DNA from: an uncultured Ruminococcus sp.
Lineage (GTDB): Bacteria; Bacillota; Clostridia; Oscillospirales; Ruminococcaceae
Assembly (NCBI GenBank): GCA_902786965.1
Contig: CADAEJ010000039.1
Location: 1-36,351, forward strand
DNA length: 36,351 nt
Reading direction: 5' to 3'
Shown in pieces: positions 1-36,351 of the stretch. The position numbers were made by a program, and so were the translations under genes. The stretch's first letter is position 1. Every line of letters starts with the position of its first letter. Under the pieces are notes generated by a model. That model saw nothing but the letters and a program-made list of their open reading frames with translations, made no database searches and was not told the origin of the DNA.

Positions 1-62
1 AAGCAATAAAAGGTTTAGGAAAGGGGCTTGGGGGACAACCCTTCTCCAAAAGGGTTTCCCCC
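1..62 (+). repeat. Copy A (partial) of the dispersed hairpin repeat, short form
   Basis: The window opens inside this copy. It matches copies B and C from AAGCAATAAAAGGTTTAGGA through to TTTCCCCCA. It carries the short-form core hairpin: GGGGG, then AACCCTT pairing with AAGGGTT, then CCCCC. It lies about 40 bp past the stop codon of the GNAT-HAD gene, with the same end facing that gene as in copies B and C. The left arm lies outside the window. Confidence 0.8.
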
Positions 63-69
63 AATTACG

Positions 70-101
70 CGGTGTACACACCGCGGCAAACTCTGATTTG
101 C
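70..101. other. Two small hairpins downstream of the GNAT-HAD gene
   Basis: Positions 70-86 hold an inverted repeat, CGCGGTGT and ACACCGCG around two bases. Positions 86-101 hold GCAAA-CTCTGA-TTTGC. Neither is followed by a clear T-run on the minus strand, so a terminator role for the GNAT-HAD gene is only possible. The second hairpin has a relative at 36221-36236. Confidence 0.4.
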
Positions 102-102
102 A

Positions 103-1287
103 CTACAACATCGTCAGCAGGCAGATTTCATTTGGCGTTTGCGCAAACACTTTAGCGCCGTGGGCGAGCAGAAACTTCTCGGAGCGAAAGCCCCACAGCA
201 CACTGATGCAGTCTGTGCCTGCGTTGCGAGCCGTGTCAACATCAACGTCCGAGTCACCTATGTAAACGCACTCGCAGGGCTTTGAGCCGAGGCTTTTCAT
301 CACCGCAAAAACGCTGTCAGGGGAGGGTTTGCGGCGCACGCCCTCTTTTTCGCCAACGCAAATATCGACCAGCTCGCCGAAATAATCCCTGCAAAGCTCC
401 GCAACCGCAAAATCCGCCTTGTTGGAAACCACCGCGACCTTTTTCCCGCGCGCCTTCAGCTCGCGCAGCATATCCATAATGCCCGCGTAAGGCTTGGTGT
501 TGTCGCAGCAGTGCTGCCCGTAGTGGCGCTTGAAAGAGTCAAAAGCGCGCTCAAAATCTTCCGATGAAATGTCGCTGGGCAAAGCCCGCTGCATCAGCTT
601 GCGTATGCCGTTGCCCACAAAACCGCATACCTCCTCGCGCGTGTGAGCCTGTCCGCCCGCACCCTGAACCGCAAAATTCGTGCTTGCCGTCAGGTCATCA
701 AGTGTGTCCAGCAGCGTGCCGTCAAGGTCAAAAATATATGTCGAATACTGCTTTGCGTCAAACAGCACAGGCTGAAATCCCTCGCAGCGCCGCGTGTCCA
801 TAAGCGCGTCAAAGTCCGCCTCATCAAAGCTTTCAGCACCCGTGAACATCAGCTCGTATGTCACACCCTCGTATCGAATGTACCTGTCCGTGTGCCTGAA
901 TCCCGCACGCAGATAGAACTCCTCGCGCCGCTTGCGCTGTGGGTAGTTTTCCGCGCTCTTGTCAAGCGCCTCTATCTCCAGCACGATCTGCCTGCCTGCG
1001 TAGTGAGAGCAAATGCTGCGTATCACCTCGCTGCCCAAGCCCTTGCCGCGCAGCGCCTTGTCTATCGCAAAATAGCATACATATGCCGTGTGCCCGTGCA
1101 GGCACATCACAACCATACCTGCCGCCTCGCTCGAGTGCATCAGCGCAAAAACGTCCAGCTTGCCCTCGTCAGCCAGCCGCAGCATTATGTCCAGCCCGAA
1201 CCTCTCCTGCGGCGGAAAAGCCTCCGTGTAGATCGCGTTTAACGCGTCAAAGCGGTCATCACCGCTGTATATCTTCTCTATCTCCAA
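103..1287 (-). CDS. GNAT acetyltransferase / HAD phosphatase fusion protein
   Basis: This is a two-domain protein of about 394 residues. The N-terminal part (about 1-150) is a GNAT acetyltransferase with the acetyl-CoA loop RGKGLG near residues 80-85. The C-terminal part (about 180-394) is a HAD-superfamily hydrolase resembling phosphoglycolate phosphatase/PpaX. It has motif I DLDGTLLDT (nucleophile Asp near 187), motif II VVSNK near 286-290, the motif III lysine in RKPSP near 320, and the acidic motif IV GDSDVD near 344-349. All catalytic positions of both domains look intact. The frame opens at a TTG at 1302, but GGAGG at 1297-1301 sits 8 bases before another TTG at 1285-1287, so I chose that start. 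A sigma-A promoter lies upstream. Known: HAD proteins of this type dephosphorylate small phosphometabolites. The substrates of either domain, and why they are joined, are unknown. Confidence 0.85.
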   Translation of the reverse strand: MEIEKIYSGDDRFDALNAIYTEAFPPQERFGLDIMLRLADEGKLDVFALMHSSEAAGMVVMCLHGHTAYVCYFAIDKALRGKGLGSEVIRSICSHYAGRQIVLEIEALDKSAENYPQRKRREEFYLRAGFRHTDRYIRYEGVTYELMFTGAESFDEADFDALMDTRRCEGFQPVLFDAKQYSTYIFDLDGTLLDTLDDLTASTNFAVQGAGGQAHTREEVCGFVGNGIRKLMQRALPSDISSEDFERAFDSFKRHYGQHCCDNTKPYAGIMDMLRELKARGKKVAVVSNKADFAVAELCRDYFGELVDICVGEKEGVRRKPSPDSVFAVMKSLGSKPCECVYIGDSDVDVDTARNAGTDCISVLWGFRSEKFLLAHGAKVFAQTPNEICLLTML

Positions 1288-1314
1288 TTCATAGACCTCC
1301 AATCGTCTGTATTG

Positions 1315-1343
1315 ATTTTACCACGCGTAGCCGAACCTGTCAA
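1315..1343 (-). promoter_or_regulatory. Sigma-A promoter of the GNAT-HAD gene
   Basis: On the minus strand TTGACA (1338-1343) is followed after 17 bp by TAAAAT (1315-1320). It is back to back with the promoter of the 1399 gene. Confidence 0.75.
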
Positions 1344-1346
1344 CTG

Positions 1347-1375
1347 TTGACTTGCGCCGCCTCTTGTGGTATGAT
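1347..1375 (+). promoter_or_regulatory. Sigma-A promoter of the 1399-1881 gene
   Basis: TTGACT (1347-1352), a 17 bp spacer and TATGAT (1370-1375). The two divergent -35 boxes form one palindrome, GTCAAC-T-GTTGAC (1339-1351). An AGGCAGGTGG ribosome binding site at 1385-1394 precedes the ATG. Confidence 0.75.
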
Positions 1376-1398
1376 AAAACAAAAAGGCAGGTGGTAAA

Positions 1399-1881
1399 AT
1401 GGAACTTCTGATCGGCGCAGCCGCAGTTTTCGGACTTTTGTACCTGCTCGGTGTCGAGCTCATGACGCTTTTGAGCATCGTGCAGATGATCCTTACATTC
1501 TTGTCCGCGATATTCCTGCTGTTTTTCGTTTTCTGCGATTTCCTCCTGCTGTTTTTCTCAAAAAGATACGCCGCACAGCTCGTCGGCATACAGCCCACGC
1601 AGACCGATGAAAACGGCGAACAGAAAAAAGGGATGATGTATAAAGCCGCATATTACCTCGTTGACGGCGAACAGCTGCGCAATTGGTTCCCTGCCGAAAC
1701 GCTCGGCGCAAGGCGGATATACAGCCGCAGCGAATGCTTCGTGCGTATCGCGCGCCTTGGCAAAAAGCGCCTCGTCTTTGACCGCCACAGTATGCTCATC
1801 GTCATTTCGGGCACCGTCCTTATGGGACTTTGCTCGATAGGCTTGTGCGTCTATTGGCTCATCAGCCTCGGGCTCTTGTGA
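1399..1881 (+). CDS. Small membrane protein of unknown function
   Basis: This is a 160-residue protein I do not recognise. Two hydrophobic stretches cover about residues 2-20 and 24-54. A polar, probably cytoplasmic loop (about 55-130) follows, with several Arg/Lys and Tyr residues. A last helix covers about 133-157. The topology is therefore three membrane segments with a central soluble part. The gene has its own strong promoter and ribosome binding site, stands alone, and ends in a terminator shared with nrdG coming from the other side. No catalytic motif is visible. Confidence 0.75.
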   Translation: MELLIGAAAVFGLLYLLGVELMTLLSIVQMILTFLSAIFLLFFVFCDFLLLFFSKRYAAQLVGIQPTQTDENGEQKKGMMYKAAYYLVDGEQLRNWFPAETLGARRIYSRSECFVRIARLGKKRLVFDRHSMLIVISGTVLMGLCSIGLCVYWLISLGLL

Positions 1882-1892
1882 TAATAAACCAA

Positions 1893-1931
1893 AACGGGTA
1901 TACCGCACCGCGCAGTATACCCGCTTTTTTA
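1893..1931. terminator. Bidirectional terminator between the 1399 gene and nrdG
   Basis: Stem CGGGTATAC (1895-1903) pairs with GTATACCCG (1915-1923), followed by TTTTTT on the plus strand and TTTTGG on the minus strand. It reaches into the stop codon region of nrdG. Confidence 0.85.
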
Positions 1932-2465
1932 TCTCAGCCCGAATTTTTCGTTGATAAGCCGTATCTCACCCACCGCCAGCGTCAGCGGAAGGTCAATAAG
2001 CCGCTGATTTTCAGAGCCGCGGAACATAAGCGAGATGTTCTTTTTCGCAAGTACGAATTCACCGTCGACCAGAACATCTATCATCGACAGCATCTCGTCC
2101 GTGACCTCGCACCGCGCGCGGCTTGGCTTTAACAGTTCCTCGTCAAGCACATACCCCGTGTAGCACCAGATGTTCTTATCAGGGAAGCGCGAACGTACCT
2201 GCCGCAGAAACGGGACGAGAGCGCGCTGATTTTCAGGCTCGAAGGGCTCGCCGCCAAGCAGCGACAGCCCGTCAATGTAATCGGGCGAGAGCATCTCAAG
2301 CAGTTCGTCAGCCGTCTGCTGCGTGAACGGCTTGCCATAGGAAAAGTCCCACGTCTGCGGGTTAAAACAGCCCTCGCAGTGATGCGTGCAGCCCGAAACG
2401 AACAGGCTCACCCGCACTCCCAAGCCGTTGGCAATGTCATAGTTTTTTATCTCACCGTAGTTCAT
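1929..2465 (-). CDS. nrdG: Anaerobic ribonucleoside-triphosphate reductase activating protein
   Basis: This is the 178-residue radical SAM activase that installs the glycyl radical on NrdD, using S-adenosylmethionine and a 4Fe-4S cluster. The cluster motif is CTHHCEGC, with Cys26, Cys30 and Cys33 in the CX3CX2C spacing of the family. A GGEP SAM-binding motif lies at 71-74. Length and the N-terminal MNYGEIKNYDIANG-type sequence are normal for NrdG. It is downstream of nrdD on the same strand, but 264 bp separate the two and most of that gap is repeat copy B. The ribosome binding site is weak (AGAGAT), so expression may depend on read-through from nrdD. No convincing promoter of its own was seen. 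Confidence 0.95.
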   Translation of the reverse strand: MNYGEIKNYDIANGLGVRVSLFVSGCTHHCEGCFNPQTWDFSYGKPFTQQTADELLEMLSPDYIDGLSLLGGEPFEPENQRALVPFLRQVRSRFPDKNIWCYTGYVLDEELLKPSRARCEVTDEMLSMIDVLVDGEFVLAKKNISLMFRGSENQRLIDLPLTLAVGEIRLINEKFGLR

Positions 2466-2497
2466 AGGTTATCTCTGCTTTCATGTTGATTCAGGTG

Positions 2498-2520
2498 AAG
2501 TACGAGGACTTTGTGTACTT
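2498..2520. other. Short inverted repeat upstream of nrdG
   Basis: AAGTAC (2498-2503) and GTACTT (2515-2520) flank 11 bases, between repeat B and the nrdG start. It could form a small hairpin in the nrdDG message. No function is evident. Confidence 0.3.
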
Positions 2521-2541
2521 ATGATGTATTATTGGAGAGTC

Positions 2542-2787
2542 TCTCTTGGGAGTGTTTTTTCTCAAACTCTTTTTTCTGAACTCTACTACTTTTTCGTTAT
2601 TTGGGTCGTAGACCCAAATAACGAAAAAGCAATAAAAGGTTTAGGAAGAGGGGTAAAGCGACCTGCGGTCGCTTGCGAGAATATCCAACGGATATTCTCG
2701 GGGGGATAACGGAGTAACCGTTACCACGGTTACTCCCAAGAGAACGGCTTTGCCGTTCTCGACCTTCGTCCAAAAGGGTTTCCCCCA
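2542..2787 (+). repeat. Copy B of the dispersed hairpin repeat, long form
   Basis: This 246 bp copy lies between nrdD and nrdG. In order it has: the left end TCTCTTGGGAGT; a left-arm hairpin at 2590-2630 whose arms run from CTTTTTCG inward to GGGTC and from GACCC outward to CGAAAAAG; the shared AAAAGGTTTAGGA; then hairpins GCGACC/GGTCGC, GAGAATATCC/GGATATTCTC, GGAGTAACCGT/ACGGTTACTCC and AGAACGGC/GCCGTTCT; and the shared end CCAAAAGGGTTTCCCCCAG. The right end runs through the nrdD stop codon (2730-2732) and supplies the last 19 nrdD codons. The left-end 12-mer recurs as its exact reverse complement, ACTCCCAAGAGA, at 2732-2743. Confidence 0.9.
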
Positions 2788-4931
2788 GCCTGCGTGCGTC
2801 CCTGATTCCAGAACTGCGTGCCGATGTAGCCGCAGGTGCGCCGTGCAACGTTCATCTTTGACTGGTCGCGGTTGTGGCACTTGGGGCATTCCCATACCAG
2901 CTTGCCGTCATCGTTTACTATCTGTATCTCGCCGTCGTAGCCGCACACCTGGCAGTAATCGCTCTTGGTGTTCAGCTCCGCGTACATAATGTTGTCATAG
3001 ATGAATCTTATGACTTTAAGCACCGCAGGGATGTTCCCCTGCATATTCGGTACCTCAACATAGCTTATCGCGCCGCCGGGGGAGAGGTGCTGGAACTGCG
3101 ACTCGAATTTGAGCTTTGTGAACGCATCTATCTTCTCCGTAACGTGAACGTGATAGCTGTTAGTGATGTAGTTCTTGTCCGTGATGCCCTCTATTATGCC
3201 GAAGCGCTTCTGCAAGCATTTTGCGAACTTGTATGTAGTGCTTTCAAGCGGCGTGCCGTATATGGAGAAATCAATGTTCTCCTTTGCCTTCCAGCGCTTG
3301 CACGCATCGTTCATGTACTGCATTATCTCCAGCGCAAAAGGCGTAGCCTCCTTGTCGGTGTGGCTCTTGCCCGTCATGTACTTGACGCACTCGTACAGCC
3401 CCGCGTATCCCAGCGAAATAGTCGAGTATCCGCCGTACAGCAGCTTGTCGATAGTCTCGCCCTTTTTCAGCCTTGCCAGCGCGCCGTATTGCCACAGTAT
3501 CGGCGCAGCGTCCGAAAGCGTGCCCTTGAGCCTGTTGTGGCGCTCCATAAGCGCGCGGTAGCAAAGGTCAAGCCTCTCGTCAAATATCTGCCAGAACTTT
3601 GACATATCCTTGCCCGATGAAAGCGCGATGTCCACCAGATTAAGCGTAACAACGCCCTGATTGAATCTGCCGTAGTATTTCGGCTTGCCGTTCTCGTCAA
3701 CATACGGTGTCAGGAAGCTGCGGCAGCCCATGCAGGTGTAGCAGTGACCCTCGCCGTTCTTGTCCACTTTCAGTTTGAGCATAATCTTTTCGCTGATGTA
3801 ATCAGGTACCATTCTCTTTGCCGTGCATTTTGCAGCCAGCTCGGTCAGATAGTAGTAAGGCGTGCCGGGGTCGATGTTGTCCTCCTCAAGCACATAAATA
3901 AGCTTTGGGAACGCAGGTGTTATCCATACGCCGTCCTCGTTCTTTACACCGAGTATGCGCTGCTTGAGCACCTCCTCGATTATCATCGCAAGGTCAGCCT
4001 TTTCCTGCTCGCTGCGCGCCTCGTTGAGATACATAAATACCGTCACAAAGGGAGCCTGTCCGTTTGTTGTCAGCAGCGTCACTACCTGATACTGTATCGT
4101 CTGAACGCCCCTTGTGATCTCCTCGCGCAAGCGCTTTTCTGTAACCTCGTCTATCCTGTCCTTGTCAGCCTCAACACCAAGCTCCTTGATCTCCTCGATC
4201 AGTTCAGCCCTGATCTTTTCGCGGCTTATCTGTACAAACGGCGCAAGGTGCGTAAGGCTGATGCTCTGTCCGCCGTACTGATTGCTCGCCACCTGCGCGA
4301 TTATCTGCGTTGCGATGTTGCACGCCGTCGAGAAGCTGTGCGGCTTTTCTATAAGCGTGTCGCTGATGACCGTGCCGTTTTGCAGCATATCCTCCAGATT
4401 GACCAGATCGCAGTTGTGCATATGCTGCGCAAAATAATCCGTGTCGTGGAAATGTATTATGCCCTTCTTGTGCGCCTCAACGATGTCAGGCGGCAAAAGC
4501 AGTCTGTTTGTGATGTCACGGCTCACCTCGCCCGCCATGTAGTCACGCTGAACGCTGTTTACAGTCGGGTTCTTGTTAGAGTTTTCCTGCTTGACTTCCT
4601 CGTTGTTGCACTCGATAAGCGTGAGTATCTTGTTGTCGGTCGTGTTCGCCTTTCTCACAAGGTATCTCGTGTAGCGGTACTTGACGTAGCGCCGCGCCAG
4701 GTCGAAAGCGCCCTTGGACATTATCTGGTTCTCGACCATATCCTGTATCTCCTCGACCGATACAGCCCTGCCCATCTTGTTGCACTTGTACTCAACGTAT
4801 TCGGCGATGTCCTTTATCTGCTCGCGCGTCAGTTCGTTCTTGTGATCGGCTTCATTCGCCTTTGATATCGCGTTGACGATCTTTTCGATGTCGAAGATCT
4901 CCTCCGAGCCGTTCCTTTTGATTATCTTCAT
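2730..4931 (-). CDS. nrdD: Anaerobic ribonucleoside-triphosphate reductase, C-terminus altered by a repeat
   Basis: This is the class III ribonucleotide reductase (733 residues), which makes dNTPs from NTPs without oxygen. An ATP-cone allosteric domain covers about residues 1-95 (starting MKIIKRNGSEEIFD), followed by the ten-stranded barrel. The zinc site is CX2C (660, 663) plus CX2C (682, 685). The glycyl radical loop RRTCGY places the radical on Gly701. After QFWNQGRTQ (706-714) the usual family ending, of the type EIKDRV..., is absent. Instead residues 715-733 (ending KPFSWE) are translated from repeat copy B. All recognisable catalytic elements remain, so activity is likely but unproven. 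The start has a GGAGAAGG ribosome binding site, a consensus promoter and NrdR-like boxes. nrdG follows. Confidence 0.95.
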   Translation of the reverse strand: MKIIKRNGSEEIFDIEKIVNAISKANEADHKNELTREQIKDIAEYVEYKCNKMGRAVSVEEIQDMVENQIMSKGAFDLARRYVKYRYTRYLVRKANTTDNKILTLIECNNEEVKQENSNKNPTVNSVQRDYMAGEVSRDITNRLLLPPDIVEAHKKGIIHFHDTDYFAQHMHNCDLVNLEDMLQNGTVISDTLIEKPHSFSTACNIATQIIAQVASNQYGGQSISLTHLAPFVQISREKIRAELIEEIKELGVEADKDRIDEVTEKRLREEITRGVQTIQYQVVTLLTTNGQAPFVTVFMYLNEARSEQEKADLAMIIEEVLKQRILGVKNEDGVWITPAFPKLIYVLEEDNIDPGTPYYYLTELAAKCTAKRMVPDYISEKIMLKLKVDKNGEGHCYTCMGCRSFLTPYVDENGKPKYYGRFNQGVVTLNLVDIALSSGKDMSKFWQIFDERLDLCYRALMERHNRLKGTLSDAAPILWQYGALARLKKGETIDKLLYGGYSTISLGYAGLYECVKYMTGKSHTDKEATPFALEIMQYMNDACKRWKAKENIDFSIYGTPLESTTYKFAKCLQKRFGIIEGITDKNYITNSYHVHVTEKIDAFTKLKFESQFQHLSPGGAISYVEVPNMQGNIPAVLKVIRFIYDNIMYAELNTKSDYCQVCGYDGEIQIVNDDGKLVWECPKCHNRDQSKMNVARRTCGYIGTQFWNQGRTQAGGNPFGRRSRTAKPFSWE

Positions 4932-4962
4932 AGGTTCCTTCTCCTCATTATAATTTTTTTAA

Positions 4963-4991
4963 AGCATAGTCAAGTGATCTTTATCTGTCAA
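4963..4991 (-). promoter_or_regulatory. Sigma-A promoter of nrdD
   Basis: On the minus strand TTGACA (4986-4991), 17 bp, then TATGCT (4963-4968), about 32 bp before the nrdD ATG. The first NrdR-like box lies immediately upstream of the -35 box. Confidence 0.75.
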
Positions 4992-4992
4992 A

Positions 4993-5042
4993 GCACAATA
5001 TATTGTGGTCGGTGTATCCATTCGAGTACAGAATACTGTACT
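4993..5042. promoter_or_regulatory. Tandem NrdR-box candidates upstream of nrdD
   Basis: Box 1 is the perfect palindrome CACAATATATTGTG (4994-5007), which fits the known NrdR consensus acaCwAtATaTwGtgt. Box 2, AGTACAGAATACTGTACT (5025-5042), has perfect 7 bp arms and matches 7 of the 10 central consensus positions. The centres are 33 bp apart, about three helical turns, as in typical NrdR pairs. The boxes abut the nrdD -35 element, so repression of nrdD is the expected outcome. Box 2 is also close to the divergent regulator gene. Confidence 0.7.
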
Positions 5043-5102
5043 TTTACCACTCTCTCTTTATGTGCGCAACATTAAGTTTACACCAGTTTCTATAAAAAGT
5101 CT

Positions 5103-5132
5103 GTTGCATTTGCAACAAAAACGTGCTATAAT
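5103..5132 (+). promoter_or_regulatory. Promoter of the Crp/Fnr-type regulator
   Basis: TTGCAT (5104-5109), a 17 bp spacer and TATAAT (5127-5132). The -35 region overlaps the inverted repeat GTTGCA-TT-TGCAAC (5103-5116), a possible operator, perhaps for autoregulation. Confidence 0.7.
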
Positions 5133-5186
5133 ACAATATGTAGTAAGCAACTTTGTTACAATGCACAATTTAGAGGGTGATTTTCT

Positions 5187-5828
5187 ATGAAAACGCTACA
5201 ACCGTTAACTCCCATTAACAAAACCCTGCTTGATGACTTTGCCGCCTGCTTCAAGCCCGTCAAGAAGAATTACAGCAGGGGAGAGGTCATAATGCGCCTT
5301 GATGACGACAACAAAAGCGTCGGCATACTCATCTCGGGCACCGCGCACCTCATCACCACAACCTTTGACGGCACCAAGACGATAATCGACTACTTCGAGC
5401 AGGGCAGCATCTTCGGCAGACGCTTTTCCCCCGGTACGCAGACCGACCCCTACACCGTCATAGCCAAAAACAGATGCACCGTATGGCTTGTCGATTACCT
5501 CAAAGTCATAACCCCCTGCGAAAAGCGCTGTGATAAGCATATCCGCCTTATAGACACCATGCTGCTCACTATGGCACAGCGCGCGCAGCTGCACGTCGAG
5601 GTGCTTGGCAAAAGAACGATACGCGGCAAGCTGCTGTCCTATTTTTATTACCTTTCCAAAGCGCGAAGCGCAAGGACTTTCACGCTCCCGCTTTCGCTTT
5701 CCGACCTTGCCGACTACATCTCCGCCGACCGCAGCGCGATGATGCGCGAGCTGAAAAAGCTCAACGAGGAGAAAATACTTATCTCCCACGCCTGCAAGAT
5801 AACCATACTGAAGATAATACCGCTGTAA
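5187..5828 (+). CDS. Crp/Fnr-family transcriptional regulator
   Basis: This is a 213-residue DNA-binding regulator. An N-terminal cyclic-nucleotide-binding-like beta barrel covers about residues 20-115 (SRGEVIMRLDDDNKSVGILISG is its opening). A dimerisation helix covers about 120-145. A C-terminal winged helix of the Crp type covers about 150-210, with LSDLADYISADRSAMMRELKKL as helix-turn-helix. The N-terminal cysteine cluster that holds the Fe-S centre in FNR is absent, and the cAMP-binding arginine signature is not evident. The effector is therefore unknown. It is divergent from nrdD, which makes a link to redox or nucleotide metabolism plausible but unproven. The start is supported by GAGGGTGA at 5173-5180. 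It ends in a bidirectional terminator. Confidence 0.85.
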   Translation: MKTLQPLTPINKTLLDDFAACFKPVKKNYSRGEVIMRLDDDNKSVGILISGTAHLITTTFDGTKTIIDYFEQGSIFGRRFSPGTQTDPYTVIAKNRCTVWLVDYLKVITPCEKRCDKHIRLIDTMLLTMAQRAQLHVEVLGKRTIRGKLLSYFYYLSKARSARTFTLPLSLSDLADYISADRSAMMRELKKLNEEKILISHACKITILKIIPL

Positions 5829-5830
5829 AC

Positions 5831-5862
5831 AAAAAAAGGCGGAGCCGAAGCTCCGTCTTTTT
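5831..5862. terminator. Bidirectional terminator between regulator and ABC permease
   Basis: GGCGGAGC (5838-5845) pairs with GCTCCGTC (5850-5857) around a CGAA tetraloop. TTTTT follows on the plus strand and TTTTTTT on the minus strand. Confidence 0.9.
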
Positions 5863-5867
5863 ATCAT

Positions 5868-7187
5868 TTATTCGTCCTCGTAGGAAGGCTGTTTCTTTCC
5901 GAACAGACCGCCCGATCTTTTCTTTCCGCCGCCGAGCGTGAGCGTGAATATCCTGTCGCTCATAAATAACTTCAGCGCAAGGAACATACATACGCACAGC
6001 AGAACGAACTGGTAAGCAAGACCAATGAAATAGGTCGTGTAGTCACCGAACATAACGTTCTGGTTAGCGATGAACGAGTGTGTGAACGGTATCGCCATAG
6101 TAACATACTTGATAACAGGTGAAGCCGTCTTGACATCAATAAACATCGTAACAAAGTACGGTACCATAGCCAGCAGCATGATAGGCAGCTGCAAGGTCTG
6201 TGCGCTCTTTGCGTCCTTTGCCAGCGCACCGAGGATAATAGAGATAGACAGTACGATAAGTATCGTCATAAACATCTGTGCGCCGACAAGAATATAATCG
6301 CCAACGCTCATTGTCAGACCAAGGTTCTTGAGTATCTCCTCCGTGTTCTTGTCATCTGTCATTCCGCCCGTGATGCCTTCCATCATCTTGTTCATACCGA
6401 ACATATAGACCGCAGCCTGAAGCGCAGCCACAATAGCAGCAGAAAGCATCTTTGCCGAGATGACCGACAGCCTTGAAACAGGCGAGGAAAGCAGCGTTTC
6501 CAGAGTCTTGTCAAGCTTTTCTGTCGAGATAGCGCCCATTATCATCTGTGAAGAATACATGATGAGCAGGAACATTATAATAGGTATCAGCATCGACTGT
6601 GACTGCATTATGCTTGAAACCGTCGAGCTTGCGACCTGATCCTGCTTGTCGGAAACTACCGTGAACTCCTCAAGCTTTATCGGGTCCTCCAGCTGCTTTA
6701 TTGTAGCCTCGTTCAGCGAGCTTTTCGCATAAATAGTTGACTTGATACCCTTTTGCAGCATCTCCAGCGCAACCTTCGAGCCCGTGCTGATGTTTGAGAA
6801 AGTCGCGATAGATGACATTCTCTGTGCAAATATCACCTTTGCTATCTCGTGCTTTTCTACCTGCTCGGTAAAGCCCTTTGGAATGATAACAACGTTTTTG
6901 TAGTCCGAGTCTTTAAGCTCCTTTGTGTAGTCATCGGAGTTTACCTCAACTCTCTTGACTTCCATCTCCTCCATCTTGTCCATAACGTCAAGCATCATCT
7001 TTGTGAAGTCCGTATTATCCTTATCGCATATTGTGATAGTCGTAGCGTCCTTCTTAACGTCATCGACCGCCTTTGACATCGCCTTGCCCGCGAATATCAG
7101 AACGAAAACCATAAGAAACATCGTGGCGATAGTCGTAACGCTGAGCATCTCTTTAAGCTCTTTCCTTAAAAGTATCGAGAATTTCAT
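5868..7187 (-). CDS. ABC-2 type exporter permease, NatB-like
   Basis: This is a 439-residue membrane subunit of an ABC exporter. One N-terminal helix (about 17-36) is followed by a large extracytoplasmic domain (about 40-200) and five to six helices between about 205 and 405. The coupling region LDKTLETLLSSPVSRLSVISAKM, before the second helix bundle, is typical of ABC-2 permeases such as NatB/YhaP. The C-terminus is basic, then acidic. The start ATG overlaps the stop of the ATPase gene (ATGA), and its ribosome binding site AAGGTGG lies in the ATPase gene, so the two are translationally coupled. The substrate is unknown. Sodium export in the NatAB manner is one possibility, and drug or peptide export another. 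Confidence 0.85.
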   Translation of the reverse strand: MKFSILLRKELKEMLSVTTIATMFLMVFVLIFAGKAMSKAVDDVKKDATTITICDKDNTDFTKMMLDVMDKMEEMEVKRVEVNSDDYTKELKDSDYKNVVIIPKGFTEQVEKHEIAKVIFAQRMSSIATFSNISTGSKVALEMLQKGIKSTIYAKSSLNEATIKQLEDPIKLEEFTVVSDKQDQVASSTVSSIMQSQSMLIPIIMFLLIMYSSQMIMGAISTEKLDKTLETLLSSPVSRLSVISAKMLSAAIVAALQAAVYMFGMNKMMEGITGGMTDDKNTEEILKNLGLTMSVGDYILVGAQMFMTILIVLSISIILGALAKDAKSAQTLQLPIMLLAMVPYFVTMFIDVKTASPVIKYVTMAIPFTHSFIANQNVMFGDYTTYFIGLAYQFVLLCVCMFLALKLFMSDRIFTLTLGGGKKRSGGLFGKKQPSYEDE

Positions 7188-7915
7188 CGTACAGTCACCA
7201 CCTTTTCAAATACTTCCTCAAGGTTCTTTACACCGTACTTTGCAACAAGCTCTGGTGCAGCACCTACCTCAAGCAGATGTCCCTTTGAAATAATGCCTAC
7301 TCTGTCCGATACATATTCGATCTCCAGCATGTTGTGCGACGAGAGCAAAAAGCTCATACCCTCCGCAGCCAGCTTTTTTATCATACGTCTTATCTCCAGC
7401 GCGTTGATTATGTCAAGACCCGAGGTCGGCTCGTCAAGTATAGCAAGCGCAGGCTTTGACATTATAGCCCTCGCCAGCAGAAGCCTTCTCTGCATACCTC
7501 TTGAATAGTTCGATATCTTGTCATTGAGCCTGTCGCCCAGCTCGCTTATCTCGCTGCCTCTTTTAACAAACTCCTCGACATCGCTCTTTTGTTTAGCGTA
7601 AATACCCGCCATAAAGCGCAGATATTCAACACCCTTCATAGTCTTGTAAGCGCCCGCCTCATCAGGCAGATAAGTAATGCACTCTCTTACCTTGTCAGGC
7701 TCTGTAAGAATGCTGTGACCGTCCACTACCGCATCGCCCTCTGTTGCCTTCAGCAGCGTGGAGATCATTCTGATAGTTGTGGTCTTGCCCGCACCGTTAG
7801 GACCGATAAGCGCGAATATCTCGCCCTTGCCGACCTGAAAGGTAACGTTTTCCGAAGCATATACGCCTTTTTTGTACTGCTTGGAAAGCCCCTTAACGTC
7901 AAGAACAACGTCCAT
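7184..7915 (-). CDS. ABC exporter ATP-binding protein, NatA-like
   Basis: This is a 243-residue nucleotide-binding subunit partnered with the following permease. Walker A GPNGAGKTT is at 38-46. The Q-loop region YLPDEAG near 82-88 has no glutamine, as in several DrrA/NatA-type proteins. The signature YSRGMQ is at 137-142, Walker B LAILDEP at 157-163, the D-loop SGLD follows, and the switch histidine is His194. The start is supported by AAAAGGGGGAAG 5 bases upstream and by a consensus promoter. It is the first gene of a two-gene operon that runs toward the regulator gene and ends at the shared terminator. Confidence 0.9.
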   Translation of the reverse strand: MDVVLDVKGLSKQYKKGVYASENVTFQVGKGEIFALIGPNGAGKTTTIRMISTLLKATEGDAVVDGHSILTEPDKVRECITYLPDEAGAYKTMKGVEYLRFMAGIYAKQKSDVEEFVKRGSEISELGDRLNDKISNYSRGMQRRLLLARAIMSKPALAILDEPTSGLDIINALEIRRMIKKLAAEGMSFLLSSHNMLEIEYVSDRVGIISKGHLLEVGAAPELVAKYGVKNLEEVFEKVVTVR

Positions 7916-7963
7916 ATTATCTTCCCCCTTTTATTTTTTTGGTTAAAACACATAACCTTAATT

Positions 7964-7992
7964 ATTTTAACACGATTTCACCGTGATGTCAA
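7964..7992 (-). promoter_or_regulatory. Sigma-A promoter of the ABC exporter operon
   Basis: On the minus strand TTGACA (7987-7992), 17 bp, TAAAAT (7964-7969). The spacer holds a weak inverted repeat, CACG/CGTG. Confidence 0.75.
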
Positions 7993-8027
7993 GCTAAATC
8001 GTCTGAATTATTCCCCCCGCCCCCCTA

Positions 8028-8056
8028 TTGCCAAAACCGCAAAAGTGTGTTATACT
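8028..8056 (+). promoter_or_regulatory. Promoter of the DUF4261 gene
   Basis: TTGCCA (8028-8033), 17 bp, TATACT (8051-8056), followed by a GGAGG ribosome binding site before the ATG at 8089. Confidence 0.7.
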
Positions 8057-8088
8057 ATTGAGGTATTAAAAATAATGGAGGATATATT

Positions 8089-8877
8089 ATGGCTGATGAA
8101 AAAAATATAAATGACCAGACCGCAGAAAATACCGAAAATACCGAGCGTGAGGGAAAAGGCAACGTCCTTGCAGGCTTTGTGCTGTTTAAAGACGCAAATG
8201 TCGATTGGCTGCGCTTCAAAAAGAACCTTGAAGACGACTGGGACATCACCTTTGACGACGAGATAAAGGACGGCGCAGTAGTTTTCAGCGTCGATGATAT
8301 GAACGTAGCCTGCTCGCTTATGCCCAATCCCGTCCCCAACAACGAGGCGGTCGAAGCCGCAAAGCGCAACTATCTGTGGAAGAATGCCGCCGAGGAAACC
8401 GCAAAGCACGGCGCACATATGATAGTAGCCGTCCTCAATAAGTTTGATGCCCTCGACCAGCAGGAGCTTCTTGCAAAGGTGGCCTGCTCGCTGCTCAAGC
8501 TTGATAACGCCATCGGCATCTATAAAGCACCTACCGTCTACGAAAAGGACTTTTACATCAACTTTGCCAAAACTATCGACGAGGGCGAGTGCCCCGTGCC
8601 TATCTACGTCTATGTAGGCCTTTATTCCGAGAATGGCAAGGTCTATTCCTTCACATCGGGTATGTCCGTGTTCGGCAAGCTTGAAATGGAGGTGCTTGGC
8701 ACCGAGCTTGAACCGAACGAGCTTCTGAGCTTTATGTTCACCATCTGCGAGTACGTCATCTCCGAGGATGTCGAGCTTAAAGACGGCGAGACCATCGGCT
8801 TCACCGAGGAGCAGAAGATACCCGTACACGTCAGCGCAGGCGAAGCAGTCCCGGGCGAAACGATAAAGCTCGGATAA
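8089..8877 (+). CDS. DUF4261 domain-containing protein
   Basis: This is a 262-residue soluble protein that I place in the DUF4261 family from its overall sequence. It has a polar N-terminus (1-25), then a core starting at NVLAGFVLFKDANVDW. HGAHMIVAVLN near 107-117 and the FTSGMSVFGKLEMEVLG stretch near 188-204 are typical of the family. No catalytic residues are known for DUF4261, and the role is unknown. There is no signal peptide. It has its own promoter and is followed after 12 bp by a putative lipoprotein gene, so the two are probably co-transcribed. Confidence 0.75.
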   Translation: MADEKNINDQTAENTENTEREGKGNVLAGFVLFKDANVDWLRFKKNLEDDWDITFDDEIKDGAVVFSVDDMNVACSLMPNPVPNNEAVEAAKRNYLWKNAAEETAKHGAHMIVAVLNKFDALDQQELLAKVACSLLKLDNAIGIYKAPTVYEKDFYINFAKTIDEGECPVPIYVYVGLYSENGKVYSFTSGMSVFGKLEMEVLGTELEPNELLSFMFTICEYVISEDVELKDGETIGFTEEQKIPVHVSAGEAVPGETIKLG

Positions 8878-8889
8878 AAGGTGCAGGGT

Positions 8890-9492
8890 ATGAAAAGAGC
8901 ATTCACACTTATCCTTGCCCTTGTCATGTGCGCAGCCTGTACCGCCTGCCTTGATAAAAACAGCAGCAGTAAAGCGGATAAAAGGGGCGACCTTGGCAAG
9001 CTCACCGCGCTCACGCCCTACGGCTCTACCGTCATCACAGGTATCCAGCTTGAGCATCAGGCTATGTGGCGCGACGACCCCGAGATAGAAGAAATTGTCC
9101 AAAAGCACGGTTTTTCCGCCACCAGCGAGTATTACGAGTTCGAGCTGAACGAGTGCTTTGAGGTCTATATCAAAGCCTCAACAAGAGATACATTTACCTG
9201 CTATGTCGTAAAGTATGACGAGAAAAAGGACTATAAGACCATCACCGAGGACGAGATAAAGCATTCGTGTATCGACAAAAGCCTTGAAGATCAATACCCC
9301 GATGAAAAAAACTACGGCGATATGGGCGGATTGTGCGTTGATAAGCAAAAAGGCGGCGCAACAGGAATATATGCAGTCGTCATCTTCCGTTTCGGCAAAC
9401 CCGAGGCTATGATAAAGATAAAAGTAGTGCCCAGCACAGCCCCGTCCGCATCAGCCGTCTTAAAAGAACTTGAAAAACAGAAGAAGAAATAG
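8890..9492 (+). CDS. Putative lipoprotein of unknown function
   Basis: This is a protein of about 200 residues. The signal peptide MKRAFTLILALVMCAACTAC has three closely spaced cysteines. Cys20 (after CTA) or Cys17 (after CAA) is the likely lipidated residue, although neither has a textbook lipobox. The mature part is polar, with many Asp, Glu and Lys, and ends in a lysine-rich tail. I do not recognise the family. A GTG at 8881 is in frame, but AAAGGTG at 8877-8883 is better placed for the ATG at 8890. It is co-transcribed with the DUF4261 gene and ends in a strong terminator. Confidence 0.7.
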   Translation: MKRAFTLILALVMCAACTACLDKNSSSKADKRGDLGKLTALTPYGSTVITGIQLEHQAMWRDDPEIEEIVQKHGFSATSEYYEFELNECFEVYIKASTRDTFTCYVVKYDEKKDYKTITEDEIKHSCIDKSLEDQYPDEKNYGDMGGLCVDKQKGGATGIYAVVIFRFGKPEAMIKIKVVPSTAPSASAVLKELEKQKKK

Positions 9493-9502
9493 TATCAAAA
9501 TA

Positions 9503-9537
9503 AAAAACTGCTTTGGAGCATTCCAAGGCAGTTTTTG
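9503..9537 (+). terminator. Terminator of the DUF4261-lipoprotein operon
   Basis: An 11 bp stem, ACTGCTTTGGA (9507-9517) with TCCAAGGCAGT (9522-9532), closes a GCAT loop and runs into TTTTT. Confidence 0.9.
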
Positions 9538-9581
9538 TGTTAATGCTATGAGTAATAATATGTTTTGAATGCTGTGGGAAT

Positions 9582-9731
9582 TCTCTTGGGAGTGTTTTTT
9601 CTCAAACTCTCTTTTCTGAACTCTCTAATACTTTTCAGTGACGGGAGCTTGACTCCCGTTGCTGAAAAGTCATTAAAAGGTTTAGGAAGGGGGTCTGGGG
9701 GATAACCCTTCTCCAAAAGGGTTTCCCCCAG
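9582..9731 (+). repeat. Copy C of the dispersed hairpin repeat, short form
   Basis: This 150 bp copy lies between the lipoprotein terminator and the end of argF. It shares with copy B the left end TCTCTTGGGAGTGTTTTTTC, the AAAAGGTTTAGGAAG segment and the right end CCAAAAGGGTTTCCCCCAG. Its left-arm hairpin (about 9632-9671) has a different sequence from copy B but folds the same way: CTTTTCAGTGACGGGAG pairs with CTCCCGTTGCTGAAAAG. The core GGGGG-ATA-AACCCTT/AAGGGTT-T-CCCCC hairpin begins 14 bp past the argF stop and could act on the argF 3' end. Confidence 0.9.
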
Positions 9732-9745
9732 CTATCCAAAACGAA

Positions 9746-10654
9746 CTATTCCCCCATGACCTTGACCATAACCGCCTTTTGCGCGTGCAGACGGTTTTCA
9801 GCCTCCTCAAAGATCTCGTCAGCGTGTGCCTCAAATACCTTCTCGGTTATTTCTTCCTCACGGTGAGCAGGCAGACAGTGCTGCACCATAGCATCGGGCT
9901 TTGCAGCCGCCATTATCTCGTCATTTATCTGGTAGCCCGCAAAAGCGACCTTGCGCTTTTCAGTCTCTGCTTCCTCGCCCATAGATGTCCATACGTCCGT
10001 GAACAGTACATCTGCGTCCTTTGCAGCCTCCAGCGGAACGTCCGTCATCGAGAACATATCGCCATAGCCCTTTGCAAATTCAAGCACCTGCGCGTCAGGC
10101 TGATAGTCCTTGGGGCAGGCGATGCTCACCTGCATACCGACCTTCAAGCCGCCCACGATAAGCGAGTTCGCCATATTGTTGCCGTCACCGATGTAGCACA
10201 TCTTCAAGCCCTCAAAGCGTCCCTTGAACTCGCGTATAGTCATAAGGTCGGCAAGCACCTGGCAGGGGTGGCAGAAATCGGTCAGACCGTTGATGATAGG
10301 GATCGAGCCGTACTGCGCCAGATCCTCTACCTCCTTCTGATCGAATGTGCGTATCATGATCCCGTCAATGTAGCGCGAAAGCACACGTGCCGTGTCCTGT
10401 ACAGGTTCGCCTCTGCCTATCTGCAAGTCACGGTTTGAAAGGAAAAGCGCCTGTCCGCCGAGCTGGTACATACCCGTCTCAAACGAAACTCTCGTTCTTG
10501 TCGATGATTTCTGGAATATCATACCCAGCGTCTTGCCCTTGAGTATCTTGTGTTCGATACCGTTCTTGTTCTCGTATTTGAGCTGGTCAGCAAGGTTGAG
10601 TATGTCCATTATCTCCTCTTTTGAAAGGTCGAGTAATTTCAGTAAATGCTTCAT
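9746..10654 (-). CDS. argF: Ornithine carbamoyltransferase
   Basis: This is a 302-residue enzyme of arginine synthesis that makes citrulline from ornithine and carbamoyl phosphate. The carbamoyl-phosphate motif SSTRTR is at 50-55, HPCQ at 129-132, the ornithine-binding DVWTSMG at 220-226 and HCLPAHR at 259-265. All are intact. The frame extends upstream to 10678, but AAGGAGG (10663-10669), overlapping the argD stop codon, is 8 bases before the ATG at 10654. It is the last gene of the arginine run, coupled to argD. Repeat copy C lies just downstream. Confidence 0.97.
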   Translation of the reverse strand: MKHLLKLLDLSKEEIMDILNLADQLKYENKNGIEHKILKGKTLGMIFQKSSTRTRVSFETGMYQLGGQALFLSNRDLQIGRGEPVQDTARVLSRYIDGIMIRTFDQKEVEDLAQYGSIPIINGLTDFCHPCQVLADLMTIREFKGRFEGLKMCYIGDGNNMANSLIVGGLKVGMQVSIACPKDYQPDAQVLEFAKGYGDMFSMTDVPLEAAKDADVLFTDVWTSMGEEAETEKRKVAFAGYQINDEIMAAAKPDAMVQHCLPAHREEEITEKVFEAHADEIFEEAENRLHAQKAVMVKVMGE

Positions 10655-10667
10655 TTCATTGTCCTCC

Positions 10668-11849
10668 TTAGTTGTCAAGAATATCTTTGAGAATAGCCAT
10701 TCCCGTCTTTATGTTTTCATCGCTGATGTTCAGCGGCGGCAGAAAACGCAGCTTCTCCTTTGCCGTGAGGATAAGCAAGCCCCTTTGCGCACACTGTACA
10801 AGAATGTCCGCAGCCTTTTTCGTTTTGAGCCTTACACCTATCATAAGTCCCAGACCGTCAACGCCCGCTACCTCGTCTATCTGCGCCAGCAGCTCCCTGA
10901 AAAGCTCTGCCTTGCGGTTTATTTCGTCTATGAAGCCGGGGCCCGTGACCGTGTCTATAACCACATTTCCGCCCGCACAAGCCAGCGGATTTCCGCCGAA
11001 TGTCGAGCCGTGTGTGCTTTTTGTCAGCACATCACAGCACTTCTCGTCAGCCAGGCACGCACCGATAGGCACACCGCCCGCAAGACCCTTTGCAAGCGTG
11101 GTGATGTTGGGCTTTACACCGAAAAGCTCTGATGTCAGCAAAGCACCTGTCCTGCCGATGCCCGTCTGTACCTCGTCAGCAATAGTGAGAATATCGTCCT
11201 TTGCGCACTCTTCAAATATCGCGTCAACAAACTCCTTTGTCAGCGGGCATACACCGCCCTCGCCCTGTACGAACTCAAACATCACCGCACAGACCTTGCC
11301 CTTGTTTTCCGCAAGCTTTGCTTTAAGGTCATCAATGTTGTTCGCCTCAACGTTCACAAACCCCTCAACAAACGGGAAAAAGTAGTTGTGGAAAACCTCC
11401 TGTCCCGTTGCCGAAAGTGTCGCTATCGTCCTTCCGTGGAACGAGTTGACCAGCGTTATGATGATGTTTCTCTGCGCGTCCTTTCCGTACTTGTCAAAGC
11501 TGTACTTTCTTGCAAGCTTTATCGCACACTCGTTAGCCTCCGCACCCGAGTTTCCGAAGAACACCTTTTTGTATCCTGTGCTTGTGCAAAGCTTGTCGGC
11601 AAAGTCCGCCTGCACCTTTGTGTAGTAGTAGTTCGATGTGTGCTGAATGCTCCTTGCCTGTGCGCAAACAGCGTCAGCCCATTTCTCGTTGCAGTACCCG
11701 AGGCTGTTCGTGCCTATGCCCGAGCCGAAATCTATGTACTGCTTTGCGTCCTCGTCAGTGGCAGTCTGTCCCTGCCCCTTTTCAAGCACTATGTCAAGAC
11801 GGCCGTACGTCCCCATAACGTGCTCGTTGAATTTTTCTATCGTTCCCAT
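10668..11849 (-). CDS. argD: Acetylornithine aminotransferase
   Basis: This is a 393-residue class III PLP aminotransferase that transfers the amino group from glutamate to N-acetylglutamate semialdehyde. The PLP lysine is Lys254 (TTLAKGLAGGVPIG) and the pyridine-nitrogen aspartate is Asp225 (ADEVQTG). GNSGAEANE (99-107) and SFHGRT (136-141) are the family phosphate and substrate motifs. Length is normal. The start is supported by GGAGGAAAG. The stop codon overlaps the argF ribosome binding site. It lies 19 bp after the small membrane protein gene. The same fold also serves other omega-aminotransferases, but context fixes the assignment. Confidence 0.96.
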   Translation of the reverse strand: MGTIEKFNEHVMGTYGRLDIVLEKGQGQTATDEDAKQYIDFGSGIGTNSLGYCNEKWADAVCAQARSIQHTSNYYYTKVQADFADKLCTSTGYKKVFFGNSGAEANECAIKLARKYSFDKYGKDAQRNIIITLVNSFHGRTIATLSATGQEVFHNYFFPFVEGFVNVEANNIDDLKAKLAENKGKVCAVMFEFVQGEGGVCPLTKEFVDAIFEECAKDDILTIADEVQTGIGRTGALLTSELFGVKPNITTLAKGLAGGVPIGACLADEKCCDVLTKSTHGSTFGGNPLACAGGNVVIDTVTGPGFIDEINRKAELFRELLAQIDEVAGVDGLGLMIGVRLKTKKAADILVQCAQRGLLILTAKEKLRFLPPLNISDENIKTGMAILKDILDN

Positions 11850-11868
11850 TTTACTTTCCTCCGATCAC

Positions 11869-12132
11869 TTATCTCCTGAAAAAAATAAGTACTGTTATTG
11901 CAAGTATACATACCCCGTAAATAAGCACCATAACAAAGCGCACAATGCCTTTTTTGCGGATACAGCTGTCCGTCAGCATACTTATCAGCGCAATGTATGC
12001 AAGTATGTAGTAGAATATATCGCTCACATTTATGAACCGCGAAACTACACCGATACCCAGCGCTGCGATAAGGCAGCACAGCGTAACGATGCCAGTCACC
12101 TTCAAGGCGGTCTTTTTTGCTTTATCGTCCAT
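11869..12132 (-). CDS. Small three-helix membrane protein in the arginine run
   Basis: This is an 87-residue protein with three predicted membrane helices, about 12-33, 38-56 and 65-85, and basic ends. I do not recognise the family. It lies between argB (21 bp gap) and argD (19 bp gap) on the same strand, so it is probably co-transcribed. No clear ribosome binding site precedes the ATG. Continuous coding without stops, a hydrophobic pattern and tight packing support it as a gene. Whether it acts in arginine metabolism is unknown. Confidence 0.65.
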   Translation of the reverse strand: MDDKAKKTALKVTGIVTLCCLIAALGIGVVSRFINVSDIFYYILAYIALISMLTDSCIRKKGIVRFVMVLIYGVCILAITVLIFFRR

Positions 12133-12153
12133 ATGAGTATTATATCAGATGCC

Positions 12154-13011
12154 TTAAATGAACTGCGTGCCGATGCCTTCGTTAGTAAGCAGCTCGATAA
12201 GTATCGAGTGAGGTATCCGCCCGTCAATGATAGATGTCTTTCTGACACCTCGTCTGACAGCCTCCACACAGCAGTCAATCTTTGGTATCATACCGCCGCT
12301 GATGATGCCCTTGTTTTTAAGGTACGGCACCTCGCTGACGTTTACCGTCGGTATAAGTGTCGATTCATCGTCCTTGTCCTCGAGCAGTCCGACAATGTCT
12401 GTCATCAGTATAAGGTTTTCAGCTCTCAGGCACGCCGCTATCCTCGAAGCCGCCGTGTCCGCATTTATGTTGTAGCTCTGACCGTCCTCGCCTATGCCGA
12501 CCGTCGAGATTATCGGCACATAGCCGTTGTTCAGCGCGTCGATTATCGGCTTTGTCGTTATCTTCTTGATGTCGCCCACGTAGCCAAGGTCAACCTCGCC
12601 CGTCAGCTTTTGTGCAACTATCATCTGACCGTCACAGCCGCACAGACCAAGCGCCTTGCCGCCGTGCATCTGAAGCGCGCTGACAAGCTCCTTGTTCACC
12701 TTGCCGCACAGTACCATCTTTACTATGTCGATAGTCTCCTCGTCCGTGTAGCGCAGTCCGCAGATAAACTTGCTTTCCTTGCCCACTCTCTTGAGCATCG
12801 CGTTTATCTCCGGTCCTCCGCCGTGAACGAGCACGACCTTTATGCCTACCATGCTCAAAAGCACGATGTCATTCATCACCGCGTCCTTCAGCTCGTTGTT
12901 GGTCATAGCGTTTCCGCCGTACTTTACCACAACGATCTTGTCGTGATATTTCTGAATGTACGGCAGCGCGTCAATAAGCACCTGCGAGCGCATATTGTTT
13001 TTCAGTTCCAT
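12154..13011 (-). CDS. argB: Acetylglutamate kinase
   Basis: This is a 285-residue amino acid kinase that phosphorylates N-acetylglutamate, the second step of the acetyl cycle and the usual target of arginine feedback. Lys30 in VVVKYGGNAM, HGGGPEI (63-69), NINAD (181-185) and GGMIPK (239-244) are the nucleotide and substrate motifs, all intact. An N-terminal helix before the kinase core (about 1-20) is of the kind that supports hexamer formation in arginine-inhibited enzymes, so feedback inhibition is plausible. The TGAGGAG ribosome binding site overlaps the end of the preceding gene (2 bp gap). Confidence 0.97.
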   Translation of the reverse strand: MELKNNMRSQVLIDALPYIQKYHDKIVVVKYGGNAMTNNELKDAVMNDIVLLSMVGIKVVLVHGGGPEINAMLKRVGKESKFICGLRYTDEETIDIVKMVLCGKVNKELVSALQMHGGKALGLCGCDGQMIVAQKLTGEVDLGYVGDIKKITTKPIIDALNNGYVPIISTVGIGEDGQSYNINADTAASRIAACLRAENLILMTDIVGLLEDKDDESTLIPTVNVSEVPYLKNKGIISGGMIPKIDCCVEAVRRGVRKTSIIDGRIPHSILIELLTNEGIGTQFI

Positions 13012-13013
13012 TT

Positions 13014-13886
13014 TTACTCCTCACTCTCTTTATAATCCTCATCGGCCCCGAGCAGCGCGTCCATCGTCATCTGATCGGGCAGCTCAAGCTCGTCCATTTC
13101 CGTGTCGATCTTTTTCGGCTGTATACCGTTTCCGTAGTCGGTAACGATAGTCCTCTGATATTTTCTGATAGGCTCGGCAGCCTGATTTATCCTGCCGTAC
13201 CCCTTTGAGTTTTCGCTGATGAATTCATTCCGCCTGTCTCTGTCTATCAGAAGCGTCCTGATTATCTCAAAAACAGTCGAATAGTCCCTTGTCATGTAAA
13301 TACCGCTGTGCTGGTAAGCACCGTTGAAGATCACAGGGAAATCAGGCTCGTTAGTCGCAAATATCACGTTGCCGATCTTCTCGCCGCGCTGCTCGGGCAG
13401 AACATACAGAATGTCGTTGATGTCCGTGATGTCAACGTCCTCTCCGTGCCGCGCGATTATCCGCCTGTCCGTGATAAGATACTTTATCTTGCCGATAGCC
13501 TCAAGATCGGGGCTGAGGTCGATAAAGTGCCAGTAGATAAGCACGATAGTCGTGTAAACGAACGGGAACGCGAGCGCCATAACAATAAGCACCGTCCGCG
13601 ACGTGTCATTGAGCCACATTATGAACAGCACCGCCGCCGCAATAAGTATCCCCGCGCCGATAAGAATAGATCGCAGATCGAAATATCTCTTGAATATCTT
13701 CGTGTGTTTTTTCTTTTGCTTTGGCACCTGCCCCGAGCATTCAAACATTATCTTCTCGTCCTCCAGCAGATACGCCCTGTACAGCTTGATTATCCTCTGA
13801 TTTTCCTCCAGTGATATGTCCGTGTTCAGCGGCATCTTGTAGTATTTTTCAAGGTCACCGTTAATACCGTAATTCTTGTAATACAT
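13014..13886 (-). CDS. Membrane protein with a bacterial PH-like domain
   Basis: This is a 290-residue protein. A polar N-terminal region (1-65) ends in a lysine cluster. A pair of membrane helices covers about 73-91 and 98-120. A beta-rich domain follows at about 130-215 (KYLITDRRIIARHGEDVDITDIN). It resembles the PH-like domain of bacterial membrane proteins such as YdbS, in which ITDRRII is a typical opening. The C-terminus (about 240-290) is acidic and probably disordered. The family call is by eye only. It is preceded by GGGGAGAT, lies 19 bp after a GNAT gene, and is tightly coupled to argB. No link to arginine synthesis is evident. Confidence 0.7.
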   Translation of the reverse strand: MYYKNYGINGDLEKYYKMPLNTDISLEENQRIIKLYRAYLLEDEKIMFECSGQVPKQKKKHTKIFKRYFDLRSILIGAGILIAAAVLFIMWLNDTSRTVLIVMALAFPFVYTTIVLIYWHFIDLSPDLEAIGKIKYLITDRRIIARHGEDVDITDINDILYVLPEQRGEKIGNVIFATNEPDFPVIFNGAYQHSGIYMTRDYSTVFEIIRTLLIDRDRRNEFISENSKGYGRINQAAEPIRKYQRTIVTDYGNGIQPKKIDTEMDELELPDQMTMDALLGADEDYKESEE

Positions 13887-13905
13887 AAGTAATCTCCCCG
13901 TTTTG

Positions 13906-14340
13906 TCATCTGTTTGTTTTTATTTCTCTCATCATTTTCAGCCTGTGCGCCTCATTCTCGCCAAAGCCGGACTTTTTATAAAAAGGTATCTTGTCAGGCA
14001 TAGCCGCAAGCTCCACAGCGACCTTCGTGCCGCCCACGCCATTCTCGTCCGCGTATTTCAAAAGCTCATCAATAAGCGCCCTGCCAAGCCCGCGCCCCTG
14101 ATATTCAGGGTGGACAACAACGTCCTTGATGTAATAGCAAAGCCCCTTGTCGCCGATCATCCGCGCCATAGCCACGCACCTGCCGCCGTCGCAAATGCTC
14201 ACCGTAAACAGCGTGTTTTCAAGCGCAAGCTCCACCTGTTCAATACTCGGCGCGCCGCCCCATACGCTTTCCCACAGCTCTATGAACTGACGGGCAGTCA
14301 GCTCGCCGTGCTTTATTACATAATTGCCGCTGTCTATCAA
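13906..14340 (-). CDS. GNAT acetyltransferase coupled to argJ
   Basis: This is an acetyltransferase of about 144 residues with the acetyl-CoA loop QGRGLGRA (81-88), after the beta strand CYYIKDVVVHPEY and before a helix. PFYKKSGF follows in the usual GNAT place. The frame is open to an ATG at 14388, but the family-like N-terminus (NYVIKHGEL) and a GGAGA ribosome binding site point to TTG at 14338-14340. That TTG overlaps the argJ stop codon as TTGA. The substrate is unknown. Its tight coupling to argJ in an arginine operon makes an N-acetylglutamate-related or amino-acid N-acetylation role conceivable, but this is inference. Confidence 0.8.
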   Translation of the reverse strand: MIDSGNYVIKHGELTARQFIELWESVWGGAPSIEQVELALENTLFTVSICDGGRCVAMARMIGDKGLCYYIKDVVVHPEYQGRGLGRALIDELLKYADENGVGGTKVAVELAAMPDKIPFYKKSGFGENEAHRLKMMREIKTNR

Positions 14341-15629
14341 CTTCTGTAATCTCCGTTTATCTTGACGTAATCGTAAGTCAGATCGCACCCGTAAGCAGTC
14401 GCCGAGCCGACGCCGTCACCTACGCTCACGATTATCTGTATCTCGTCCTCAAGCAGAACCTTTTTAGCGACCTCCTCGGAGAACTCAACACCTGCACCGT
14501 TTTCGCAAACGTGTACCTCTCCCGCCTTTGAGCACAGCTTGACGTCCACCTTGCCGATGTCAAACTCCGCGTCCGCGTAGCCGACAGCGCACAGCACGCG
14601 CCCCCAGTTAGCGTCCGCACCGAACATCGCGCACTTGAACAGGGGAGAGCATATAACGCTCTTTGCAATAACGATAGCCGTGTCCGTGTCCTTTGCCCCG
14701 CTGACCTTGCACTCAAGCAGCTTTGTAGCGCCCTCGCCGTCCTTTGCCAGCATCTTTGTAATGTTCATCATAACAATGTAAAGCGCCTGCTTGAACTTCT
14801 CAAAGTCCTCGCCCTCGGCCGTTATCTCCGCGTTGCCCGCAAGACCGTTCGCCATTACCGCCAGCGTGTCGTTTGTAGACTGGTCGCCGTCCACCGATAA
14901 GCAGTTGTAGGTCACCTTAACGTTTTCCACCAGCGCCTTTTTGAGCATCTGCGCAGATACCGCACAGTCGGTAGTCACCACGTTGAGCGTTGTCGCCATG
15001 TTCGGGTGTATCATTCCGCTGCCCTTGCCCATCGCACCTACCCGGCAGACCTTTCCGCCAAGCTCAAACTCCACCGCGACCTCTTTCTTTACCGTGTCAG
15101 TCGTCATTATCGCAGTAGCCGCCTCGATGTTCCTGTCGTATGCAAGCCCCGCAAAAAGCTCGTCTATCTTTCTCTCCACAGGCTCAATAGGGAAGACCTG
15201 CCCGATAACTCCCGTCTGCGCCACAAGCACCTCCTCGGGCTTGATGTTCATACGCTCTGCGACAAGTCCGCACATTCTGTAAGCCTTCTGCTCGCCGTCA
15301 GCGTTGCAGGTGTTGGCGTTTTTTGAGTTGAGGATAAACGCCTGCGCCCTGCCGCCCGTCGCCGCAAGATTTTTCTGCGATACCGTCACAGGTGCGCCCT
15401 TGACCTTGTTCTGCGTGAACACCGCCGCAGCGCTGCACATCACATCGCTCACCACCAGGCACAGATCGTTTTTCATATTGCTTATAGGGCTTTCATTCCC
15501 GTCATTTGCACCGTGCGGATCCTTTATCCCGCAGTAAAGTCCATTCGCCTTAAAGCCGCGTGCCGCGCAAACACCGCCCTCAATGTATTCAAAGCCGTCA
15601 AATGCAGCCTTTGTGATTTCCTTGCTCAT
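14337..15629 (-). CDS. argJ: Glutamate N-acetyltransferase / ornithine acetyltransferase
   Basis: This is a 430-residue enzyme that moves the acetyl group from acetylornithine to glutamate, closing the acetyl cycle. Some members also make acetylglutamate from acetyl-CoA. The self-cleavage motif KGSGMIHPNMATTL is at 202-215, and Thr213 would be the new N-terminal nucleophile after cleavage at Ala-Thr into alpha and beta chains. The frame begins at 15644, overlapping the glycosidase stop, but GAGGTG 8 bases before the ATG at 15629 favours the start MSKEITKAAF. Whether it is mono- or bifunctional cannot be told from sequence. No argA-type synthase was found in the window. Confidence 0.96.
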   Translation of the reverse strand: MSKEITKAAFDGFEYIEGGVCAARGFKANGLYCGIKDPHGANDGNESPISNMKNDLCLVVSDVMCSAAAVFTQNKVKGAPVTVSQKNLAATGGRAQAFILNSKNANTCNADGEQKAYRMCGLVAERMNIKPEEVLVAQTGVIGQVFPIEPVERKIDELFAGLAYDRNIEAATAIMTTDTVKKEVAVEFELGGKVCRVGAMGKGSGMIHPNMATTLNVVTTDCAVSAQMLKKALVENVKVTYNCLSVDGDQSTNDTLAVMANGLAGNAEITAEGEDFEKFKQALYIVMMNITKMLAKDGEGATKLLECKVSGAKDTDTAIVIAKSVICSPLFKCAMFGADANWGRVLCAVGYADAEFDIGKVDVKLCSKAGEVHVCENGAGVEFSEEVAKKVLLEDEIQIIVSVGDGVGSATAYGCDLTYDYVKINGDYRS

Positions 15630-15640
15630 TTTTATGCACC

Positions 15641-16912
15641 TCATATCAGTCCGTATTTTTCTTTCAAAGTAAGTATCCGCCTGACGCTGCTCTCGATCCT
15701 CTCCACGCTGATCCGACCGCTTTTAACAGCGTTCATAACGCCGCCGTAGGCTATCGGCAGCGAAGTCGGCATAAGCAGTATGTCAGCGCCCGCCTCAAGT
15801 ATCTTAACAGGTATCTCTCCCGGGGGAGTGTTCTTGCTGACCGCGCCCATACCCAGCGAGTCTGTGATTATCACTCCCTCAAAGCCGAGCTCGCCGCGCA
15901 GCTTGTCGGTGAGTATCGCCTTGCTCATTGACGCAGGCGTGTTGTCACCCGTCACCTTTGGCAGCGAAACGTGCGCCGCCATCACCATATCCGTTTCATC
16001 AAGACTTGCGATAAACGGCACAAGCTCCCTTTTGAGTAGCTCCTCCCACGTCCTGTCCACAACAGCCGCACCGTAATGCGAATCCTCCGCCGTGTCGCCG
16101 TGCCCGGGGAAGTGCTTCAGGCAGGTCATCATACCCTGCTCGTGAAACCCCTTTACGCAGGCGTTCACCATCACCGAGACCGTTTCAGCGTCTCTGCCGA
16201 AAGCCCTGTCACCGATGACCGTGTTGTACGGGTTTGAGAAAACATCCGCAACAGGTGCAAGGTCAAGGTTCATTCCGTACTGCTTCATATACTTCCCGAT
16301 AGTCTGCCCCACATCGTGAGCCTTGCCCGCATCGCCGGAGCTTCCCACCGTAAGCATACTTGCAAACTGCATCACCTTGAAATCGGGGTCCTGCGCTATT
16401 CGCGTGACGTTCCCGCCCTCCTCGTCTGCCGTTATGAACAGCGGATATGCAGATGCCGACTGTAAGCCGCTGCTGAGCTTTGTGAGCTGTTCGGGGTCCT
16501 TGATGTTGTCCGCAAAATACACAACACCGCCAACGTGATACTGCGAAAGCGCAGCCTTTACGCTGTCATCGCACACAGTAACGCTGCCGCCCTGCGTTTT
16601 TTTCATATCAAGCGCCGATGCTCTTACAACAAACAGCTGACCTATCTTTTCTTCAAGCGTCATTTTTGCCATAAGCTCGCCGACCTTGTCCTTTTTCTCG
16701 GGGATAGCCGTCGTCGTTGCCGCGGTAGTCGCTGCCATCGTAGTTGTAGTCGCAGCCGATGCCGACCTACTCGCAGCAGCCGAAGTCGTTGTCGATGCAC
16801 TGCTCGTGCCCTGCGTGACCTGCTCGCCGCGCGCCTCGCGTATCGAGCTTTCACCGCAGGATGCAAGCATCATCGCTGCGCAAAGCACAGCTGTTATCAA
16901 GCGTTTTTTCAT
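15641..16912 (-). CDS. Glycoside hydrolase family 3 lipoprotein, NagZ-like
   Basis: This is a 423-residue secreted lipoprotein. The lipobox LASC places the lipidated Cys at 19. An Ala/Ser/Thr-rich linker runs about 35-70, and the family 3 catalytic domain runs about 75-423. KHFPGHGDT (266-274) with the following EDSHYG is the NagZ-type general acid loop, and Asp351 in IITDSLGMG is the candidate nucleophile. The single-domain layout fits a beta-N-acetylhexosaminidase that trims peptidoglycan sugars outside the membrane. It starts in an ATGA overlap with the upstream GNAT gene and lies 11 bp before argJ, an unexpected place for a wall enzyme. Confidence 0.88.
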   Translation of the reverse strand: MKKRLITAVLCAAMMLASCGESSIREARGEQVTQGTSSASTTTSAAASRSASAATTTTMAATTAATTTAIPEKKDKVGELMAKMTLEEKIGQLFVVRASALDMKKTQGGSVTVCDDSVKAALSQYHVGGVVYFADNIKDPEQLTKLSSGLQSASAYPLFITADEEGGNVTRIAQDPDFKVMQFASMLTVGSSGDAGKAHDVGQTIGKYMKQYGMNLDLAPVADVFSNPYNTVIGDRAFGRDAETVSVMVNACVKGFHEQGMMTCLKHFPGHGDTAEDSHYGAAVVDRTWEELLKRELVPFIASLDETDMVMAAHVSLPKVTGDNTPASMSKAILTDKLRGELGFEGVIITDSLGMGAVSKNTPPGEIPVKILEAGADILLMPTSLPIAYGGVMNAVKSGRISVERIESSVRRILTLKEKYGLI

Positions 16913-17376
16913 AGCCTTTTCAAACTCTTTTTCATGTAGACCACATCTTCCATCGGATTGTCATAGTACGCCGCGCACTCTTCAAACCCGAACTTTTTGT
17001 ACAGATGTATCGCGCTTTGCAGGGGAGTTATCGTGTCAAGCACCATTTCCTCAAAGCCGTCCCTTTCAGCCGTCTCGATTATCGCCGCGATAAGCTGCCG
17101 CCCTGCGTGAAGCTCCCGGTACTGCGGCTTAACAAACAAACGCTTCATCTCGCAGCGCCTGTCATCGTGCCTGTGATACGCCACGCACCCGATGACCGTT
17201 CCGTCATCGTTCACTGCGCACAGCAAGCGTCCCTCGGGGTAGGAGTATTTCACAGCGAGGTCTTTTATCTCCTCGTCAAATCCCTGAAACGAAAGGTCGC
17301 GCCCGAGCGCCTTGTTGTATTCGCCTATCAGCTCGGTTACCTCTTTTGTGTACCCCTCGCCGCTGACTATCTTCAC
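16909..17376 (-). CDS. GNAT acetyltransferase
   Basis: This is a 155-residue GNAT protein. CEMKRLFVKPQYRELHAGRQL (75-95) is the beta4-loop-alpha3 region; RELHAG is a variant of the usual R/QxxGxG acetyl-CoA loop with His90 in place of the first glycine. AIHLYKKFGFEE near 127-138 is the normal GNAT C-terminal motif. The stop overlaps the start of the glycosidase gene (ATGA), and the upstream gene ends 4 bp before its ATG, with GGAGTGAT as ribosome binding site. The substrate is unknown. Confidence 0.82.
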   Translation of the reverse strand: MKIVSGEGYTKEVTELIGEYNKALGRDLSFQGFDEEIKDLAVKYSYPEGRLLCAVNDDGTVIGCVAYHRHDDRRCEMKRLFVKPQYRELHAGRQLIAAIIETAERDGFEEMVLDTITPLQSAIHLYKKFGFEECAAYYDNPMEDVVYMKKSLKRL

Positions 17377-17380
17377 ATCA

Positions 17381-17587
17381 TCACTCCGCTCCGCTCTCTG
17401 CCCGCCACTTTTCAGCTTCTTCGATCTTTTTATTTATTATCTCCAGAGCCTTGTCATCCTCCAAATAGAAAAGGTTCTTCTGTGGAAGCGTGTTGCAAAC
17501 AAGCTGTCCCAGCCGAATGTCAGGCTGAAGCTTCCATAGCTTTTTCAGTTGCTCGCACATCTCATCTATTCTCTTTGGGTCGCGCAT
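17381..17587 (-). CDS. Small conserved-looking soluble protein (68 aa)
   Basis: This is a 68-residue, mostly helical, charged protein beginning MRDPKRIDEMCEQLKKLW, then PDIRLGQLVCNTL. The pattern of a short helix, a PDxRLGQL turn and an acidic ending resembles small bacterial proteins I have seen but cannot name with confidence. It is packed between two GNAT genes (gaps of 4 bp on each side), with GGAGTGAT before its ATG, which supports it as a real gene despite its size. The function is unknown. Confidence 0.7.
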   Translation of the reverse strand: MRDPKRIDEMCEQLKKLWKLQPDIRLGQLVCNTLPQKNLFYLEDDKALEIINKKIEEAEKWRAESGAE

Positions 17588-17591
17588 ATCA

Positions 17592-18026
17592 TCACTCCAA
17601 GTCCGTGTACTTGTTTCTGTAATACAGGTCCTCTCTTACCGTGAAGCCCTGCTTTTCCCAGAAACCGTTGCCTTGTTCGTTGTCGGTGAAAGCTACCAGA
17701 GCGACCTTTCGTATGCCCTCGTTTTTCAAAGCCTGCATCGCATTCTCAACAAGTGTCCTGCCGATGCCCTGCCCCTGATATTCCCTCATCACCGAAACGT
17801 GGTGGAAAAACCCTCTGCGTCCGTCGTGCCCTGCCATTATAACTGCGATGACCTTTCCGTCATCCTCGGCAACAAAGCTGGTGTTCGGGTTTCGCTTGAT
17901 ATACTTGTCAAGCCCCTCAAAGCTGTCGTCAATGCTCACCGCACCGTTAGTCTCCTGACCCGTGCTGCGCCATACCTCGTGCAGCGCGTCGTGGTCACTT
18001 GCTTTCATATTTCTGTATTTTATCAT
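17592..18026 (-). CDS. GNAT acetyltransferase
   Basis: This is a 144-residue GNAT protein with a standard acetyl-CoA loop QGQGIGR (84-90), after FFHHVSVMREY, and the C-terminal GNGFWEKQGF motif near 123-132. It starts with MIKYRNMKASDHDAL, a normal GNAT N-terminus. The ribosome binding site is GGGG 6 bases before the ATG. It follows argC by 25 bp and precedes the 68-aa gene by 4 bp. The substrate is unknown. It is the first of three GNAT genes inside the arginine run. Confidence 0.83.
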   Translation of the reverse strand: MIKYRNMKASDHDALHEVWRSTGQETNGAVSIDDSFEGLDKYIKRNPNTSFVAEDDGKVIAVIMAGHDGRRGFFHHVSVMREYQGQGIGRTLVENAMQALKNEGIRKVALVAFTDNEQGNGFWEKQGFTVREDLYYRNKYTDLE

Positions 18027-18051
18027 TTTTGTCCCCTATAATTATGATTTC

Positions 18052-18999
18052 TTATTCCAGTCCCGTTGCCTCGTCAATGCCAAGCATGATGTTCATGCAC
18101 TGCACAGCCGCACCGCTTGCACCCTTTCCAAGATTGTCAAGCCGCGAGCAAAGCAGTATCTGCTCGTCATTTCCGCAAACGAATATCTGCATATTGTTGG
18201 TTCCCGCAAGCGTGTTCGCAGGCAGGAAACCGTCAGGCAGAGTATCCTTTCCGCCAAGCTCCATCACCTTTACAAAATGCTGCCCCGCGTAGTGCGCACT
18301 CATTATCTCGTGAATGTCCGCAGGCGTGTACTTTTTCGTCAGACACCTGCTCACCAGCGGAAGCGTCACCACCATTCCCGCAAAGTAATCATCAACTATC
18401 GGGTTGAACATCGGCGGATATTTCAGCCCGCAGACCGCCTGCATCTCGGGCAGATGCTTGTGCGTCTGACCCAGCGCGTACTGCCTGGGCGAACACATCT
18501 CAAACGTCTTGTCCGCACCCTCGATAGCCGCTATCATCTTTTTTCCGCCGCCGCTGTAGCCCGATACCGCGTGAGCAGTAACAGGGTAGTCCTGCGGCAG
18601 AACGCCTGCCTGTACCAGCGGATAGCAAAGTGAGATAAATCCGCTTGCGTAGCACCCCGGCACCGCAACTCTCTTTGAATTGCGAATGTTCTCTCTGTGC
18701 CTCTCGCTCAGCTCGGGGAAGCCGTAATCCCATTCGGGATTTGTCCTGTGCGCCGTAGATGCGTCAATAATGCGCACCTCGGGATTTGTGCAAAGGCTCA
18801 CAGCCTCGCGCGCCGCCGCATCGGGCAGACACAAAAACGTAATATCGGACGAGTTTATCATCTTCGCCCTCTCCGCGCTGTCCTTGCGCTTGTCCTCGTC
18901 AATAAGCAGTATCTCCAGGTCGTCGCGCTTTTCAAAGCGCTCAAATATCTTCAGCCCCGTAGTGCCTTCTTTTCCGTCTATAAAAACTTTGGTTTTCAT
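18052..18999 (-). CDS. argC: N-acetyl-gamma-glutamyl-phosphate reductase, short (type 2) form
   Basis: This is a 315-residue NADPH enzyme that reduces acetylglutamyl phosphate to the semialdehyde. An N-terminal Rossmann motif GKEGTTG covers 9-15. The catalytic Cys116 lies in PGCYASGF, and a substrate loop HTHKHLPEMQ-type segment lies near 199-208. Length (about 310-315) and the opening MKTKVFIDGKEGTTG match the shorter ArgC group rather than the 340-350 residue group. The frame is open upstream to 19104, but AGAGGAAAG before the ATG at 18999 sets the start. It follows the membrane protein gene by 10 bp. Confidence 0.95.
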   Translation of the reverse strand: MKTKVFIDGKEGTTGLKIFERFEKRDDLEILLIDEDKRKDSAERAKMINSSDITFLCLPDAAAREAVSLCTNPEVRIIDASTAHRTNPEWDYGFPELSERHRENIRNSKRVAVPGCYASGFISLCYPLVQAGVLPQDYPVTAHAVSGYSGGGKKMIAAIEGADKTFEMCSPRQYALGQTHKHLPEMQAVCGLKYPPMFNPIVDDYFAGMVVTLPLVSRCLTKKYTPADIHEIMSAHYAGQHFVKVMELGGKDTLPDGFLPANTLAGTNNMQIFVCGNDEQILLCSRLDNLGKGASGAAVQCMNIMLGIDEATGLE

Positions 19000-19009
19000 T
19001 TTCTTTCCT

Positions 19010-19462
19010 CTAATCATCAAGAATTTTTCTGTATTTTTTGTCCTCGTGCAAGCGCCTGTCCCTGCGCGCCTTTTTCTGCTGTTCGATAAGCTTTTTGTCC
19101 GCAAAGATGTTTCCGATACCGCTTCCGAAAAGCATACCGAAAAGCGTGGTCACAAAAATATTCGGCTGTATCGCCCTGAAATTTTCAAAAAGAATATATT
19201 CCGCAGCCACTATTGGCAGCATCGCAAACGGCATATATATCCGTATCCCGCAGCCCCTCGCGTAGATAAAGCACCCCGCAAGCGTCAGCACAGGGTACAG
19301 CAGCATAAAGCACAGAAACAGCATAAATGCGTCCTGCAAAACATAGTTCGTCAGCAAAAACATAGCGTTTGTCACGCACGCCCACACCGCAAGAAATATA
19401 CAAGCCCACCGCACAGGGTGCGACGTCAGACTATCAGAAAACCCCGATCGCATTTTCAACAT
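19010..19462 (-). CDS. Membrane protein of unknown function between argH and argC
   Basis: This is a 150-residue protein with about four membrane helices (about 17-40, 44-66, 74-92, 101-120). The C-terminal tail (about 121-150) is rich in Lys, Arg and Asp and probably cytoplasmic. A central NFRAIQPNIFVTTLFGMLFG stretch looks conserved in character, but I cannot name a family. The ATG at 19462 lies inside the argH coding sequence (29 bp overlap), with AGGA 10 bases upstream. An ATG at 19453 is the alternative. It is probably translated in coupling with argH. Confidence 0.7.
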   Translation of the reverse strand: MLKMRSGFSDSLTSHPVRWACIFLAVWACVTNAMFLLTNYVLQDAFMLFLCFMLLYPVLTLAGCFIYARGCGIRIYMPFAMLPIVAAEYILFENFRAIQPNIFVTTLFGMLFGSGIGNIFADKKLIEQQKKARRDRRLHEDKKYRKILDD

Positions 19463-20816
19463 ACTTGATCTGTTCCTTTACCGTTTCAGGCGCAGGACCG
19501 CCCGCGCTCTTTCTCTGCATAACGCAGGTGTCAAGGCTTATCGCATCAAAAACATCACTGTCGAACTTATCGCACAGCTTTTTGTACTCCGAAAGCTCCA
19601 GATTCTCCAGCGTGCAGCCTTTTTCAATGCAGGTGTGTACCAGCGTGCCCGTTATCTTGTACGCATCTCTGAAAGGCATACCCTTCTTAACGAGGTAATC
19701 CGCGCAGTCAGTCGCGTTAATAAAGCCCTTGGCAGCCGCCGCCCTCATATTCTCGGGCAGTACCTTCATCGTCGCGAGCATCGGATCAAACGTCACAAGG
19801 CACAGCTTGACCGTGTCGATAGCGTCAAAAATAGCCTCCTTGTCCTCCTGCATATCCTTGTCATACGCAAGCGAGATACCCTTCATCATCGTCAGCAGCG
19901 TCATAAGATCGCCGTAGACTCTGCCCGTCTTGCCGCGGATAAGCTCCGTAACATCGGGATTTTTCTTTTGCGGCATTATCGACGAGCCCGTAGCGTAAGC
20001 GTCATCGAGCTCTATGAACTTGAACTCCCACGAGCACCAAAGAATTATCTCCTCTGAAAATCTTGAAAGATGCATCATCAGTATCGAAAGCGCCGAGCAA
20101 AGCTCTATGCAGAAATCCCTGTCCGAAACGCCGTCCAGCGAGTTCTGTGTTATCTCCTCAAATCCGAGCAGCTCGCACACCCTCTGCCTGTCGATAGGAT
20201 AAGTCGTCCCCGCGAGCGCACCGCTGCCAAGCGGCATCCTGTCCGTTCTGCCGTAAGCGTCTTTGAGCCTGCCAAGATCTCTCACAAACATATTTGCGTA
20301 AGCCATCAGATGATGTGCAAAGGTTATCGGCTGGGCTCTTTGCAGGTGCGTGTAGCCGGGCATTACCGTCAGCGTGTGCTTTTTTGCGATGTCCGTGACC
20401 GTCTGCGTCAGCTTTTTGAGCAAAGCGATGATCTCTTTTATCTCGTCCTTGAGCGTCATTCTTATATCCAGCGCCACCTGGTCATTCCTCGACCTCGCCG
20501 TGTGCAGACGCTTGCCCGTGTCGCCGAGCCTCTTTGTCAGCTCCGCCTCAACGAACATATGTATGTCCTCGGCATTTGGGTCAAACTCCAGCCTGCCGCC
20601 CTCTATGTCGTCAAGTATCTCCTTCAGACCCTTTACGATAGCCTCACTTTCGCTCTTTTCGATGATACCGCATTCGCCCAGCATCGTCGCGTGCGCGATA
20701 GAGCCCGTGATGTCCTGCCTGTACATTCTCGCGTCGAATTTTATCGACGAGTTGAAGTCATTGACCCTCTCATCGACCTCTTTTGTAAATCTTCCTGCCC
20801 ACATCTTCTGAGCCAT
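19434..20816 (-). CDS. argH: Argininosuccinate lyase
   Basis: This is a 460-residue member of the fumarase/aspartase superfamily that splits argininosuccinate into arginine and fumarate. HTARSRNDQ (105-113) and the signature GSSIMPQKKNPD (277-288), with the catalytic serine in GSS, are intact. TGKRLHTA and GYTHLQRAQP are typical. The frame stays open for about 80 codons upstream through repeat copy D, but AAGGTGG (20824-20830) before the ATG at 20816 and the family start MAQKMWAGRF fix the start. No convincing promoter was seen between the repeat and the gene. It may depend on read-through from argG. Confidence 0.97.
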   Translation of the reverse strand: MAQKMWAGRFTKEVDERVNDFNSSIKFDARMYRQDITGSIAHATMLGECGIIEKSESEAIVKGLKEILDDIEGGRLEFDPNAEDIHMFVEAELTKRLGDTGKRLHTARSRNDQVALDIRMTLKDEIKEIIALLKKLTQTVTDIAKKHTLTVMPGYTHLQRAQPITFAHHLMAYANMFVRDLGRLKDAYGRTDRMPLGSGALAGTTYPIDRQRVCELLGFEEITQNSLDGVSDRDFCIELCSALSILMMHLSRFSEEIILWCSWEFKFIELDDAYATGSSIMPQKKNPDVTELIRGKTGRVYGDLMTLLTMMKGISLAYDKDMQEDKEAIFDAIDTVKLCLVTFDPMLATMKVLPENMRAAAAKGFINATDCADYLVKKGMPFRDAYKITGTLVHTCIEKGCTLENLELSEYKKLCDKFDSDVFDAISLDTCVMQRKSAGGPAPETVKEQIKYVENAIGVF

Positions 20817-20841
20817 TACAAAACCACCTTTGCAAAATAGT

Positions 20842-20972
20842 TGGGGGAAACCCTTTTGGATGAAGGTCGAGAACGGCTTTGCCGTTCTCTTGGGAGTAAC
20901 CGTGGTAACGGTTACTCCGTTATCCCCCCGAGAATATCCTTTGGATATTCTCGCAAGCGACCGCAGGTCGCT
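20842..20972 (-). repeat. Copy D of the dispersed hairpin repeat, right half of the long form, inverted
   Basis: Read on the minus strand, this copy matches copy B from GCGACCTGCGGTCGC through the GAGAATATCC, GGAGTAACCGT and AGAACGGC hairpins to CCAAAAGGGTTTCCCCCAA, with only a few changes. Among these are changes in the loops: ATATCCAACGGATAT in B becomes ATATCCAAAGGATAT, and the TTT of the AGAACGGC hairpin becomes AAA. The left half of the element is missing and replaced by unrelated sequence. It ends about 25 bp before the argH start, so it is transcribed in the argH leader. Confidence 0.88.
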
Positions 20973-20998
20973 CTCTGCAAGAGAGTGCCCAATTATGC

Positions 20999-21046
20999 TG
21001 CAAGAGTGATTATTAAACTGAATGTGACAGAAAATAATCTCTTGCA
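20999..21046. other. Imperfect 14 bp hairpin next to repeat copy D
   Basis: TGCAAGAG-(TG)-ATTATT (20999-21014) pairs with AATAAT-CTCTTGCA (21033-21046), with a two-base bulge and an 18-base loop. A third TGCAAGAG lies at 20977-20984. There is no T-run after it on either strand, so it is not an obvious terminator. It would be transcribed in the argH leader. Confidence 0.5.
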
Positions 21047-21061
21047 AAACAAAAAACATAT

Positions 21062-21095
21062 GGGCAAAACGATCCCCTGCGGAACCGTTCTGCCC
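21062..21095 (-). terminator. Candidate weak terminator after the pentapeptide-repeat gene
   Basis: On the minus strand GGGCA-G-AACG pairs with CGTT-T-TGCCC around a 14-base loop, followed by ATATGTTTTTTG. The interrupted T-run makes this moderate at best. If real, it would partly separate argG from argH. Confidence 0.4.
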
Positions 21096-21107
21096 TTTGC
21101 TGCTGTT

Positions 21108-21545
21108 TTAGTTGTTTTCCTTTTCGTGCTGTTCAAGGAGCTTGGAGATATCTATTCCGTTGATCTTCATGCCCTCGATCTTGCAGTCATTGATCTCAAC
21201 ATTTGAAAGGTCACAGTGTATAAACTGCGAGTTTTTCAGGTCAGGGTTTTTGAATTCCACATTGTTCATTATCGAACAGCCGAATCTCGTGCTGCTCAGG
21301 TTAACGCCGAGGAATCTTGAATTGACCATATAAATGTCCGTGAAATCAGCGCCGCGCATACTTGCATCGTTGAAGATAGCGCTGTCCATGTTCACATCAT
21401 TGAATTTTGCCTCTTTGAGATTGACATTGTCAAACGTCGCACTTCCAAGGTTAACGTCCTCAAAAGTTGAGTTCGGCAGGCTGTCGTAGGATATCTCCAC
21501 CTTTTTGTCCAAAGCAGGCTCAAAGGTTTTTTTTACATCTGACAT
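21108..21545 (-). CDS. Pentapeptide-repeat protein
   Basis: This is a 145-residue protein. From about residue 25 to 130 it is an unbroken run of roughly twenty pentapeptide repeats (for example FEDVN-LGSAT-FDNVN-LKEAK-FNDVN), with Phe/Leu/Met at the centre positions. It should fold as a right-handed quadrilateral beta helix. A short polar N-terminus and a charged C-terminal helix flank it. There is no signal peptide or membrane helix. Some pentapeptide proteins mimic DNA, while others have unknown roles, and sequence does not decide. AAGGAGG 8 bases before the ATG at 21545 sets the start. It is 36 bp after argG. Confidence 0.9.
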   Translation of the reverse strand: MSDVKKTFEPALDKKVEISYDSLPNSTFEDVNLGSATFDNVNLKEAKFNDVNMDSAIFNDASMRGADFTDIYMVNSRFLGVNLSSTRFGCSIMNNVEFKNPDLKNSQFIHCDLSNVEINDCKIEGMKINGIDISKLLEQHEKENN

Positions 21546-21581
21546 AACGGTTACCTCCTTCAAAAAGATTTTATGATAAAA

Positions 21582-22814
21582 TTACTTGTTGTTGTTTCTC
21601 TTCTGCTCGAGCTTTGCCCTTACCTTGATAGGCAGACCGAACAGATTGATGAATCCTGCTGAATCAGCCTGATTGTAAACATTGTCCTCATCGAATGTAG
21701 CAACTTCCTCATCATACAGAGTGTACGGAGATGTAACGCCCGCATTGATGATGTTGCCCTTGTACAGCTTGAGCTTAACGTCGCCCGTAACAGTTTTCTG
21801 AGTTTCCGTAACGAAAGCGCTCATAGCCTCACGCAGAGGAGTGAACCACTGACCGTTGTAAACGATGTCAGCAAACTTTATGCTAAGGTACTGCTTAACT
21901 CTTGCAGTCTCCTTGTCAAGCGTGATAGTCTCAAGTACCTCGTGAGCCTTGTAAAGGATAGCTCCGCCCGGTGTCTCGTAAACGCCTCTTGACTTCATGC
22001 CGACGAGTCTGTTCTCAACCAGGTCAGCAAGACCGATACCGTTAGCACCGCCCAGCTCGTTGAGCTTTGCAACTATCTGCTTGCCGTTCATCTTAACGCC
22101 GTCTATCTCGGTCGGCACACCCTTTTCAAAGTGTATAGTAACGTAGGTCGGCTTGTCAGGAGCCATTATCGGTGAAACGCCCATCTCAAGGAAGCCCGGC
22201 TTTTCGTACTGCGGCTCGTTAGCAGGGTTTTCAAGGTCAAGTCCCTCGTGAGAAAGATGCCACAGGTTCTTGTCCTTTGAGTAGTTAGTCTCTCTGTTTA
22301 TCTTCAGCGGAATGTTGTGAGCCTCCGCGTAGTCTATCTCCTCATCTCTTGACTTGATGTCCCATATTCTCCACGGAGCGATTATCTTCATATCAGGAGC
22401 GAAAGCCTTGATAGCCAGCTCGAATCTTACCTGGTCGTTGCCCTTGCCCGTGCAGCCGTGGCAGATAGCGTCAGCACCCTCTTTGAGAGCTATCTCTGCG
22501 ATCCTCTTTGCGATGATAGGTCTTGCAAAGGAAGTTCCCAGCAGATACTGGTTCTCGTAAACCGCACCCGCCTGAACGGTAGGGAATACATAATCAGTGA
22601 TGAACTCCTCTGTCAGATCCTCGATGTACAGCTTTGAAGCACCCGTCTTGATAGCCTTTTCCTCCAGACCGTCAAGCTCTGTGCCCTGTCCAACGTCGCC
22701 CGAAACTGCGATTACCTCACAGTTGTCATAGTTCTCCTTCAGCCAGGGGATAATGATAGATGTGTCAAGTCCTCCCGAGTATGCAAGGACTACCTTCTTG
22801 ATTTTGTCAGCCAT
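21582..22814 (-). CDS. argG: Argininosuccinate synthase
   Basis: This is a 410-residue ATP enzyme that joins citrulline and aspartate. The PP-loop AYSGGLDTS is at 11-19. [15 protein letters not shown] is the citrulline/aspartate loop and APWR follows in the usual place. Length is normal for the type 1 bacterial enzyme. The frame opens at 22850, but a GGAGG 8 bases before the ATG at 22814 and the family start [15 protein letters not shown] fix the start. It is the first gene of the arginine run, with at least one consensus promoter and repeated AT-rich motifs upstream that may be ArgR operators. Confidence 0.97.
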
Positions 22815-22846
22815 AATGAATTCCTCCGAAAAAATAATAATCAAAC

Positions 22847-22887
22847 GCATAAAAATGTGTCGTTAAGAATATTATACACTTTTATGC
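22847..22887. promoter_or_regulatory. Inverted repeat overlapping the argG promoter, possible ArgR site
   Basis: GCATAAAAATGTGT (22847-22860) and ACACTTTTATGC (22876-22887) form an inverted repeat over the transcription start region. The first arm is itself nearly palindromic (CGCAT-AAAA-ATGTG), with the 5-4-5 layout of ARG boxes. A related TGCATATTTTATGTG lies on the minus strand near 22960. This may bind an arginine repressor or fold in the leader RNA. It is not a strong consensus match. Confidence 0.35.
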
Positions 22888-22898
22888 GGCTTTGTCAA
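22871..22898 (-). promoter_or_regulatory. Proximal sigma-A promoter of argG
   Basis: On the minus strand TTGACA (22893-22898), 16 bp, TATAAT (22871-22876), about 55 bp before the argG ATG. Confidence 0.75.
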
Positions 22899-23025
22899 GT
22901 GGATATACATATAAATTTTAATTTTATACACAATTTTGCGCAAATTACTGTATAAACACATAAAATATGCAGAATATTATACATTTTTGCAGACCTTTGC
23001 GCATCCTGCGTCCGTATCTGTGGAT

Positions 23026-23054
23026 ATTATACCACTTTTCCGCGCAAATTGCAA
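23026..23054 (-). promoter_or_regulatory. Possible distal promoter of argG
   Basis: On the minus strand TTGCAA (23049-23054), 17 bp, TATAAT (23026-23031). It would give a leader of about 200 bases before argG. The stretch between it and argG is AT-rich and holds several TTATACA/TGTATAA motifs, but no gene. Confidence 0.45.
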
Positions 23055-23065
23055 CCATAAAAAGC

Positions 23066-23094
23066 TTGCAAATTCAAGATTTTTGGTGTATACT
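23066..23094 (+). promoter_or_regulatory. Promoter of the flavin-reductase-like gene
   Basis: TTGCAA (23066-23071), 17 bp, TATACT (23089-23094), then GAAAGGTGG before the ATG at 23131. It is divergent from the distal argG promoter. Confidence 0.65.
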
Positions 23095-23130
23095 TATCAT
23101 ATACTTAACAAAATGAAAGGTGGCAGATTT

Positions 23131-23667
23131 ATGTCCGATAAAATGACACAGCTCGGCTTTGAAAAACTCACAGGTGAACAGCTCACAGCGCTTGACCTCA
23201 ACGCCTTCAAAAAAATAGGTCTTGACTGGATGCTCGTTACCGCAGGTGACGAAAACGGCTGGAACACCATGACGGCATCGTGGGGCTATGCAGGCGTCAT
23301 CTGGGGGAAGAACGCTTTTCAGGTGGTCATCAGACCGCAGAGATATACCAAGGAGTTTATCGACAAAAGCGAGTATTTCACCATCTGCTTTTTCAGCGAG
23401 GAGCATAAAAAGGCGCTGTCCTTCTGCGGCGGCCACAGCGGCAGAGATTGCGATAAAGCAAAACAAACAGGGCTCGTCCCCGTTTTCACCGACGGCTCTA
23501 CCGTCTTTGAGCAGGCATCGCTTGCCTTTGTCTGCAAAAAGATGTATGCCCAGCAGATGAGCCCCGATTGCTTTACCGATAAGTCCTGCATCGAGCAGTG
23601 GTATCAGGGCGGCGATTACCATACCCAGTATACAGGCGAGATAGTCGCAGCATATGTAAAAAAATAA
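23131..23667 (+). CDS. Flavin reductase-like (FMN-binding split barrel) protein
   Basis: This is a 178-residue protein of the flavoredoxin/flavin reductase group. Features are the WMLVTAGDENGWNTMTASWG strand-loop (about 33-52), which contacts FMN in relatives, followed by WGKNAFQVVIRPQRYT and YFTICFFSE. These fit an NADH- or ferredoxin-linked flavoprotein of anaerobes. The electron partner is unknown. Upstream in-frame codons reach 22936, but the strong ribosome binding site and promoter place the start at 23131. It is monocistronic, divergent from argG, and followed at once by the tyrosine T-box promoter. No clear terminator was seen after it. Confidence 0.82.
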   Translation: MSDKMTQLGFEKLTGEQLTALDLNAFKKIGLDWMLVTAGDENGWNTMTASWGYAGVIWGKNAFQVVIRPQRYTKEFIDKSEYFTICFFSEEHKKALSFCGGHSGRDCDKAKQTGLVPVFTDGSTVFEQASLAFVCKKMYAQQMSPDCFTDKSCIEQWYQGGDYHTQYTGEIVAAYVKK

Positions 23668-23676
23668 TGACTATCC

Positions 23677-23705
23677 TTGACAAATAAAAACGTGTGTGTT
23701 ATATT
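23677..23705 (+). promoter_or_regulatory. Promoter of the T-box / tyrS operon
   Basis: TTGACA (23677-23682), 17 bp, TATATT (23700-23705), just before the T-box leader. It begins 10 bp after the previous stop codon. Confidence 0.75.
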
Positions 23706-23711
23706 AGCCTT

Positions 23712-23985
23712 AATAGTTGAAATGCAGCGATAAGAACAAGTAAGTCACCGCAATGCGTCCAGAGAGCTGTCGTTTTGGTGCAAGACAGTACGCAGACCCT
23801 GACCGAATACATCTTTGAGCAGACTGCCAAGAAAGCGAACAAGGCGTGAACGACCTTGCGCAAAGGCAGTACGGCGGCGTGCCGTTATAACGCAAAAGGC
23901 AGGGGGATACCTCTGCGAACAAAGGTGGTACCGCGATAATTCGCCCTTTGATGAGCAAATGCTTGTCAAAGGGCTTTTTGTTTTA
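23712..23985 (+). ncRNA. Tyrosine-specific T-box leader (riboswitch)
   Basis: This is a classic T-box leader. Stem I begins near GCGATAAGAACAAGTAA and carries the AGAGAG loop (23761-23766) and the GGTG element above a CTGTC/GACAG stem. The specifier is TAC (23808-23810), in the usual context GAA-TAC-ATCTTTGAG, and reads tyrosine. The T-box proper, AAAGGTGGTACCGCG (about 23921-23935), has the bulge TGGT, which pairs with an ACCA tRNA end and matches the A discriminator of tRNA-Tyr. The terminator stem GCCCTTTGA (23943-23951) / TCAAAGGGC (23966-23974), followed by TTTTTG, competes with the antiterminator. Uncharged tRNA-Tyr should turn on the two downstream genes. Confidence 0.95.
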
Positions 23986-24079
23986 AAAGGGGAGTAAAAA
24001 TAAAGAACACCAACCGCGCAGATCATCAGCTGCCTGCTGCTTGCAAACAAACGCTATTGAGTATTCGGAGGATAAGAAA

Positions 24080-24547
24080 ATGCATTTTGGCTTTTCATAT
24101 GTCGGACTTATCTTTCTGATAATGCTCTTTGTCCCCAATATCATCTGGAGCAAAAATCAGCCGAAGGGCTACGAAGAATACGCCGCCAAAGAAAATAAAG
24201 TCCTGCTCACACTTGAAAGGATAGGCGAGGCGCTGGTAAGTACCCTGTGCCTTATCTTCAGCGATTTCAATATCCGCATCGGCAGGTGGAGTGCATTTCT
24301 TGCTGCGGCATTTGCGCTGATGATACTGTACGAAGTGTATTGGGTACGCTATTTCAAAAGCGAAAAGACAATGGCGGATATGTACAGTTCCATACTCGGT
24401 ATCCCCGTTGCAGGCGCAACACTTCCCGTGCTTGCGTTCTTTCTGCTCGCAGTCTACGGCAAAAATATCCCGATGATGATAGCGGCAGTTATCCTCGGCA
24501 TCGGGCATATAGGCATACATTTACAGCATAAAGATCAAATCAAATAA
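24080..24547 (+). CDS. Conserved membrane protein under Tyr T-box control
   Basis: This is a 155-residue protein with about four to five membrane helices (about 4-22, 46-62, 69-88, 107-127, 129-146). The opening HFGFSYVGLIFL...PNIIW and the central ENKVLLTLERIGEALVS give it a family look common in Clostridia, but I know no function. GGAGG before the ATG at 24080 sets the start; in-frame codons upstream reach 24041. It lies between the T-box terminator and tyrS (17 bp gap), so it should be induced by tyrosine limitation together with tyrS. A transport or export role would fit the regulation but is inference. Confidence 0.8.
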   Translation: MHFGFSYVGLIFLIMLFVPNIIWSKNQPKGYEEYAAKENKVLLTLERIGEALVSTLCLIFSDFNIRIGRWSAFLAAAFALMILYEVYWVRYFKSEKTMADMYSSILGIPVAGATLPVLAFFLLAVYGKNIPMMIAAVILGIGHIGIHLQHKDQIK

Positions 24548-24564
24548 AAACGGAGGAAAAGAAA

Positions 24565-25782
24565 ATGACTTGTTACGAAGAACTTGTAAGGCGCGGGCTT
24601 ATCGCGCAGGTCACAGACGAAAAAGAGATAAGCGATATGATAAACAACGGAAAGGCTACCTTTTATATCGGCTTTGACCCCACAGCCGACAGCCTGCACG
24701 TTGGACACTTTATGGCGCTGTGCCTTATGAAAAGACTGCAAATGGCAGGCAATAAGCCTATCGCACTGCTCGGCGGCGGTACGGGAATGATAGGCGACCC
24801 GTCGGGCAAGACGGATATGCGCAAAATGCTCACCAAGGAAACTATCGAGCATAACGTAGAGTGCTTTAAAAAGCAGATGTCCCGCTTCATCGACTTTTCA
24901 GACGGCAAAGCAATGGTAGTCAATAACGCCGACTGGCTGCTCGACCTTAACTATATCGACGTTCTGCGCGAGGTCGGTGCCTGCTTCTCGGTAAATAAAA
25001 TGCTCACCTTCGAGTGCTATAAGCAGCGTATGGAAAGAGGACTCACCTTCCTCGAGTTCAACTATATGATAATGCAGTCGTATGACTTCTATATGCTCTT
25101 CAAAAAGTACGGCTGCAATATGCAGTTCGGCGGAGATGACCAGTGGGCGAATATGCTCGGCGGCACAGAGCTTATCCGTAAAAAGCTCGGCAAGGACGCA
25201 CACGCAATGACCATCACCCTGCTTCTCAATTCCGAGGGCAAGAAAATGGGCAAGACCGAAAAGGGCGCAGTCTGGCTCGATGCCGAAAAGACCAGCCCGT
25301 ACGATTTCTACCAGTATTGGAGAAACGTCGGCGACGCGGACGTTATCAAGTGCCTCAAAATGCTGACCTTCGTTCCTATCGAGCAGATAGAGGAAATGGA
25401 GAAAACGCTTCAGGGCGCAGAGCTCAACAAAGCCAAGGAGCTTCTGGCATTTGAGCTTACCAAGCTCGTTCACGGCGAGGCAGAGGCTAAAAAAGCTGAC
25501 GATGCCGCAAAAGCTATCTTTGCAAAGGGCGGCGTGAGCGATGATATGCCTACCACCGAGATAGCTGCCGCAGACCTTGAAGACGGTAAGATAGGTATCC
25601 TCACCCTGCTCGTAAAGTGCGGACTTTGCGCATCAAACGGCGATGCAAGAAGACTTGTCACACAGGGCGGCGTAACTATCAATGACGAAAAAGCCACCGA
25701 CCCCAAAGCAATGATAGACCTCTCCGATGCCGTCATCATCAAAAAGGGCAAAAAAGTATTCCACAAAGCAGTAGCAAAGTAA
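24565..25782 (+). CDS. tyrS: Tyrosyl-tRNA synthetase
   Basis: This is a 405-residue class I synthetase that charges tRNA-Tyr. The HIGH motif appears as HVGH (45-48). The KMSKS motif appears as KMGKT (227-231), a known variant in TyrS. The tyrosine pocket is visible in FYIGFDPTADSLHVGH and QFGGDDQWAN. A C-terminal S4 RNA-binding domain covers about 340-405. GGAGG lies a few bases before the ATG. It is the second gene of the T-box operon, followed by a strong terminator. Confidence 0.97.
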   Translation: MTCYEELVRRGLIAQVTDEKEISDMINNGKATFYIGFDPTADSLHVGHFMALCLMKRLQMAGNKPIALLGGGTGMIGDPSGKTDMRKMLTKETIEHNVECFKKQMSRFIDFSDGKAMVVNNADWLLDLNYIDVLREVGACFSVNKMLTFECYKQRMERGLTFLEFNYMIMQSYDFYMLFKKYGCNMQFGGDDQWANMLGGTELIRKKLGKDAHAMTITLLLNSEGKKMGKTEKGAVWLDAEKTSPYDFYQYWRNVGDADVIKCLKMLTFVPIEQIEEMEKTLQGAELNKAKELLAFELTKLVHGEAEAKKADDAAKAIFAKGGVSDDMPTTEIAAADLEDGKIGILTLLVKCGLCASNGDARRLVTQGGVTINDEKATDPKAMIDLSDAVIIKKGKKVFHKAVAK

Positions 25783-25800
25783 AAATTACATAGCATAAGT

Positions 25801-25843
25801 AAAAAGAGGTTCGGTCTTTTCGACTGAACCTCTTTTGTTTTTT
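25801..25843 (+). terminator. Terminator of the T-box / tyrS operon
   Basis: AAAAGAGGTTCGGTC pairs with GACTGAACCTCTTTT across a short TTTTC-type loop, followed by GTTTTTTTG. Confidence 0.9.
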
Positions 25844-25893
25844 TGCTGTTATAAGTAATTGATCGTGGGCTTTCCCCGATAGTGCCCAACAAA

Positions 25894-27039
25894 TCACTCT
25901 ATCCAAACAAAGTTGTTGTCCGAGTTAAGAAAATCCACATTGTAAAGCAGTATCACCTTGTCGATCTTATTATCCTTTATGTACTGCGAAACAGTCTTTT
26001 CCTGCACATGATAGTACCGCAGGTCGATCATCGTCACGTCCGAGTACATACTTGTAAAGTACGGCATAGCGCAGTTAGCGTAGCTGTCCTTGAGGATAAG
26101 CACCTTTTCGTCCTTCTGCGCGCCTGTCGATGTAATGTGAACATTAGCGTAGTTGCCGCCGAGGAAAGTCGAGTACTTGTCCTTCTTGTCCTCAAATGAC
26201 GAGTCAAACAGACTGTCCGCCGTCCTTTTCTCGCTCACGAACTCAACCTTCATCGAGTTCCCCTTGTCCGTGTACAGCTTCATCTTTTCCTTTTCCGCAA
26301 AAGCCGAAGGAGCCTTTGAGTACAGCGTCCCGAGGAAGCCGTCAAGCTCGCGCACATCGTAATCCGCTTTAAGCTCGCTTTCGCCCATAAACTTCATCAG
26401 CCCGTCAAAACCTGCACGCGCCCCGTCCGATGTCCAGTGGTGGTCGGTCTTGTAGAAAGCCTGTACACCGCCGTCCACCGCAGCCTTCAGCTCGCTCATC
26501 GGGCAGTAGAAATTGATCTTTTCATCAAGCATACCCTTTACCTTGTCAATGGTGTCCTGCTGTTTTTCAGCCGTGTTCACCGCAGGCAGCTTGTCCGACA
26601 TAACGCTTATGCTGTTTGGCACGAGCATAAAGTTTATCTTCGCATCAGGGCACAGCTTGGCAAGATCGTTTATGCACCCCACGTTCTTTTCGATCTGCTT
26701 GGTGTTCTCCGCGTAGTCCTGCAAATAGTAGCCGTCCTTGCCGAAGTACACACCGTTTTGCAGATCGTGCATAAGCAGCCTGTCCGAGTCCGTTTTCAGC
26801 GTCACCAGCTCGTCCTTCAGCGGCAGCTGATCCGACATATACTTTTCAAGCCCGTCAGTAAATGTGCCGTCCTTGAGGTTTTTCCAGGTGAATTCGGGGA
26901 ACTGCGCAAGATTGCGGTTTTCCATCTCCGAGAACTTCCTGTCTTTAAGCAGAAAGCTCCATACCGCGAACCCGAAAATAAACACTATAAATACGCTGAC
27001 CATAATTATCTGCGATATCTTTTCCATCTTCTTGTCCAT
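25894..27039 (-). CDS. DHHW-family protein (AlgX/AlgJ-like, SGNH-type)
   Basis: This is a protein of about 381 residues with one N-terminal membrane anchor (about 8-32) and an extracytoplasmic domain. The DHHW motif is TDHHW (198-202), and a candidate catalytic serine is Ser319 in LKDSYAN. Asp and His of DHHW plus this serine make the triad used by AlgJ/AlgX-like proteins that help O-acetylate polysaccharides. The frame opens at a GTG (27048), but AGGGGG 9 bases before the ATG at 27039 favours the latter. It lies 12 bp after the MBOAT gene, its usual partner, which would hand the acyl group across the membrane. The glycan acceptor is unknown. Confidence 0.88.
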   Translation of the reverse strand: MDKKMEKISQIIMVSVFIVFIFGFAVWSFLLKDRKFSEMENRNLAQFPEFTWKNLKDGTFTDGLEKYMSDQLPLKDELVTLKTDSDRLLMHDLQNGVYFGKDGYYLQDYAENTKQIEKNVGCINDLAKLCPDAKINFMLVPNSISVMSDKLPAVNTAEKQQDTIDKVKGMLDEKINFYCPMSELKAAVDGGVQAFYKTDHHWTSDGARAGFDGLMKFMGESELKADYDVRELDGFLGTLYSKAPSAFAEKEKMKLYTDKGNSMKVEFVSEKRTADSLFDSSFEDKKDKYSTFLGGNYANVHITSTGAQKDEKVLILKDSYANCAMPYFTSMYSDVTMIDLRYYHVQEKTVSQYIKDNKIDKVILLYNVDFLNSDNNFVWIE

Positions 27040-27051
27040 CACGCGCACCCC

Positions 27052-28467
27052 CTAAAATCTGAAATACAAAAACGGGTTGAACGAGTTGCCTGCAAGGTAA
27101 GCCGTGCAAAGCACCAGCAGACCTATCACCATCACAGGCTGCAAAACGCAGCCGTACAGCACAGGCGCACCCTTTTTCACCAGTCCGCCGAGCTTTTTGA
27201 TAAGCGGCGTAGATGCCGCAATAAGTATCACGAACGTCACCGCGTAGCTTGCAAGCCAGGCGATAGCCTTGTCGTTTATCAGCGCGATGTCCGAAATGCC
27301 GAACATATTCTTGAAGTTGCGTCCCAGCTGCTTGAAATCGTCAAACGCGAAAATACCCCAGCCGATAACTATCAGTATCAGCGCGTAAATGTGCCCCAGC
27401 ACCTTTGGCAGCTTTTTCAGGACTTTCAGCAGGAAAAGCTTTTCGCAAAGCAGTATCACGCCGAAGTAAACGCCCCATATCATAAAGTTCCAGTTAGCGC
27501 CGTGCCAGAAGCCTGTCAGGAACCAAACTATCATAATGTTCACGCACTGCCTGAGCTTGCCCTTGCGGTTTCCTCCCAGAGGAATGTAAACATAGTCCCT
27601 GAACCAGCTTGAAAGCGACATATGCCACCGCCTCCAGAACTCCGTGATAGAGTCCGAGATGTAGGGGTAGTTGAAGTTTTCAAGAAAGTCGAACCCGAAC
27701 ATCTTGCCAAGACCGATAGCCATATCCGAGTATCCCGAGAAGTCAAAGTATATCTGGAACGTGTACGCGATTATCCCAAGCCACGCCGCCGTAACGCTCA
27801 TATCGCTCTGCGGAGTTTTGCATATCGCGTCAAACAGCGCACCTATGCTGTTTGCAAGCAGGACCTTCTTGCCAAGACCTATCGAGAAGCGCCTTACGCC
27901 CTCTGCGAAGTTGCCAAGTGTCTCCCTGCGCTTTTGCATCTGCTGCGCAACATCAACATACCTTACGATAGGTCCCGCTATCAGCTGCGGGAAAAGCGCA
28001 ACGTAAGTGCCCAGCGTCAGATAATTCTTCTGCGCCTTTACGTCGCCGCGGTAAACGTCGATAACGTACGAAAGCGTCTGGAAGCTGTAAAAGGAGATAC
28101 CTATCGGCAGCTTCAGCCCCAGCAGCTTTATGTGCAGCCCGAAAATATCGTTGGCGTTGCCGATGAAAAAGTCGGTGTACTTAAAGAACAAAAGCAGCCC
28201 CATGTTCCAAAGTATCGCCGCTATCAGCGAGACCTTCGGCACCCACGCTTTGCGGCCCTCTTTTGTCTTGTCCGCCAGCAAGCCCGTTATGTAAGCCACG
28301 ATAGTCGAGGCGATCATCAGAAAAACGTATACAGGCTCGCCCCATGCGTAAAACACCAGCGAGAAAACGAACAGTATCAGATTGCGCACCTTCCGCGGCG
28401 CAATGTAGTACAGTATCAATACCGCAGGCAGGAACGCAAACAGAAAAACAGTGCTTGAAAAAAGCAT
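27052..28467 (-). CDS. MBOAT family O-acyltransferase (AlgI/DltB-like)
   Basis: This is a 471-residue polytopic membrane protein with about ten to twelve helices. The family histidine is His322 in GFWHGANWNF, and the second conserved region is FWRRWHMSLSSWFRDYVYIPLGG (277-299), which includes His282. AGPIVRY (164-170) is also typical. MBOAT proteins of this group move acetyl or acyl groups from a cytoplasmic donor across the membrane onto a cell-surface polymer. The start has GGTGAGAG upstream. It is coupled to the DHHW gene, and a hairpin without a T-run lies upstream. I did not see a clear promoter. Confidence 0.93.
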   Translation of the reverse strand: MLFSSTVFLFAFLPAVLILYYIAPRKVRNLILFVFSLVFYAWGEPVYVFLMIASTIVAYITGLLADKTKEGRKAWVPKVSLIAAILWNMGLLLFFKYTDFFIGNANDIFGLHIKLLGLKLPIGISFYSFQTLSYVIDVYRGDVKAQKNYLTLGTYVALFPQLIAGPIVRYVDVAQQMQKRRETLGNFAEGVRRFSIGLGKKVLLANSIGALFDAICKTPQSDMSVTAAWLGIIAYTFQIYFDFSGYSDMAIGLGKMFGFDFLENFNYPYISDSITEFWRRWHMSLSSWFRDYVYIPLGGNRKGKLRQCVNIMIVWFLTGFWHGANWNFMIWGVYFGVILLCEKLFLLKVLKKLPKVLGHIYALILIVIGWGIFAFDDFKQLGRNFKNMFGISDIALINDKAIAWLASYAVTFVILIAASTPLIKKLGGLVKKGAPVLYGCVLQPVMVIGLLVLCTAYLAGNSFNPFLYFRF

Positions 28468-28515
28468 CTAATCTCTCACCATACCTTCAAAGAATACCTT
28501 TAACACGAAATCAAG

Positions 28516-28545
28516 CCATGTCCCGCCGCAAAAACGGCAGGGCAT
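28516..28545. other. Hairpin between the DUF4358 and MBOAT genes
   Basis: CATGTCCCGCCG (28516-28527 approx.) pairs with CGGCAGGGCATG with one wobble and one mismatch. There is no T-run after it on the minus strand. It may be a processing or weak attenuation site in the DUF4358-MBOAT message. Confidence 0.4.
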
Positions 28546-28569
28546 GACCGATAAAAAAGCGTATGAATA

Positions 28570-29121
28570 TTAGCCGATTATCTCTTTAGCCTTGCTGTTG
28601 TTGTTAGAAAGGCACATGATAACATAATTGCCGTCAACAACAAGTACAGGGTCGTTGAGCTTGTCCATCTCCGCAGGAACATAATCCTTGAAAGCAGTCT
28701 TCTGATTCTCTATACGAGTTTTCAGAGCAGCCTCGATCTCCTTTGCAGCGTTCTCATCGTTAGCCTCAAAGCAGTCGATCTCGTGAGCAGATGCGCCCGA
28801 TGCGTCAACGTAGCAGACAGCCTTCTTGTAAAGGTCCTTCTTAACGCCGATCATCTTTTCGATCCTTGACTCGTCAAACGGAGTCATAGTAGCCTTTACC
28901 GCCTCATCAAGCGAGTCCTTGAGCTTGTCAGCGATAGCCTGCATATCCTTTGCAGCCTTCTGCTCGGTGGTAGCGGCAGTGGTGCTGTTCTCACTTGAGT
29001 TTGCTGCGCTGCTTGAATTGCTGCCGCCCGCAGTGCTGCTTGAGTTGCCGCATGAAGCAAAAGCCATGCTTGTTGCCATAGCTGCGGCGATTACCGCACA
29101 AATTACCTTTTTTGATCTCAT
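28570..29121 (-). CDS. DUF4358 lipoprotein
   Basis: This is a 183-residue exported lipoprotein. The lipobox FASC places the lipidated Cys at 24. A Ser/Asn/Thr-rich linker covers about 25-55 and the DUF4358 domain about 57-183. YVDASGASAHEIDCFEA (104-120), then RIENQKTAFKDYVPAEM and GNYVIMCLS, are typical. The function of DUF4358 is unknown. In Clostridia it is often found next to MBOAT and DHHW or SGNH genes, as here. AAAGGAAAG precedes the ATG. It follows the SGNH hydrolase gene by 22 bp. Confidence 0.88.
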   Translation of the reverse strand: MRSKKVICAVIAAAMATSMAFASCGNSSSTAGGSNSSSAANSSENSTTAATTEQKAAKDMQAIADKLKDSLDEAVKATMTPFDESRIEKMIGVKKDLYKKAVCYVDASGASAHEIDCFEANDENAAKEIEAALKTRIENQKTAFKDYVPAEMDKLNDPVLVVDGNYVIMCLSNNNSKAKEIIG

Positions 29122-29143
29122 TTACTATCTTTCCTTTCTTCAA

Positions 29144-30052
29144 TTAAGTTTCGTCAATGATATAGTTCAACCAATACTTGCAGTATTCAATGCTCAGGTG
29201 AATGCCGTCAGTGCTTGCCTCCTCGGGAAGCTTGCCGTCATCGCCCATCACCGCCTTGTCACAGGTCAGATATTCGCAGCCCTTTTCGGCAGCGAACTTC
29301 TGTATCATCTCGTTGAGCGCCTTTACATTGGTATTGTTTATTGCATCTCCCTGAAGCTCTCTTGAAGCCGTCACGGGAAGTATTGATTCACAGTAAATTT
29401 TAGCATTCGGACTGTACTTCCTTATCGTGTCCACCAGTTTGCCGTAAAGCTGTATAAAGCTGTCGTAGTACGGCCAGCCCATCTCGTTGGTGCCAAAGCC
29501 GATGTATACGCGCCCGAATTGATGTCCCTGCGCAAGTGCATCAGCAACCGTGCCCATCTGCCCGTTATCAAGCCTTATCGCAGGGCTTTCAAACGCCGTC
29601 TGAATGTTCAGACCGATGCTGCAATAGAAAGTCGCCTTGGGCTTGTCGCAGTTGTTGAAAAGCCCCACAGTCCTTGAATCCCCTATAAAGAGCGTGTCTG
29701 CAAGCTCGTCCTCGGTATCTCTCGCTTCCGAGTACGGACGCACACCCTCGGGGAAAGGCGGAAGCTCCTTTTGCGAGCTGCTCGTCACATCAGGGGTACT
29801 GCTGCTGTCGGGTGCCGCCTGCGAGCTGTCATTTCCCGCCTGCGATGAAGATACATCGGGCGCGGAGCTGCTGTCATTCTGCACCTTTGAGCTGCTTTGC
29901 GCGTGTGTGAAGAACTCTCTCTTGCTGCCCGCCGAATGTATCATCCAGCCGACCGCAAATACCACGCAAACAAGGCAGCACAGCGAAACTATGCTTTGCT
30001 GGAAGCGTACCCTTGAACGCTGCTTTGCGCTGTTGTCTTTTTTATGTTTCAT
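29144..30052 (-). CDS. Membrane-anchored SGNH/GDSL hydrolase
   Basis: This is a 302-residue protein with one N-terminal membrane helix (about 19-40). A Ser-rich linker (about 52-95) with repeated SSS-PDV/APD motifs follows. The SGNH domain covers about 110-302. The nucleophile is Ser126 in FIGDSRTVG, block III is GTNE (187-190, Asn189), and the Asp/His pair is D282 and H285 in DGIHL. It is probably an O-acetylesterase or acyltransferase acting on cell-surface glycans. The frame stays open upstream to 30262, but GAGGGA before the ATG at 30052 and a promoter set the start. It is the first gene of the SGNH-DUF4358-MBOAT-DHHW group. Confidence 0.88.
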   Translation of the reverse strand: MKHKKDNSAKQRSRVRFQQSIVSLCCLVCVVFAVGWMIHSAGSKREFFTHAQSSSKVQNDSSSAPDVSSSQAGNDSSQAAPDSSSTPDVTSSSQKELPPFPEGVRPYSEARDTEDELADTLFIGDSRTVGLFNNCDKPKATFYCSIGLNIQTAFESPAIRLDNGQMGTVADALAQGHQFGRVYIGFGTNEMGWPYYDSFIQLYGKLVDTIRKYSPNAKIYCESILPVTASRELQGDAINNTNVKALNEMIQKFAAEKGCEYLTCDKAVMGDDGKLPEEASTDGIHLSIEYCKYWLNYIIDET

Positions 30053-30094
30053 TATTTCAGTCCCTCTTGGGTTCACATATTCACATATACGACT

Positions 30095-30123
30095 ATGATA
30101 CCACATTTGCCGAGCGTTTTCAA
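30095..30123 (-). promoter_or_regulatory. Promoter of the SGNH-DUF4358(-MBOAT-DHHW) group
   Basis: On the minus strand TTGAAA (30118-30123), 17 bp, TATCAT (30095-30100), about 43 bp before the ATG at 30052. Confidence 0.65.
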
Positions 30124-30247
30124 GAGTATTTGCAAATTTTGCGCACATAATAGACACTTTGCACAAAACAAAGCGCATTTTCCGCCGCACAAGTAGAACA
30201 ATTTCCGCCTGTATTGCCGCTCGCCGAACCTGCCTGTCGTACAAAAA

Positions 30248-30276
30248 CGAAAACGCCTGCATCGCAGACGTTTTCC
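30248..30276 (-). terminator. Terminator after maf
   Basis: On the minus strand GAAAACG-T-CTGC pairs with GCAG-G-CGTTTTC around a 3-base loop, followed by GTTTTTG. It lies 8 bp past the maf stop. Confidence 0.8.
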
Positions 30277-30283
30277 CAAAGCC

Positions 30284-30880
30284 TTACATTGTCTTTAAAA
30301 ACCCCTCAAGGTTCGCAGCGATCTCCGAAACGGGCAGCCCCACAACATTGTAAAAATCCCCGTTGATCTTCTTGACCAGCATCGAGCCGAGCCCCTGGAT
30401 ACCGTACGCACCCGCCTTGTCAAGCGGCTCGCCCGTGCGGCAGTATATGTCGATATCCTCGTCCGAAAGCTCCCTGAAGGTAACGTAAGTCCGCACCGAG
30501 AATGACAGGAATTTTTTCTGGTATCCCACCGTCACACCGCTGACCACAACGTGCTCCTTGCCCGAGAGCGCGCGCAGCATACGCCGAGCGTCCTGCTCGT
30601 CCGAGGGCTTGCCGTAGATCACGCCGCCGCAGATCACCATCGTGTCGCAGCCGATAACAATGCTGTTGTCGTAAATATCGGCGATGTAGCGGCATTTGAG
30701 GTCGGAAAGATATTCCGCCGCCTCGCTCACGGGAATGTCCGCAGGCAGCTTTTCATCGCACTCGGGGGGTATCACACGGAAGTTTGAGCATATAAGCTGC
30801 AAAAGCTCCTTGCGGCGCGGTGAAGACGACGCAAGGATAACATCATACTCACGCAGAGTATCTCTTATTGTAAGTGACAT
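30284..30880 (-). CDS. maf: Maf-family nucleoside triphosphate pyrophosphatase
   Basis: This is a 198-residue house-cleaning NTP pyrophosphatase that removes dTTP, UTP or modified nucleotides. SSSPRRKELL (18-27) is the phosphate-binding loop. GCDTMV (77-82) holds a metal-binding aspartate, GKP follows at 90-92, and KAGAYGIQG is near 155-163. All are intact. The frame opens at 30943, but GAAGGG 9 bases before the ATG at 30880 sets the start. It stands between two terminators. Its own promoter is not clear. Confidence 0.93.
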   Translation of the reverse strand: MSLTIRDTLREYDVILASSSPRRKELLQLICSNFRVIPPECDEKLPADIPVSEAAEYLSDLKCRYIADIYDNSIVIGCDTMVICGGVIYGKPSDEQDARRMLRALSGKEHVVVSGVTVGYQKKFLSFSVRTYVTFRELSDEDIDIYCRTGEPLDKAGAYGIQGLGSMLVKKINGDFYNVVGLPVSEIAANLEGFLKTM

Positions 30881-30925
30881 AAAGTCGATCCCTTCTTTAT
30901 TCTTTATATTTTTCTTTATCAGCAA

Positions 30926-30952
30926 AAACAGGCGGAAAAGCACCGCCTGTCG
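30926..30952 (-). terminator. Terminator after the zinc-ribbon protein gene
   Basis: On the minus strand ACAGGCGG pairs with CCGCCTGT around 7 bases and runs into TTTTTGC (stem positions 30928-30935 and 30943-30950). Confidence 0.88.
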
Positions 30953-30964
30953 TGTTTGATAGAA

Positions 30965-31903
30965 TTAAAGCTTGCTGCCGCACTGTGAGCAGAAAGCCAC
31001 GTTCGCAGCCTCCTTGTGACCGCACTGCGAGCAGAAAATAAACTCGCCTGCAGCCGCAGCAGGTGCAGCCGTCGGTGCATCCTCTGCCACAGTTTCGATA
31101 ACCTTCACAGGTGCCTCGACCAGATCGGGCTTTCTGTCAGGCATCTCGTTTATCGGCGGAACAGGAGGTATCTCGTTCACGCCCGAAGTGTTCGCATCGC
31201 TGCTGGGCATCGGCGGAACAGGAGGAATGTCCTTGAGTATCTCCTCCTTGTCAGGCATCGGCGGAACAGGCGGAACAGGTGCAGCGTCGTTCATCGGCGG
31301 CATCGGCGGAACAGGCTGCGCATCAGGCGCACCTATCTTGTTCTTGTTCGCATTGGCAGGGGAGCTGCCCGCAGAGGTCGGGTTAAATGCTGCCGGCGCA
31401 GGTGCAGGCATATGCGGCTGCATCGGTGCAGCGTTAGGCATCGGTGTCGGTACAGGCGCACCGAAACCGCCCTGCATATTGTTCTGCATACCCATGTTGC
31501 CTTGCATACCCATGTTATTCTGCATACCCATGTTATTCTGCATACCCATGTTGCCCTGCATACCCATATTCTGCATACCGTTCATGCCCATGCCGTTGTC
31601 AGGCTGCTTTGTGCCGCAGGCAGGGCAGAAGGTAACAGCCACAGGTATCTGTGCCGAGCAGTTTACGCACAGCTTGATGCCTCTTATGCTGTTGAGGTCG
31701 TTGTTGAGCTGCTGCAGCCTTGCAAGACAGTCATCAATGTTCTGCGCAGCGTTTTTAACATACTGGTCGTTTATCTGATCCTTCAGATTCAGCTTGACGT
31801 ATCTTCCCAGGTCAAGATAAAGCTCGTTTATCTGATTGTGAGTCTGCTGTATCTGCTGATTGATAGCCTTTTCTCTTGGGTCAGTGTTGCTAAGAAATCC
31901 CAT
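30965..31903 (-). CDS. Zinc-ribbon protein with Met/Asn/Gln tandem repeats
   Basis: This is a 312-residue protein with a clear modular order. A helical, probably coiled-coil N-terminus covers about 11-75. A first zinc ribbon has Cys79, Cys82, Cys93 and Cys96. Five exact-length hexapeptides of the form NMGMQ(G/N) cover 112-141. A Pro/Ala/Met-rich disordered part covers about 145-270, with repeated PPVPPM/PPMP motifs. A second zinc ribbon has Cys291, Cys294, Cys305 and Cys308 at the very C-terminus. There is no signal peptide or membrane helix. I do not recognise a function; ribbon-plus-disorder proteins often act as scaffolds. GAGGTGAT precedes the ATG. It is 17 bp after the SpoIID-like gene and probably co-transcribed. 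Confidence 0.82.
   Translation of the reverse strand: MGFLSNTDPREKAINQQIQQTHNQINELYLDLGRYVKLNLKDQINDQYVKNAAQNIDDCLARLQQLNNDLNSIRGIKLCVNCSAQIPVAVTFCPACGTKQPDNGMGMNGMQNMGMQGNMGMQNNMGMQNNMGMQGNMGMQNNMQGGFGAPVPTPMPNAAPMQPHMPAPAPAAFNPTSAGSSPANANKNKIGAPDAQPVPPMPPMNDAAPVPPVPPMPDKEEILKDIPPVPPMPSSDANTSGVNEIPPVPPINEMPDRKPDLVEAPVKVIETVAEDAPTAAPAAAAGEFIFCSQCGHKEAANVAFCSQCGSKL
31481..31570 (-). repeat. 18 bp tandem repeat, five units, inside the zinc-ribbon gene
   Basis: Five 18 bp units encode NMGMQG or NMGMQN. Unit sequences differ by only a few bases (plus strand of the form CATACCCATGTTATTCTG), which suggests recent expansion and possible copy-number change. Reading frame is kept because the unit is a multiple of three. 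Confidence 0.9.
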
Positions 31904-31920
31904 TTAAATCACCTCATCAT

Positions 31921-33333
31921 TTATATTTGATCGGCGTCCTCTGCCGATTTGGTAACCTTTTGCGCGCCCTCGCCGCCGTTCTTTTCGTCCTGATCGTCAG
32001 GCTCTTTTTCTGTGACCTGCGTGACCTGTTCGGTCTGCGCCTGCTCACCCTGAGTCTGCTGCGGATCATCTTCCTGTGCGACCGCGCTCGTCTGTGAAGC
32101 CGAAGCCGCCTCCTGCTCAAGCTCCTGCGCGCTCTTTTTGCCGCGCTCCACAGCCTTGTGGCTCACGCCCGAAAGCCCAAGCCTCGTGCCGACATAATAG
32201 TGCGTCAGTATCTGGTCGTAGGTGCAGCCGTGTCTTGCGTACATACACGCGCCCCATTGAGACATTCCCACGCCGTGCCCCCAGCCGTAGCTGGTGAACG
32301 TGAACGCATCGCCGCCGAAGCTTATATCAAAAGCGCTTGACCGCAGCCCGAACAGCGCCGCGATCTCCTTGCCCGAAGCCTTTGCCTTTGAGTCGATCGA
32401 CATACCGAAAATATACTTGCCGTATCTGCAATCGGTTATTCTGAACCAGTTTTTCACATCGTCAGACAGCTTTATCCCGAACCTGCCCTCCAGCTTTTTC
32501 TTAACGTCAGCCTTTGAGAGCGTCACCTTGCGCCCCCAGTTGGGATCCTGATCGTCATATGCGCTCTTAACGCAGGTAAGGTAAGGGTACTTTGAAACAA
32601 TAACATCGCCCGAGGGGATACTGTATCCCGCCGTAGATGCCGAGTACAGCGTGTTTGCGATGCCGCCGCCGTAGAACATCACCTGTCCCTGAACCGCGCG
32701 CACACAGTTTTGTACAGTCGGCGTGTAATTCTTCTTTATCCCGACCGTTTCCACCATGCCTATGCTCTCGCTGTACCGCAGACACGAGTACGCCGCGACC
32801 GCCTGCGCCTTGATAGCCTCAGCGCCCCAGCCGTCACCGACCTCGTTGTAAACAATGCCGCAGACCAGATCAAAAGCGTTCATCGTGACCGTCTTTCCCG
32901 TGGTGATGTCGCGCACCGTGTAGAACTCATTGCTGATATCTCTCGTCGCGCTGAAATACGCAGGGGAGTTCATAACGTCCTTGAACGCAAACTCACCGCT
33001 TTTCGCCGTGATTGTAAAATCAGCCGCCTCGGGAGCCTTCGCACCGCCGGCAGCCTCCCCGGATGCCTGCGCCACATACGTCTGCGCCATATCGTATTCA
33101 CTCAGCGGAGCCTTTTTGAACTTGGTAACAGGCAGCTTCTGCGTCTGTGCAGTCTGTACCTGCGAGCTTTCGCTCACGCTGTCAGCCGCGGCCGCATCAC
33201 CGCCCTGCTTTGAGCCTGTAAAAGCCGCCGTCAGCGCGATAGCAGCACCCGCCGCACAGACCGCACCTGCGGCGCACAGCTTTTTCACGCCTATCCTGCC
33301 CGCCAGCTCCCTGATTTTTGTCAAGCCTTGCAT
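31921..33333 (-). CDS. SpoIID/LytB-like wall protein
   Basis: This is a protein of about 470 residues with one N-terminal membrane anchor (about 19-40) and an extracytoplasmic SpoIID domain (about 120-395). NEVGDGWGAEAIKAQAVAAYSCLRY (about 163-187) carries the glutamate proposed as catalytic in SpoIID lytic transglycosylases, and GHGVGMSQWGA (352-362) is the second signature. The C-terminal tail (about 405-470) is rich in Gln, Glu and Asp and probably disordered. SpoIID proper cuts denuded glycan during engulfment, while LytB-like relatives act in vegetative walls. The start MQGLTK follows GAGG by 6 bases; an earlier in-frame ATG is at 33345. The promoter overlaps the upstream terminator. Confidence 0.9.
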   Translation of the reverse strand: MQGLTKIRELAGRIGVKKLCAAGAVCAAGAAIALTAAFTGSKQGGDAAAADSVSESSQVQTAQTQKLPVTKFKKAPLSEYDMAQTYVAQASGEAAGGAKAPEAADFTITAKSGEFAFKDVMNSPAYFSATRDISNEFYTVRDITTGKTVTMNAFDLVCGIVYNEVGDGWGAEAIKAQAVAAYSCLRYSESIGMVETVGIKKNYTPTVQNCVRAVQGQVMFYGGGIANTLYSASTAGYSIPSGDVIVSKYPYLTCVKSAYDDQDPNWGRKVTLSKADVKKKLEGRFGIKLSDDVKNWFRITDCRYGKYIFGMSIDSKAKASGKEIAALFGLRSSAFDISFGGDAFTFTSYGWGHGVGMSQWGACMYARHGCTYDQILTHYYVGTRLGLSGVSHKAVERGKKSAQELEQEAASASQTSAVAQEDDPQQTQGEQAQTEQVTQVTEKEPDDQDEKNGGEGAQKVTKSAEDADQI

Positions 33334-33394
33334 AAAAAACCTCATTTCACTTGTTTTTTTGCCGTCTTGCTCAAAATTTTTACATACACATTTA

Positions 33395-33423
33395 ATTGTA
33401 AACACCGCAGCAAAAAAAGTCAA
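33395..33423 (-). promoter_or_regulatory. Promoter of the SpoIID-like / zinc-ribbon operon
   Basis: On the minus strand TTGACT (33418-33423), 17 bp, TACAAT (33395-33400). The -35 box is part of the terminator hairpin that ends the upstream SleB-like gene. Confidence 0.65.
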
Positions 33424-33451
33424 GACCTACACAAAAAAGGTCTTGACTTTT
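33412..33451. terminator. Terminator after the SleB-like gene
   Basis: AAAAGTCAAGACC (33415-33427) pairs with GGTCTTGACTTTT (33439-33451), with a T-run of seven on the minus strand. It lies about 92 bp past the SleB-like stop. The region between has no gene. Confidence 0.85.
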
Positions 33452-33542
33452 CGTCACTTTAAACAACTTTCAAATCAATATACAGTCATATTGCACATAA
33501 CGCAGGCACAACATTTAGTGCCGGGTATTGCTCGCCGCACTA

Positions 33543-34454
33543 TTACCACGGCTTGAAGAATTTAGCCGAGTAAAGTCCCGAATCAAGATACAAACAGCAC
33601 TGCATCGACTCGAACCACGCAATAGTGCCGCATATCTTCGGCGAGTAGTAGTAAACCGCGCCGTTTGAGTTATCCTCGCCGTTCAGAGCGCGCTTGCAGC
33701 AGTTTATAGTGCTCTGGTTAGGCGGATTTCTCTTTGAGTAGTAATTGCTTATCGAATCGAACTGACCGCCCGCAGTAAGCACCGACTTGATGTTCTTTGC
33801 ATATGTAAATCTTGGTGACTTCACCCTGTTGATTATAACATTTGCCACAGCTATCTTGTAGGCTTCAGAGCAGTTGCCTACCTCAGCCTGTACCACATAG
33901 CACATCATATCGAACTCTTGTGCTGTGTAGCTTATCTTCGGCGAGTTGTAAATAGTCCTGTTCGCAGGTCTTGTCGTAGTCACCGCAGCCTTTGTGGTCG
34001 CTTTTGCAGTCGCCTTTGTGGTAGCCTTGGTCGTTGCCTTTGTAGTCGCCGCAGTCACCGCCGCAGTCTTTGTCGTTGTGGTCGCCATAGGCTTGCTCGT
34101 GCTTGCTGAAGTGGTCGTCGTCACCTTTGGCGTAGTGGTGGTAGTCTGCCTTGCGCTTGCCACCTCGTATTCAGCGATGCCCGCCTTGTGCCACTGTATC
34201 TGCTTTTTGACCGTTACAGTCTCCTGTTCCGAGGTCTGCTGCGCGCTCGTCGTCTCCTGCGCCGTTTCAGATGTAGTTACAGCCGAAGTCGTTTCCTCGC
34301 CGCCCTCGGTGGTCGGTATAGATTCACCCGTGAAGATGAATATACCTGCCGCACCCAGCGTTAGCAGCATCGCGCAAGCCGCCGCAGCGAGCCTGCTCCT
34401 GCGCCTGTTCACTCGTGCCTTTTCAGCACGCTTGTCTTGTTTTTTCATTATCAC
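33543..34454 (-). CDS. SleB-type cell wall hydrolase
   Basis: This is a 303-residue protein with a very basic N-terminus, one membrane helix (about 21-42), a Thr-rich linker (about 46-165) and a Hydrolase_2 (SleB) domain (about 174-303). VVQAEVGNCSEAYKIAVANVIINRV carries Glu191, the expected catalytic glutamate. NSNGAVYYYSP and the Cys-rich end are also family-like. The linker includes a run of ATTK units. SleB proteins are spore-cortex lytic enzymes, and similar domains occur in non-spore wall hydrolases, as the long linker suggests here. A GTG at 34454 has the best spacing to AAAGGT; ATG at 34448 is the alternative. It lies 59 bp after the sortase gene. Confidence 0.87.
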   Translation of the reverse strand: MIMKKQDKRAEKARVNRRRSRLAAAACAMLLTLGAAGIFIFTGESIPTTEGGEETTSAVTTSETAQETTSAQQTSEQETVTVKKQIQWHKAGIAEYEVASARQTTTTTPKVTTTTSASTSKPMATTTTKTAAVTAATTKATTKATTKATAKATTKAAVTTTRPANRTIYNSPKISYTAQEFDMMCYVVQAEVGNCSEAYKIAVANVIINRVKSPRFTYAKNIKSVLTAGGQFDSISNYYSKRNPPNQSTINCCKRALNGEDNSNGAVYYYSPKICGTIAWFESMQCCLYLDSGLYSAKFFKPW

Positions 34455-34513
34455 TCACATTACCTTTCTTTGCAGCGATATAGCTCCTCGCCGCATTTTC
34501 ATTACCCTATTAT

Positions 34514-35542
34514 TTAAAAATCCCAGCCGTAGTAGACTTTTTTCTGACCTACCTTGTTCACCCACACCGCAGGGAAATAAATATCCTTGTCACTTTTCGC
34601 CGCATATGACTCAGTTATCTTGTTGATGTCATCGCCTGCCGTCAGCTTTTTCGCAACGACCACCCAGCGTATGCCCCAGCATTCGTCCGAGCAGGTCGAA
34701 AGCGTCAGATAATCGTCATTCTCCGTGCATTTCACGCCCGAGGAGTACCACGAGTATTTGCGCACGTTCTCATACCACTCTTCAAATTCCTTTTTCTTGC
34801 CCTTGAAATCGCGCGCGTTCCAGTATTTAAAGACCTTCCCGTTGTCCGCGCTCTCAAAAGCATTCGTCACAAAGCAGCCGATTATCGCGTAGCTCTGATT
34901 TGTGCCGTCATATATAGTGTTGAAATTTATCACAGGGTTTTTCTTTAAGAAATCCACCCCCGACTTGTATTCGTGGATGTGCGTCAGCCCCGTGCCGATG
35001 TACCCCATGTGATGACCGTACACCGTTATGTTGTCCGACTGCTTATCCTTTGTTACCTCGCACCGTGAGTCCGCAAACAGCGAGCCCGACATCGAGTATT
35101 TCTTGTCAATGTTCAGGTACAGATATTCGTCATTTGTCTTTCCCTTGACCACAGCCGTGTCAATGTATGCGTTTCCCTTGCTGTCCTTGTGCGTGGGGAT
35201 GCTTATCCACGCCACAACGTCCTTGTTCTTGTCAAGCAGCTTTTTCGCCCATGGCTGTATCTCCCTGACCGCCGCAGGTGCAGGCTCGCCCTTTTGAGTC
35301 GCCGCAGTCTGTGCAGTTGTCTGTGCAGGCTTGTCATCAAGGTGAGGCGCGTAATCCAGCAGCTCCTGCTGATACCCCTTCTCGATGCTCTGACTGCGCA
35401 CAAACATCACCAGCTGCACCAGTGACAGTATAAATACCACCACCGAGCAAAGAAAAACCACCTTGCGCAGCTTTTCGTTCCTGCTGTCCTTTTTGGCAGG
35501 CAGCAGATATTCCTTTAAGCTGAATTCGCTGTATTGTGCCAT
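34514..35542 (-). CDS. srtB: Class B sortase
   Basis: This is a 342-residue transpeptidase with an N-terminal membrane anchor (about 28-48), a Thr/Ala/Gln-rich linker (about 66-92) and a sortase domain (about 95-342). The catalytic residues are His177 in YGHHMG, Cys284 in TLSTCSDE and Arg292 in IRWVVVAKK. Class B is indicated by the helical insertions between the histidine and cysteine and by the TLSTC context. It should join sorting-signal proteins to the wall or pilus. None of the proteins in the window has a sorting signal at its C-terminus. The ATG directly abuts the pncC stop codon. Confidence 0.92.
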   Translation of the reverse strand: MAQYSEFSLKEYLLPAKKDSRNEKLRKVVFLCSVVVFILSLVQLVMFVRSQSIEKGYQQELLDYAPHLDDKPAQTTAQTAATQKGEPAPAAVREIQPWAKKLLDKNKDVVAWISIPTHKDSKGNAYIDTAVVKGKTNDEYLYLNIDKKYSMSGSLFADSRCEVTKDKQSDNITVYGHHMGYIGTGLTHIHEYKSGVDFLKKNPVINFNTIYDGTNQSYAIIGCFVTNAFESADNGKVFKYWNARDFKGKKKEFEEWYENVRKYSWYSSGVKCTENDDYLTLSTCSDECWGIRWVVVAKKLTAGDDINKITESYAAKSDKDIYFPAVWVNKVGQKKVYYGWDF

Positions 35543-36085
35543 TTATTTATCCTTATCATCAGCCTCTTTGCAGATCTCCAGCAGCATCTGCAGCGCCGTA
35601 AGAGCCGATACCCTGCGCACCGTCTCCCTGTCGGGATCTTCATACTGCTCAAAGACTTTAAGAGTGCAAACCTTTTCCCTGCCGTGAGCTCTTGCACTGA
35701 TATACACCGTACCTGCGGGCTTGTCACCCACTCCGCCCGGACCTGCAATGCCCGTTATCCCCAAAGCACAGTCTGATGCGAAAAGCCTCTGCGCGCCTGC
35801 GCTCATCTCGCTCGCCACCTGCTCTGAGTACACCGTGTACCTGTCAAGAGTCTCTTTTTTAACGCCGAGTATCTTTTGCTTTATCTCCTCGGTGTAACTG
35901 CATACACCGCCGAGAAACATCGCCGATGCACCCGCAACCGATGTGATATATTGACTCACCATACCGCCCGTGCAGCTCTCCGCCGTGCAAAGTGTAAGTC
36001 CCGACGCTACCATATATTTTACTACATCACTTGCAATAGTGTCAATAGTTTTTGTTACCGATTTGTCATTTTTATGAATCTGCAT
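35543..36085 (-). CDS. pncC: Nicotinamide-nucleotide amidohydrolase (stand-alone CinA C-domain)
   Basis: This is a protein of about 180 residues that hydrolyses NMN to nicotinate mononucleotide in the pyridine nucleotide cycle. AESCTGG (35-41) with catalytic Ser37 and the GITGIAGPGG loop (109-118) are intact. The MoCF-like CinA N-terminal domain is absent, as in PncC proteins. The frame opens at 36118, but GGGAGTGG before the ATG at 36085 sets the start. It is followed without a gap by the sortase gene. No clear promoter was seen upstream. Confidence 0.93.
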   Translation of the reverse strand: MQIHKNDKSVTKTIDTIASDVVKYMVASGLTLCTAESCTGGMVSQYITSVAGASAMFLGGVCSYTEEIKQKILGVKKETLDRYTVYSEQVASEMSAGAQRLFASDCALGITGIAGPGGVGDKPAGTVYISARAHGREKVCTLKVFEQYEDPDRETVRRVSALTALQMLLEICKEADDKDK

Positions 36086-36184
36086 TAAAAAACCACTCCC
36101 TTTTGTTTCGATTTGCACATAAAACCACCCGATTTTGTTTCCTGTTTGTTAATTCAAAAAACTGAAAAACCATACCCTATAAAG

Positions 36185-36209
36185 AAAAATGCGGTCATAA
36201 ACCAACCGC
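36185..36209 (-). terminator. Candidate terminator for a gene beyond the right edge
   Basis: On the minus strand GCGGT pairs with ACCGC (36191-36195 and 36205-36209) across 9 bases, followed by ATTTTTC. The stem is short. It would end a minus-strand transcript entering from the right edge. Confidence 0.4.
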
Positions 36210-36351
36210 ACCGCATAATTACAAATCAGAGTTTGTGGGGCTGCGCTACCTATAAGGACTTGCCAAGGACAAGACAGGTTTTTTCGCCCAGCCTTTTTCT
36301 CGTAAAAAAAGGCTGGCGGGTCAAGGGCAGAGCCCTTGCCGCCGTCCGCAG
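36210..36351. other. Right-edge intergenic region with hairpins
   Basis: No gene is visible from 36086 to the end. ACAAA-TCAGAG-TTTGT lies at 36221-36236, with a relative at 86-101. CCAGCCTTTTT and AAAAAAAGGCTGG (about 36289-36317) form a strong hairpin, and AAGGGCAGAGCCCTT follows. This palindrome-rich end looks like intergenic repeat sequence, but no second copy in the window confirms it. Confidence 0.4.

Follow-up and report, generated by a model that had tools for sequence, protein, structure and literature searches.

A modular hairpin repeat family in Ruminococcus, many copies of which carry outer arms that mirror a neighbouring gene end

The window, that is, the whole stretch of DNA analysed here, is an entire contig of 36,351 nt (G000:C39:1-36351) from a 2.61-Mb, 125-contig genome of an uncultured Ruminococcus sp., and carries four copies (A to D) of a hairpin-rich repeat close to genes that include nrdD, an ornithine carbamoyltransferase gene (argF) and an argininosuccinate lyase gene (argH) (Table 1). 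Comparison of the window copies confirmed that all four sites belong to one repeat family, as an earlier note on this DNA had proposed, and that two blocks of hairpins present in copies B and D are absent from copy C. The extents given in that note need correction: the stretch 1-62 is indeed a copy of the repeat, but its shortness reflects truncation of copy A by the contig end and not biology, and many copies of the family are longer than described, with outer inverted arms of about 40 bp and sometimes a further left module. Nor is it quite right that no protein is encoded, as the frame of nrdD enters copy B and ends at 2730. The core of the element is a near palindrome, in which a long central hairpin (P3) lies between two strands able either to pair with one another or to form side hairpins. 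In RNA folding, copy C gave z = -7.1 and copy B z = -10.6, the blocks of copy B forming side hairpins. The left outer arm of copy C overlaps part of the terminator of the gene to its left. The gene beside copy A is a single open frame that matches both GNAT acetyltransferase and HAD hydrolase domains, and hence a fusion.

Table 1. Positions of the repeat copies, their parts and adjoining features in the window
Feature	Position	Strand	Basis or remark
Copy A, truncated at contig start	1-100	+	inner right end up to 63; outer right arm with CGCGGTGTACACACCGCG
Copy A, terminal CAAACTCTGATTTG	87-100		adjoins 3' end of the GNAT + HAD gene (103-1302, -)
Copy B, left outer arm	2511-2541	+	arm-pairing scores
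Copy B, core with both blocks	2542-2787	+	sequence and folding
Copy B, central hairpin P3	2584-2634	+	arms 2584-2607 / 2611-2634
Copy B, block 1	~2654-2700		GCGACC and GAGAATATCC hairpins
Block 1, hairpin H1	2658-2672	+	GCGACC-TGC-GGTCGC
Block 1, hairpin H2	2677-2699	+	GAGAATATCC-AAC-GGATATTCTC
Copy B, block 2	~2711-2762		GGAGTAACCGT and AGAACGGC hairpins
Block 2, hairpin H3	2711-2736	+	GGAGTAACCGT-TACC-ACGGTTACTCC
Block 2, hairpin H4	2740-2760	+	GAGAACGGC-TTT-GCCGTTCTC
nrdD	2730-4931	-	reading frame extends into copy B, the source of a new C-terminal tail
Copy C, left outer arm	9525-9578	+	about 52 aligned nt, 75% identity to the inverted argF 3' end
Copy C, block-free short form	9582-9731	+	folds as a single long rod
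Copy C, right outer arm	9730-9779	+	holds the ornithine carbamoyltransferase gene stop codon (9746-9748) and coding end
Copy D, near outer arm	20829-20841	-	directly upstream of the argininosuccinate lyase gene (start, 20814-20816, placed by eye)
Copy D, both blocks, left half missing	20842-20972	-	sequence comparison
Copy D, far outer arm	20988-21006	-	complementary to the near arm (by eye)

The family is not confined to the four copies of the window. Its right end, CAAAAGGGTTTCCCCCA, was found at 44 sites of the 2.6-Mb genome with at most two mismatches, and its left end at 17 sites with at most three, compared with none for either reversed pattern, which rules out a chance repeat. Many copies in this genome sit at contig ends; the assembly is thus broken by the family, and copy A is truncated accordingly. 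By blastn, 10 of 61 genomes were matched; these all belong to the 29 of the same genus, with none from the 32 outside it. A covariance model of the left half matched 20 of the 29 at E 0.001, including the isolate Ruminococcus sp. FC2018 (G007); per-genome counts from this model are inflated because the near-palindromic element also matches on the opposite strand. Among the other genomes referred to below, G016 is RUG060, and G022, with its 3,685,408-bp contig, is regarded here as R. albus 7. Of 398 genomes sampled evenly across the phylum, three had the linker motif: the source genome and two of another genus with one site each at one mismatch. An exact linker match together with the right hairpin of the family was also seen in G+C-rich surroundings on a contig labelled Armatimonadetes (SKW107; L296, 963-1018), by transfer or by misbinning. 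Copy C had no match in either the plasmid or the phage collection. Of three patterns searched in IMG/VR, two were without a match and the third led to three stretches on two contigs with a similar architecture; these (L387, L388 and L389) hold a similar arrangement of hairpin, central stem and hairpin, the arms of L387 being GCCTCCGGCGGC and GCCGCCGGAGGC. No match of the element to Rfam exceeded the gathering threshold, either in the window or in the copies L001, L027, L006 and L022, the weak matches to L001 and L027 lying far under the thresholds; identity with a known Rfam RNA was rejected, nothing reaching threshold except a T-box leader elsewhere in the window (23718-23951, +; RF00230, 107.5 bits). 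Among the papers listed by searches of one open library of published literature, none describes an element of this kind in Ruminococcus.

For the comparison of copies, 81 were hand-picked from 204 listed matches (89 + 115) after opposite-strand, duplicate-locus, truncated and weaker ones had been dropped. Of these, 74 have the right end and 73 passed an end-quality cut, and a loose motif split the 73 into 43 with 'TIR' arms and 30 with 'unique' arms, the TIR class including some copies without the TAAATC end (e.g. L174, L205, L248-6257). From the common left half to the right end, the intervening stretch measured 33-36 nt in 39 of the 73 copies, 84-87 nt in 10, 126-137 nt in 17 and some other length in seven. 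Copies without blocks fall at 33-36 nt in 39 of 40 cases (the remaining one at 53), those with H3 and H4 only at 84-87 nt in 10 of 10, and those with all four hairpins at 126-137 nt in 12 of 14, the other two (154 and 155 nt) containing short internal duplications; the remaining nine copies span 100-131 nt. Since lengths are quantised in this way, block boundaries do not vary randomly, as degraded copies of one long element had been expected to show. In these copies block 1 always occurs with at least part of block 2, two apparent cases of H1 and H2 alone having a damaged H3. Whole blocks also distinguish orthologous sites: L128 (G004) and L141 (G012) occupy the same place, with flanks 86% identical, and hold both blocks and none, respectively, and the argH site has both blocks in G000 and block 2 only in G004 and G020.

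Some copies are units of 297-486 bp with the ends TAAATCAGAATTT...AAATTCTGATTTA and unrelated flanks. The end TAAATCAGAATTTRYCG (at most one mismatch) occurs 30 times in FC2018 and 64 times in G020, compared with none for the reversed control, and 16 units bounded by two inverted ends were found in 20 regions of these two genomes, regions chosen because ends had been found in them; the core is present in all 16. Four FC2018 units are exactly 368 bp long, and the identity of their flanks among one another is 0.21-0.37. Target duplication amounts to no more than TA at both ends, and the TA may itself be part of the repeat. Among the 94 ends of the two genomes, inspection by eye revealed no inverted end pair at a transposon-like spacing that could mark an autonomous or transposase-sized unit. 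The TAAATCAGAATTT-ended units are MITE-like, and the mobility of this class of copies is well supported. The 'non-autonomous mobile element' of the earlier note is thereby supported for these copies; those with unique arms are not TIR-bounded units of defined length. Two cores lie head to head in L351, L353, L354 and L355. Elements joined head to head through AAATGCGGATTT were seen in L006, L229 and L235, and longer units with an extra left module, CCGTCGCATATCGG...GTACAAGAG, joined through AAATCCGCATTT, in L018, L022, L031, L033 and L347-L350.

The unique-arm copies carry inverted repeats that are specific to their locus. In the 30 copies of this class the left arm paired with its own right arm at a mean score of 33.9, compared with 14.4 for the arms of mismatched copies, and the summed own-arm pairing was reached in none of 20,000 permutations, where, the copies being related, neither this nor the pair tests given below count independent events; in L001, L230-12451 and L231-3796 the arm match is not above chance. 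The 3' end of the right neighbour faces the element in 51 of the 73 copies, at a median distance of 21 nt. Beside such a facing gene end a stem score of at least 24 was reached by 22 of 25 unique-arm copies (102 of 725 cross pairs), and at least 10 Watson-Crick pairs lay inside the stop codon or coding sequence in 20 of the 25 (83 of 725 cross pairs). A looser coding test of three pairs is not specific to the unique class, since 12 of 25 TIR-class copies also pass it. When flanks were aligned over 150 nt, 18 of the 30 unique-arm copies showed an inverted match of 30-72 nt with 65-82% identity, at a score found in 9 of 870 cross pairs, while 12 scored below 30 for a long inverted copy. Fourteen of the 18 long matches reach the called stop codon or go beyond it, two are at gene starts and two (L150, L167) stop short. 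Examples are the copies beside a gene in G008, G004 and G012 that we take, from a motif, to be argC, and beside nrdD in G020. In many copies, the flank opposite the gene end is a diverged inverted copy of that gene end, stop codon and coding end included; the FC2018/G000 clade, with identities of 65-82%, offered no young, near-perfect example. Arms at the same locus often differ between species, each matching itself best: same-locus pairs gave a summed score of 1417 for own stems and 1183 for chimeric ones, own stems being higher in 13 of 17 pairs, equal in two and lower in two, with nrdD making up six of the 17. At argH in RUG060 the gene-side arm is present and its inverted copy absent (by eye).

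At nrdD the element has entered the reading frame. The tail derived from copy B, AGGNPFGRRSRTAKPFSWE, replaces the EIRDRVMHL-type end of relatives (read by eye from their DNA), and the match to the NrdD glycyl-radical domain is intact. This locus has lost its right outer arm as well as the last codons of the type found in relatives; the left arm of copy B still matches the nrdD 3' ends of RUG060, G020 and FC2018, at pairing scores of 43, 43 and 37, but poorly the right flank of the copy itself, at 16. Where nrdD has the element (G016, G009, G020, G007) the best inverted gene-end score within 400 nt is 28-51, and where it has none (seven genomes tested) 15-20. Several stop codons in this test were called out of frame, so that the gene end examined is displaced by some bases. 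In G008 other, unrelated-looking inverted repeats occupy the nrdD-nrdG spacer (L176, ~1100-1480) instead of the element.

Five further genomes contain a more symmetric version, in which a side hairpin flanks each side of a longer central hairpin. This R. albus-type set comprises 44 loci (a few listed places were left out and cross-species orthologues kept), with a recognisable core at 43. Arms are up to 111 nt long, and own arms scored at least 30 in 22 of 24 cases, compared with 71 of 552 cross pairs, the latter including orthologues. Thirty of the 43 elements lie between convergent genes, against a base rate of 14 convergent gene pairs in 97 for 200 kb of G022 and G002, sampled as ten stretches of 20 kb with the same home-made gene caller, which found only about 107 genes there and so misses genes. 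At the 30 convergent loci the element lies almost midway between the stops: its distances to the two have a median difference of 4 nt, a value as small being reached in none of 20,000 permutations; they are within 8 nt of each other in 18 of 30 (p 0.00085; Spearman 0.51), and the aligned arm ends lie at most 20 nt from the stop codon on both sides in 17 of 30. Judged by these arm ends and the centring, many of the 30 spacers, although not all, come close to being palindromes from stop to stop.

Beyond what the earlier note described, whole central hairpins are exchanged between copies, and hairpin variants differ by double changes. Between the 368-bp units L347 and L348, identity is 93-100% in every 30-column window except two central ones (0.60 and 0.57), in which the two units carry different central hairpins; this hairpin swap may be a template-switch event or, alternatively, the result of recombination. 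In 23 H2 hairpins, located by the outer GAG...CTC so that only the outermost three pairs served as anchors and the inner seven were free, 159 of 161 inner pairs are Watson-Crick despite sequence variation, and one position is G-C in 14 hairpins, A-T in nine and a mixed pair in none. H1, H3 and H4 are 97.5-100% Watson-Crick, but their pairings were chosen by best palindrome or by in-stem anchors, which favours pairing. Loops also occur inverted (H4, TTT in 11 and AAA in five; H3, TACC in 24 and GGTA in one), a type of change described for template switching (PMC8604942). Concerted change of both arms without intermediates is thus seen in H2, whereas in the outer arms G.U and A.C are common.

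These mispairs are unevenly distributed between the strands. From the gene arm to the other arm of the 18 long matches, C->T changes number 74/149, G->A 45/257, A->G 45/250 and T->C 26/235, and G.U exceeds A.C in 11 of these copies, with the reverse in five. Unique-arm copies have 130 G.U and 72 A.C on the + strand (an excess in 20 copies versus two), cross pairs of all classes 2441 and 2161, and the central hairpin P3 68 and eight over 52 distinct stems. This suggests that the relevant fold is that of the + strand, in RNA or in single-stranded DNA. The folding energy of the whole element was lower on the + strand in 64 of 74 copies; against shuffles the z-scores were -10.3 and -10.8 on the two strands, with 14 of 28 randomly drawn copies lower on +, and a strand preference by folding energy was set aside, the strands being equal in this respect. 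Of the two interpretations in the earlier note, a mobile element is supported for one class of copies, and a structured RNA is, from the wobble bias, possible but unproven.

How such copies might arise can be outlined as follows. A transposase acting in trans would move the element, and its placement just behind stop codons may reflect either a preference for such targets or survival at them. After insertion its hairpins would fold during DNA replication and the polymerase could switch template between the arms, through which short hairpins would stay perfect, loops would invert and hairpins would be exchanged. A flank fixed by coding constraint, namely the gene end, would be copied inverted into the free flank until both are coding, the end state between convergent genes being a stop-to-stop palindrome, and selection, acting on the + strand folded as RNA or as single-stranded DNA, would tolerate G.U better than A.C. 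We infer template switching as a single process that could cover perfect hairpins, loop inversions, swaps, gene-end copies and centring, with selection on structure as a live rival. We give an even chance to the reading of the family as a MITE-like, cruciform element in which template switching creates the hairpins, swaps them and maintains their pairing, while one folded strand is probably under selection; the later controls (the core in TIR units, the coding-stem test and the convergent base rate) agree with this reading. More tentatively, and at less than even probability, the element may be a mobile palindrome that converts host DNA, seeding template switching such that gene ends are copied inverted and whole convergent spacers turn into one hairpin, kept by selection on the folded strand.

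It seems rather unlikely that the elements are instead 3'-UTR or bidirectional terminator or stability structures whose pairing is kept by ordinary compensatory mutation. Their placement directly behind stop codons, the excess of R. albus-type elements between convergent genes, the wobble bias and the ordinary-looking terminators that replace the element at argF in RUG060 and G004 (by eye) would all suit such a function; yet an inverted copy of 30-72 nt of a coding end is hard to build by point mutation and selection, G.U intermediates are almost absent from the small hairpins, most genes to the right have the favoured + strand as their antisense strand, and nothing exceeds an Rfam threshold. 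Where genomes lack the element, terminator-like sequences seen by eye at the corresponding sites raise the thought that the core was inserted into an older terminator or inverted repeat, the two arms of which are now the outer arms. This origin is improbable, given that arms in the FC2018/G000 clade extend into coding sequence and that the second arm is absent at seven element-free nrdD sites, as it is at RUG060 argH (by eye). A duplicated terminator stem as the source of the arms is likewise disfavoured by arms in coding sequence and by the element-free nrdD sites.

A set of several decaying MITE subfamilies with different terminal repeats, requiring no special process at the flanks, would account for the TAAATCAGAATTT units and for the arm motifs that some R. 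albus-type copies have in common (by eye), as well as for those cross pairs that score at least 30 (71/552). However, stop codons and coding ends of the host lie within the unique arms, which match their own locus much better than other loci, and we accord this explanation little probability. Finally, the many G000 copies at contig ends could indicate false palindromes at metagenome contig joins, but the same pattern is found in contigs of the isolate FC2018 (L133, L236, L237) and in the 3,685,408-bp contig of G022, making an assembly artefact very improbable indeed.

The origin and upkeep of long perfect stems is an open question, to which template switching is one proposed answer (PMC8794818). 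The family constitutes a natural test of how hairpins originate and stay paired: the genomes of cultivable rumen bacteria each offer dozens of parallel cases, many with arms of their own, and orthologous loci with and without the element add to these. If the template-switching reading is true, small mobile elements can reshape the 3' ends of genes and even the tails of proteins, such as that of NrdD in the window.

The mirroring of gene ends is the new feature of what is otherwise a MITE-like, BOX-like modular repeat, and we know of no report of gene-end mirrored arms for BOX repeats. Judged by analogy, BOX repeats are probably the nearest known relatives in kind: they are described as short, multi-copy, highly structured and modular, and are considered parasitic and non-autonomous, boxB being absent or repeated and boxD of S. 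suis occurring only together with boxB (PMC3049150). The statement of the earlier note that growth by hairpin units is unlike simple REP or IS-derived repeats was therefore too strong, since pneumococcal BOX is modular as well, by the same account (PMC3049150). Both families have a variable inner module between fixed ends, and the dependence of boxD on boxB recalls that of block 1 on part of block 2; the Ruminococcus modules differ in being complete, exchanged hairpins, and many of the outer arms in consisting of a gene end and its inverted copy. With MITEs, Correia and RUP elements among them, the family shares terminal inverted repeats, a lack of coding capacity and unrelated flanks (PMC3049150), but it has locus-specific outer arms, no transposase partner that we could find and at most TA as a possible target duplication. 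REP/BIME sequences with their RAYT are likewise intergenic palindromes in mosaic composites (PMC2817692), although the Ruminococcus units are much longer. Perfect stems, concerted double changes, loop inversion and inverted copies of nearby sequence are all features of template-switch mutations (PMC8794818, PMC8604942); the cases described in those sources concern RNA genes and yeast coding genes, whereas here they would concern a dispersed bacterial family, with palindromes that take up as much as nearly the whole intergenic region.
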